A stretch of DNA of 39,784 nucleotides from Planctomycetota bacterium. Lineage in GTDB: Bacteria > Planctomycetota > Planctomycetia > Gemmatales > Gemmataceae. Under the pieces are notes generated by a model, which did no database searches, was not told where the DNA came from, and was given only the letters and a program-made list of their open reading frames with translations. Made by a program: the position numbers and the translations under genes. Below, one piece after another: positions 1 through 39,784 of the stretch. Positions within the stretch are counted from its first letter, which is position 1; each line of letters starts with the position of its first letter. The DNA is taken from contig JAIOPV010000194.1 in NCBI GenBank assembly GCA_021413735.1, positions 1 through 39,784 on the forward strand, given 5' to 3'.

Positions 1-1
1 C

Positions 2-265
2 TCGGGGTACGTCGGGGCGACGCTGGCGAAGACGCTCGAAACGGCGGGCTACAAGAACGTGCGTTCATCGTGGTACGAGTTCCCGTCTGACAGCATGGTG
101 ATCGAGAACATGCTGATGTTTTACGACGAGGTTCGCGGGCCGTTGGAGAGTTACGGCATCCTGTCGGCTGCGGAAAATGCCGAGCAACAGCGTCTCTTGA
201 AGACCTTGCTTCCTGGGCCGCATCCGGGTGTTTGGGGGATGTTCCAGGTTGTCTGCGAAGTGTGA
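2..265 (+). CDS. C-terminal part of a probable SAM-dependent methyltransferase
   Basis: The reading frame is open from the window edge (frame starting at base 2) to TGA at 263-265, so only about 87 C-terminal residues are seen. The segment begins SGYVGATLAKTLETAGYKN and continues with RSSWYEFPSDSMVIENML, then ends with GPHPGVWGMFQVVCEV. A beta-strand/helix followed by a terminal beta-hairpin of this kind is typical of the end of class I SAM methyltransferases, but the SAM-binding motifs would lie upstream of the window. The assignment is therefore an inference from overall look. The gene converges on the outer-membrane protein gene, with a perfect palindrome between the two stops. Confidence 0.45.
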   Translation, partial: SGYVGATLAKTLETAGYKNVRSSWYEFPSDSMVIENMLMFYDEVRGPLESYGILSAAENAEQQRLLKTLLPGPHPGVWGMFQVVCEV

Positions 266-273
266 CGAAATTA

Positions 274-320
274 CCGCTTGCGTCGTCGCACTTCAGGATG
301 AAGTGCGACGACGCAAGCGG
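274..320. repeat. Perfect 21-bp inverted repeat, REP-like type A
   Basis: Bases 274-294 are exactly complementary to 300-320, with a 5-base loop AGGAT at 295-299. It lies between two convergent stop codons (265 and 337). The ends read CCGCTTGCG...CGCAAGCGG, the same as the palindrome at 13258-13301. There is no T-run, so it is not a classical terminator, although it could end transcription or protect mRNA ends in both directions. Confidence 0.85.
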
Positions 321-336
321 CCAAATCAAATCCCTA

Positions 337-2229
337 TCAGAAGCTGTTCGGCGTCATGCCACCGGCTCGCTGACGAGCTGTGTAACCGAAGTACCAGTTC
401 AGACGAACGCCGATCTGGTAGTCGAAGGTTCGAGCGGTCTGACCCAGAAGCGGTGCTGCTGCTGCAACCGCCAGAGTCGTGTTCTGGCCAATTCGACTCG
501 TGAAGCCAGCCGTGATGTTGAACTCGTTGTAGGTGGTCACATCACCGATCAGGAAGTTGTTCGCCTGCAACAGCGTTCCCTTGCTGATGTCGCCCGCGTA
601 GTGCAGTTCGAGGAACGGAGCCACACCACGAATGCGACCGGTTTGCGACTGATAGATCCAGTAACCGAGCTGGGCATCGACCGTCATCAGCGAAGGCGAG
701 GTCAGGCTTCCGATGTTCGGGCCGGTGCCGAAGATCGTCGGATTCACCTGCACGCCGTTGCCGCCAGTGTCGAAAGTGAACCCGTACCACGCCTGGACGA
801 AGAGCTTGTCGTTCGGCGTGTAAATCGCAGCCAAGAACGGAGCCAGTTGCACTGACTTGTTGTTGATGTGAATCAACTGATTCCCAGCGCCGTCGCCAAC
901 GGCGATGTCGTCTGCGGTGGGCAGCGAGATACCCAAACCACCGGAGACGTTCATCACGCTGCCCTTGTAGAACAGCGCCTTACCGAGCAACCGGACGTTC
1001 CCGAATTCGGTGCCCAACTGCTCGCCGTTGAGTGCCGAGTTGCTGCTCAATGTGCTCGCGAATGGAACCCGCACTTCAAACGACATGCGGCCCTGGAGCA
1101 ACGTCTTTTCAAACCCGAACTGGTACCGGTTCACCGGCAACCCACCCGTCCCCAGCGGAACGTTGTTGAAGTAGTCGTAGGTGAAGATGACACGGTCACG
1201 CGGGAACGGGCTGTTGTCTTCCGACACCTTGAGCAAGCCCACCACGCCACCGGCACCAGGCGTCGGCACCGAGTAGCGAATGTTCGTTGCTTGCGAGGTC
1301 GAGACGGTATCGCTGATCGTGGATGTGTAGACGATCTGGTTCCCGTTGAACACGGCCGTGACTGGCCCGAATGTAATCGAGTTGAGCGTGGCCTGCGGGT
1401 TCGCGGCCTTCTCGGTGGCCGCTGCGAGTGCGAACCCAGGCGTGCCAGGCGCGAACCGCGTCGAGAGTTCGTTCACGATGCGTGCAGAGTTCGGGGAGTT
1501 GTTGATCGGCACACCAACGGCCACGACCTGCTCGTGAATCGGCGAACCGTTCAGGATGAACGGAACCGTTTGCGTGAAGCCCGAAACACCGATGACCGCA
1601 GGGGCAGGGGTCTGGATCGTTAGTTGCCCCGGAAGCGGAGGGATCGGGGGAGTCGGGACCGCCGTGACCGATCCGATTCGTCCGGTCAGGATGCCCGGCA
1701 TCGTCCTGCTAACCACACCTGGCAGCGAGATGATGCTGGCTTTCGCGCCGAACAAATCCCCGAACATATTCGGCGAGTTCGTCTGCGCTGCATCCGTGCC
1801 GCCGCGGTCCGCCTGGAACGACGTGTTGTTGTTTGCCCCGGCTCCGGCTCCAGGCATCGCTGGATTTGGATTCGGATTTGGATTGGGGTTCGGGTTCGGA
1901 TTGGGGTTCGCATACGGATACGGATACGGATACGGGCTCGGCTGTGGTGGACACGGGAAGTACGGGTTCGGACGGCCCCACTGTGAGGGTGCGGCGAACC
2001 GAGGCGGGTTGGCACCCGCTTGCATAAACTCTCGGCCACTGGGAACATTGACGACGGGCACGGCAGCTTCGTTCCCAGCGGCGGGGGCGACCGCGATGGG
2101 TGGTGCCATGTCGCCAGCGGGGGCGACCGCTGGCACTGGTGTGGGCATCGGTTCAGCAGCGCTGACAAGGGGTTGGGCAACCCCTAACCCGAACGTTGTG
2201 GCGATCCAGACTTTCCAGGTCCGCTTCAT
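337..2229 (-). CDS. Secreted Pro/Asn-repeat protein with probable outer-membrane beta-barrel
   Basis: Protein of 630 residues from ATG at 2229. This start has GGGAGGGA a few bases upstream and puts a normal signal peptide first (MKRTWKVWIATTFGLG, then small residues to VSAAEP). A longer frame with nine extra residues exists but lacks these signals. Residues about 30-140 are low complexity: Ala/Pro-rich, then PYPYPYPY, then a run of NP dipeptides, ending in AMPGAGAGANNN. The C-terminal half alternates polar and aromatic or hydrophobic residues, as in beta strands (QFGFEKTLLQGRMSFEVRVP, VRLLGKALFYKG, LFVQAWYGFTFDTGG, VRLNWYFGY), and resembles planctomycete transporter-like outer-membrane barrels. 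No specific family is recognised. It is probably exported and anchored in the outer membrane; the repeat may span the cell wall or act as a linker. Confidence 0.75.
   Translation of the reverse strand: MKRTWKVWIATTFGLGVAQPLVSAAEPMPTPVPAVAPAGDMAPPIAVAPAAGNEAAVPVVNVPSGREFMQAGANPPRFAAPSQWGRPNPYFPCPPQPSPYPYPYPYANPNPNPNPNPNPNPNPAMPGAGAGANNNTSFQADRGGTDAAQTNSPNMFGDLFGAKASIISLPGVVSRTMPGILTGRIGSVTAVPTPPIPPLPGQLTIQTPAPAVIGVSGFTQTVPFILNGSPIHEQVVAVGVPINNSPNSARIVNELSTRFAPGTPGFALAAATEKAANPQATLNSITFGPVTAVFNGNQIVYTSTISDTVSTSQATNIRYSVPTPGAGGVVGLLKVSEDNSPFPRDRVIFTYDYFNNVPLGTGGLPVNRYQFGFEKTLLQGRMSFEVRVPFASTLSSNSALNGEQLGTEFGNVRLLGKALFYKGSVMNVSGGLGISLPTADDIAVGDGAGNQLIHINNKSVQLAPFLAAIYTPNDKLFVQAWYGFTFDTGGNGVQVNPTIFGTGPNIGSLTSPSLMTVDAQLGYWIYQSQTGRIRGVAPFLELHYAGDISKGTLLQANNFLIGDVTTYNEFNITAGFTSRIGQNTTLAVAAAAPLLGQTARTFDYQIGVRLNWYFGYTARQRAGGMTPNSF
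1858..1935. repeat. Degenerate hexamer tandem repeat inside the outer-membrane protein gene
   Basis: On the plus strand the units are variants of GGATTC/GGGTTC/GGATTG (to about 1908), then four near-identical CATACG/GATACG units (about 1908-1935). On the coding strand these give the Asn-Pro run and the Tyr-Pro run. Unit length is six, so changes in copy number would keep the reading frame. Confidence 0.7.
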
Positions 2230-2841
2230 CGGGAATCCCTCCCTGTTTACCGACACTGCCGTCCTTGGCGTGTCGGTTTGATCTATTCACATTCGTTATC
2301 GTGCCGCATTGCTGTTAGATTCAGCAAAACTCCCAAAGCCCCACGGTCCGGCTCGTCCGACTTGGCGGGTTGTTCCGGTGGAGGGGGTACGATAAGAATT
2401 CCGGGACGTTTCTCATTGGTTCCGGGCGATATGCACACCCATCCCCGGAACCATGTCACCTGTCCGGAAGAATTAGTATTAGAATATTTCTCGCCAGGCT
2501 ATCTGTCGCACATCCCATTCGTGCCAAAGATGTTATGGAGATGAGTGACAAACATGATGAACTTGCGGATCGGTTTTCACCACTCCGGAACCAAACGCAA
2601 CCTGTCCGGAAGCACGGGGCGATTCGTGCCGCTGTTGTTACAAATGGCACGAACGCGGAATGCGATCATGAGGCGATCTTGGACGTGATTCGGTATCCCG
2701 ATGCGAAAGTGGTGAAGGCTAGGGGGAAGTGAACGAGGGTTACTCGTTGAACCCGTCTGGCGTGAGTCGATGGGTATGCGGAGTTGTTGGAAACGCGGTG
2801 GCTGCAACTGGCAACGCAGTGAACCCCGCGCTTGGCCAAAC
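2230..2841. other. Intergenic stretch with no convincing gene
   Basis: About 600 bases upstream of the outer-membrane protein gene. It should hold that gene's promoter, but I see no clear -35/-10 pair. A short plus-strand frame at 2541-2732 (starts MSDKHDELADRFSPLRN, 63 codons, GGAG directly before ATG) cannot be supported further. The phrase ACCTGTCCGGAAG occurs twice (about 2458 and 2600), perhaps a small repeat or binding site. Confidence 0.4.
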
Positions 2842-3030
2842 TCACCCGGCACGGCGAACTGGTGTTGGCAGCAGCGGAATCAGTCTGCTCAGTTCTTCCA
2901 ACTTCGCTTGCCGCACGCTCGGCCATTTGTTCGGGTCAATCTCATTGCGGTAGATCATGGTCGCTTCCATCGTGTTGCTGGCGTACACGAGCCACTTGTT
3001 TTCCACGACATACGGCATCTGTTCGTTCAT
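2842..3030 (-). CDS. Small protein of unknown function
   Basis: Frame of 62 residues from ATG at 3030, preceded by GGGAAAGGGCAGATC, which offers an AGGG ribosome site. The protein starts MNEQMPYVVENKWLVYASN and goes on with residues of normal composition (EATMIYRNEIDPNKWPSVRQ, then a Leu-rich helix and PTPVRRAG). The upstream part of the same open frame (to 3279) has an unnatural composition and no signals, so it is left out. It runs divergently from the caspase gene, 247 bases away. No family is recognised; it could also be the remains of a longer gene. Confidence 0.4.
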   Translation of the reverse strand: MNEQMPYVVENKWLVYASNTMEATMIYRNEIDPNKWPSVRQAKLEELSRLIPLLPTPVRRAG

Positions 3031-3277
3031 GATCTGCCCTTTCCCTGGCATGGGTCTCGGCGCTCGGTCAACAATCATGGGCTGTAATGCGGTGCGATAC
3101 CGTCGGGTGTCCGCGTCTTCAAGGTGAACCGTGTCCGGATCACTCTGAAGATCTGCATGATGTGGTAGGCGGGTGACACGGTTCTTTCGTGATCCACCGT
3201 CGCTGGTAACGCTCTTGGAACACATCTTGCCCAATGTTACAATCGTTGGAACTTCACGTCCTTCGTCGGGGTTGGTC

Positions 3278-6200
3278 ATGTTCCCGAAACATCAAGCCGT
3301 CTGGTGTGTCGCGGTCGCAAGCTGCTTGTTCGCAAGCACACCCGCTTCTGCTCAGCAGGTCACACGGCTCGCCAACGACGAACCCGAAATCCGTTTCCGC
3401 GCCGACGGGCGTGCCGGCGTGTGCGATGTCCTCGCGTTCACGGCCGACGGTGCCGCTCTCCTCGCTGTCGGCGAAGATAAGGTGATCCATCGCTGGTCGG
3501 TCGCACCCGACAAACTGCGACCCGCACGGCCCCTGTACTGGAACACCTTCCGCGAACAGCGAGGCGCGATCTACGCCCTCGCATTCTCCGCCGACCGCGA
3601 GAACCCTCTGGTCGCCATCGCTGGCAACGGGAAACTTAACGCCGACGTCGCGATCTTCAATCTGCGTTCCGGGGAGCTCCTCGGTGCGGTTTCCGCGCTG
3701 GCAGATAACCCCGGCGAATATGTTCGAGCTGGCGGAGTTGTGTGGTCGTTGGCGTTTCACCCAACCGGGAAAGAACTGGCTATCGGCGACACGTTCGGCA
3801 ACGTGTGGGTTTCTCCTCTCATTGATGGAAAGCCAGTCACAGCGAAAACGACGCGGGTTGTTGGAGGAACGGCGGAAGCCACATACGGACGGCGTGTCGT
3901 GTGGGTCGGTTACCTTCCCGATGGCAAACTTGCTTACGCGAAACGGGACGGAGGCGTGTACGCCGTTGGGAAACTGGAGCCGCTGTTCCGCTGGGGTGGC
4001 GAGGTCGAGTATGTGGTCGGGAGTGCGGATGGTCGTCGGCTTGCGGCACAGCAGGCGAAAGCCAACGCTGGCGAAGGTTCGGTTGTGAAAGTTCGCACGC
4101 TTCCCGACGGCACCGGCGAGCGAATCGTTCACTTCCCGAATACGCACTATCCCGCCCGGATCGCTCTTGATGCAACCGGAAATCGCGTCGCGGTCGGACT
4201 GCTTGAAGCCAAACCCAATGAGCGGGGCGAACCGCTGTTGAAGCCGTTCGTGGTCGAACTCCCCGGCGAAGTCAAAATCTACGACCTCCACGCTGAGACG
4301 CCGAAACTCGTCGCGTCTCTCCCGGTCGATCACCGACCAGACGCGATGGCGTTCCACCCAGATGGCAAACGATTCGCCACGGCCGATTCGCTCGATCACG
4401 GAACCACGCTGTGGGCCATCGAGAACAACACGCTCCGCAAACTCGACCGCGACGTGAATGCTGGTCGGTCGCTGTGGGCTGTCGGCATGACCGCAGACGG
4501 CAAACACCTCTGTTTCAAGGATAAACGCAACCCAGACCCGCAGGATCCGAATGAGCGAGCCGACCCGAAAGCACCGTGGATCACGTTCGATCTCGACACC
4601 GAACCGCGGGGCTGGGGCGTGGCTCAGACGCCAGTGCCGCCCGTGAAGACACTCGGCGGATGGTCAGTTGCATTCATCGGCAAGGACCAGATTCGCAACG
4701 AGTACCAGTGGTACGCTGTCTACGAGGGACAGCACTTCGCACTGCCGATGAACGCGCTCCAAGATGATCGGCCGCGTTGCTTCACCTTCCTGCCCGCTGG
4801 CGAAGGTGCGAAGCCGGGAACCGTTCGCCTCGCGGTTGGTCATGCCTGGGGTGCGAGCGTCTTCGATCTCGTTCCCGTATCGGGGGTCAAACGGATTCGC
4901 CGACTCAACGGACACGCCGGGAATGTCACGGCCATCGCGCCGGCGTTTGGTGGCAAGGGACTCGTGACGTGCGGGCGGGATCAGACCATCGCGATCTGGA
5001 ATCTCGCTGACTTCGCATCGGAACCGTTGCTCGGGGCGTCCTTCGCAGTGGATGGCAATAAGGTTGTGGTGAAGGCGGTCGATCTGGGAAGCCCGGCGCA
5101 GGAAGCAGGGTTATCCGTTGGCGACGAGGTGTTGAGCTATCACCGTGGCGACAGCACCACCGCGGTGCCAAAGGAGCGATGGCTCACGGAGTTTCGCAAC
5201 ATCGAGCCGATGCGCGAGATGCTGTGGTCTGTGAAGCCGATCAACAGTGCCCCTGGTGACACGAAACAATACGGCTCGAAGACTTCACTTCTGCATCGCC
5301 CGGCAGCGAGATTCTTGCCGCTCGCGAACAACGAATGGGTGCTCTACAGCTATCGTCAGTGCTACTACGACTGCTCCGCCAACGGCGACAGCTACATCGA
5401 ATGGCTTGTCTCAAAAGACCGGGCTAACAAACGGCCCGATGTCTTCGGCGTCGAGCAGTTCCGCAAGTTCCTGAACAAGCCCGAGAAGCTCACGGACGTC
5501 ATTACCAAACTGATTCGCGAGCCCGCCAAGCCGTTGCTTCCCGATTTGTTCCCACCGACGGTCACGCTCAAAACCGATCTGCAAAAAGTCGCTGCGGGGC
5601 AGGACGTGAAAGTCACCGTGACGGTCGTTCCCGGAGCGCGACAAGACGGCAAAGTGAACGCCGTCACGCGAGTTGAGTTGTGGCTGAACGGGCACCATCG
5701 CGTCGGTCTGGATACGCTTCAGGGCAAGAAATTCGAGGTCGGCGTTCCGTTCGATGTGACGTTCACCGTGCAGAACAAATCGCTGATGTCGGGCGACAAC
5801 AAGCTCAACGCCGTTGGGGTCGGGTTCGACGATCCGGGCAACGGTTCGGGCTCGGGTGTCAGCGCTCCGGTGCGATTCGTGGCTGCCGTGGATCGACCCA
5901 CGCGGCGGCTGTTCGTGATTGCGGCGGGCATTCGCTTCTACGAGAAAGCAACCGATGCGCTCGGCCGCGACATGGACTTGCCCGGAGCCAGTCGCGACGC
6001 GGCCCGCATGATGCAGATTTGGTCGCAGGTTCAGCAATTCGGCGGGTACGCCACGGAAGGGGCACCGAAAGCCGTGCTGCTGCTGAACGAGAACGTCACC
6101 AAGGAACGGTTGCTCAAGGAGATCAAACAGGTCGGGGAAATCGCTCGCCCAGATGATGTGCTTGTGTTATGCCTCGCGGGGCACGGCGCGATGTTCTCGG

Positions 6201-6799
6201 CAGAAGCGAAAGCCGCCGAGGGAACGCCCAAAGACTGGTACTACATCATTCCACGAACGGACGAGAAATCGGTTCTCTCGGCGGCCGATTACCGCAACCC
6301 CGACAAGTTCCGCAACGCCTTCATCCGCGACTCGGAACTCGCCGAAGTGCTCGTGAATCTCGACTGTCAACCGCTGGTCTTCCTCGACTGCTGTCACTCG
6401 GGAGCTGCGAGCGCGAAGGTCGGCGAGCGCGCCTTGACCCGCAACAGCACGCGCGGCTTCTCGCAGAATGGATTTGGCCCCGTGGTTGTGGCCGCGTGTG
6501 CGCCGCACCAGCTTTCGTGGGAAACCGGCGACACCGTGCAGACTCGCGGTGGCCTGTTCAGCCGGAGCGTCGCATTAACGCTGGGGGAACAGTTTTCAGA
6601 GGCCGACAAGAACAAAGACGGGGCACTCAGCGTTCAGGAGTTCTTCCTGGCTGTGCAAGTCGGGACCGAGAAGGGGGCTTCCGCGATTGTGGACGATCTC
6701 GGAAAGCCCGTGCAGCAGACGCCGCAGATCAGTCCGTTACCCGACCGACTGAGCGATCTCGTGCTCAGCAAGCAAGCTGTTGTGAAGCCGAAAAAGTGA
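3278..6799 (+). CDS. Secreted WD40-PDZ-caspase (peptidase C14) protein with EF-hand
   Basis: Protein of 1173 residues from ATG at 3278. An in-frame start at 3173 is rejected because 3278 places a clean signal peptide first (cleavage after ASA at about residue 25). Residues about 40-580 form beta-propeller-like WD40 repeats, the last reading HAGNVTAIAPAF...GRDQTIAIWNL. Residues about 585-670 are PDZ-like (VDLGSPAQEAGLSVGDEVLS). From about 880 there is a caspase-like domain: RRLFVIAAGIRFY, then LAGHGAM with His969 and FLDCCHSG with Cys1039 as the expected catalytic pair. Residues 1109-1121 match an EF-hand calcium loop (DKNKDGALSVQEF). It is probably a calcium-responsive cysteine peptidase outside the cytoplasm, with the propeller as sensor or substrate binder. 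It is first in a same-strand series with the genes at 6921 and 8569. Confidence 0.85.
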   Translation: MFPKHQAVWCVAVASCLFASTPASAQQVTRLANDEPEIRFRADGRAGVCDVLAFTADGAALLAVGEDKVIHRWSVAPDKLRPARPLYWNTFREQRGAIYALAFSADRENPLVAIAGNGKLNADVAIFNLRSGELLGAVSALADNPGEYVRAGGVVWSLAFHPTGKELAIGDTFGNVWVSPLIDGKPVTAKTTRVVGGTAEATYGRRVVWVGYLPDGKLAYAKRDGGVYAVGKLEPLFRWGGEVEYVVGSADGRRLAAQQAKANAGEGSVVKVRTLPDGTGERIVHFPNTHYPARIALDATGNRVAVGLLEAKPNERGEPLLKPFVVELPGEVKIYDLHAETPKLVASLPVDHRPDAMAFHPDGKRFATADSLDHGTTLWAIENNTLRKLDRDVNAGRSLWAVGMTADGKHLCFKDKRNPDPQDPNERADPKAPWITFDLDTEPRGWGVAQTPVPPVKTLGGWSVAFIGKDQIRNEYQWYAVYEGQHFALPMNALQDDRPRCFTFLPAGEGAKPGTVRLAVGHAWGASVFDLVPVSGVKRIRRLNGHAGNVTAIAPAFGGKGLVTCGRDQTIAIWNLADFASEPLLGASFAVDGNKVVVKAVDLGSPAQEAGLSVGDEVLSYHRGDSTTAVPKERWLTEFRNIEPMREMLWSVKPINSAPGDTKQYGSKTSLLHRPAARFLPLANNEWVLYSYRQCYYDCSANGDSYIEWLVSKDRANKRPDVFGVEQFRKFLNKPEKLTDVITKLIREPAKPLLPDLFPPTVTLKTDLQKVAAGQDVKVTVTVVPGARQDGKVNAVTRVELWLNGHHRVGLDTLQGKKFEVGVPFDVTFTVQNKSLMSGDNKLNAVGVGFDDPGNGSGSGVSAPVRFVAAVDRPTRRLFVIAAGIRFYEKATDALGRDMDLPGASRDAARMMQIWSQVQQFGGYATEGAPKAVLLLNENVTKERLLKEIKQVGEIARPDDVLVLCLAGHGAMFSAEAKAAEGTPKDWYYIIPRTDEKSVLSAADYRNPDKFRNAFIRDSELAEVLVNLDCQPLVFLDCCHSGAASAKVGERALTRNSTRGFSQNGFGPVVVAACAPHQLSWETGDTVQTRGGLFSRSVALTLGEQFSEADKNKDGALSVQEFFLAVQVGTEKGASAIVDDLGKPVQQTPQISPLPDRLSDLVLSKQAVVKPKK

Positions 6800-6920
6800 C
6801 TCGAAACAACGAAATGTTGTCCGCTTTTCAGGCGGAGTTTCGCATTACCAATGTAAACTGAACGATGATTGGTGGGTTCGCATCGCCACCAACCCACATA
6901 ATCCAGACGAGGAGCAGATC

Positions 6921-8477
6921 ATGTTGAAGGCCGCTTTCCGGCGTACCCACCTCGGGGTGTTCGCCCTCAGTTTCGCTGCCGTGTTCGCAGGAGCCTCCCC
7001 CGCTCGCGCCGATCAAATCGACCGCGTCATGGTCGAGGATGCGGGAGCGATTGCGAAGGCTGTCCACGGCTTGAAGGCGAAGAATGTGGCGGTGCTGCGG
7101 TTCCAGGTGAAAATGGGCGATAGCCTGCCGACCTTCAAGTGTGGCACGGAAGGTGCGGAGATGGTACATCGGCTTGAGAATCTGCTCGTGCTGAGTCTCG
7201 ATCCGAAAAGCCCGGACTACACGATCCTGACGAAAGCCGGTGAAGCGGCTTCAGCGCTGGCCAAGGCTGCCAAAACGCCGATCGACTGGACCACCTCCGA
7301 CGGCCGCAAGAAGCTCTTCGAGGTGAAACTGCCGGTGTGTTGGGACGACAAGGACACTCGGAGCCCTGATGCATTCGTGACAGGCACCGTGATCGTGTCG
7401 AAGAACTTGCAGGAAGTGAAGATCGAACTGACGGCGTTCGCGAAGTCCGACCCGGCGAGCCTGAAGAAGCTCGGCACGCTGGCCGGAGCAATGGCCAACA
7501 AGGGGATCTGGACAGACCGTTCGATGCTTGCGAGCCTTGGCCAGACCTACACGACGAGCCGCGATCTGAAGACCACCGGAAAGGCTCGGGACTTCTTCGC
7601 AGCAGATGAAGCCGCAGCCGCCGATGCCGCCGCTCGCGACAACATGGCGATGGCACCAACGGCTGACCCCACGAGCGGCCTTGCGAACTTGGCCGGTCCG
7701 GTTTCGTTCAAGATCAAACTCGATGGCGAGGTGGCTCCGATTCAGTCCGACGGCGGCAACAGTGGCAACTTCAAGGTCTCTGGCAAGCTGCCCAACAGTG
7801 GTGTTGCCGGTCAGAAGGTGACGTTCACGCTGGTGAACAACCACACGGAGAAACTCGCCGTGCTGCTGTGTCTGAATGGTCGGAACACGATCGCTCTCGA
7901 TGGCGAGACCCTCGACAGCCTCGATAAACCACGCTCGAAGTTCCGGATGTATGTGCTTGAACCGAAAGTGGTCTACGAGATCAAGGGCTTCCTGAAAGAC
8001 GACAAAGGCACGATCGGCGAAATTGTGGTGTCCCCGGATGACGAGTCTTCTGCATTGTACGATCAGATGAACTCCGAAACGCGTGGCAAGATTCAGATGT
8101 TCGTGTATGGCCCGGCTCCTGTCCGAACGCCGGACATCACCGGGGGAACCGCAGCCGAGACGACCCCAGTCGGCGACGATCCGGAAACCGCGTTCGACAA
8201 CGCCTTTGCAGCGAGCGGACTGGCGACGGCGGAGAAGAATCTTGGGAAGTCGCGGAGCCTTGCCGCCGCTCAGAAGAGCCTGGAAGCCCGGACGAAACTT
8301 ACGGTGGCGAACGGAAAGATCAGCCCCGATCCGAAACTGGCTCGTGGACGCAGCCGAGGGCTGTTCATCGAGTCGAAGGAACCGCCAAAGGTGGCCGGTG
8401 GTGCCGTTCAGGTTGTTCAGTTCAATTATGACGAGCAACCGCTGGATAGTGTGGTAATTAATTACTATGCCAAGTAA
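6921..8477 (+). CDS. Secreted protein of unknown function between two caspase-like genes
   Basis: Protein of 518 residues; ATG at 6921 follows GAGGAGCAGATC, a strong ribosome site. A signal peptide ends at ARA (about residue 30). The first 120 residues (KNVAVLRFQVKMGD, EMVHRLENLLVLSL) recall the strand-helix opening of CsgG-like or penicillin-binding-protein-activator proteins; that likeness is only an impression. Residues about 225-250 are Ala/Asp-rich. The middle (VSFKIKLDGEVAPIQ, GQKVTFTLVNNHTEKLAVLLCLNG) looks like an immunoglobulin-like beta domain. The C-terminus (VQVVQFNYDEQPLDSVVINYY) is beta-rich. It lies 121 bases after the large caspase gene and 91 before the second one, so it is probably co-transcribed and may be a partner, regulator or substrate. 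Confidence 0.75.
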   Translation: MLKAAFRRTHLGVFALSFAAVFAGASPARADQIDRVMVEDAGAIAKAVHGLKAKNVAVLRFQVKMGDSLPTFKCGTEGAEMVHRLENLLVLSLDPKSPDYTILTKAGEAASALAKAAKTPIDWTTSDGRKKLFEVKLPVCWDDKDTRSPDAFVTGTVIVSKNLQEVKIELTAFAKSDPASLKKLGTLAGAMANKGIWTDRSMLASLGQTYTTSRDLKTTGKARDFFAADEAAAADAAARDNMAMAPTADPTSGLANLAGPVSFKIKLDGEVAPIQSDGGNSGNFKVSGKLPNSGVAGQKVTFTLVNNHTEKLAVLLCLNGRNTIALDGETLDSLDKPRSKFRMYVLEPKVVYEIKGFLKDDKGTIGEIVVSPDDESSALYDQMNSETRGKIQMFVYGPAPVRTPDITGGTAAETTPVGDDPETAFDNAFAASGLATAEKNLGKSRSLAAAQKSLEARTKLTVANGKISPDPKLARGRSRGLFIESKEPPKVAGGAVQVVQFNYDEQPLDSVVINYYAK

Positions 8478-8568
8478 CCGCCAATCAGTTCGGTAATCCG
8501 TTCGATCCCACGCGGCTGAGAAACTCCAGCCGTTCGGGTCGTTTCGGATGAAGACATAAAGGCAATCC

Positions 8569-9735
8569 ATGTGCCTCGCATCCACAATCCGGCGAACGTT
8601 CCTCCCGACCCTGCTCGGGCTTCTCTTCGTCGGCTCTGCGGGCGCACAGGAAGCGAAGACGAAGGAAGTCGCTCATCTCAAGGTGCTGCTCGTCGCTGAC
8701 ACGTCGGACCCAGTACTGGCCAAGGGGGTTCACCGCGACACCAAGAACTTCACGAGCTTCCTGGCCAACAACATTCCGAAAGAGCGTTACGATCTGGTCG
8801 TGCTGACTGGCGAGTCAATCACGCCGGATCAGATACTCGCACATTACAAGAACCTCAAGGTCGGCCCCGACGACGGCTTGCTGTTCTACTACTCCGGTCA
8901 CGGCTCGATTCGACCGGGGAAGGGCCACACGCTCGAACTGCAGAAGGGGAAGAATCCGCTTACTCGCTCTGATGTCGTGGCTGCGATGACGGCCAAGAAG
9001 CCGCTTCTCGCGGTGCTTCTCACGGATTGTTGCAGCGACCGACTCGGGCTGACGGATATGAACTCGAAAGAGGGAACCCCGCACGCCGCGAACATTCCCA
9101 CGGCCCCGACCACGCTCGTCCGAAAGCTGTTCTTCCAGACTCAAGGGCTTGTGGACATCACTGCCGCGACCAACGATGTCGCGCTTGCAGACGACTTCCG
9201 GGGCGGCTACTTCACGAACGCGATCTGTCGCATCGCTGGCCAGAACAAAGACAAGGCGCTGAGTTGGAAGGAGTTCCACACGGCGGTTGCGAAGGAGACG
9301 GTTGCGATTCATCAGGACGCGATCAAGAAGGGCATCGCCCCGCAGTTGCGAAAAGGGCAGCAGTTCCAGGAACCCGCGCTCATCAATGTCCTGCTCACGG
9401 GCGCTGACGCACCGGCTCGCGTTGCTGCGGTCGTGAGTCTCGTGAACACGGCCGAGGCGGAACTGGAAGTCGAATACCGCTGGGATGCCTCGCAGCCGTG
9501 GCTCAAGAAGAAGATTCCCGCCAACGGGAAGGTGTCGATTGGCACATGGCTTCCCACGGCACTTGCGAAGTTACCCGACATGACGGTGAAGATCGACGGA
9601 CACGAACAAACGCTGACGCCGAATCGCTTCGACAAGGAAGGCACGCCGAAGTTTTCCGATGGCAAGGTCTACCGCCTCGGTGCGAAAAAGGATGACATCA
9701 AGGGGCGGTCTCGGGTGTTTGAACTCGACTCGTAA
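8569..9735 (+). CDS. Secreted caspase-like (peptidase C14) protein
   Basis: Protein of 388 residues with a signal peptide (cleavage after AGA, about residue 26). The caspase fold is visible: LKVLLVADTSDPVL as first strand, FLANNIPKERYDLVVLTGE, then LLFYYSGHGSI with His111 and LLTDCCSDR with Cys155 as the likely catalytic dyad. The usual His-Ser-Gly after the cysteine is replaced by Ser-Asp-Arg, so activity or specificity may differ. Residues about 225-238 (GQNKDKALSWKEF) look like a degenerate EF-hand loop at the same place as in the large caspase. Residues about 285-388 form a beta-rich domain of unknown role. Third gene of the module; AAGG precedes the ATG. Confidence 0.8.
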   Translation: MCLASTIRRTFLPTLLGLLFVGSAGAQEAKTKEVAHLKVLLVADTSDPVLAKGVHRDTKNFTSFLANNIPKERYDLVVLTGESITPDQILAHYKNLKVGPDDGLLFYYSGHGSIRPGKGHTLELQKGKNPLTRSDVVAAMTAKKPLLAVLLTDCCSDRLGLTDMNSKEGTPHAANIPTAPTTLVRKLFFQTQGLVDITAATNDVALADDFRGGYFTNAICRIAGQNKDKALSWKEFHTAVAKETVAIHQDAIKKGIAPQLRKGQQFQEPALINVLLTGADAPARVAAVVSLVNTAEAELEVEYRWDASQPWLKKKIPANGKVSIGTWLPTALAKLPDMTVKIDGHEQTLTPNRFDKEGTPKFSDGKVYRLGAKKDDIKGRSRVFELDS

Positions 9736-9759
9736 CATCCCACGAACAAATGTTTTTCG

Positions 9760-9782
9760 GGCCACGGGATTATCCCGTGGCC
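9760..9782. repeat. 10-bp inverted repeat with 3-base loop, CCACGGG type
   Basis: GGCCACGGGA at 9760-9769 pairs perfectly with 9773-9782. It lies 25 bases after the stop of the second caspase gene and is followed by TTGTTGTT, so it may end the module's transcript. The core matches the larger palindromes at 21741-21814. Confidence 0.75.
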
Positions 9783-10075
9783 TTGTTGTTCCAGAGCAGC
9801 CCGGCGAACGAAATAGAAACGAGCAGGTTGTGTCGCCAGTTGTCTCGGTGGCGGTGTTGATCCGCTTGTCCAGCTCAACTCCGCCAACCCTTGTTGGCTC
9901 GTGCCGTCGCCGGGTTCCGCGGTTTGAAGTTCGACAGCAACGCCCACGTTCGTCAGTGACGATTGGCTTCTTCCTCGAAGTAGCTGTTCATTTCACGCAT
10001 CACGCGATCCAGCATGTTGCTCGTCCTGGGGCCGCTGTGGTCGGACCGAAGCGAGCGGGTGTGCCGACGGCAGAA
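9783..10075. other. Intergenic stretch, nothing recognised
   Basis: Lies between the end of the caspase module and the end of the cyclophilin gene, which point toward each other. Frames here are only extensions of antisense reading over the cyclophilin gene. No RNA gene or repeat was seen. Confidence 0.5.
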
Positions 10076-10765
10076 CTACTCGACCTTCCCGCAATCGCTG
10101 ATGATGACCTTGGCCGACGTCTGCCCGCTGCGCGAACCGACTGCTTCGATCTTCTTGACCACGTCGTAACCCTTCACCACCTGTCCGAAAACGACGTGTT
10201 TGCCGTCGAGATGCGGTGTTGCCGCAGTGCAGAGGAAGAACTGAGAGCCATTCGTGTTCGGGCCTGCATTCGCCATCGAAAGAGTACCAGGCCCGAAGTG
10301 TTTGCCAGCCTTCCCTTCGAAGGTTTCGTCGTCGAACTTTCCGCCGTAGATCGACTCACCACCTCTGCCGTCACCGCGAGTAAAGTCGCCCGCTTGGCAC
10401 ATGAAATTGGGGATCACGCGATGGAACGACGAGCCTTTGAAGGCGAGTGGCGTCCCCGCCTTGTTCTTGGTTCCGACGCATAATTGCAAGAAGTTCTCGG
10501 CGGTCTTGGGGCAAGTGTCCGCGAACAGTTCCATTTCGATCCGCCCCGCCGCCTTGTCGTCGATGGTAATGTCGAAGAACACCTTGGGATTTTTTGGGTT
10601 CACGGCGTGGAAGGGTTTGTACTCGTCTGCCATTGAAATCCCTCGTTCTGGTGCATTGGGTTGCCCGTCCTCAGTGTCCGGCCTGTTCGTTGAGCACGCA
10701 GGCAGGACCGCAAGGCAGGCCAACAGGAAGATTCCACGCAGGAGAATCACTGGCCGGTGACGCAT
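10076..10765 (-). CDS. Peptidyl-prolyl cis-trans isomerase, cyclophilin type, lipoprotein
   Basis: Protein of 229 residues from ATG at 10765, with GGAGA seven bases before it; another ATG at 10777 would add four residues. The N-terminus is a lipoprotein signal ending LPAC (Cys24). After a short linker comes a whole cyclophilin domain (residues about 53-229): [20 protein letters not shown] with the catalytic Arg, [14 protein letters not shown], and [12 protein letters not shown]. These stretches are closer to eukaryote-type cyclophilin A than to the short bacterial PpiB form. The tryptophan that usually precedes LDGKHVVFG is His here, a position known to matter for cyclosporin binding. It probably folds proteins outside the cytoplasm, held by a lipid anchor. 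Confidence 0.92.
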
Positions 10766-10777
10766 GATGGTCTCCAT

Positions 10778-11168
10778 TGGAAGAATCAGATGAGGTGATT
10801 ATCGGTCCGCAAGAGGAGAAGACAAGGAAGCTGCACCCGAGGTCCATGAGGAGGCCAGTCCGAAAGCGTCGGTTGCTCGGCCCTGTGCCAGCGAAGCAGG
10901 ACACTCTCTCACAATCCCTTCCTCGCGATGCAACGTGTCAGATTCCGTCGACGGTGATGCCGCCAGCGATGGGATTCAGTGAGAAGCCGCCCGTTTGCAC
11001 GGCGTCAGTGAGTGGAGCAAAATAAACGCTTCATGAAGACGCGCTTTCCGTCAGCAGGGCTATGTTCTGCGGTGCCCCGGTAGCCGCGACGTGTGGGTGC
11101 TGGCCCTCTCTGGCCCCTAAAACCCTGGAAAGGGCGGAAATGGCGAACTCAGCAGAAGAGCCCCAACG
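10778..11168. other. Intergenic stretch, nothing recognised
   Basis: Lies between the start of the cyclophilin gene and the terminator behind the tRNA gene. It should hold the cyclophilin promoter. The part at 11040-11150 is GC-rich and could fold, but it lacks the conserved SRP-RNA, tmRNA or RNase P motifs I looked for. Confidence 0.4.
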
Positions 11169-11169
11169 A

Positions 11170-11197
11170 AAAAACCCCTGGTTTCCCAGGGGTTTTT
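11170..11197. terminator. Rho-independent terminator behind the initiator tRNA gene
   Basis: AAAAACCCCTGG (11170-11181) pairs with CCAGGGGTTTTT (11186-11197) around a 4-base loop. The A-run and T-run on the two sides make it work in either direction; for the tRNA (minus strand) it lies three bases past the 3' end. Confidence 0.9.
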
Positions 11198-11200
11198 GAG

Positions 11201-11275
11201 TTGCGGCGGTAGGATTTGAACCTACGACCTCCAGGTTATGAGCCTGGCGAGCTAACCGGACTGCTCCACGCCGCG
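11201..11275 (-). tRNA. Initiator tRNA-Met (anticodon CAT)
   Basis: The minus strand reads CGCGGCG (acceptor), TGGAGCAG, a D-arm with GGTTAGCTCG, CCAGG-CTCATAA-CCTGG as anticodon arm (anticodon complement at 11238-11240), GTTCAAATC as T-loop, and CGCCGCA as 3' acceptor. Base 1 is C opposite A at position 72, the unpaired end that marks bacterial initiator tRNAs. The anticodon stem has two G-C pairs next to the loop but A-U in place of the third. The 3' CCA is not encoded: CTC follows the discriminator A. Confidence 0.93.
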
Positions 11276-11287
11276 TCTTGTGAGGCT

Positions 11288-11316
11288 AGTATATCAGCGA
11301 GACAGGGCAGAGAAAA
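11288..11316 (-). promoter_or_regulatory. Probable promoter of the initiator tRNA gene
   Basis: On the minus strand TATACT (11293-11288) is a good -10 box about 12 bases before the tRNA 5' end. The matching -35 would be TTTTCT near 11316-11311, a weak fit, with a 17-base spacer. Confidence 0.4.
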
Positions 11317-11425
11317 GAGGGGTTCGCAGGTTCCTTGCTTCTGACCATCGAATTGACCTCCTTGCCGTGGCAACCTATCATGAGCGAAGTCTTTCGCCAC
11401 CGACCGTTCCGCGACGAGATGCCCT

Positions 11426-12124
11426 GTGAACGCACCGTTCATTCTCGTCATCTGCATCGCCAACGTGTTTTGCCTCGCTCCACTCTCCATCTACCTCTTC
11501 TATCTTGCTATTCTCGCACGCCGTGACCGCCCCACAGTCATTTCTGGACCGTGGGACTTCGCCGGGCTAACGGTCGGTCTCTCAGGATTTTTCGTGTTCG
11601 GCGGCGGAATCGTTCTGAGCTTACTGCAATCGAACTTCCGCTACTGGCTCCGAGGAAACCTCGAAGCATTTCGCGCCGCATGGGGATCCGAGAAGACCGC
11701 CTGGATGGTCATCTCCACCGTGTACTTCCTGGGGATTGTTTGCGGAATTGCCCTCACGCTCGCTGCAAGACGGCGTTCGCTCGTCGTCTACAACATCGAA
11801 CCGATAGACTTCGAGTCAGCCATTGTTGATGTCTTCGAGCAACTCGGTCGGCCACTTGAGCGACGTGGGAATCTGTGGGCTGCAGGCGTGCCGCTCTTCG
11901 AGTTGGATAGTTTCGAGGGCGGGCGCACTGTGACGCTTCGCTGGGTGGCCGAAGATCTTGTGCTTTTTCAGGAAGCGGAACGACTCCTCCGACAAGCTGC
12001 CAGAAATCTCGCGGCTCACGAAAACCCCGTAAGTCCCTGGTTGACTGCGTGTGCGGGCGGCGCTGGATTCTGGGCAGCGGGAAGTTTCGCATTGCTCCTC
12101 GTCTACTTCTTCTCCCTGAAGTGA
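11426..12124 (+). CDS. Membrane protein of unknown function with four predicted helices
   Basis: Protein of 232 residues starting at GTG 11426, with GAG nine bases upstream as a weak ribosome site. Hydrophobic stretches lie at residues about 5-30, 44-66, 91-113 and 206-229. Between the third and fourth is a soluble domain of about 90 residues (VYNIEPIDFESAIVDVFEQL, GNLWAAGVPLFELDSFEGG, TVTLRWVAEDLVLF). The pattern suggests an inner-membrane protein with one folded loop, but no family is recognised. It stands alone, divergent from the tRNA gene. Confidence 0.7.
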   Translation: MNAPFILVICIANVFCLAPLSIYLFYLAILARRDRPTVISGPWDFAGLTVGLSGFFVFGGGIVLSLLQSNFRYWLRGNLEAFRAAWGSEKTAWMVISTVYFLGIVCGIALTLAARRRSLVVYNIEPIDFESAIVDVFEQLGRPLERRGNLWAAGVPLFELDSFEGGRTVTLRWVAEDLVLFQEAERLLRQAARNLAAHENPVSPWLTACAGGAGFWAAGSFALLLVYFFSLK

Positions 12125-12282
12125 CGAGTTCCGCGTTCTTCGCACCGTCGCGAAAATCCCTCCAGATTACCCACCCAACCGACCGATGAAACCGTTACTC
12201 AACGGCGAGGCGAACTGCGCCTCCCTATTTGAGCACGCCGACCGAAACACAACATACTCCCGACCACGGAGAGGGACCGGAT

Positions 12283-12753
12283 ATGAAAAAGACGTTGATC
12301 GCGTTCGCGACCGCGGCTGGGCTGAGTGTTTTCCTCAGCAGCGCTTCGGCTGATCCGGGTGGCTACTCTCCCCCGCATCCCGGAGCCGGCGGTGGCGGCG
12401 CTCCCTTCCAAATTGGCGGCCCTGACACTCTTCTCGGTGCAGGCGCTCCAACCGGTCGCGCTCCCGACCGCTATGGCTGGAACCCCATCTTCAAGAAATG
12501 TTTCCGGCTTGGTGGATCAGGGGGTCCAGCTGGTCCGCAAGGTGGCAACCCGCTGAATTACCCGGGGAACTGGGCTGCGGGTGGCTACGGCCAGAACGGC
12601 CCGGCTTACAATCCGGGTGGCTTCCCCCCGCAAGGGGGCTGTGGTCCGCAGGGTTGCGGTCCTCAGGGTCCAGCGCAGGGCACGCTCGTGTTCCCGAACC
12701 ATTCGTTCGTCCGCAGCCCACGCGATTACTTCATGATGGATATGAACAAGTGA
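12283..12753 (+). CDS. Small secreted Gly/Pro/Cys-rich protein
   Basis: Protein of 156 residues; the start at 12283 is set by GAGAGGGACCGGAT directly upstream and by the signal peptide MKKTLIAFATAAGLSVFLSS (cleavage near SASA-DP). The mature part is rich in Gly, Pro and Gln with short repeats (GGCGPQGCGPQGP) and ends with a less biased tail (VFPNHSFVRSPRDYFMMDMN). Three cysteines lie in the mature part (one near residue 67 and two in the GPQG repeats), so disulphide links are possible. It is probably a small structural protein of the periplasm or cell surface. A strong bidirectional hairpin follows. Confidence 0.75.
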   Translation: MKKTLIAFATAAGLSVFLSSASADPGGYSPPHPGAGGGGAPFQIGGPDTLLGAGAPTGRAPDRYGWNPIFKKCFRLGGSGGPAGPQGGNPLNYPGNWAAGGYGQNGPAYNPGGFPPQGGCGPQGCGPQGPAQGTLVFPNHSFVRSPRDYFMMDMNK

Positions 12754-12770
12754 TGTAATCGCGAACGCCC

Positions 12771-12804
12771 CGAAAGCCCACGGACTGCCATCCGTGGGCT
12801 TTCG
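12771..12804. terminator. Bidirectional hairpin between two convergent genes
   Basis: CGAAAGCCCACGGA (12771-12784) pairs perfectly with 12791-12804 around a six-base loop. The stop of the thioesterase gene follows at once (12805), and the secreted-protein gene ends at 12753. T-runs are short on both sides. Confidence 0.8.
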
Positions 12805-13239
12805 TCATTTCGGTTTCTCCAATTCTTCGATCGCTTTTCGTACCGCGTCCGGAATTGGTGCCTTCTTCTCCGCGTTGTAGTCGTAGCTTACGACGACCGC
12901 TTGCCCTTCGCACGCCACGGCGTTCAACTTCATGCTGACGATGCGGTAGTCGAACGTCACGCGATCAGGCTGAATGTCGGTGATGCGTGCTCCGACGAGC
13001 AGGTGGTCCGGATAACTGACGGGCTTGCGATAGCGTGCGGAAGTGCTGGCAAGGATCGGCCCGTGTCCCGTTTCGAGTTTCGAGGCCATCCAACCGATGC
13101 GGTCGAGGTAGTGGATGCGTGCGTTCTCGAAGTAGCTGAAGTAGACGACGTTGTTGACGTGAGCGTAGGCGTCCATTTCGCCCCACGCCACGTCGAGTTC
13201 GATCACCACGGGAAACAGCGTCAGTTCGGGATGCGTCAT
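12805..13239 (-). CDS. Acyl-CoA thioesterase, hot-dog fold (4HBT type)
   Basis: Protein of 144 residues, the normal length for single hot-dog thioesterases. The signature WGEMDAYAHVNNVVYFSYFE lies at residues about 19-38, with Asp23 as probable catalytic base and His27-Val-Asn-Asn as in 4-hydroxybenzoyl-CoA and FadM-like enzymes; the usual Gly before His is Ala. Strands follow in order (ASTSARYRKPVSYPDHLLVG, DRVTFDYRIVS, EGQAVVVSYD). It should hydrolyse acyl-CoA thioesters in the cytoplasm; the substrate cannot be told. It lies 67 bases downstream of the HD-domain gene on the same strand, with a palindrome between them. Confidence 0.9.
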   Translation of the reverse strand: MTHPELTLFPVVIELDVAWGEMDAYAHVNNVVYFSYFENARIHYLDRIGWMASKLETGHGPILASTSARYRKPVSYPDHLLVGARITDIQPDRVTFDYRIVSMKLNAVACEGQAVVVSYDYNAEKKAPIPDAVRKAIEELEKPK

Positions 13240-13257
13240 GTTGGTTTCTTGGTCGGG

Positions 13258-13301
13258 CCGCTTGCGGCGTAGCGCTCTGATTGGCGCTACGCCGCAAGCG
13301 G
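13258..13301. repeat. Perfect 18-bp inverted repeat, REP-like type A
   Basis: Bases 13258-13275 pair exactly with 13284-13301 around an eight-base loop. It starts CCGCTTGCG and ends CGCAAGCGG, like the element at 274-320, while the inner stem differs. It lies between the HD-domain gene and the thioesterase gene, so it may set their relative expression if they share a transcript. Confidence 0.85.
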
Positions 13302-13306
13302 CAACA

Positions 13307-14416
13307 CTATTTGCCCTTGTTGTCGCGTTCGAGTTGCTTCAGAAACTCCAGTGCTTCGTCCACGGTGCCGACCGTCGCGCCAGGCACTCGGCCACGGTCG
13401 TCCAACTCGCGAAGCAACATCAAGTCCTCGAAGTCTTCCGATTCCTCCAGACGCTTACGGGCCTTGAAACCCAGCGTGCCAGCCTTGTATTCCTGAGCGA
13501 GCATGTGGTTCTCGATCAAGAACGCCGTTCGCGGGGTGATAAGCCCATCGAGTGCCTGCAACGCCGCGTTCACGTGGTCGTATCGGTCGATTCCCTTGCC
13601 GACGTCGTGCAAGAGCGCCGCCAAGATGAACTCCTCGTCCCACGGTTGAGCGTCGCGAGCCAACTCGAACACCTGAAGCAAGTGATACAGCACGTCGCCT
13701 TCGGGGTGCCACTTCGGATTCTGCTTCACGTTCTCCAACGGCAACAACAAAAGCCGGAAAAGCTGGTACGGGTCAACAGCCTCTTCGCGTTCCTGCATCG
13801 CGTCGTCGAGGCTGATTTCGGGGTGTTCCCGTGCGATCAGTTCTTCGAGTTCGCGTGTGCTGGCGCGTTCAATCGCCTTGCCCGTGATCGACGACTTGAA
13901 GACGTAATGTGCCTTGTCCTCGGCGTAAACCGTCAACTCGAACTGAAACGTGTCGTAAACGTGAATGTGCGTGAAGACACGCGATTCGCCGTGCTTTTCG
14001 AGGTGTTTGCGTTCGACGTCGTACTGCAATCCTTCTTCGTCGAGCGTGCCCGTGATCGGCTCGACGTGATCGCTGAACAGGTGCAGGTCGATGTCGGAAC
14101 CTTTGCGAACGTGGCCCGTCATGACGCTGCCGATGAGCCGCGGACGGAAGCGACACAAGATCCGCATGAGCCACAGGGCGGCGAGTCGCATTTCACGAAG
14201 GTTCTCAGTGCGTTTCTCGCCCTCGTGCATGCGGGCGAACGCCTGAACCTGTTCGCGAATCTCGGCGTTGCTGGGGAGGTCGCTGGGTTTGATGGACCCG
14301 CGACAGAGACGGGCGGCAGCCTTGCGTTTGGCGGTGAAGTACTCGGACTCGGTCCGTTCGTACATCAATCGGGCGGCTTCAAACGCGATGGCATGACGCA
14401 GCTTGGCGTCGGACAT
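13307..14416 (-). CDS. Nucleotidyltransferase-fold protein with HD phosphohydrolase domain
   Basis: Protein of 369 residues. After a helical N-terminus, residues about 96-165 carry a polymerase-beta-type nucleotidyltransferase motif: GSVMTGHVRKGSDIDLHLF with Asp108 and Asp110, and FQFELTVY with Glu160 as likely third carboxylate. Residues about 237-330 carry an HD domain (HPEGDVLYHLLQVFE, LAALLHDVGKG with His270-Asp271, and His281). The layout is like CCA-adding or nucleotide-signal enzymes, but it is shorter than a tRNA nucleotidyltransferase and lacks its usual head motif, so the substrate is open. The C-terminal 60 residues are charged and helical. It runs divergently from the oxidoreductase gene. 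Confidence 0.85.
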   Translation of the reverse strand: MSDAKLRHAIAFEAARLMYERTESEYFTAKRKAAARLCRGSIKPSDLPSNAEIREQVQAFARMHEGEKRTENLREMRLAALWLMRILCRFRPRLIGSVMTGHVRKGSDIDLHLFSDHVEPITGTLDEEGLQYDVERKHLEKHGESRVFTHIHVYDTFQFELTVYAEDKAHYVFKSSITGKAIERASTRELEELIAREHPEISLDDAMQEREEAVDPYQLFRLLLLPLENVKQNPKWHPEGDVLYHLLQVFELARDAQPWDEEFILAALLHDVGKGIDRYDHVNAALQALDGLITPRTAFLIENHMLAQEYKAGTLGFKARKRLEESEDFEDLMLLRELDDRGRVPGATVGTVDEALEFLKQLERDNKGK

Positions 14417-14575
14417 GGGAAACGTACGCCGGTGAGATTTTTACTTCACGAGCCTATCCAGTGCCGGCGCGAGGCTCGTGACAGGACTATACCCGAAAGA
14501 GTGCCCCACGTCGAGCGAGGTTCGAGTAGAACAGTTGCACTCGTTGAATCGAACACGCGACAACCCGAGGAACCC

Positions 14576-15601
14576 ATGATTCGCATTGGCATCGTCGGTC
14601 TGGGCTTTATGGGCCGTATCCATTTCCTGGCGGCGCAACGCCTCAAGGGGGCGAAGATCGCGGCGGTGTGCAGTCGCGATGCTGCCAAGCTCGCCGGCGA
14701 CTGGCGAAACACTCGCGGCAACTTCGGCCCCGAACCCGGTCACGTCGATCTGACCGGCATCAAGAAATACGAAGCGGTCGCGGACTTGCTCGCTGACCCC
14801 GAAATCGACCTGATCGACATCTGCACGGTGACCGATCAGCACGCCCCACTTGCGATTCAAGCCCTCAAAGCGGGAAAGCACGTTCTCGTCGAGAAGGCGA
14901 TTGCGCTCAGTCCCGCCGACGCTGACGCAATGGTTGCTGCCGCACGGACTGCGGGGAAGATGCTGATGGTCGCGCATGTGCTGCCGTTCTTCCCGGAGTT
15001 CCGATTCGCGGCCGACGCTATCCGCAGTGGCAAGTATGGCAAGCTTGTCGCGGCACACTTCAAGCGAATCATTGCGAAGCCGGACTGGTCTGCAGATATC
15101 GGCGACGCCGCGAAGACCGGAGGCCCTGCGGTCGATCTGCACATCCACGATACGCACTTCATCGGACTAGTTTGCGGTGTGCCGAAGCAGGTGTTCGCTG
15201 TCGGCAACGTCGAGAACGACGCCGTGAGCTACCTCACGACTTCCTACCTGTACGGTCTTGGTGGCCCGGCGGTGACGTGTTCGAGCGGTGCCGTGAGCAT
15301 GACGGGCCGACCGTTCGCACACGGCTACGAGATCTATCTGGAGAAGGCGAGTTTGGTCTACGATTCGGGTGGTGTGCCGCTGACGCTTCTCACTGCCGAC
15401 GGCAAATCGACGCAGCCCGAACTGCCTGGCGGCGGCGATCCGCTGAGTGCGTTCGCGGACGAGATTCAAACGGCGGTCGATGGTGTGGCGAGCGGAAAGG
15501 AACCGGACTTGCTCTCGGGGCAACTTGCGCGCGATGCACTGGTGCTGTGCCATCGCGAGTGCGAATCGGTGAAGACGGGGAAGGCCGTCACCGTGGGGTG
15601 A
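14576..15601 (+). CDS. Gfo/Idh/MocA-family NAD(P)-dependent oxidoreductase
   Basis: Protein of 341 residues from ATG at 14576, preceded by GAGG; a much longer open frame upstream is antisense to the HD gene and is rejected. The Rossmann motif GIVGLGFMGRIH is at residues 5-16, the conserved VEK (Glu106-Lys107) closes the nucleotide-binding domain, and GGPAVDLHIHD (residues 182-192) holds the Asp and His expected in the active site. The C-terminal domain is the usual beta-sheet. It probably oxidises or reduces a sugar or polyol derivative; the substrate is not visible. No sugar genes are adjacent, so it stands as a single gene closed by a complex palindrome. Confidence 0.92.
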   Translation: MIRIGIVGLGFMGRIHFLAAQRLKGAKIAAVCSRDAAKLAGDWRNTRGNFGPEPGHVDLTGIKKYEAVADLLADPEIDLIDICTVTDQHAPLAIQALKAGKHVLVEKAIALSPADADAMVAAARTAGKMLMVAHVLPFFPEFRFAADAIRSGKYGKLVAAHFKRIIAKPDWSADIGDAAKTGGPAVDLHIHDTHFIGLVCGVPKQVFAVGNVENDAVSYLTTSYLYGLGGPAVTCSSGAVSMTGRPFAHGYEIYLEKASLVYDSGGVPLTLLTADGKSTQPELPGGGDPLSAFADEIQTAVDGVASGKEPDLLSGQLARDALVLCHRECESVKTGKAVTVG

Positions 15602-15609
15602 ACTGGTGG

Positions 15610-15668
15610 ACGTTTAGCGGTCGCCGCACCGCGGCGACGGCCGCCCCAGCGGGGCGGCCGCTAAACGT
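15610..15668. repeat. Three-way-junction palindrome, TTTAGCGG type
   Basis: Outer stem ACGTTTAGCGG (15610-15620) pairs with 15658-15668. Inside it are two 7-bp hairpins: TCGCCGC/GCGGCGA (15621-15637, loop ACC) and CCGCCCC/GGGGCGG (15641-15657, loop AGC). It lies between the convergent ends of the oxidoreductase and di-haem genes. Confidence 0.8.
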
Positions 15669-15691
15669 GTTCCGAAACAATTTGCGCTGTG

Positions 15692-17098
15692 TCACAACGC
15701 CCGCATGAACGCAACCAAGTCCGCTTTCTCTTCCTTCGTCAGTTGCAGTTCCAGCACCAAGTTGAAGAACTCAACGGTGTCTTCGAGTGTCAGCAATCGA
15801 CCGTCGTGCATGTACGGCGGCGAATCCTTCACGCCCCGCAACGCGAACGTCTTGATCGGCCCATCAACCGCTGCCATGCGACCGTTCACCATCTGCGGTG
15901 CGAAGAACCGTTCCGTCTGGAGATTGTGCATCATGTTGTCCGTGTAGAACGGGGCAGGGTGGCACTCCGCACAGCGGCCCTTGCCCAAGAACAACTTCTC
16001 GCCACGCAGTTCCGCCGGACTCGCCTTCTTCGGATCGAGCTTTCCGAACACGTCCAACTTCGGGGCCGGCGGGAAGTCGAGCAGCTCCTCAAACTCCGCC
16101 ATGAAGTGAACCTGACTGCCACGTTCCAGCACGTTCACGCCCTTCTTCGCAGCCGTGAGATGGTCGCCATCGAAGTACGCTGCCCGTTGTTCGAACTCCG
16201 TGAAGTCCTCGATCGTCTTCAGCGCTCGCTGCGAACCGAACAGCCGTTGCACGTTCACGCCTCGCAACGACGGCGTATCGAGACGGTGGCGGAACTGCTG
16301 CGGGCGAATATCGCCGACGAGGTGCGTCGCACCGTTCGCGTGTCCATTGACGTGGCAATCGAAGCAGGTCACACCGCGGCTCGCCTTCGTGGTGCGCCGG
16401 TCGGCCGTCGGATTGAACTGCTGCTGTGGGAATGGCGTCACGAGCAACCGCAGCCCTTCGAGTTGCTTTGGGTTCAGGATGCCATTGAACAGTTCGTAAT
16501 AGTTCGCGATCGTGACCAACTGCCCCTTCGAGACGTCGCCAAGATCAAGGCGTGTGGTGAGGAACATTGGCGGCGGAAACACCGGCAGGAAGTGGTCTGG
16601 GAAGTCGTGGTCGAGGTCAAAACGAGTCAGATCGCGGGCTTCTTGCTTGTTGATTTCGTCGATGTGGAACTTCGGAAACACCATACCGCCTTCGGGATGG
16701 TTCGGGTGCGGTAACGGCAAGAAGCCCTTCGGCCAAGTACCCTTCGTGCGGATCTCTTCCGGCGACATCTTGGCGAGCGCTTCCCAGGTCACGCCCGCTG
16801 GCAGTTTGACCCGCACGCCCTCCTGAATCGCCTTCTTTGTCGCCCCCGACATCGTGACACCTTTCGCCGGGGTGTTGCTGAGGTCGTAGCGTTCCGCGAG
16901 CAGATCTTGTTGTCGCTTCGCGATGGCAGGCTTCTCGGCCGTCATGCGGGCGATCACGTTTTCGAGCTTATCCTCGATTACCGGCGTGTAACTCGTTGGT
17001 GGCTTCTCGGGCTGTGCGGAGGTTGCCGCCAACCAAAGCCCGACTCCCGCCAGCGCGGAGATGCCGAGGAGAACCCAGACCCGTTTCGTGTGCTTCAT
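15692..17098 (-). CDS. Di-haem cytochrome c peroxidase/MauG-like protein
   Basis: Protein of 468 residues; ATG at 17098 has AGGAG eight bases upstream. The N-terminus is a membrane anchor or signal (WVLLGISALAGVGLWLA). Two haem c motifs are present, CFDCH (Cys245, Cys248, His249) and CAECH (Cys376, Cys379, His380), about 130 residues apart as in the peroxidase family. The end PPYMHDGRLLTLEDTVEFFN is the typical last block of this family. The N-terminal 230 residues are longer than in classical CcpA and are unassigned. It probably reduces peroxides or oxidises a partner outside the cytoplasm; CXXCH sites need the cytochrome c assembly system, which is not in the window. Confidence 0.85.
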   Translation of the reverse strand: MKHTKRVWVLLGISALAGVGLWLAATSAQPEKPPTSYTPVIEDKLENVIARMTAEKPAIAKRQQDLLAERYDLSNTPAKGVTMSGATKKAIQEGVRVKLPAGVTWEALAKMSPEEIRTKGTWPKGFLPLPHPNHPEGGMVFPKFHIDEINKQEARDLTRFDLDHDFPDHFLPVFPPPMFLTTRLDLGDVSKGQLVTIANYYELFNGILNPKQLEGLRLLVTPFPQQQFNPTADRRTTKASRGVTCFDCHVNGHANGATHLVGDIRPQQFRHRLDTPSLRGVNVQRLFGSQRALKTIEDFTEFEQRAAYFDGDHLTAAKKGVNVLERGSQVHFMAEFEELLDFPPAPKLDVFGKLDPKKASPAELRGEKLFLGKGRCAECHPAPFYTDNMMHNLQTERFFAPQMVNGRMAAVDGPIKTFALRGVKDSPPYMHDGRLLTLEDTVEFFNLVLELQLTKEEKADLVAFMRAL

Positions 17099-17601
17099 CG
17101 CGGAGACTCCTGTTGCCGGTCGAAGGGAGAAGCGAACTGCCTGTGGAAGAGTGTCGCGTTCTCGCCAGGTAAAAGCTAGGGGGGTGAAACCAGAGCGACG
17201 AATTGGTGTTGCCGATGGACTTCGCGTGCAAAAGAGGCGAGACGTGGCAAATTCAAGACCGTGAAAGAGCCGTGAAGAATCTCACACGGTGCGAAATTTG
17301 GTGGATTTCCTCTTCCATTAGCCAACGGGCTTGGCGTAAACTTCTTTTCAGGCCCATCACCACATCACAAAACTGACCACCCAAGACCACAACACAACTC
17401 ACGAAGAGCGAAACGCCGCATCGGAGTGTTGCCGTCATCGGGTGGGTCGCAGTCGAAATCGCCCAGGACCGCCGGTTTTGTGAAGCGATTTCCCATCGCC
17501 CAGTTAGCGCGAATGAGAACTCGGTAGGCTGCGTTCTCATTCAATTCTCCTGCCCGTTTCTCGGGTGGGGCCGCGTTCGCCCTTCTTGTTGGAGTTCCGG
17601 A
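17099..17601. other. Intergenic stretch between divergent genes, nothing recognised
   Basis: About 500 bases between the starts of the di-haem gene and the receiver gene. It must hold both promoters. Short frames on both strands have an unnatural composition. No repeat or RNA gene was identified. Confidence 0.5.
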
Positions 17602-18090
17602 ATGACCTCGACCAATCTCTATCATGTCGCTCATGCGCTGGGTTGTTTCAACTGGTTCCCCGAGGCGTCGCATCCAACCGGTGTGTTGGTCGCAAGCGAC
17701 GATCTCGACACTCGAATCGCAGTGGCTCATCACCTGGAAGGACTCGGCTACGATGTGTGGACGGCTGCGTCAGGTTCGGACGCTTACGAAGTTGGTCTGA
17801 GTCATCCCCGAGGCATCGACATTCTGGTCTGCGATGCCGATCTGCCCGAATTATCTGCTCCTGAACTGTTCCGTCGCCTGAAGGCCCGTCTGCCCGAGTT
17901 GCGGTGCTGCGTCCTCGCCACCGTGACCCATCGTGGTCACGCGGCGGAAGCTGCTGAACTTGGTGCGGTTGTGTTGAACATGGCTCGCGGGCGAGACGCT
18001 TACGATCGCGGTGACGAGGATTTTCTCTCGAATGGAATGAACCTCACTCGGCGAACGAGTTGGGGCATGGCAACGGAATGGTCAGTGTGA
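17602..18090 (+). CDS. Receiver-domain (CheY-like) protein without output domain
   Basis: Protein of 162 residues; GGAG precedes the ATG. Residues about 26-145 form a receiver: GVLVASDDLDTRIAVAHHLE with Asp33/Asp34, DILVCDADLP with Asp78 as the likely phosphorylation site, and VLATVTHRG with Thr at the switch position. The conserved lysine of the last strand is missing (VVLNMARG there), which would weaken normal phospho-switching. The first 25 and last 20 residues are extensions without a domain. No kinase gene is near. It may be an orphan or a pseudo-receiver that binds a partner. Confidence 0.8.
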   Translation: MTSTNLYHVAHALGCFNWFPEASHPTGVLVASDDLDTRIAVAHHLEGLGYDVWTAASGSDAYEVGLSHPRGIDILVCDADLPELSAPELFRRLKARLPELRCCVLATVTHRGHAAEAAELGAVVLNMARGRDAYDRGDEDFLSNGMNLTRRTSWGMATEWSV

Positions 18091-18564
18091 ATGATGTGCG
18101 GCGTGGCGTTCCTCGGCTCGCCACGCCGCGAGTGTTATGCCCATGAGGAACAAACAGGCAAGCCACTGCATCGTACTTGTCCACAAGTACGCAGCGTGAA
18201 CCGGATAGAACCTCGCCTGCGTTTCAATCCGCATGCGGGTTGGGTCCATGAATGAGTCGAGCCGTTCGTGCAGGTAAAACAGTAGCCCCTGGCACACCAA
18301 CATCACGACCCAACACCACCGGCGTGCAAGCGTTCGCCGGCGATTGTGGTCGTGTCTGCCGTTCAAATCCCAAGCCAGCAGTGCGAGTGCGACCACTCCA
18401 ATGACGTTGAGCGAATCGGTCACGCGAGCGGTAATCGCTCCTTGTGCTGCAGCCGAACCGAGTACCTTCGTGCCGGTCGGCACCACGAACGCCGCGTAGA
18501 ACAAGAAGCCGCCTTGCCACAGTAAGAGCGCCTGCACGACGCAGAACCGGCGGAACAGGGTCAT
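18082..18564 (-). CDS. Small membrane protein with four helices, unknown function
   Basis: Protein of 160 residues from ATG at 18564, preceded by GGGGATCATC; a second start at 18588 is possible. Longer frames to 18756 run into the divergent gene and are rejected. Hydrophobic segments lie at residues about 7-29, 51-66, 83-99 and 125-147, with a His-rich C-terminus (EERHAAHHSH) that may bind metal. The conserved-looking phrases FYAAFVVPTGTKVLG and FYLHERLDSFMDPT suggest a real family, but I cannot name it. Its stop overlaps the end of the receiver gene by nine bases, tail to tail. Confidence 0.7.
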   Translation of the reverse strand: MTLFRRFCVVQALLLWQGGFLFYAAFVVPTGTKVLGSAAAQGAITARVTDSLNVIGVVALALLAWDLNGRHDHNRRRTLARRWCWVVMLVCQGLLFYLHERLDSFMDPTRMRIETQARFYPVHAAYLWTSTMQWLACLFLMGITLAAWRAEERHAAHHSH

Positions 18565-18670
18565 GATGATCCCCACAACTTTTACCATTCCCGATCGAAT
18601 CGACTGCTGACACAATACAGACACCCGCCGCGAGCGTTCCCCGCTTCGCACCGTTCGTCGAGGTCTTCCG

Positions 18671-21600
18671 ATGAAGTCATTGGTTATTGCGTTTGGTGTA
18701 TGTCTCCTCGCATTCGGCGTGATCGCTGCCCCGCCTGCCGAAACAACTCCAACCACCCCCGCGAAGATCGACTACAACCGCGACGTGCGGCCCGTCCTCG
18801 CGGATGCCTGCTTCTCGTGCCACGGCCCCGACGAAAAGACCCGCAAGGCGAAGCTGCGTCTCGACACCAAGGAAGGCATGTTCAGCGCGAGCACGGTGGT
18901 GCCCGGCAAGCCTGCTGCAAGCGAACTGATGACTCGCATTCAGGCACACGACGGCGAAGAACTGATGCCGCCCGCCAAGAGCGGCAAGAAGCTCACCGCA
19001 GCGCAGATCGCATTGTTGAAGGCATGGATCGAGCAGGGGGCGACGTGGTCGTCGCACTGGGCGTTCACGGCTCCGGTGCGACAGCCAATCCCCGATGTGG
19101 CAAAGCAACTTGCACGAAACCCGATCGACAACTTCGTGCTGGCCCGGCTGGCAAAAGAAGGACTGACGCTCTCGCCCGAGGCCGACAAGGCAACGCTCAT
19201 CCGTCGGCTGTCGCTCGATCTCACCGGACTGCCGCCAACGCCCGAGGAAGTGGCCGCGTTCCTGAAGGATGATTCGCCGGAAGCCTACGAGAAAGTCGTC
19301 GATCGCCTGCTGGCGTCGCCGCACTACGGCGAGCGCATGGCGATGACGTGGCTCGACGGTGCCCGCTACGCCGACAGCAACGGCTATCAGGCCGACTTCG
19401 AGCGGTTCATGTGGCGCTGGCGTGATTGGGTCATCGACGCCTTCAACACGAACATGCCCTACGATCAATTCACGATCGAGCAACTCGCAGGCGACATGCT
19501 GCCGAACGCGACCGTGAGCCAAAAGCTCGCGACGGGCTTCAACCGCAATCACCGAATCAACACCGAGGGCGGCATCATCGCCGAGGAATGGCGGATCGAA
19601 ACGGTCGTCGATCGCGTGGACACCACCGGTTCCGTGTGGCTCGGTCTGACGCTCGGCTGCTGCCGCTGCCACGATCACAAGTACGACCCGATCACGCAGA
19701 AGGAGTTCTACCAACTGTTCTCGTACTTCAACAACGTCCCGGAATCTGGGGCCGGACTTGAAGCACAGGGGAACACGCCGCCGACGGTTCGGGCACCGCG
19801 ACCGCAAGACGAGGCAAAGTTGAAGGAACTGAAGACCGCAATCGAGACGGCGACCGTCAAGGCGAAGGACGCAGAGAAGGAGCTGCTGCCAAAGTTGGCC
19901 GCCTGGGAGAAGACGGTTGACCTGAAGAAGCTCGGGGCAACGTGGGTATCGCCGAAACCAACCGAAGCGACCGCCGCGAAAGCCAAGCTGGAGGTACTGC
20001 CCGATTACTCCATTCACGCGACCGGCCCGAACGGCGACAGCGAAACGTACACCGTGACCGTGCCCACCGACGTGAAGGAACTTTCTGCGGTGCGGTTCGA
20101 GGTCTTCCCGGATGACAAACTCGCGGCCAAGGGGCCAGGGCGTTCACAGAACGGCAACTTCGTGCTGACCGATGTGCGGGTCGCCGTGGATGGCAAGCCA
20201 GTAAAGCTGACGTCGGCGACGGCGAGCTTCAATCAGGAGCATTACGCGGTATCGGCTGCGATCGACGCCGACCCCGTCACAGGTTGGGCGATTCACCCGA
20301 AAGTGGGGCAACCGCATGATGCCGTGTTCGCATTCGAGAAATCGCTGAAGCTCGACAACCCCGCAAAGGTGGCGGTCACGCTCGTGTTCGGGTCGCAGTT
20401 CGCGGGCCACCAGCCCGGCCGCTTCCGCGTGTCTGTGACCGATGCGAAGTCGCCGCACGAACGCGGTGTGCTTCCGGCTGGTGTCGCGGGTGCGCTCGCA
20501 ATTTCAGCCGAGAAGCGAACGCCACAGCAAGCTCAAGAACTGATGACGTATTTCCGTCAGCATCACGCGGGAGCTGCGACCGATGCCGACCGTGAACTGG
20601 CTGCTGCGACGAAGACGCTCGCCGACTTCGAGAAGACGTTCCCGACCGCGATGGTGATGGACGAGATGCCGAAGCCTCGCGATGCGTTCGTGCTGGTGCG
20701 TGGGCAGTACGACAAGAAGGGCGACAAGGTATCGGCATCAGTACCCGCCGCGTTGCCGGCGTTGCCGAAGGACGCACCGAACAATCGGCTTGGCCTCGCA
20801 AAGTGGATCGCTTCACCCGACAACCCGCTGACGGCTCGCGTCGCCGTGAATCGCTTCTGGGAGCAACTGTTCGGGGCGGGGTTGGTGCGATCGACAGAGA
20901 ACTTCGGCATTCAGGGCGAGCCGCCGACGCATCCCAAGCTACTCGACTGGCTCGCAACGGAATTCGTTCGCCTCAAGTGGGACATGAAGGCCACCCAGAA
21001 GACAATCGTGATGTCGGCCACCTACCGCCAGTCGTCGAAGATCACGCCGGAATTGCTCGCGAAGGATCCCGACAACCGCCTGCTCGCTCGCCAAACCCGC
21101 TTCCGTTTGCCGGCTGAGCTGGTTCGCGACAACGCCCTCGCTGCGAGCGGACTGCTCACGCGAGCTGTGGGCGGCCCGAGCGTGCGACCGTACATGCCGG
21201 CCGGCGTGTGGGATGAAACGAACTTCTACGGCAACCTGCGGAACTACAAGCACGATGTCGGCGACAACCTGTATCGCCGTAGCCTGTACACGATCTGGAA
21301 GCGAACGGCAGCGCCGCCGTCGATGTTGCTGTTCGACGCCCCCGGCCGCGAGGTGTGCAGCGTTCGCCGTGGTCGCACGAACACGCCATTGCAAGCGCTC
21401 GCGTTGATGAATGAGGTCACGTTCGTGGAGGCATCGCGGCTGCTGGCAACGAAGGCGATTAAGGAGGGTGGCAAGTCGCCGGAGGAACGCATCACGCATG
21501 CCTTTCGCCTCGCGATTTCACGCCCGCCAACCGATGCCGAGCTGAAGGTGCTGGCCGCTGGCGTGGCGAAGCGAACGGAGGCGTTCAAGGCGAACCCGGA

Positions 21601-21730
21601 CAGCGCCAAGAAGCTGCTGACGCTTGGCGACACGAAACCCGACGCGACGATTGAGCCAGCCGAACTCGCGGCATACACCGTGACCGCGAGCGTGATTCTG
21701 AATTTAGATGAGACGATCACGAGAGAATGA
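18671..21730 (+). CDS. DUF1549/DUF1553 protein with planctomycete cytochrome c domain
   Basis: Protein of 1019 residues with signal peptide (cleavage near VIAA-PP, residue 20). Residues about 33-130 are the planctomycete cytochrome c domain with haem motif CFSCH (Cys47, Cys50, His51) and [12 protein letters not shown]. Residues about 148-355 are DUF1549 ([35 protein letters not shown], and [12 protein letters not shown], which is a second CXXCH). A middle beta-rich part follows (about 400-620), then DUF1553 from about 715 ([45 protein letters not shown]). The role is not settled; the family is greatly expanded in planctomycetes and nearly always followed by DUF1501, as here. Probably exported and redox-linked. 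Confidence 0.93.
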
Positions 21731-21740
21731 CGTGCGGTTT

Positions 21741-21814
21741 GCGAGCCACGGGGTTTATCCCCGTGGTCTTACTTCACCTGAACCAACACCACGGGGGTAA
21801 ACCCCGTGGCTCGC
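21741..21814. repeat. 27-bp inverted repeat of hairpins, CCACGGGG type
   Basis: Bases 21741-21767 and 21788-21814 are complementary except at one position. Each arm is itself a hairpin: CCACGGGG, a short loop, CCCCGTGG. It lies between the DUF1553 and DUF1501 genes, within the presumed transcript. The arm core matches the element at 9760-9782. Confidence 0.85.
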
Positions 21815-21827
21815 CAGCGAGATCCAT

Positions 21828-23249
21828 ATGTTCCCGTCTCCCATGCTGCGGCTTCAGGATCAACTGAACCGCCGTACCTTCCTCGCCAACAGCGCCGCGG
21901 GCCTCGGTCTTGCTGCACTCGGCTCACTGACGGCTAACGCGGCTCCATCGGTAACGGCGAAGGCCAAGCGCGTCATCTACCTGTTCCAGTCGGGTGCGCC
22001 GTCGCAGATGGATTTGTTTGACCCGAAGCCCGGACTCGAAAAGGTTCGCGGCGAAGACCTGCCCGCATCCATCCGCATGGGTCAGCGACTCACCGGCATG
22101 ACCGCGGGGCAAGCGAAGTTCCCGGTCGCGCCGTCGATCTTCAAGTTCGCGAAGCACGGCCAGAGCGGTCAGGATTTCTGCGAACTGCTGCCGAACACCG
22201 CGAAGTGGGCTGACCGCATGGCCATCGTGCGGTCGATGCAGACAAATGCGATCAACCACGACCCGGCGATCACGTTCTTCCAGACGGGTCAGGAAATCGC
22301 CGGTCGCCCGAGCATCGGGTCGTGGCTCGCCTACGGCCTTGGCAGCGAGAACAAGGACTTGCCCGCGTACATCGTCATGACGTCGCAAGGCTCAGGACGC
22401 CCGGCCGACCAACCGCTCTATGATCGCCTGTGGGGCAGCGGTTTCCTTCCGACGCGGCATCAGGGCGTGAAGCTCCGCAACCAGGGCGACCCCGTGCTGT
22501 ATCTGTCCGACCCGCCGGGCATCGACCGCAGCACCCGTCGTGAGATGCTCGACGAACTCGGCGAACTCAACAAGCTGAAGCTCGGCACATCCGGCGACCC
22601 CGAGATTTCGACACGAATCTCGCAGTACGAGATGGCGTTTCGGATGCAGGCGTCTGTGCCGGAACTGACCGATCTCTCGAAGGAAACCGCGAAGACGCTC
22701 GAAGCCTACGGCCCGGATGTGAAGCGGCCTGGCAGCTATGCGTACAACTGTTTGCTGGCTCGTCGGCTGTAGGAACGCGGCGTGCTGTTCGTGCAACTCT
22801 TCCACATGGGCTGGGACCATCACGGCGGCTTGCCGGCGGCGTTACGGGGCCAGTGTCGCGACACCGATCAGCCGACGGCAGCGTTGCTGAGGGATCTCGA
22901 GGCACGCGGCTTGCTCGACGAAACGCTGATCGTGTGGGGCGGTGAGTTCGGGCGCACGGTGTACAGTCAAGGAGCGTTGAGCGCGAAGGATTACGGCCGC
23001 GACCACCATCCGAAGTGCTTCACCGTGTGGCTCGCGGGCGGCGGCATCAAAGGCGGCGTCAGCCACGGCGAAACCGACGACTACTGTTACAACGTGACGA
23101 AGGACCCCGTTCAGGTTCGTGACCTGCACGCGACGATTTTGCATTTGCTGGGGATCGAGCACGAGAAGTTGACGTACAAGTTCCAGGGCCTCGATGCGAA
23201 GCTGACGGGCGTGGAGCACGCCCACGTGGTGAGCGAAATCGTGGCGTGA
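21828..23249 (+). pseudogene. DUF1501 gene interrupted by an in-frame TAG codon
   Basis: The frame from ATG 21828 is clearly DUF1501: it has a Tat-like start (LNRRTFLANSAAGLGLAALG), then VIYLFQSGAPSQMDLFDPKP and QMDL-type blocks. It stops at TAG 22770-22772 (codon 315), directly after YAYNCLLARRL. The next codons in the same frame continue the family ([19 protein letters not shown], later [11 protein letters not shown] and [12 protein letters not shown]) to the true stop at 23249, so a full protein would have 473 residues. No insertion or frameshift is present, only the one stop. Both halves carry residues of the alkaline-phosphatase-like fold, so neither alone should work. It could be a recent pseudogene, readthrough, or a sequence error. 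A GTG at 22782 could restart, but without a ribosome site. Confidence 0.85.
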
Positions 23250-23301
23250 GTTAGAAACGGTGGCGTCATGATCGGAAGAGTTACTGGCAGTAGATAAAGG
23301 A

Positions 23302-23500
23302 GTTTCCCCCTCACCCGCGACTCGAAGACTCGTCGCGACCTCTCCCCCAAAAATCTGGGGGCGAGGTGGGCATAGCTGGTCACTTCTTGAAGACAATTGG
23401 TTGGTTGAAGCTCAAGAGAAGATGCTGTGCCCCCACCTCGCCCCCATGCTTTGATGGGGGAGAGGTCGGTGAGGCTTTGCGAGCCGGGTGAGGGGGAAAC
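23302..23500. repeat. About 200-bp imperfect inverted repeat, MITE-like
   Basis: The left arm begins GTTTCCCCCTCACCCG and contains CCTCTCCCCC...GGGGGCGAGGTGGG; the right arm is the reverse complement of this plan and ends CGGGTGAGGGGGAAAC at 23500. Within each arm the CCCCC/GGGGG parts form another hairpin. The arms agree best in the outer 70 bases and diverge at the centre. No protein is encoded. It lies directly after the DUF1501 gene. Confidence 0.75.
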
Positions 23501-23546
23501 ACCTGGACCAAACCCTGGCACAATCTCACTCATTCACCACGGTTTC

Positions 23547-24167
23547 CTACGACTTGCCGAGGACGTGATCGACGACCCAACAGCCGCGAACGTGCGGCCC
23601 GCTTCCGCGACAGTGGTTGAGGATGTCGTCGTTATCGCAGCCGGCGTCTTGGAGGGCGTCCGCGAGAATCGGCATCGCGGAGAAATCGCGTGACTCGTAC
23701 ATCCCCTGTGCGATGGCAACGACTGTTGACGTGAGCCAGGATTTATCGAACGCGACGGGCCGAAACGGATTGCCGAAGACGTCACGAAGGAGGAGAACGG
23801 CCTGCCTCACTGCTGGCACGCCCCACTTGCCCCATGTACCGGGAGCCCGTGCCGTGGTTTTCACGGCCCGCTTTGCGTCTGAAGCTTGGCCCACAACAGT
23901 CAATGTGTTGTGGTCGCCGTCGGCATTGGGTGCAACTCCACTCTCGCCCCACTCTTCAATCAGTGCCGCGCGACACCGCAACCCTTCGCGTGCCTCAGCA
24001 GTGTGCAGAGATTCTGCCTGCCACCCCCAAAATGCGGCAACGAACAACCTCATAACTCGGTCGGTGGCCCGCAGTGAATCGATCGCGACCTTTGCCAACG
24101 CTTTTGGATCTTCTGATTTCAGCCAATCTGCGTCAGTCAGCTTCGGCGCCGGCTTCTTGCGGGTCAT
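23547..24167 (-). CDS. Gemmata-type protein with C-terminal GCD...RGCW domain, unknown function
   Basis: Protein of 206 residues; GAGGTGCGAAT precedes the ATG. The first half is helical and Ala-rich (residues about 25-65 RATDRVMRLFVAAFWGWQAE). The second half holds the recognisable block: DVFGNPFRPVAFDKSWL, VAIAQGMYESRDF, LADALQDAGCDNDDILNHC, then GSGPHVRGCWVVDHVLGK. The gene at 33135 has the same block. From memory this family is frequent in Gemmata-type genomes and has no assigned role; the conserved Cys, His and Trp suggest a structural or metal site. It lies 21 bases downstream of the comM remnant on the same strand. Confidence 0.75.
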   Translation of the reverse strand: MTRKKPAPKLTDADWLKSEDPKALAKVAIDSLRATDRVMRLFVAAFWGWQAESLHTAEAREGLRCRAALIEEWGESGVAPNADGDHNTLTVVGQASDAKRAVKTTARAPGTWGKWGVPAVRQAVLLLRDVFGNPFRPVAFDKSWLTSTVVAIAQGMYESRDFSAMPILADALQDAGCDNDDILNHCRGSGPHVRGCWVVDHVLGKS

Positions 24168-24188
24168 ATTCGCACCTCGGTCATGGCG

Positions 24189-24890
24189 TCAACTCGCCCA
24201 GAGTTTGCGGTCCAGCGCACGGTAGCCGATCGCTTCCGCGACGTGATCCTGCGTGATCGCGTCACTGCCCGCGAGGTCCGCGACTGTGCGAGCCACCCGC
24301 AAGATGCGATCGTGGGCCCGTGCCGATAACCCCAACGCCTCCATCGCTTCCTTCAGCGTCGCCTGGCCTTCTGCGTCGAGCTTGCAGTGCGTGCGAATCT
24401 GCCGCGAGGTCATGCGACCGTTCAGCTTGCCGGCGCCCTTCCCGAATCGCTTCAACTGAATCTCGCGTGCCTTGTACACCTGATCTCGCATCGACGCGCT
24501 GCCGGTGCCGTCACCGGGCTTCGACAAATCCTCGAACGGCACCGGCGGCACCTCAATGTGCAAATCAATGCGATCGAGAAGTGGCCCGGAGATGCGGCCC
24601 ATGTACTTCTCAACCGCGATCGGGGCACACTTACATTTGTGCTTCGGATCTCCCAAAAACCCACACGGGCACGGGTTCATCGCGGCGATCAGCACGAAAT
24701 CCGCAGGGAACGTCGTCGAGTGGGCCGCCCGGCTGATCGTCACCACGCCTTCCTCAAGCGGCTGACGCAGCGACTCCAGACTTCGTCGATTGAACTCGGG
24801 AAGTTCATCGAGAAACAAAACGCCGTGATGAGCGAGCGAGATTTCCCCGGGTTGCGGAGTGCTGCCGCCGCCGACCATCCCGGCATCCGA
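24189..24890 (-). pseudogene. comM: comM/yifB (Mg-chelatase-like ATPase) remnant lacking its N-terminal half
   Basis: The frame encodes the C-terminal part of ComM/YifB: SDAGMVGGGSTPQPGEISLA, the Walker B block GVLFLDELPEFNRRSLESLR, MNPCPCGFLGD with a Cys cluster, the RISGPLLDRIDLHIEVP block, and the C-terminal Mg_chelatase_C domain (ILRVARTVADLAG, HVAEAIGYRALDR). Family members have about 500 residues; here about 233 remain. The Lon-like N-domain and the Walker A loop are missing and are found nowhere else in the window. Upstream of about 24890 the frame stays open for a while but no longer resembles the family, so the break is sharp. An internal ATG at 24878 could give a short protein, but without Walker A it should not act as an ATPase. 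ComM is a branch-migration helicase in natural transformation. Confidence 0.85.
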
Positions 24891-25003
24891 AAAGGTTGGT
24901 AGGGATAAAGGGAGGTTTTGGTAAATGTCGCATCCTCCATTTTTCCTTCCGGCGATGGCATCACGCGGGAAGGAAAACAGGGAATCTCAAGGCCGCGTTG
25001 AGG

Positions 25004-25249
25004 TCACTGGCTCGCGGGTGACTGCAACACACCATCTTGTTGCTGCCGCTCACGCACGTTACGCCAGTGAAGGAAAACCCGCACGGCTTCCTCAACTTCT
25101 TCACGACTGGCCCCAACTACATCCTCCGGTGCCTCAATCAACCGGTCACATAATGCAAGCACACCCGTGTGGTCGATGCCGGCAAGTAGAAGCTCTGCGG
25201 CGACTCCGATGAGCGGGAAGTAACTCGATACGAATTCGTCGTCTGTCAT
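25004..25249 (-). CDS. Small acidic helical protein, unknown
   Basis: Protein of 81 residues (MTDDEFVSSYFPLIGVAAEL at the start, then a Leu-rich helix, EAPEDVVGASREEVEEAVRV, and a charged end RNVRERQQQDG). Composition is natural and the frame is not antisense to a known gene. The ribosome site is weak. It is the first gene beyond the comM break. No family recognised. Confidence 0.5.
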   Translation of the reverse strand: MTDDEFVSSYFPLIGVAAELLLAGIDHTGVLALCDRLIEAPEDVVGASREEVEEAVRVFLHWRNVRERQQQDGVLQSPASQ

Positions 25250-25683
25250 ATCTTTGGGTCGCGGGATCGTATTTTGGTCCGCCCCGGCTAATCGTCATGC
25301 TTGGCTGACTTGGCCGTCCCAATTCGTCCACATCCCTGACAAACGACACTCGCGTTATTGCTTGCATCGCTGCGTCCTTCCCATCAACGGGCTTCGTTCG
25401 ATCCGTGCTGCCCCGTATTAGGACGAATCATGCTGGGGTGACGCAAGATCATTCGCCCAGTCCCATCCGCCAGCGTCGAGCCGTCAGGTTCCGCCGCCCG
25501 CGTCGGTTGCCCGGCGGATTTGTAGCGACGACGGTGACGGCTGTGCGGGTTGCACTGGCTGGACGTTGACCAACCTCATCATTTCTTGCGTGAATCTGTG
25601 GTTTTTTGCATGGGATGTCGGCACGTACTCCACAATAGATGTGGATACCCAACGCATGTGCATCACTCACCCAGGAGACTCAG
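25250..25683. other. Intergenic stretch, nothing recognised
   Basis: About 430 bases between two divergent small genes. A minus-strand frame at 25449-25670 is open, but its N-terminal half has an unnatural look and it lacks a ribosome site. No repeats, RNA genes or integrase remains were seen. Confidence 0.4.
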
Positions 25684-26061
25684 ATGATCCCGTCGGTTTA
25701 CAGGCCCACAAACGCCGAGTTGATCGAGAGGCTGTCAATCTCGCCACCGTTAGCCGTGCCGGGTCGCCCCGGTGTGTTCAGCGTCAAATTTACGCCTAAG
25801 TGGGGGCTGATTCCGGTTCGCGCCCCAAATGAAAGGCCGGAGCGTGTCGAATTCCCCCCTGTCGCGTCGGGCGAAGTCTGGGTCGATGCCACGACGGGAG
25901 CCGTAATCCGCCACATACCGCTGGTGGCGAAAGCGTCCCCCCTGACGGCTGAGGACTACGAAGCCAAGGCTATCGAATTAGTGCTGACGCGGGACCGAGC
26001 GAATGACGGGCTGAGCGAGCCTGAAATTAAGAGACGGTCAGGCGGACGTCGTGCCTGCTGA
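25684..26061 (+). CDS. Small protein of unknown function
   Basis: Protein of 125 residues; the ATG at 25684 follows CCAGGAGACTCAG, a strong ribosome site, which decides against the upstream start at 25639. The middle (VFSVKFTPKWGLIPVR, VASGEVWVDATTGAVIRHIP) looks like a small beta domain. A helical segment follows (AEDYEAKAIELVLTRDR) and the end is basic (EIKRRSGGRRAC). Its stop is 14 nt short of overlapping nothing: it converges with the minus-strand gene ending at 26027 and overlaps it by 35 bases. No family recognised. Confidence 0.6.
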   Translation: MIPSVYRPTNAELIERLSISPPLAVPGRPGVFSVKFTPKWGLIPVRAPNERPERVEFPPVASGEVWVDATTGAVIRHIPLVAKASPLTAEDYEAKAIELVLTRDRANDGLSEPEIKRRSGGRRAC

Positions 26062-26245
26062 CGCCTTTGCGAGTGCCACGGGCCAGCCCACGCACGCCGG
26101 GTTGCAGCCTTTTGCACACGCACCCGTCGTGTGGGCAGCCCGGCACGCTCGACACGGCCACGGGCGTGACCAGTGCCGGTGCCGGCTTCGGCTTCCCCCA
26201 CGTGCGCAGTAATCTCGGATCGACTTTCGGGCACGCCATCGCCAT
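26027..26245 (-). CDS. Small Cys-containing protein, coupled to the glycine-rich frame
   Basis: About 72 residues from ATG at 26245 (or 70 from ATG at 26239, which has better spacing from GGAG). It begins MAMACPKVDPRLLRTWGKPK and carries GCPHDGCVCKR, a compact Cys/His cluster that could bind zinc. The ATG at 26245 shares its A with the stop TGA of the frame upstream (TGATG), the usual sign of translational coupling. The end overlaps the convergent gene at 25684. Function unknown. Confidence 0.4.
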   Translation of the reverse strand: MAMACPKVDPRLLRTWGKPKPAPALVTPVAVSSVPGCPHDGCVCKRLQPGVRGLARGTRKGVSRHDVRLTVS

Positions 26246-26832
26246 CACTCCAGCACGCACACGCACAACGTCCGACCACCGCGAGCCGCGCCGCCCGCAG
26301 TCCCGTAAAGGCCGCACTGACCGCCCGCACCCGCGCCGTAATTCAGCGATGCCGAACCGGCGACGCCGCTTCTCGTGCTGCGGCCCCGCCGCCCGTACCA
26401 AAATTCAGTGACACTTCGCCGCCGGCCCCGGCCACCAGCGTTGGCCACAACCACGCCATCGGCCCCGTTGCCGCCGTTGCCGAGCGAGCCGGCCCCACCG
26501 CCGCCGCCGGCACCGCTGCCGAGCGTACCCAGTACGGTCGTGCGGTTGTTGCCGCCGTTGCCGTCGCTGTATTTGATGTCACCCATGCCGCTCGACGCTT
26601 GACCGCCGACGCCGCCGGTGTAGTCCAGGTTGCCCATCGTCTCGACGAACGTGGGCTTCAATCCGGCTTTTGCCAGCACGACAGTAACGCCGTTGACCTT
26701 GACCAGGAATCGGCCTCGCCGCCCGCCGCAGCCGGTCAGCGAGTACCTTGCGGCGTACCCGGAACGCCCAGCGGAAGTGCTGGCCGCGCTGCACCAAATG
26801 AAGACCCCCCGGTGATGCCGGGGTGGATTCAA
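26245..26832 (-). CDS. Possible glycine-rich protein, phage-tail-like, perhaps frameshifted
   Basis: An open frame of 195 codons. The part VKVNGVTVVLAKAGLKPTFV, ETMGNLDYTGGVGGQASSG, then GSGAGGGGGAGSLGNGGNG looks like the glycine-rich C-terminal domain of phage tail or surface proteins. The last third in this frame becomes Arg-rich, while a neighbouring frame there reads GGEVSLNFGTGGG, and later this frame reads SASLNYGAGAGGQ; a frameshift pair is therefore likely. The first 40 residues are also unconvincing and no ribosome site is seen. It may be the decayed tail of a phage gene. Confidence 0.35.
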   Translation of the reverse strand: MNPPRHHRGVFIWCSAASTSAGRSGYAARYSLTGCGGRRGRFLVKVNGVTVVLAKAGLKPTFVETMGNLDYTGGVGGQASSGMGDIKYSDGNGGNNRTTVLGTLGSGAGGGGGAGSLGNGGNGADGVVVANAGGRGRRRSVTEFWYGRRGRSTRSGVAGSASLNYGAGAGGQCGLYGTAGGAARGGRTLCVCVLE

Positions 26833-26931
26833 AACCGTTCTGGGATCACTTGTACTTGAAACAGGCGTTCACTATTGTGGGTTGGGCGATCTGTTCACGC
26901 CCGTTCCAAACCTTCGCCCAGGAGCGACGTT

Positions 26932-27129
26932 ATGCAACAATCGTTTTGTCCGTGGTGTTGTGAGATGGTGGCAGGTCGGGTCTGCTTTCTTCCTGGGCAT
27001 CAGCCCAGTGTCACCCACCACACAACCCAATCACCACACTGTCACACGCCGGAGGCCACGACGGCCGTGACCACACCCCAGGCTGAGTACGTTCGCGTAC
27101 CCACCACAACCCCAAGCCCCTGCTGCTGA
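26932..27129 (+). CDS. Small Cys/Thr-rich protein with CPWCC motif
   Basis: Protein of 65 residues; ATG at 26932 is preceded by CAGGAGCGACGTT, a good ribosome site, which selects it over the start at 26875. It opens MQQSFCPWCCEMVAGRVCF, suggesting a small zinc or disulphide site, continues His/Thr-rich (SVTHHTTQSPHCHTPEATT) and ends PSPCC. A hairpin terminator follows 17 bases later. Function unknown. Confidence 0.5.
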   Translation: MQQSFCPWCCEMVAGRVCFLPGHQPSVTHHTTQSPHCHTPEATTAVTTPQAEYVRVPTTTPSPCC

Positions 27130-27145
27130 CAATTACTCTCCCATC

Positions 27146-27176
27146 AACCCCGGACACGGTGCGAGCCGCCGGGGTT
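27146..27176. terminator. Hairpin between two convergent small genes
   Basis: AACCCCGG (27146-27153) pairs with CCGGGGTT (27169-27176) across a 15-base loop that contains a further CGG/CCG pairing; the plus strand continues with a T. Confidence 0.65.
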
Positions 27177-27180
27177 TACT

Positions 27181-27519
27181 TCAGTCGGAACACCTCTCCG
27201 AAACTCGAATCTCGATCCACTCCGGCACCGCAACGCCTTCAACTACACACGCTCGGTGTCGGATGACGCGCACCGTCCCGACCACGGTGACACGCTTCCC
27301 TTCAGCGTTGAGCCAGTTCCCCTGCAACACCGCCCCCCGCTCAACGAACTCATCGTAATCGGCCGCGCCGAGTACCGTGTTGTCTCTCCATGTGAACGCC
27401 GGCTTCATGGCCAGGAAGGACGCGACGACGAGCTTATCGTGATGGTCTCTCGCACGCTCCACCGAAAGCGTGTCGAGATTCACGGGGATCGGGAGCAGGA
27501 ACACGGCGAAGACAATCAT
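27181..27519 (-). CDS. Small protein with N-terminal signal/anchor, unknown
   Basis: Protein of 112 residues from ATG at 27519 (MIVFAVFLLPIPVNLDTLSV); a longer frame to 27633 would overlap the start of the divergent SRAP gene and its extra part is Arg-rich and unnatural. No Shine-Dalgarno sequence is seen. The rest (AADYDEFVERGAVLQGNWLN, EGKRVTVVGTVRVI) looks like a beta barrel, possibly OB-like. It ends AVPEWIEIRVSER, a tail closely repeated in the gene at 29395. Function unknown. Confidence 0.55.
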   Translation of the reverse strand: MIVFAVFLLPIPVNLDTLSVERARDHHDKLVVASFLAMKPAFTWRDNTVLGAADYDEFVERGAVLQGNWLNAEGKRVTVVGTVRVIRHRACVVEGVAVPEWIEIRVSERCSD

Positions 27520-27631
27520 GGTGGGGTCCGTGTGTCGCCTGTATCGGCTGCAAGGCCGTGGGCGTCGGGATTTTCGTTGGATGAAATCATCCCCTCCCGC
27601 GCACCGAATCTCAACGGTGTAGGCTTCCGGC

Positions 27632-28288
27632 ATGTGCGGAAGATTTACGCTCTCGGCCCCTCCCGACCTTCTCGCAATCGAATTTGAAGTACCGGAACCG
27701 CCACGCTTTCAACCTCGGTACAACATCGCCCCGACGCAATTAATTGCCGCCGTCGCACGCAAGCCCGACGGTGAAAATCGTGGTGTCGTGCGTGTGCCGT
27801 GGGGCATGGTGCCGGCCTGGGCTGACAATCCCAGTGCGGCCCCGAAACTGTTCAACGCCCGTGCCGAAAGTGTGGCGTACAAATTCGGCGAGTGCTTCCG
27901 TGAACGTCGGTGTTTAATTCCTGCCGATGGTTTTTTCGAGTGGCAGACGGTCGGCAAAAAGAAACACGCCTGCCATTTTTCGCGGGCTGACGGTGGCGTG
28001 TTCGCGTTCGCGGGCATGTGGGATGTGTGGGAAGATGCTGACTTGAAGATTGTCGGAGCGTGCATGGTCACGACCACGCCGAACGAACTCGTGAAGCCGT
28101 TTCACGACCGAATGCCTGTCATCTTGTCGCGTGAGAGTTACGCCGAGTGGCTTGATCCTGAAACATCAGAGAAACGGTTGCTGTTGCTGCTGAAACCGTA
28201 CCCAGCTGACGTGATGCGAGCGCGAGAAGTTGGCCTGGCAGTCAACTCAACGAAGAACGAAGGACCGGAGTGCGTTCAAGCAGTGTGA
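27632..28288 (+). CDS. SRAP (YedK/HMCES-type) abasic-site-binding protein
   Basis: Protein of 218 residues that starts MCGRF, where Cys2 becomes the N-terminal residue and forms the thiazolidine crosslink to abasic sites in this family. The other conserved residues are all present: RYNIAPTQ, FNARAES (Asn75), GFFEW (Glu103) and FHDRMPVIL (His158). This matches intact E. coli YedK in length and spacing. It shields abasic sites in single-stranded DNA. Such genes often sit in prophages and islands as well as in the core genome; here the neighbours are accessory. Confidence 0.95.
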   Translation: MCGRFTLSAPPDLLAIEFEVPEPPRFQPRYNIAPTQLIAAVARKPDGENRGVVRVPWGMVPAWADNPSAAPKLFNARAESVAYKFGECFRERRCLIPADGFFEWQTVGKKKHACHFSRADGGVFAFAGMWDVWEDADLKIVGACMVTTTPNELVKPFHDRMPVILSRESYAEWLDPETSEKRLLLLLKPYPADVMRAREVGLAVNSTKNEGPECVQAV

Positions 28289-28347
28289 TTGTTGAAGGAC
28301 AATAGGTTAGCCGGATTAGGTGCGTTACATAGTTTGGCCACGGAAGC

Positions 28348-29346
28348 CTACTCTGCCGATACCAGTTGATATTCTTCCTCAAAATGCAGCTTTCTCTGCG
28401 CGGCCTCATCGCAGTCCGTTCTGAGTTGTCGGAGGCCAGCAATCATTTCGTACTCATCACGAGCAGTTTCGTATGCCAACCACGCTGCTTTCCTCGCTTC
28501 TTGGCCTTTCCCCTGTTCTTCCGTGAGGAGTGTCATATCTGGCCAGAGGTTCTCGTCGGATGGAACGAAGAAAACGCAAAGCATGAAGACGAGACCCAGC
28601 AAAAAGCCGATCCCGCCGAGCGAGAGGGCAAGGGTACGCCCATTCACGAAAGGCAGAACGATCACCACGGTACTTGCAAAACAAATCGCTCCGAAGATGA
28701 GTACGGGAGCGAACCACGGAATGCCTGAGCGGTCAGCGGTCTGTCGGGCGTACGAGGCAATCCGCAGATACGTCATCTTCGCAAAGGCGAGGCGACGCTT
28801 CCGATTCTCTTTGCGAAGAACTCCCTGAAGTCTTCGGACCTTTCCACGTGCATCGTCAATGTCAGCTTTGTGAACCACGGGTGAGCCGGCTCGGTGCCAC
28901 GCTGCGGTGCAACTTTCCACGTGTTCGGTTGCCTTCGTAATCTCTTCCCTGATCCGTTCGAGTTTCTCTTTCTTGTTCCGGGCTGCTTTGATGCGTGCCC
29001 GCCTATCCTCATCCTCAGCCCGCTGGTAAGCGAGCCGTTCCGCTTCAGCCCGTTCCCGCCGCGCCATGCGGGCCTGTTCTTCGAGAAGTTGTTCGGCCCG
29101 CACCGCTCTTTCTTTTTCTGCCAACCGTTGCTGTTGTTCGTATTGCCGCTTCGCCTGCTTCTGCTCTTCGAGGACATTGGGATGGGTGGCTTTTAAGTGG
29201 CGGTCAAAGCAATTGTGTGAGCAACAAATTAGCTTGCACAGTTTGCACTGCACTCTCGTCCGCATTTTGCGGTTGCACTGCTGGCAACGAGGGGTCAGGT
29301 GATCGGCCGCTCTTTCAAGCGTGTTAATCCATCCCCTCAGAGACAT
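28348..29346 (-). CDS. Zinc-finger, coiled-coil, two-helix membrane protein
   Basis: Protein of 332 residues; GAGGTGACC precedes the ATG. Residues 21-55 hold a dense Cys/His cluster (CQQCNRKM, then CKLCKLICCSHNCFDRHLK, His55), probably two interleaved zinc sites like a MYND or AN1-type finger. Residues about 57-185 are a long charged coiled coil. Hydrophobic segments at about 210-233 and 239-261 would cross the membrane twice, with a short helical tail after. The zinc finger and coil would then face the cytoplasm on the same side as the tail. No family recognised. Confidence 0.75.
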   Translation of the reverse strand: MSLRGWINTLERAADHLTPRCQQCNRKMRTRVQCKLCKLICCSHNCFDRHLKATHPNVLEEQKQAKRQYEQQQRLAEKERAVRAEQLLEEQARMARRERAEAERLAYQRAEDEDRRARIKAARNKKEKLERIREEITKATEHVESCTAAWHRAGSPVVHKADIDDARGKVRRLQGVLRKENRKRRLAFAKMTYLRIASYARQTADRSGIPWFAPVLIFGAICFASTVVIVLPFVNGRTLALSLGGIGFLLGLVFMLCVFFVPSDENLWPDMTLLTEEQGKGQEARKAAWLAYETARDEYEMIAGLRQLRTDCDEAAQRKLHFEEEYQLVSAE

Positions 29347-29394
29347 TGGTCACCTCGTTAACGGCCAATCGCCGGCATCGAAGTTCGCAGGTTA

Positions 29395-29772
29395 TCACAG
29401 TCGTCGGAACCCCGCAAGTGTCCGGGATCGCCGCCCGCTGGGGTTACTCGGCAATTCTTGCCTCTCGGCAACCCGAATCTCGAACGACTCTGGCACGGCA
29501 ACGCAATCACGCAGGTGATCGGCAAACAGCTTAACGAATCCGCTTTCCTTGTCGTCATGAGATGTGGCGGATGTTAGAATCCACTCTCCCCATACTCCAC
29601 GAGGGGCTTGGCAGAACTTGTCTTTTTCGCTGGCGTCGTTCGACGTGAGATGCTCGTGACAATCTGGTGTGCAACCCTTGCATGAGCAACCCCCGTGAAC
29701 GCACGCACCCACGAAAACCGTGGGCGTGTTTTTGTTCGTGCCGTCCGTGCGTCCGTGTGAAGCGATACTCAT
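29395..29772 (-). CDS. Cys/His-rich protein coupled to the Xre regulator
   Basis: Protein of 125 residues. Its ATG (29770-29772) overlaps the stop of the regulator gene as ATGA, so the two are almost surely translated together. Residues about 22-41 hold a Cys/His cluster (GACVHGGCSCKGCTPDCHEH), probably a zinc site. Then come GVWGEWILTSATSHDDKESG and the tail AVPESFEIRVAER, which is shared with the protein at 27181; the Arg-rich end may extend beyond the original tail. No family recognised. Its position suggests it works with, or under the control of, the regulator. Confidence 0.6.
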   Translation of the reverse strand: MSIASHGRTDGTNKNTPTVFVGACVHGGCSCKGCTPDCHEHLTSNDASEKDKFCQAPRGVWGEWILTSATSHDDKESGFVKLFADHLRDCVAVPESFEIRVAERQELPSNPSGRRSRTLAGFRRL

Positions 29773-30170
29773 TTCTGACCCTGTTTCCGTGCAGCACCTC
29801 CACTACTCTTCTCCCCAGTTCCCGACCCAGTGTCCGCATCGGCCTTCTCGTCCAACCCGCCGGAAGCCCCACTTCCCTTCGGCCTCCCTTTCGGTCGACC
29901 ACCTTTTTGCCGGAGCCGCTTACTCCGATCACGGTCCACCTTCGGGTCCGGGGCCGCGCACTCCGCCAACTCTTCAAGCCGGACCCCAAATACGCGGGCC
30001 AGTTGCAGTGCTGACCACAACCCCGGCGTGCGGTGGTCCCCTTCCCAATTTCGGAGATTCGGTAGCGACTGCCCCGACTCATTCGCGACCTGTGCCTGCG
30101 TAAGACTTGCCTCGCGTCTCAGCCTCTGAAGACGCTGGCCGAGTGTTTCTTTGCTGGCCTTTTTACTCAC
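29769..30170 (-). CDS. Xre/Cro-type helix-turn-helix regulator with AT-hook-like tail
   Basis: Protein of 133 residues starting at GTG 30170, with GGAG nine bases upstream. Residues about 11-66 are a Cro/C1-type HTH (LGQRLQRLRREASLTQAQVA, LPNLRNWEGDHRTPGLWSAL, LARVFGVRLEELAE). The tail is basic and contains GGRPKGRPKGSG, close to AT-hook sequences that grip the minor groove, followed by a disordered Gly/Ser/Asp stretch. It is divergent from the DUF932 gene; the inverted repeats between them at 30243-30259 are plausible operators, so it may repress DUF932 and itself. Confidence 0.85.
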   Translation of the reverse strand: MSKKASKETLGQRLQRLRREASLTQAQVANESGQSLPNLRNWEGDHRTPGLWSALQLARVFGVRLEELAECAAPDPKVDRDRSKRLRQKGGRPKGRPKGSGASGGLDEKADADTGSGTGEKSSGGAARKQGQK

Positions 30171-30242
30171 AGCGTAACTCCGAGGTTCGGAAAGTCACAA
30201 CTTTAGTCCAACGAACTCACATACGCAATCGAAATCGTGTCG

Positions 30243-30259
30243 ATAGACAATCTATGTCT
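30243..30259. promoter_or_regulatory. Putative operator: overlapping inverted repeats on the -35 region
   Basis: AGACA (30245-30249) and TGTCT (30255-30259) are inverted with five bases between; ATAGA (30243-30247) and TCTAT (30251-30255) form a second, interlocked pair. They cover the -35 box and spacer of the DUF932 promoter and lie in the gap to the Xre gene. That the Xre protein binds here is an inference. Confidence 0.5.
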
Positions 30260-30272
30260 CTAGTTGTATAAT
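30244..30272 (+). promoter_or_regulatory. Near-consensus sigma-70-type promoter of the DUF932 gene
   Basis: TAGACA (30244-30249, one change from TTGACA) is followed by a 17-base spacer and a perfect TATAAT (30267-30272). The start codon is 52 bases further on. This is by far the best promoter in the window. Confidence 0.75.
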
Positions 30273-30324
30273 AACGGTGTAGGGGATGTGAGGTTTCTTC
30301 GGTCTCACAAAGGGAGGGATTCAA

Positions 30325-31116
30325 ATGGCAAACGAAATCGAAGCAGTTGGCCGTGCCGCCGTGATGACGGTTGGCCCACGGGTGATGGTTCATGCGGGTG
30401 CCCACCACGCAACCCGTGAGGAAGTGGCTCTCACGACAACACCCGACAGAACGAAAACCTGGATGCCGATTCCACACGAGACGTTGTTGACTGGCGTTCA
30501 GGGTGCCCTCGAACGGGCCGGACTTGCACTTGTCAGCGAGTCGCACGCACTCGCCCGAAGCGGTGATCGCTACTTCGGATTGCTGCGTGTGTCTGACGGA
30601 AATGACGCGGGGGATTTCGGGCTGACCATCGGCGTGCGGAATTCGCACGACCAAAGTTTTCCCTTCGGCCTTGTGGTCGGCGCGACGGTGTTCGTTTGCG
30701 ACAACCTTTCATTCTCAGGTGAGGTGAAGTTGTCACGGAAGCACACGGCTCACATCGGACGTGACCTGCCACAGTTGATTAATGCAGCAGTCGCTCGGCT
30801 TGGCGATCTTCGTCGAACACAAGACGAACGATTCGCGACCTACAAGTTGCATGAATTGACCGACGCAGCCGCTCACGACTTGCTCATTCTGGCTCTCGAC
30901 GCTCGTGTCCTTCCAGTGACGAAGGTCCCGCTCGCCCTAGAGGAATGGCGGCATCCGCGACATCGCGAATTCTGTGAAGGCAAGACAGCTTGGAGGTTGT
31001 TCAACTCGATCACGGAGGCTGTGAAGGGCGGCGACCTCCAACTTCTGCCGCGACGCACCCAAGCCTTGCACGGCCTATTGGACGCAGCCTGCGGGCTGAC
31101 GACGCTCGCGGCGTGA
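30325..31116 (+). CDS. DUF932 (phage/plasmid-like) protein
   Basis: Protein of 263 residues; AAAGGGAGGGATTCAA precedes the ATG. The core matches DUF932: GDFGLTIGVRNSHDQSFPFG, VVGATVFVCDNLSFSGEVKL, then HTAHIGRDLPQLINAAVARL. The C-terminal part (EFCEGKTAWRLFNSITEAVK) is the usual end. Members are found on phages, plasmids and integrative elements; their action is unknown. It is the first gene of a same-strand train of small genes to 32723 and is served by the strong promoter upstream. Confidence 0.85.
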   Translation: MANEIEAVGRAAVMTVGPRVMVHAGAHHATREEVALTTTPDRTKTWMPIPHETLLTGVQGALERAGLALVSESHALARSGDRYFGLLRVSDGNDAGDFGLTIGVRNSHDQSFPFGLVVGATVFVCDNLSFSGEVKLSRKHTAHIGRDLPQLINAAVARLGDLRRTQDERFATYKLHELTDAAAHDLLILALDARVLPVTKVPLALEEWRHPRHREFCEGKTAWRLFNSITEAVKGGDLQLLPRRTQALHGLLDAACGLTTLAA

Positions 31117-31177
31117 CCAACTTCGCCGTGGCGGGAAGTTCACCTTCCCGGTCCGGCTTTTCCTCAAGGGCATCGTC

Positions 31178-31630
31178 ATGCTCACCACTCGATCATGCAG
31201 TTGGTGTCATGCCATGAACTTCGCGACCGCGAGAACGTGCAGTGAGTGCGGCCATGATGCCCATGTCTGCCGGCTTGACTGCTCGTGTCCTCGGTGTGCC
31301 CGCGCACGTCGCCAAGCGGCTCGCAGTGACAACCCGATTCCGCTGGCTGGGCTGGTCGCAGAAGCAATCGCGGAGTGGCGGCGGAAGACCACGCCAGAAC
31401 GCGAACCGGCTGGCGAGTCTTGCACGATGCCGGAAGTTGCCCGCACAGCAGTTTCACCGAAGCTCGCTGCACTGATTCAGGCGGTTGAGGCGGCGATGGT
31501 CGAAGAGTTTGGGATGGGCGGGTTCGCGTACACGATGATTTCGGAGGCTGGAATCGTTGCGGCACACAACCCGCCCGATGATTTCGTGGTGCCGCTCGTG
31601 GCTCCGCCACATCCGCCCGCAAGCAACTGA
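31178..31630 (+). CDS. Small zinc-ribbon protein, unknown
   Basis: Protein of 150 residues, 61 bases after the DUF932 gene; AAGGG precedes the ATG. The N-terminus holds Cys pairs CSWCHAMNFATARTCSECGH and CRLDCSCPRC, likely one or two zinc ribbons. A helical middle (SPKLAALIQAVEAAMVEEFG) and a Pro-rich end follow. No family recognised. Zinc ribbons of this shape commonly bind nucleic acid or a protein partner. Confidence 0.6.
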   Translation: MLTTRSCSWCHAMNFATARTCSECGHDAHVCRLDCSCPRCARARRQAARSDNPIPLAGLVAEAIAEWRRKTTPEREPAGESCTMPEVARTAVSPKLAALIQAVEAAMVEEFGMGGFAYTMISEAGIVAAHNPPDDFVVPLVAPPHPPASN

Positions 31631-31682
31631 ACCCTGTTCGCGATGAGTTCGCGAACAATAGCTTTCAACACAAGGAGTGCCA

Positions 31683-32165
31683 ATGTCCAGCAACAACGAC
31701 ATGCAAATTCTGGTTGGGCGGACTGAGCAACTCATTGCTGCCATTACGAACGCGATTCTCTCTTCCGCCGAAGTTGCAGCCGAACGAATCGAACTCGCTG
31801 CCAACGTCGCCCGCATTCAGCAACGCATGAGTGCGTTTGGCTCTGTGCTGGAGACGGTCGGGGCACAAAAGGAAATGCTCGCCAAGCAGCTTCCCAATGC
31901 CACCGGCCCGTCGAAGACGTTGCTCCTCAAACAGATCGCAATGCTCGCTTCGCAAGAGGTCGCGATTCTGTCGAAGGCTGGGGTCGCTGAGCCAACGGCT
32001 GTGGCTGCACTCGCGGAGGTTGAAGCCCCACGCGAACCCTCGCCACAGTCTGCATCGTCTCCGACCCACCGCCGCGATGGTAGGCGTTTTCTTCGTGTAG
32101 CACCCGGCACCAAGCGTGACCGGAACGGCACCGCCGACACGAAGGAGGGGCACGATGAGGAATAG
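31683..32165 (+). CDS. Helical protein of unknown function
   Basis: Protein of 160 residues; ATG at 31683 follows CAAGGAGTGCCA, a strong ribosome site, which is preferred to the in-frame start at 31677. Residues about 5-105 are one long helical or coiled-coil region (VGRTEQLIAAITNAILSSAE, IELAANVARIQQRMSAFGSV); the tail is basic and disordered. It overlaps the next gene by 11 bases. No family recognised. Confidence 0.6.
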   Translation: MSSNNDMQILVGRTEQLIAAITNAILSSAEVAAERIELAANVARIQQRMSAFGSVLETVGAQKEMLAKQLPNATGPSKTLLLKQIAMLASQEVAILSKAGVAEPTAVAALAEVEAPREPSPQSASSPTHRRDGRRFLRVAPGTKRDRNGTADTKEGHDEE

Positions 32166-32520
32166 CCGTCCGAAGCCGAACGGCTGGGTGAGCCGCGTTC
32201 CGACAGCGGACGCGGTTCTCCGCGAAAGCGTTGTTCGAGTCACGGCGAATCGTCCGGGAACTTGGGGCTTCGCAATGGCGGAAGTGAGGGCATGTCGAAA
32301 GTGGTCGCTGGCGACTCAGGCGATGGCGTTGGGCGTGAGCGAGTCGGCGTTGGTGTTCCTGAGCGTGTGCCGGCTTCCCCGTCCAGGTTGTCGTGAGGAA
32401 GACGTAGTGGCTGTCGCCAACCGGATGGGCATACCGGTCGCCACGCTATGGTTCATTCTTGACCTTGCGGCGGAAGCAACAGGAACACACCGCCGCGTGG
32501 TCACTGAAGGTGCCGCATGA
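32155..32520 (+). CDS. Small protein with possible HTH-like segment
   Basis: Protein of 121 residues; ATG at 32155 follows GGAGGGGCACG, which rules out the earlier start at 32116. It overlaps its upstream neighbour by 11 bases and the next gene by ATGA, so it lies inside an operon. Residues about 58-110 (WSLATQAMALGVSESALVFL, DVVAVANRMGIPVATLWFIL) contain two helix-turn-helix-like stretches. Function unknown; a DNA-binding role is a guess. Confidence 0.6.
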   Translation: MRNSRPKPNGWVSRVPTADAVLRESVVRVTANRPGTWGFAMAEVRACRKWSLATQAMALGVSESALVFLSVCRLPRPGCREEDVVAVANRMGIPVATLWFILDLAAEATGTHRRVVTEGAA

Positions 32521-32723
32521 CCAAACCGCACAATGCTGGATCAAAGCCGGGTCGCCGGTTACCGAGTATCTTCGACGGCGTGCCACCGGGCACGCCGTTG
32601 TCGCTTCGTGACCTGGAAACGCTCATGCAGGCCGATACGCAACGGCGGATTCTGGCTGTGCTTGATCGCATGTTCGCCGCTCAGCACGAACCGCAACCAC
32701 CGGAACCTGCTGAGCGAGCGTGA
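32517..32723 (+). CDS. Small protein of unknown function, last of the DUF932 train
   Basis: Protein of 68 residues beginning MTKPHNAGSKPGRRLPSIFD, with a C-terminal helix LSLRDLETLMQADTQRRILA. The ATG overlaps the stop of the gene before it (ATGA). Its 3' end overlaps the end of the minus-strand gene at 32623-32934 by 101 bases, an unusual amount; one of the two ends may therefore be wrong or decayed. Confidence 0.5.
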   Translation: MTKPHNAGSKPGRRLPSIFDGVPPGTPLSLRDLETLMQADTQRRILAVLDRMFAAQHEPQPPEPAERA

Positions 32724-32934
32724 TCCACACGATGGGCGGCGATTCGGTGACGTGCGTCACAAAGAGCAACACTTCGTCTCGGTCCGGCAATCGCACCGGA
32801 ATCCGCTGTCCCACTCCGAAATCCATCCTTATCCAATCATCGAGTGCGAGTCGTACTTGAACCCCATCCCCGTCATTTTCGACGACGAAGCCCCACACCT
32901 GGAAGCCGTTCAACCCGACGACAACGTTTGCCAT
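32623..32934 (-). CDS. Small beta-rich protein of unknown function
   Basis: Protein of 103 residues from ATG at 32934; AGAGG lies about ten bases before it. The open frame goes on to 33303, but that part has an unnatural composition and is antisense to the next gene. The first 70 residues (MANVVVGLNGFQVWGFVVEN, GVQVRLALDDWIRMDFGVGQ, VLLFVTHVTESPPIVWI) read as a compact beta domain; the last 30 overlap the convergent gene and look less natural. Function unknown. Confidence 0.5.
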   Translation of the reverse strand: MANVVVGLNGFQVWGFVVENDGDGVQVRLALDDWIRMDFGVGQRIPVRLPDRDEVLLFVTHVTESPPIVWITLAQQVPVVAVRAERRTCDQAQPESAVAYRPA

Positions 32935-33134
32935 GACTGCTCGCCTCTGAAAGAGATTGGTATACTTTTGTGCGCTACGATGTGCGACAAGGCAAATCGC
33001 CGTCCAGACTTTTCCCGACTCGGATTTGACACCGAAGTGAACCCCAGCACTCGACAGCCCCTCCTTATCGCCGAGACGGCACGGCATCGACGTCATGCCG
33101 CGCCGCGTCCCGGCACGTCTCGCGAGGGCTTGGG

Positions 33135-33971
33135 GTGTTCCGCAGTAACGTTCGCCGAACGGGTTCGCTCCGCAGCGTGTGGCACCGTCGCGACCGGAAA
33201 CGTAGGCCCACCGAATCGCTACAGGCAATCGGCGTACCGGCACCACCCCGCCCATCCTCCCGCAACGGCCCACAGGAAGACGATTGGCACGCGGGGCAAC
33301 CATCGTCGATGCTTCAATGTCTCGTTCGCCTTGCTTGCGACAGCCGCATCGTGTTCCACCTCACGCAGGCCCAGGTTGAACGCAAGATTCGCCTGTATTT
33401 CTGCGGCCTCTGTCGTCTTCGGTCGGAGTTGATTGCAAACGACGATATCCGTCACGCAGTTGATGTGGTCGAAAACCACGCGGATGGGAGAATCAACCGA
33501 CGGGAGTGGGCTACGGTCCGGAAGCTCGTCGTTTTTGCCGAGCGTACCGCCTCGCGTGCTGCACGTTATTCGCCGGAATCTCGCGGTGCTGCCAGTCTCG
33601 CGGCCCTTGTCCTCTCCGCGTCCGAAGTCCGGCGTTCATTGCGACATCGAACGATTCCGGCTGGATTCCCAGTGGAGGCATCCGATCAAGCGGCGCTGCT
33701 TCGCGATATGTTCAACAACCCGTTCGTTCCGACATCAGTGAAGCCGGAATGGCTCACGCGAACTGTGGCGGGCCTCGCCCGCACGATCTACGCCGAGCGG
33801 TCGTTCGAGTTGATGGGCGTACTCGGCGACGCCCTCCAGGACGCCGGATGCGACTGCCCGCACGTTCTCGATCATTGCTACGGCTCAGGCATGCATTCGC
33901 GTGGTTGTTGGTTGTTGGATGCCGTGCTGGAAAACGCATGTTTCTTGCGATTCTGGACGGTTGTTAAATGA
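33135..33971 (+). CDS. Second Gemmata-type protein with GCD...RGCW domain
   Basis: The open frame starts at GTG 33135 (278 residues), but the first 50 residues are Arg/Pro-rich and doubtful; the next start in frame is ATG 33309. From about residue 83 it follows the family plan: ERKIRLYFCGLCRLRSELIA, AVDVVENHADGRINRREW, an Ala-rich helical middle, then LLRDMFNNPFVPTSVKPEWL, GDALQDAGCDCPHVLDHC and GSGMHSRGCWLLDAVL. The protein at 23547 shares the C-terminal block. It overlaps the next gene by ATGA. The role of the family is unknown. Confidence 0.7.
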   Translation: MFRSNVRRTGSLRSVWHRRDRKRRPTESLQAIGVPAPPRPSSRNGPQEDDWHAGQPSSMLQCLVRLACDSRIVFHLTQAQVERKIRLYFCGLCRLRSELIANDDIRHAVDVVENHADGRINRREWATVRKLVVFAERTASRAARYSPESRGAASLAALVLSASEVRRSLRHRTIPAGFPVEASDQAALLRDMFNNPFVPTSVKPEWLTRTVAGLARTIYAERSFELMGVLGDALQDAGCDCPHVLDHCYGSGMHSRGCWLLDAVLENACFLRFWTVVK

Positions 33972-34546
33972 CTTCCGACAATCGCAGCAGCTTGCATGTT
34001 GCCGAATTAAAGCACGTCGCCGTTATGCTGGTCACAGAACGATCCCGTTTGGTCTCTGGTAGTGAGGGCAGTGTGGTGTCACAGGGTTTCGACATCGTCG
34101 TATCCGCAGTGATTGCAGCCGACGAACTTCAACAGTTCCTCACCTCAATCCTGCCGAATTCCGAGGTCGTCGTTACACAAGAAGAGATGGAACCCCCGGA
34201 GCGGCTCTCTGCAATCTGGGTAAGACTGATGCGAACCGTTGACCCGGACTGGCCGTGCATGTTGGGGTGTTTTGCGTTCCCAGACCCGTCTCCGCTGGGC
34301 GAGCGTCCCGACCTCCGGATAGCCGAATACCTCGCCGTCCGGTTTGGGGTGAAATCCCTCTGCGACTTGGGCGGACTCATGCCCGACTTGGACCCGCACG
34401 ATCCGTACTGGTCACTGGCCTTCGCCGACGGTGCGTGGCACTTGGCAGATACATCAGGGACTCCTCTGATGGGACCGTACACAGACGGCAAGACGTCGTT
34501 CCCTGGTGACGAGAAGGTAAGACTGAAGCAAAAGCTTGAGTTGTGA
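33968..34546 (+). CDS. Protein of unknown function coupled to the GCD...RGCW protein
   Basis: Protein of 192 residues whose ATG overlaps the stop before it (ATGA). It reads as a compact cytoplasmic protein: helices and strands in the first half (GFDIVVSAVIAADELQQFLT), PDWPCMLGCFAFPDPSPLGE in the middle, and a C-terminal part with HDPYWSLAFADGAWHLADTS. No signal peptide or membrane segment. No family recognised; the coupling suggests that it acts with the upstream protein. Confidence 0.65.
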   Translation: MTSDNRSSLHVAELKHVAVMLVTERSRLVSGSEGSVVSQGFDIVVSAVIAADELQQFLTSILPNSEVVVTQEEMEPPERLSAIWVRLMRTVDPDWPCMLGCFAFPDPSPLGERPDLRIAEYLAVRFGVKSLCDLGGLMPDLDPHDPYWSLAFADGAWHLADTSGTPLMGPYTDGKTSFPGDEKVRLKQKLEL

Positions 34547-34639
34547 GGCGACGGCGGTCTCACGGTGACGAATTAGCTTCGACCATCATGCCACCAAGTT
34601 GCTGTCGCCCAAGAGGCGTGAAATAGTGGCCGGAGTTCG

Positions 34640-35467
34640 ATGACCGAGAACCTCTACCCCGAACTCGAAGACCGTCTCCGCCCATTGGTCGAGCCGCTCG
34701 CACCCCCGCGCCCTGGCGAATGGCTCGCGGAACACCGCGAGAAGGGCCAAATGTTCCGTCAATATCTCGCTGCCAACCCGGTGCGTCGCGACCGTGACCT
34801 GACGACGATCTACCTGTGTGTGATTGGCGAGTGCGACACGGCACAGCAATCAGTCATCGACATCACACGCGAGTTCCTGGTGATCTTCTTCGACTCACCG
34901 GTTGTGGTTCGCCGCACCGTTCCGGCTTCCGCGATTCCGAACACCGCGAAGCGAAAGCACCCAGACTGGGGCGACCGACAACTGCTCGCACCGTACATTC
35001 TGCACGAGATTCTTGAACCGGACCGGCCCGACGACGCCCTAGCGTATCTGGCACTCACGGCTCGCGACCTGTGGCCGGGCGACGGCTGGAACTTCGTGTA
35101 CGGGCAGGCGAACCTGCGCCGCCGCGTTGGTGTGTGGTCGATCTACCGGAACGGGTATCCGGGTAAGAACGCGGAGGCGTTCCGCGTGTGCCTGCGTCGG
35201 ACCGCGATGACGGCGGCTCACGAGACCGGGCACATCCTCACAATGATGCACTGCACGATGAATCGGTGTTTGATGAATGGCTGCAATCATGCCGAAGAAA
35301 GGGATTCAACGCCACTGAGGTTGTGCCCTGTGTGTTTGCGGAAGTTGCTGTGGAATCTTCAGGTTGAGCCGAGTGGGTACTTGCGGCGGCTGGCCGAGTT
35401 CTGTGCGGCGCACGGGCTTGGAGAAGCCGAGTGGTTCGGACGAGCGGCGGAATTGCTTGTGGTGTGA
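34640..35467 (+). CDS. Archaemetzincin-like zinc metalloprotease (peptidase M54) with altered motif
   Basis: Protein of 275 residues; GGAG precedes the ATG. The active site reads HETGHILTMMHC from residue 194: His194, His198 and His204 as zinc ligands and Glu195 as the base. A second, cysteine-rich part follows (TMNRCLM, then CPVC about 16 residues later), which is the archaemetzincin pattern and binds a second zinc. The Gly that normally lies three residues after HExxH is Thr here. The N-terminal 90 residues are longer than in many archaeal members. The family is aminopeptidase-like in human proteins but little studied in bacteria. No signal peptide, so probably cytoplasmic. Confidence 0.88.
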   Translation: MTENLYPELEDRLRPLVEPLAPPRPGEWLAEHREKGQMFRQYLAANPVRRDRDLTTIYLCVIGECDTAQQSVIDITREFLVIFFDSPVVVRRTVPASAIPNTAKRKHPDWGDRQLLAPYILHEILEPDRPDDALAYLALTARDLWPGDGWNFVYGQANLRRRVGVWSIYRNGYPGKNAEAFRVCLRRTAMTAAHETGHILTMMHCTMNRCLMNGCNHAEERDSTPLRLCPVCLRKLLWNLQVEPSGYLRRLAEFCAAHGLGEAEWFGRAAELLVV

Positions 35468-35499
35468 AACCAAGCGCAAAGCATCACCGAACGTTGCCC

Positions 35500-36000
35500 C
35501 TACACCAACTCCAGCGTCCCATTCTCCATTGAATCCACCAAATCTTCCAGCCACGCCTCCAAGCTTGAGTACGTGACAGGCCGGTCAGGTTCGTCATGCC
35601 AAAAGGTCAGTAACTGCCGAGGCCGGCCCCCATCGAACCCGGCAAGGTCTACCACCAACCGGTCCCCGCCGCCATTGTGAAGGAACGGCACCCACTCCCG
35701 TCGCCACCAGTCGGGCGACTCGAAGTCCGAGCCGATCATGCCGTCGAGCATCGCCTTACTGCTCGCGATGTCCTCCAACGGCGGGAACATCCAGTTCATT
35801 TGGAGCGACCGATGGCACGTCACTTCCTGGCCATTCCGCCACTTGTATAGCAACCGGAACGCCACCGGCATTCGTAGCGAGAACTGGTCCTCGAACTTGT
35901 CCAGGTGGATTGTCGTGACACCGGGTTGAAGGCTGGCATAGTAATCGGGACGATTGGTTCTCAGCCACCGATCCAACCGCACGATCAGTTCAGGCACCAT
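35500..36000 (-). CDS. SMI1/KNR4-family protein
   Basis: Protein of 166 residues with the family's blocks: LRMPVAFRLLYKWRNGQE near residue 45, WMFPPLEDI, WVPFLHNGGGDRLVVDLAGF near 105, and LLTFWHDEPDRPVTYSSLEAWLEDLV near the end. Members include immunity proteins of toxin systems and general scaffold proteins. No toxin gene is adjacent, so a role in immunity cannot be shown here. It converges on the metalloprotease gene, 32 bases apart. Confidence 0.85.
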   Translation of the reverse strand: MVPELIVRLDRWLRTNRPDYYASLQPGVTTIHLDKFEDQFSLRMPVAFRLLYKWRNGQEVTCHRSLQMNWMFPPLEDIASSKAMLDGMIGSDFESPDWWRREWVPFLHNGGGDRLVVDLAGFDGGRPRQLLTFWHDEPDRPVTYSSLEAWLEDLVDSMENGTLELV

Positions 36001-36066
36001 TCAAGTCTCCGCTGAACGACTCGGACAGCAACGCTAGCAATCGGCGAGTTGAGTCCACGAAACGAA

Positions 36067-36501
36067 TCACTTCGAGTCGCTTACGTTAGTACGCGGCATG
36101 TTCAGGCTCCCATACTCCAGTAGGTCGTAACCGCGACGCCAGCCGAACACCCCGCCTGCCGCCTTGAACCCGACCGACTCGTCTTCCAGCACGAACACCC
36201 ACGCCTTGTCCGCATCACGGTCGTTGTGCCAGACCACACGCAGCCGCTGCTTCGGCCATCCGACTGGACCGGCGATGTGGTCGCATGCTGCGAGGGTGAT
36301 GACGAGGTTATCGCGGGCATGCGGGTCACCGACTACCACCTCGAAGGTACGGTGCGAGACGGAGTACAACCACCACCGACAGCCTCGGTCTTGTAGTTCG
36401 ACCAGTGCGTCGTTCGCACCTTGTACGTATTTGGCCTGCTCGGTGTCGATTTGGTCGTAGGTTTGGCCGCATGGCGTCATCTGGTTTGGGTCGAACGCCA
36501 C
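36067..36501 (-). CDS. Small Gemmata-type protein (CGQTYDQID...GWRRGYDLL), unknown
   Basis: Protein of 144 residues from GTG at 36501, chosen because AGAGGGACTGTC precedes it and the part further upstream looks unnatural; ATG at 36480 is an alternative. Clear blocks: CGQTYDQIDTEQAKYVQGAN, RGCRWWLYSVSHRTFEVVVG, CDHIAGPVGWPKQRL, and GVFGWRRGYDLLEYGSL. From memory similar proteins are frequent in Gemmata-type genomes; the role is unknown. No signal peptide or membrane helix. Confidence 0.65.
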   Translation of the reverse strand: MAFDPNQMTPCGQTYDQIDTEQAKYVQGANDALVELQDRGCRWWLYSVSHRTFEVVVGDPHARDNLVITLAACDHIAGPVGWPKQRLRVVWHNDRDADKAWVFVLEDESVGFKAAGGVFGWRRGYDLLEYGSLNMPRTNVSDSK

Positions 36502-36768
36502 GACAGTCCCTCTGCCTTTGAGTTTGTGATGAGACGTAGGCCACCGCGAAGAGGCCGTAACTTCGCACCTGCCAAGACCATTGACCTTCAGTCCGGGAAC
36601 AAGCACATTCAGAATCGAACTCGGTCGTTGCGGGGCGATCTCCGACTGCCTTCGTCGCGATGAGCATCACACGACCGCATGCTTGCACGGTGAGCGTTTG
36701 CTCGCAAGGATACTGGCCCGCGTGCGATCATTGATTGAGTAACTGCAACACTCACACCGGCGGTTCCT

Positions 36769-37680
36769 TCAGGTATCGACGTCCCACACGACCACTTGCC
36801 CGTTCTCGCCGCCAGCCGCACACGTCAGCCCGTCCGGTGAGAACGCCGCACAGTACACCTTTCCCAGCCCCCACGCGAAGGACCGCAACTCCTTCCCCGC
36901 GTTCGCGTCCCAGTTACGAACAAAGCCGTCGGCACCCGCAGTCATCAACACCTTGCCGCCGTCCGCCCATCCCAACGCCCAGACGGCAGGTTGCCTTCCC
37001 GTTCCGGCCACGAGAGTCGCGGTCGGTTTGTCTTCGCCTGCAACCGGCCACAGGTCCACATACTTCCCACGGGCGAGGGCAACGACCGTTCCGTCAGGGG
37101 AAAACCGAATTGCTCCACGGTGGTTTCCACTTGGGCGTTCCAGAGAACGGACTCGCTTGCCCGTCGTCGGGTTCCAGAGTCCGGCTTCGTGGCAGTTGCT
37201 CGCCGCCAGGACCGTGCCGTTGGGCGAGAAGTCGAGAACGGCCACGCCGCCGCGAGGCCCGCACACGCGGTCGGAGGGCCGAACCTTGTCGCCGGTTGTC
37301 CTGCCCGCGTCCGCCCAGATGGCGGTATCCCGCGACTCCGCAGCCGCGAGGACGGGATGTTCACCCGGCCCGAACGCCAACTCGTAAGCCAAGGCGGTAT
37401 TCAGGTCAGCGACCAACTCCCAGGTATCGGTTCGCCAGAGCGTCACACTCCGACTCGTTGCGGCAGCGAGCAGCGGTGCGCCCGAAGCGAAAGCCACGGC
37501 CTTCACGGTGCCGAGCGTGCGACCGTTTGGCCAGTTGCCGGTGAGCTTGCGGACGAGTTTGCCTGTGGGTTCCCACAGGTGAACGGTGCGGGTTCCACCA
37601 GTGGCGGTGGCAAGCAGTTGGCCGTCCGCCGAGAACGCCATCGACTCGATTTTCCCGACGTGCGCCTTCCAGACGATCAC
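36769..37680 (-). CDS. WD40-repeat protein, probably a stand-alone beta-propeller
   Basis: Protein of 303 residues starting at GTG 37680, with a full GGAGGT eight bases upstream. Six to seven blades can be read, each with an FSPDG-like turn and a closing W-D or L-W (MAFSADGQLLATATG...HLWE, LDFSPNGTVLAASN...LWNP, AAFSPDGLTCAAGG...VVWDVD). No enzyme domain is attached. It starts 25 bases after the end of its paralogue at 37706, so the two form an operon. Such propellers act as binding platforms; the partner is not known. Confidence 0.85.
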   Translation of the reverse strand: MIVWKAHVGKIESMAFSADGQLLATATGGTRTVHLWEPTGKLVRKLTGNWPNGRTLGTVKAVAFASGAPLLAAATSRSVTLWRTDTWELVADLNTALAYELAFGPGEHPVLAAAESRDTAIWADAGRTTGDKVRPSDRVCGPRGGVAVLDFSPNGTVLAASNCHEAGLWNPTTGKRVRSLERPSGNHRGAIRFSPDGTVVALARGKYVDLWPVAGEDKPTATLVAGTGRQPAVWALGWADGGKVLMTAGADGFVRNWDANAGKELRSFAWGLGKVYCAAFSPDGLTCAAGGENGQVVVWDVDT

Positions 37681-37705
37681 GAGATTACCTCCGGGACACG
37701 CGGTG

Positions 37706-38623
37706 TCAGGAATCGACGTCCCACACCACGATGTGGCCGTCCTCGCTTCCTATCGCACACGTCAGGCCGTCCGGTGATAGCGCTGCGGAGTACAGCTTGC
37801 CGATCCTCCAATCGAAGGACCGATGCTCGGCTCCTGAATCCGCATCCCAGAATCGAACTGTCCCGTCACTACCCGCTGTGATTACCGACCGGCCGTCTTT
37901 GGTGAACCCCAGTCCCCATACGAACAGCTTGTGCCCTCTGAGAGTCACCACAGGCCCGTCGCGTTCAATGGGCCATATGTCAACCTGCTTCCCGTGGCCG
38001 ACCGCCACTCGCTCACTGTCCGGACTGATCGCGAGCGTTGTTTGAGTTGGTGTCGAGCGATGACCGACCGAGCGGACCAATTTTCCGCGAGCAACTGACC
38101 AGACGGTCGTATTGTCTTCACGGCTTGCGGCGATGAACCGGCCGTCGGGGCTAAATCGGACGCAATGGAAGTAGTGAAAGGATTCTTGTTCGTTGGTGAA
38201 AACCCGGTCCGGTTTGCGTTTGTCTTTAAGCTCCCCGCGAATGGATTTCGGATCAGGTTGGCCCGGTTTGGTCCAAAGGGAGACTCTCTTCCGCCCGCAT
38301 GCGACAACGGCCGAAGAATCTGGGGCAAAGTCTGGGCCTTCGCTCGTTTCCCGGTCACAAAGTTCGGCTATGGGCAGCCACGTTTCCCGGTCCCAGATCA
38401 CCACGACAGCAACCTCAGAGTAGGTCGCGAGGAATCTGCCGTTGGAACTGAATGCGGCCCCGTAGATGACCCACTGGTCGCGGAGTTCTCGCACCTTTAT
38501 CCCCGTGGTCGGGTTCCAGAGCCGAAGAGTTTTCACACCCTCGGCCACCGACAGCAATAACGTTCCATCTGGGCTGTACGCGAGTTGTCGGACTTTGCTC
38601 GTGTGAGCCTTCCACTTCAGCAT
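37706..38623 (-). CDS. WD40-repeat protein, paralogue of its neighbour
   Basis: Protein of 305 residues from ATG at 38623, which follows GGGGGAGAA; the frame extends to GTG 38761, but the shorter form aligns end to end with the neighbour (MLKWKAHTSKVRQLAYSPDG against MIVWKAHVGKIESMAFSADG; both end GxVVWDVD-like). Blades include VRFSPDGRFIAASRED and LGFTKDGRSVITAGSDG. The two genes are a tandem duplication. The 46 codons before 38623 (ARRPVWAIGWSKARFNAALR) look partly protein-like and overlap the gene upstream by 16 bases if used. Confidence 0.85.
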   Translation of the reverse strand: MLKWKAHTSKVRQLAYSPDGTLLLSVAEGVKTLRLWNPTTGIKVRELRDQWVIYGAAFSSNGRFLATYSEVAVVVIWDRETWLPIAELCDRETSEGPDFAPDSSAVVACGRKRVSLWTKPGQPDPKSIRGELKDKRKPDRVFTNEQESFHYFHCVRFSPDGRFIAASREDNTTVWSVARGKLVRSVGHRSTPTQTTLAISPDSERVAVGHGKQVDIWPIERDGPVVTLRGHKLFVWGLGFTKDGRSVITAGSDGTVRFWDADSGAEHRSFDWRIGKLYSAALSPDGLTCAIGSEDGHIVVWDVDS

Positions 38624-38745
38624 TTCTCCCCCAAGACGGTAGTGTGGGAAGTCCTCTGCTGCACGAAGAGCCGCGTTGAAACGCGCCTTGGACCAGCCTA
38701 TAGCCCAGACGGGTCGGCGGGCACCGCCGCCTGCAACATACTCAG

Positions 38746-39174
38746 TCAATCGGGCAGCCACTCCCGCCGTATGAAGTAAGGACCGCCGAGGGCATGATCC
38801 TCGTGCGTGTGCAGCATGGTCCAGGACAGGTCAGCCGGCGACACCGAGAACTCGACGTTGTGTGCGGCTCCGAGCGGCACCAGTGCGCCCTCGCACTCAT
38901 AGCCGGTTGGCACCGACCCGTAGCGCGCGACAGATGTACCGGGGAAGCCCGATGACAGCGGCACAATCAGCCACCGGTCGGCGAGTTGTCGAGCGAACTC
39001 GAACTCTGCTCGTGTCCCGTGTCGCAGTCTGGGACGTCCGGCGAACGCCTCACCGTATACCGCACGCCACTGCTGTTCGGCCTCGACCCGCTCCGACTCC
39101 GCGAGCGGACGCCAAGTAACGCCTGCGGCACCCAGTAGCGTTTGCAACATCGAATCGCGCGATCCGCCACACAT
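38746..39174 (-). CDS. Protein of unknown function upstream of the WD40 pair
   Basis: Protein of 142 residues; GAGGATTACC lies upstream of the ATG. It reads as a cytoplasmic protein: ESERVEAEQQWRAVYGEAFA, then QLADRWLIVPLSSGFPGTSV and AHNVEFSVSPADLSWTMLHT, ending GGPYFIRREWLPD. The His-Thr-His-Glu-Asp-His stretch near the end could hold a metal. No family recognised. Same strand as the WD40 genes and 122 bases before the first, so possibly one transcript. Confidence 0.6.
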   Translation of the reverse strand: MCGGSRDSMLQTLLGAAGVTWRPLAESERVEAEQQWRAVYGEAFAGRPRLRHGTRAEFEFARQLADRWLIVPLSSGFPGTSVARYGSVPTGYECEGALVPLGAAHNVEFSVSPADLSWTMLHTHEDHALGGPYFIRREWLPD

Positions 39175-39258
39175 TTACGGTAATCCTCTTGGGTTCAACA
39201 TCTGGTTCGCTGAGGAGCAAAGACAGGAGAGGAACGTCTTCAGTTCGGAGCGAACGCC

Positions 39259-39564
39259 TCATTTGACGGTCAAAGTCGGCCCATCCACGACCACGCTTCC
39301 CGCACCCCGATCTGGGCAGCAAGCCACAATGGGACGAAGCCCCAGCGAAGTAGCCACAGGTCGGTCGCCGTCGGAGTCTGCGGACGACGGATGGCCATGA
39401 CTGCGGCACCTCCCCAAATAGCCGAGGGCTGCCATGAGAGTAATTTGGGCCGTGAGTCCGTGGTCCAACACGAGTTTGGAGAACACGAAGAGCATGAACA
39501 CCACCAGCGTGCCCCGACCGAGTGCGCGGCGGTAGTCGGGTGATAGCGCGGCCTTGGTCAGCAT
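39259..39564 (-). CDS. Small membrane protein, doubtful
   Basis: Frame of 101 codons. Residues about 19-48 (LVVFMLFVFSKLVLD...ITLMAALGYL) could give one or two membrane helices; the remaining half is Arg/Gly/Asp-rich without clear structure. The ribosome site is poor (GAAG). It may be a real small membrane protein with a worn tail. Confidence 0.35.
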   Translation of the reverse strand: MLTKAALSPDYRRALGRGTLVVFMLFVFSKLVLDHGLTAQITLMAALGYLGRCRSHGHPSSADSDGDRPVATSLGLRPIVACCPDRGAGSVVVDGPTLTVK

Positions 39565-39600
39565 TGCGATTTCTTCTCTGACGCCAGACGAGAATGCTAT

Positions 39601-39782
39601 CAGCAGGGTGAAAGCACCTCAGCACACCGGGTGAGGCCCGTTCGCTGACCCCGCCGCCACTCCCACTCGGCAACGAATTTGGCGAACCCTGCCACATCGT
39701 CGGCTGCCGGCTGCTTGGGCGAGCAGGCAGCGTAGAATTCGGACACGCGGTCGGCGAACCCGAACACGGCCGCTCGCCACTC
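39601..39782 (-). CDS. C-terminal part of an unknown protein, cut by the window edge
   Basis: The minus-strand frame is open from the window end to TGA at 39601-39603. About 59 residues are seen: EWRAAVFGFADRVSEFYAAC, then DVAGFAKFVAEWEWRRG and the end CAEVLSPC. The regular helical pattern and composition support a real gene. Too short to assign. Confidence 0.45.
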
Positions 39783-39784
39783 CA

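Follow-up and report, generated by a model that had tools for sequence, protein, structure and literature searches.

A candidate envelope proteolysis module with an exported caspase-type peptidase and a partner protein in a Gemmata-like planctomycete

A three-gene locus of a Gemmata-like planctomycete may encode an envelope proteolysis module in which the middle protein, here called MID, is the dedicated partner, and possibly the substrate, of an exported orthocaspase; we give this reading about an even chance. The locus lies in the window, a stretch of 39,784 nt (assembly GCA_021413735.1, contig JAIOPV010000194.1). Its outer genes, BIG and SMALL, code for signal-peptide-bearing proteins that are predicted to be caspase-fold peptidases and keep an intact His/Cys dyad. 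Judged by gene order, relatives of MID are immediate neighbours of clan CD peptidases drawn from two families, the caspase type and TPR-CHAT. No description of the BIG-MID pair was found in the full text of open-access papers. To our knowledge, the natural substrates of bacterial caspases are mostly unknown.

The three genes and their products

BIG, MID and SMALL are open reading frames on the forward strand, separated by gaps of 121 and 91 nt (Table 1), and a signal peptide was read by eye on each of them. The BIG start is an ATG within a longer frame opening at 3173. Open reading frames and Pfam thus bear out the description in an earlier note on this DNA, which had seen three same-strand genes with signal peptides, two of them caspases. 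A crude signal-peptide rule was also positive for all three, but it adds little weight, since it is too unspecific (173 of 338 called genes positive, module genes included). For each gene, dN/dS is about 0.1 in comparison with a congener (L037), with dS near saturation. A promoter and terminator scan, in which site counts are at chance level, revealed no forward-strand terminator-like site in either gap. Of the hairpin after SMALL only the position is informative, because the number of such sites is that expected by chance. The divergent barrel-like gene has no Pfam match; its family was found by an HMM built in this analysis in 16 of 60 sequences scanned (the window and 59 loci).

Table 1. 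Features of the locus, with positions in the window
Feature	Position	Strand	Basis or remark
Divergent gene, outer-membrane-barrel-like (by eye)	337..2256	-	family also found beside BIG in other loci
BIG, predicted WD40-PDZ-caspase-EF-hand protein with signal peptide, 1173 aa	3278..6799	+	Pfam; AlphaFold model pLDDT 82.8, pTM 0.85
BIG signal peptide, residues 1-25	3278..3352	+	by eye; pLDDT <50 over residues 1-34
BIG tandem WD40 beta-propellers, residues ~37-575	3386..5002	+	Pfam WD40 E 7.8e-15, over cut-off; DSSP strands; Foldseek
BIG PDZ-like domain, residues ~583-655	5024..5242	+	PDZ_2 E 1.8e-4, under Pfam cut-off
BIG Peptidase_C14 (caspase) domain, residues ~884-1107	5927..6598	+	Pfam E 1.7e-9
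BIG predicted catalytic His969	6182..6184	+	invariant 17/17 BIG rows, window included
BIG predicted catalytic Cys1039 in D-C-C-H-S-G	6392..6394	+	Cys1039 and Asp1037 invariant 17/17 BIG rows
BIG EF-hand loop DKNKDGALSVQE	6605..6640	+	Pfam EF-hand_1 E 0.001, under cut-off
MID, putative partner protein with signal peptide, 518 aa	6921..8477	+	new family by lack of Pfam match
MID signal peptide, residues 1-30	6921..7010	+	by eye; sequence and alignment
MID LpoB/TolB-N-like domain, residues 31-198	7011..7514	+	fold match of predicted model
MID Ig-like region, residues 259-518	7695..8474	+	model; VIA-align Z ~5, common fold
MID Arg479, loop residue, candidate cleavage site	8355..8357	+	basic in all usable rows; coil, pLDDT ~53
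SMALL, predicted caspase-fold peptidase with signal peptide, 388 aa	8569..9735	+	Pfam Peptidase_C14 E 4.7e-9
SMALL predicted catalytic His111	8899..8901	+	invariant 6/6 SMALL rows, window included
SMALL predicted catalytic Cys155 in D-C-C-S	9031..9033	+	Cys155 and Asp153 invariant 6/6 SMALL rows
Terminator-like hairpin, 11-pair stem	9759..9783	+	directly 3' of SMALL; region 8 sites vs 8.4 expected by chance

Both peptidases exceed the curated cut-off of Pfam PF00656 (21.4 bits), BIG with 38.2 and SMALL with 36.7 bits. The Peptidase_C14 profile matched all 6 SMALL rows and 12 of the 17 BIG rows (E 0.01); the remaining 5 BIG rows were assigned by profiles made in this analysis and by the kept His/Cys dyad. 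A caspase-only gene of L046, which does not adjoin MID, was left out of alignment A3. The dyads named earlier are found at their noted places and are invariant in every row of both families. The Asp two residues before the catalytic Cys (Asp1037 and Asp153) is presumably the acidic residue of the S1 pocket. Among solved structures, SMALL matches MALT1 paracaspases best, with E 9e-4 across some 60 positions, and the caspase part of BIG matched calbindin EF-hands and two amidases, with no caspase among its matches. Tandem-propeller proteins (2ymu and Pwp2, for example) rank among the best Foldseek matches of BIG, a list that is uninformative on the peptidase because propellers fill it. PDZ_6 was matched in 14 of 17 BIG rows (E 0.01). 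A strict EF loop pattern is kept in 12 BIG rows and failed by 5, and it is found in 2 of 6 SMALL rows.

The window MID has no match in Pfam, NCBIfam or PADLOC. Among the 38 MID rows no credible Pfam match was found, LpoB and TolB-N families included (the stray best, E 0.0089, is to an unrelated family), and the MID profile gave two matches to solved structures, both weak and unrelated. The predicted model (pLDDT 79, pTM 0.55) suggests a two-domain protein with a signal peptide, an LpoB/TolB-N-like domain and an Ig-like region. VIA-align placed the model on LpoB (4q6l) with Z 9.2 and 2.9 A over 130 residues at about 10% identity, and the next rows are mostly of the same fold family. Foldseek gave E 2.5e-3 (probability 1.00) for the LpoB-like domain and no match to MID at E 0.001. 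The lipobox of an outer-membrane lipoprotein was looked for in the window MID, where residues 1-31 contain no Cys. A DUF4384-like domain shared with a cytochrome c family (CYT) was suggested by a single hhalign match, with E 0.0033 but a probability of 9.8.

Gene neighbourhood of the MID family

MID was detected in 28 of 198 genomes searched, its own included. The genome searches with alignments A1 and A2 scored part of the first-look candidates (4 per genome in one search, up to 17 in another and 7 in a third), so their counts are lower bounds. BIG in L085, MID in L056 and the second MID of L051 were absent from the gene calls and were added from separate searches. In 17 of 36 MID clusters (window included), BIG lies directly upstream of MID on the same strand. 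The gap is 19 to 274 nt in 16 pairs; the last pair shows an apparent overlap, probably a start miscall. A caspase-fold gene adjoins MID in 19/36 clusters, or 18/35 without the window. The earlier note had proposed MID as partner or substrate in a three-gene caspase module, a proposal that would fall if MID were rarely found beside caspases elsewhere. It survived, with BIG in 17 clusters and SMALL in 2 more.

The proposed relay of two caspases did not hold as the core. The exact order caspase-MID-caspase occurs in 3/36 clusters, which are the window, a congener MAG and Limnoglobus roseus. SMALL adjoins MID in 5/36 clusters, two of them without BIG. Since this bracket is rare and SMALL optional, a relay in two steps does not form the conserved core. 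Its calcium-gated form was rejected on the count of SMALL neighbours and because the SMALL of the window fails the EF pattern. The earlier note had also proposed sensing by the propeller and licensing by calcium; the latter would depend on the single EF loop of BIG, which 5 of 17 rows fail under the strict pattern.

A TPR-CHAT protein adjoins MID in 5/36 clusters, all within one nine-row MID clade. On the MID tree, caspase-linked and CHAT-linked rows are separated by a single change, with other rows uncounted. The partner labels are clustered on this tree, with 14 changes against a shuffled mean of 18.7, a value as low being reached in 1 of 200 shuffles. From these five clusters in one clade, the link between MID and a peptidase seems to have survived a switch of peptidase family within clan CD, from caspase to TPR-CHAT. 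By gene order, the conserved core consists of BIG and MID or, in another clade, of TPR-CHAT and MID; SMALL is optional. No peptidase gene is adjacent in 12/36 MID clusters, some of them at contig ends. BIG occurs without MID in 23 of 40 near-full-length places; in 5 of these 23 the contig stops no more than about 530 nt further downstream.

A candidate cleavage site and alternative roles of MID

The Arg479 column is Lys or Arg in 36/36 usable MID rows, with Gly next in 28, and is the sole fully basic column among 421 columns of the MID alignment. Two of the 38 rows were left out of this count, L060, whose frame stops early, and L043, whose contig breaks off ahead of the site; the MID of L068, an open frame, was excluded from alignment A1 and the MID tree. 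The bond after Arg479 is a candidate of the kind expected for D-x-C (Arg/Lys) caspase-like peptidases. C14B enzymes are described in a section of PMC4357240 as cleaving after Arg or Lys. In the proposed mechanism, the propellers and PDZ domain would anchor BIG at an envelope ligand, and its single EF loop may tune the peptidase with calcium. The peptidase would cut MID, most likely after Arg479 in a flexible loop ahead of the final strands. This would free a C-terminal piece of 39 residues, and MID would be switched or matured, much as Arg-specific gingipains of clan CD mature fimbrial subunits. SMALL would act as a second peptidase that is optional and probably shares the specificity class of BIG. 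However, strongly basic columns (>=95% K/R) are not rare across these families (6 in BIG, 5 in SMALL, 3 in the cytochrome family and one in MID besides Arg479), so Arg479 may be structural. One MID row has Lys-Pro at the site, a poor bond for cutting. Counting against the site as well, Arg479 is conserved in MID proteins with a CHAT neighbour or without an adjacent peptidase gene, and the TPR-CHATs of Craspase cut at residues other than Arg or Lys (PMC11106740). At 432-433 in the MID linker, 24/36 rows have another Arg-Gly, which the window MID lacks.

The same neighbourhood data and the conserved basic loop residue would also fit MID as a receptor, scaffold or inhibitor instead of a substrate, a role which we regard as rather unlikely but worth weighing. 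Its LpoB-like domain would tether BIG to the envelope, and the basic loop would act as a product-like brake in the acidic S1 pocket. LpoB, TolB and PelC, which are matched by the predicted fold of MID, are envelope adaptors. Two MID copies in 5/36 clusters (L042, L044, L045, L048 and L051), however, are somewhat easier to reconcile with a subunit or substrate than with a single brake. With such double copies in view, MID could be a structural subunit in a caspase-driven assembly line at the envelope, inactive until a cut after the conserved basic residue by an exported orthocaspase or CHAT peptidase sets its C-terminal strands free to assemble; this extended form we hold to be improbable.

The fold match to LpoB, the best for MID, could be taken to mean that MID is an analogue of LpoB-type activators of peptidoglycan synthesis and is regulated by the caspase-like or CHAT peptidase. 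This would be comparable to HetF, a CHAT protein which, according to a part of PMC8406250, interacts with the septal synthase FtsI and by this route joins the Anabaena divisome. However, the fold is common to TolB, GNA1162, FlgT and PelC and shows no function, and no cell-wall gene is among the recurrent, annotated neighbour families, so that we rate such control of the cell wall as very improbable. There is also a slim chance of a general exported stress or death cassette, whose members (the caspase, MID, the cytochrome c protein and the barrel-like protein) share regulation, partly by ECF sigma factors, and do not act on each other. A family assigned to Sigma70_ECF by a Pfam scan of one member (in L052) is the immediate upstream neighbour of BIG in 4 loci; in a fifth, a single small ORF stands between the two. 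CYT occupies the slot after BIG in 9/23 MID-less loci. In contrast, MID keeps its place beside peptidases even where the caspase has given way to CHAT, an indication that the link is specific.

Relation to known systems and implications

With their Peptidase_C14 fold, His/Cys dyad and D-x-C motif, BIG and SMALL resemble bacterial metacaspases and orthocaspases (C14B), a group known to include members with WD40 repeats and members with a likely signal peptide (PMC3501461, in part). BIG differs by its tandem propellers, PDZ domain and EF loop in a single chain and by a recurring downstream partner. The operon section of PMC3501461 mentions no MID-like neighbour and gives multi-metacaspase operons in four other groups only. 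A caspase beside a constant partner is also found in the two-gene EACC1-caspase conflict system. BIG and SMALL reach 32.5 and 23.2 bits against NF047832 (caspase_w_EACC1), far from its cut-off of 140, and were rejected as EACC1-associated caspases. EACC1 is described in a part of PMC7159879 as a single-TM domain, whereas MID is a predicted two-domain protein with a signal peptide. Among anti-phage defence models (PADLOC), MID has no match, and BIG and SMALL match the generic caspase model only (E 7.4e-6 and 0.0047).

Craspase TPR-CHAT and its substrate Csx30 are likewise a case of a clan CD peptidase that has its own protein partner. In contrast to Craspase, signal peptides are present here and the MID site is conserved, whereas a part of PMC11106740 describes Craspase sites as non-conserved, with a P1 residue that is neither Arg nor Lys. 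Arg-gingipain is an exported Arg-specific clan CD peptidase which, according to a section of PMC5954841, processes FimA and Mfa1 of type V pili and so leads to polymerisation. The window MID lacks a lipobox, its candidate site is near the C-terminus instead of the N-terminus, and no polymer is known for MID. Residues 31-198 of MID appear from the model to share the fold of the LpoB/TolB-N/GNA1162/FlgT/PelC family, from which MID differs by its low identity to LpoB, the missing Pfam match and lipobox and the added Ig-like region.

The MID family is tied by its neighbourhood to signal-peptide-bearing caspase-type or CHAT peptidases, and one predicted bond is offered. MID is present in Limnoglobus roseus PX52, a named strain whose genome is complete. 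If the assembly line were true, the logic of gingipains and fimbriae would have been reinvented with caspase-type enzymes, a non-death role for bacterial caspases. If the Arg479 bond is cut, an exported orthocaspase would gain a substrate and a role outside cell death.

The three genes and the surroundings of the middle gene

Three open reading frames were recovered at the positions of the earlier note, namely BIG, a WD40-PDZ-caspase-EF-hand protein, MID, its middle partner protein, and SMALL, a second caspase. The His and Cys residues named there are correct and invariant in 17/17 BIG and 6/6 SMALL aligned family members (rows). Likewise, a signal peptide is recognisable by eye at the start of each of the three proteins; our home-made signal-peptide rule is too loose to count as support. 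Compared with the congener locus L037, amino-acid identity is 79% (BIG), 78% (MID) and 76% (SMALL), with dN/dS near 0.1 for all three genes at a dS near saturation. Elsewhere in the window (18671-22772), a PSCyt1-PSCyt2-PSD1 gene is followed by a DUF1501 gene, a common and ordinary planctomycete couple.

Features of the locus and its flanks
Feature	Position	Strand	Description
Barrel-like gene	337-2256	-	divergent from BIG; barrel label by eye
Promoter-like site	3215-3243		ahead of BIG
BIG	3278-6799	+	WD40 and Peptidase_C14 above Pfam cut-offs; PDZ and EF-hand below cut-offs
MID	6921-8477	+	without match in Pfam, NCBIfam, PADLOC
SMALL	8569-9735	+	Peptidase_C14 match
Terminator-like site	9759-9783	+	11-pair stem, after SMALL

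Genes were called and profiles built around MID in 36 clusters (the window and L037-L071). Contrary to the refuting condition set in the earlier note, a rarity of caspase neighbours, MID adjoins caspase genes in other genomes. BIG is located directly upstream on the same strand in 17 of the 36 clusters (window, L037, L038, L040, L042, L043, L045, L047, L049, L051, L052, L057, L060, L062, L063, L065, L070), and SMALL directly adjoins MID in two more (L044, L048). The full order BIG-MID-SMALL was found in three (window, L037, L040). BIG and MID are separated by 19 to 274 nt in 16 pairs; the seventeenth pair shows an apparent overlap. Among the 17 BIG rows, 12 are recognised by Pfam Peptidase_C14 at E 0.01, and five are relatives that have retained the dyad. 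At least 81 Peptidase_C14 matches were found in all in the 28 MID-bearing genomes, an undercount, several BIG genes having been missed by the same search. Since each genome has thousands of genes and only a few such matches, we infer, informally, that adjacency at such a rate is not due to chance. In L060, MID is split over two frames (2246-3609) next to BIG, by assembly error or decay. Apart from the clusters with TPR-CHAT or with a cytochrome c-type protein (CYT), both described below, the remaining ones are L039 and L041, with kinase neighbours, L050, with a TPR gene at a contig edge, and L058, L067 and L071.

The proposed exported relay of two caspases is not borne out as a conserved core, because SMALL is only an optional member and the loop of the window SMALL does not fit the strict EF pattern. 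The BIG loop fits this pattern in 12/17 rows, and a single EF loop terminating a caspase fold is no more than suggestive of calcium control; the relay and the calcium licensing proposed in the earlier note are both unproven. Arg1059 of BIG, invariant in 17/17 rows and located shortly past the low-confidence loop after the catalytic Cys, could be a self-processing site. A sequence scan detected no forward-strand terminator-like site in the BIG-MID or MID-SMALL gap. The numbers of terminator-like and promoter-like sites are both at the level of shuffled sequence, and conserved order and short spacing are better evidence for a single transcript than these predictions. An inverted repeat without a T run (TTGGTGG...CCACCAA, about 6868-6892) in the BIG-MID gap is perhaps a regulatory hairpin.

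Apparent exchange of the neighbouring peptidase, and BIG without MID

In five clusters (L046, L056, L059, L061, L064) MID adjoins a TPR-CHAT protein, with CHAT confirmed by Pfam in 5/5. These proteins are large in L059, L061 and L064 (1360-1381 aa) and consist of two genes or frames in L046 and L056. Two genomes of the CHAT type, G139 and G168, gave no match to Peptidase_C14. Like the caspases, CHAT proteins belong to the clan CD cysteine peptidases. A tree was built from 39 MIDs, leaving out L068 and the second copy in L051. All CHAT-linked MIDs group together there, in a nine-row clade (support 100/99) which also has three CYT-linked rows and L050. Caspase-linked and CHAT-linked rows alone require one change on this tree, whereas CHAT against all other rows requires three. 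Given the single caspase/CHAT change, a clan CD neighbour therefore seems to have been retained while the peptidase family was exchanged; of all the evidence, this argues most strongly for a functional link.

Near-full-length BIG (>900 bits) occurs at 40 places in the 95 genomes of the family, 17 with and 23 without MID; a profile search of all ORFs at E 1 detected no MID in these 23 loci, five of which (L073, L077, L086, L090, L093) have a contig end within ~530 nt downstream of BIG. A second near-full-length BIG in the window's genome (L084, G000 C179, 4588-8055) is without MID, and the two genes read downstream of it appear unrelated. CYT, with its CxxCH motif invariant in 23/23 rows, is the next gene after BIG in nine of the 23 loci (L074, L076, L078-L083, L087), pointing to a redox or haem partner of the caspase in the place of MID. 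It also lies beside MID or one small ORF away in six clusters (L053, L054, L055, L066, L068, L069); the relative in L055 has a DUF4384 match under the Pfam cut-off (E 0.0024). A barrel-like protein follows CYT in 7/9 BIG-CYT loci, and its family, without Pfam match, is divergent beside BIG in the window, L037, L038, L040, L051 and L092 and near BIG in L095. BIG is thus part of a wider neighbourhood, with MID as one major partner.

Predicted fold of MID and a candidate cleavage site

No credible Pfam family was found for MID in 38 rows (best stray match E 0.0089), and it is placed by its predicted fold. In the AlphaFold model (pLDDT 79, pTM 0.55), residues 31-198 adopt the LpoB fold (Foldseek E 2.5e-3, probability 1.00; VIA-align Z 9.2 over 130 residues), with GNA1162, FlgT, TolB and PelC ranking behind. 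Most known proteins with this fold serve as adaptors in the periplasm or outer membrane. Residues 259-518 are modelled as an Ig-like region, for which all matches are of the common-fold kind (Z about 5). A lipobox is absent from the window MID.

The bond after Arg479 of MID is a candidate cleavage site for the peptidases. This position is basic in 36/36 usable rows including the window (29 Arg, 7 Lys), the only fully basic one among 421 MID columns, and is followed by Gly in 28/36. In the model it falls late in a coil of 12 residues (470-481, pLDDT near 53) ahead of the last strands. Both peptidases carry a D-x-C motif, and a search of solved structures with SMALL ranks MALT1 paracaspases first (E 9e-4, covering about 60 positions). 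Arg/Lys is accepted by C14B enzymes (PMC4357240). However, a structural role of Arg479 is possible instead, because columns that are almost invariably basic are present in BIG (6), SMALL (5) and CYT (3) as well. Cleavage is also counted against by one row with Lys-Pro at this position and by the Craspase TPR-CHATs, whose cleavage site is described as not conserved (PMC11106740).

Distribution and relation to described systems

MID is present in 28 of 198 genomes searched, its own included; 22 belong to the window's family (95 genomes) and six lie outside it in the same class. A phylum-wide sample, with four candidates scored per genome, has MID in at least 5/392 genomes at E 1e-10, its own included. 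A nine-residue pattern scan of named genomes gave 24 loci, 23 of them planctomycete; the 24th, in Merdibacter, is a 38-residue PDZ match.

Prokaryotic caspase homologs were surveyed in 2012 (PMC3501461); that survey records WD40 forms as well as members from planctomycetes, and the multi-metacaspase operons in its operon section come from four other groups only. EACC1 is a different two-gene system (PMC7159879). A term search of the main text of the Tuwongella immobilis proteome paper found no mention of caspases (PMC8567305), and full-text searches of open-access PubMed Central papers gave none that, by its title or abstract start, describes the BIG-MID pair. A peptidase and its partner protein, both with signal peptides, form a recurring module whose combination is new within the literature searched, and for MID one specific bond is now open to test.
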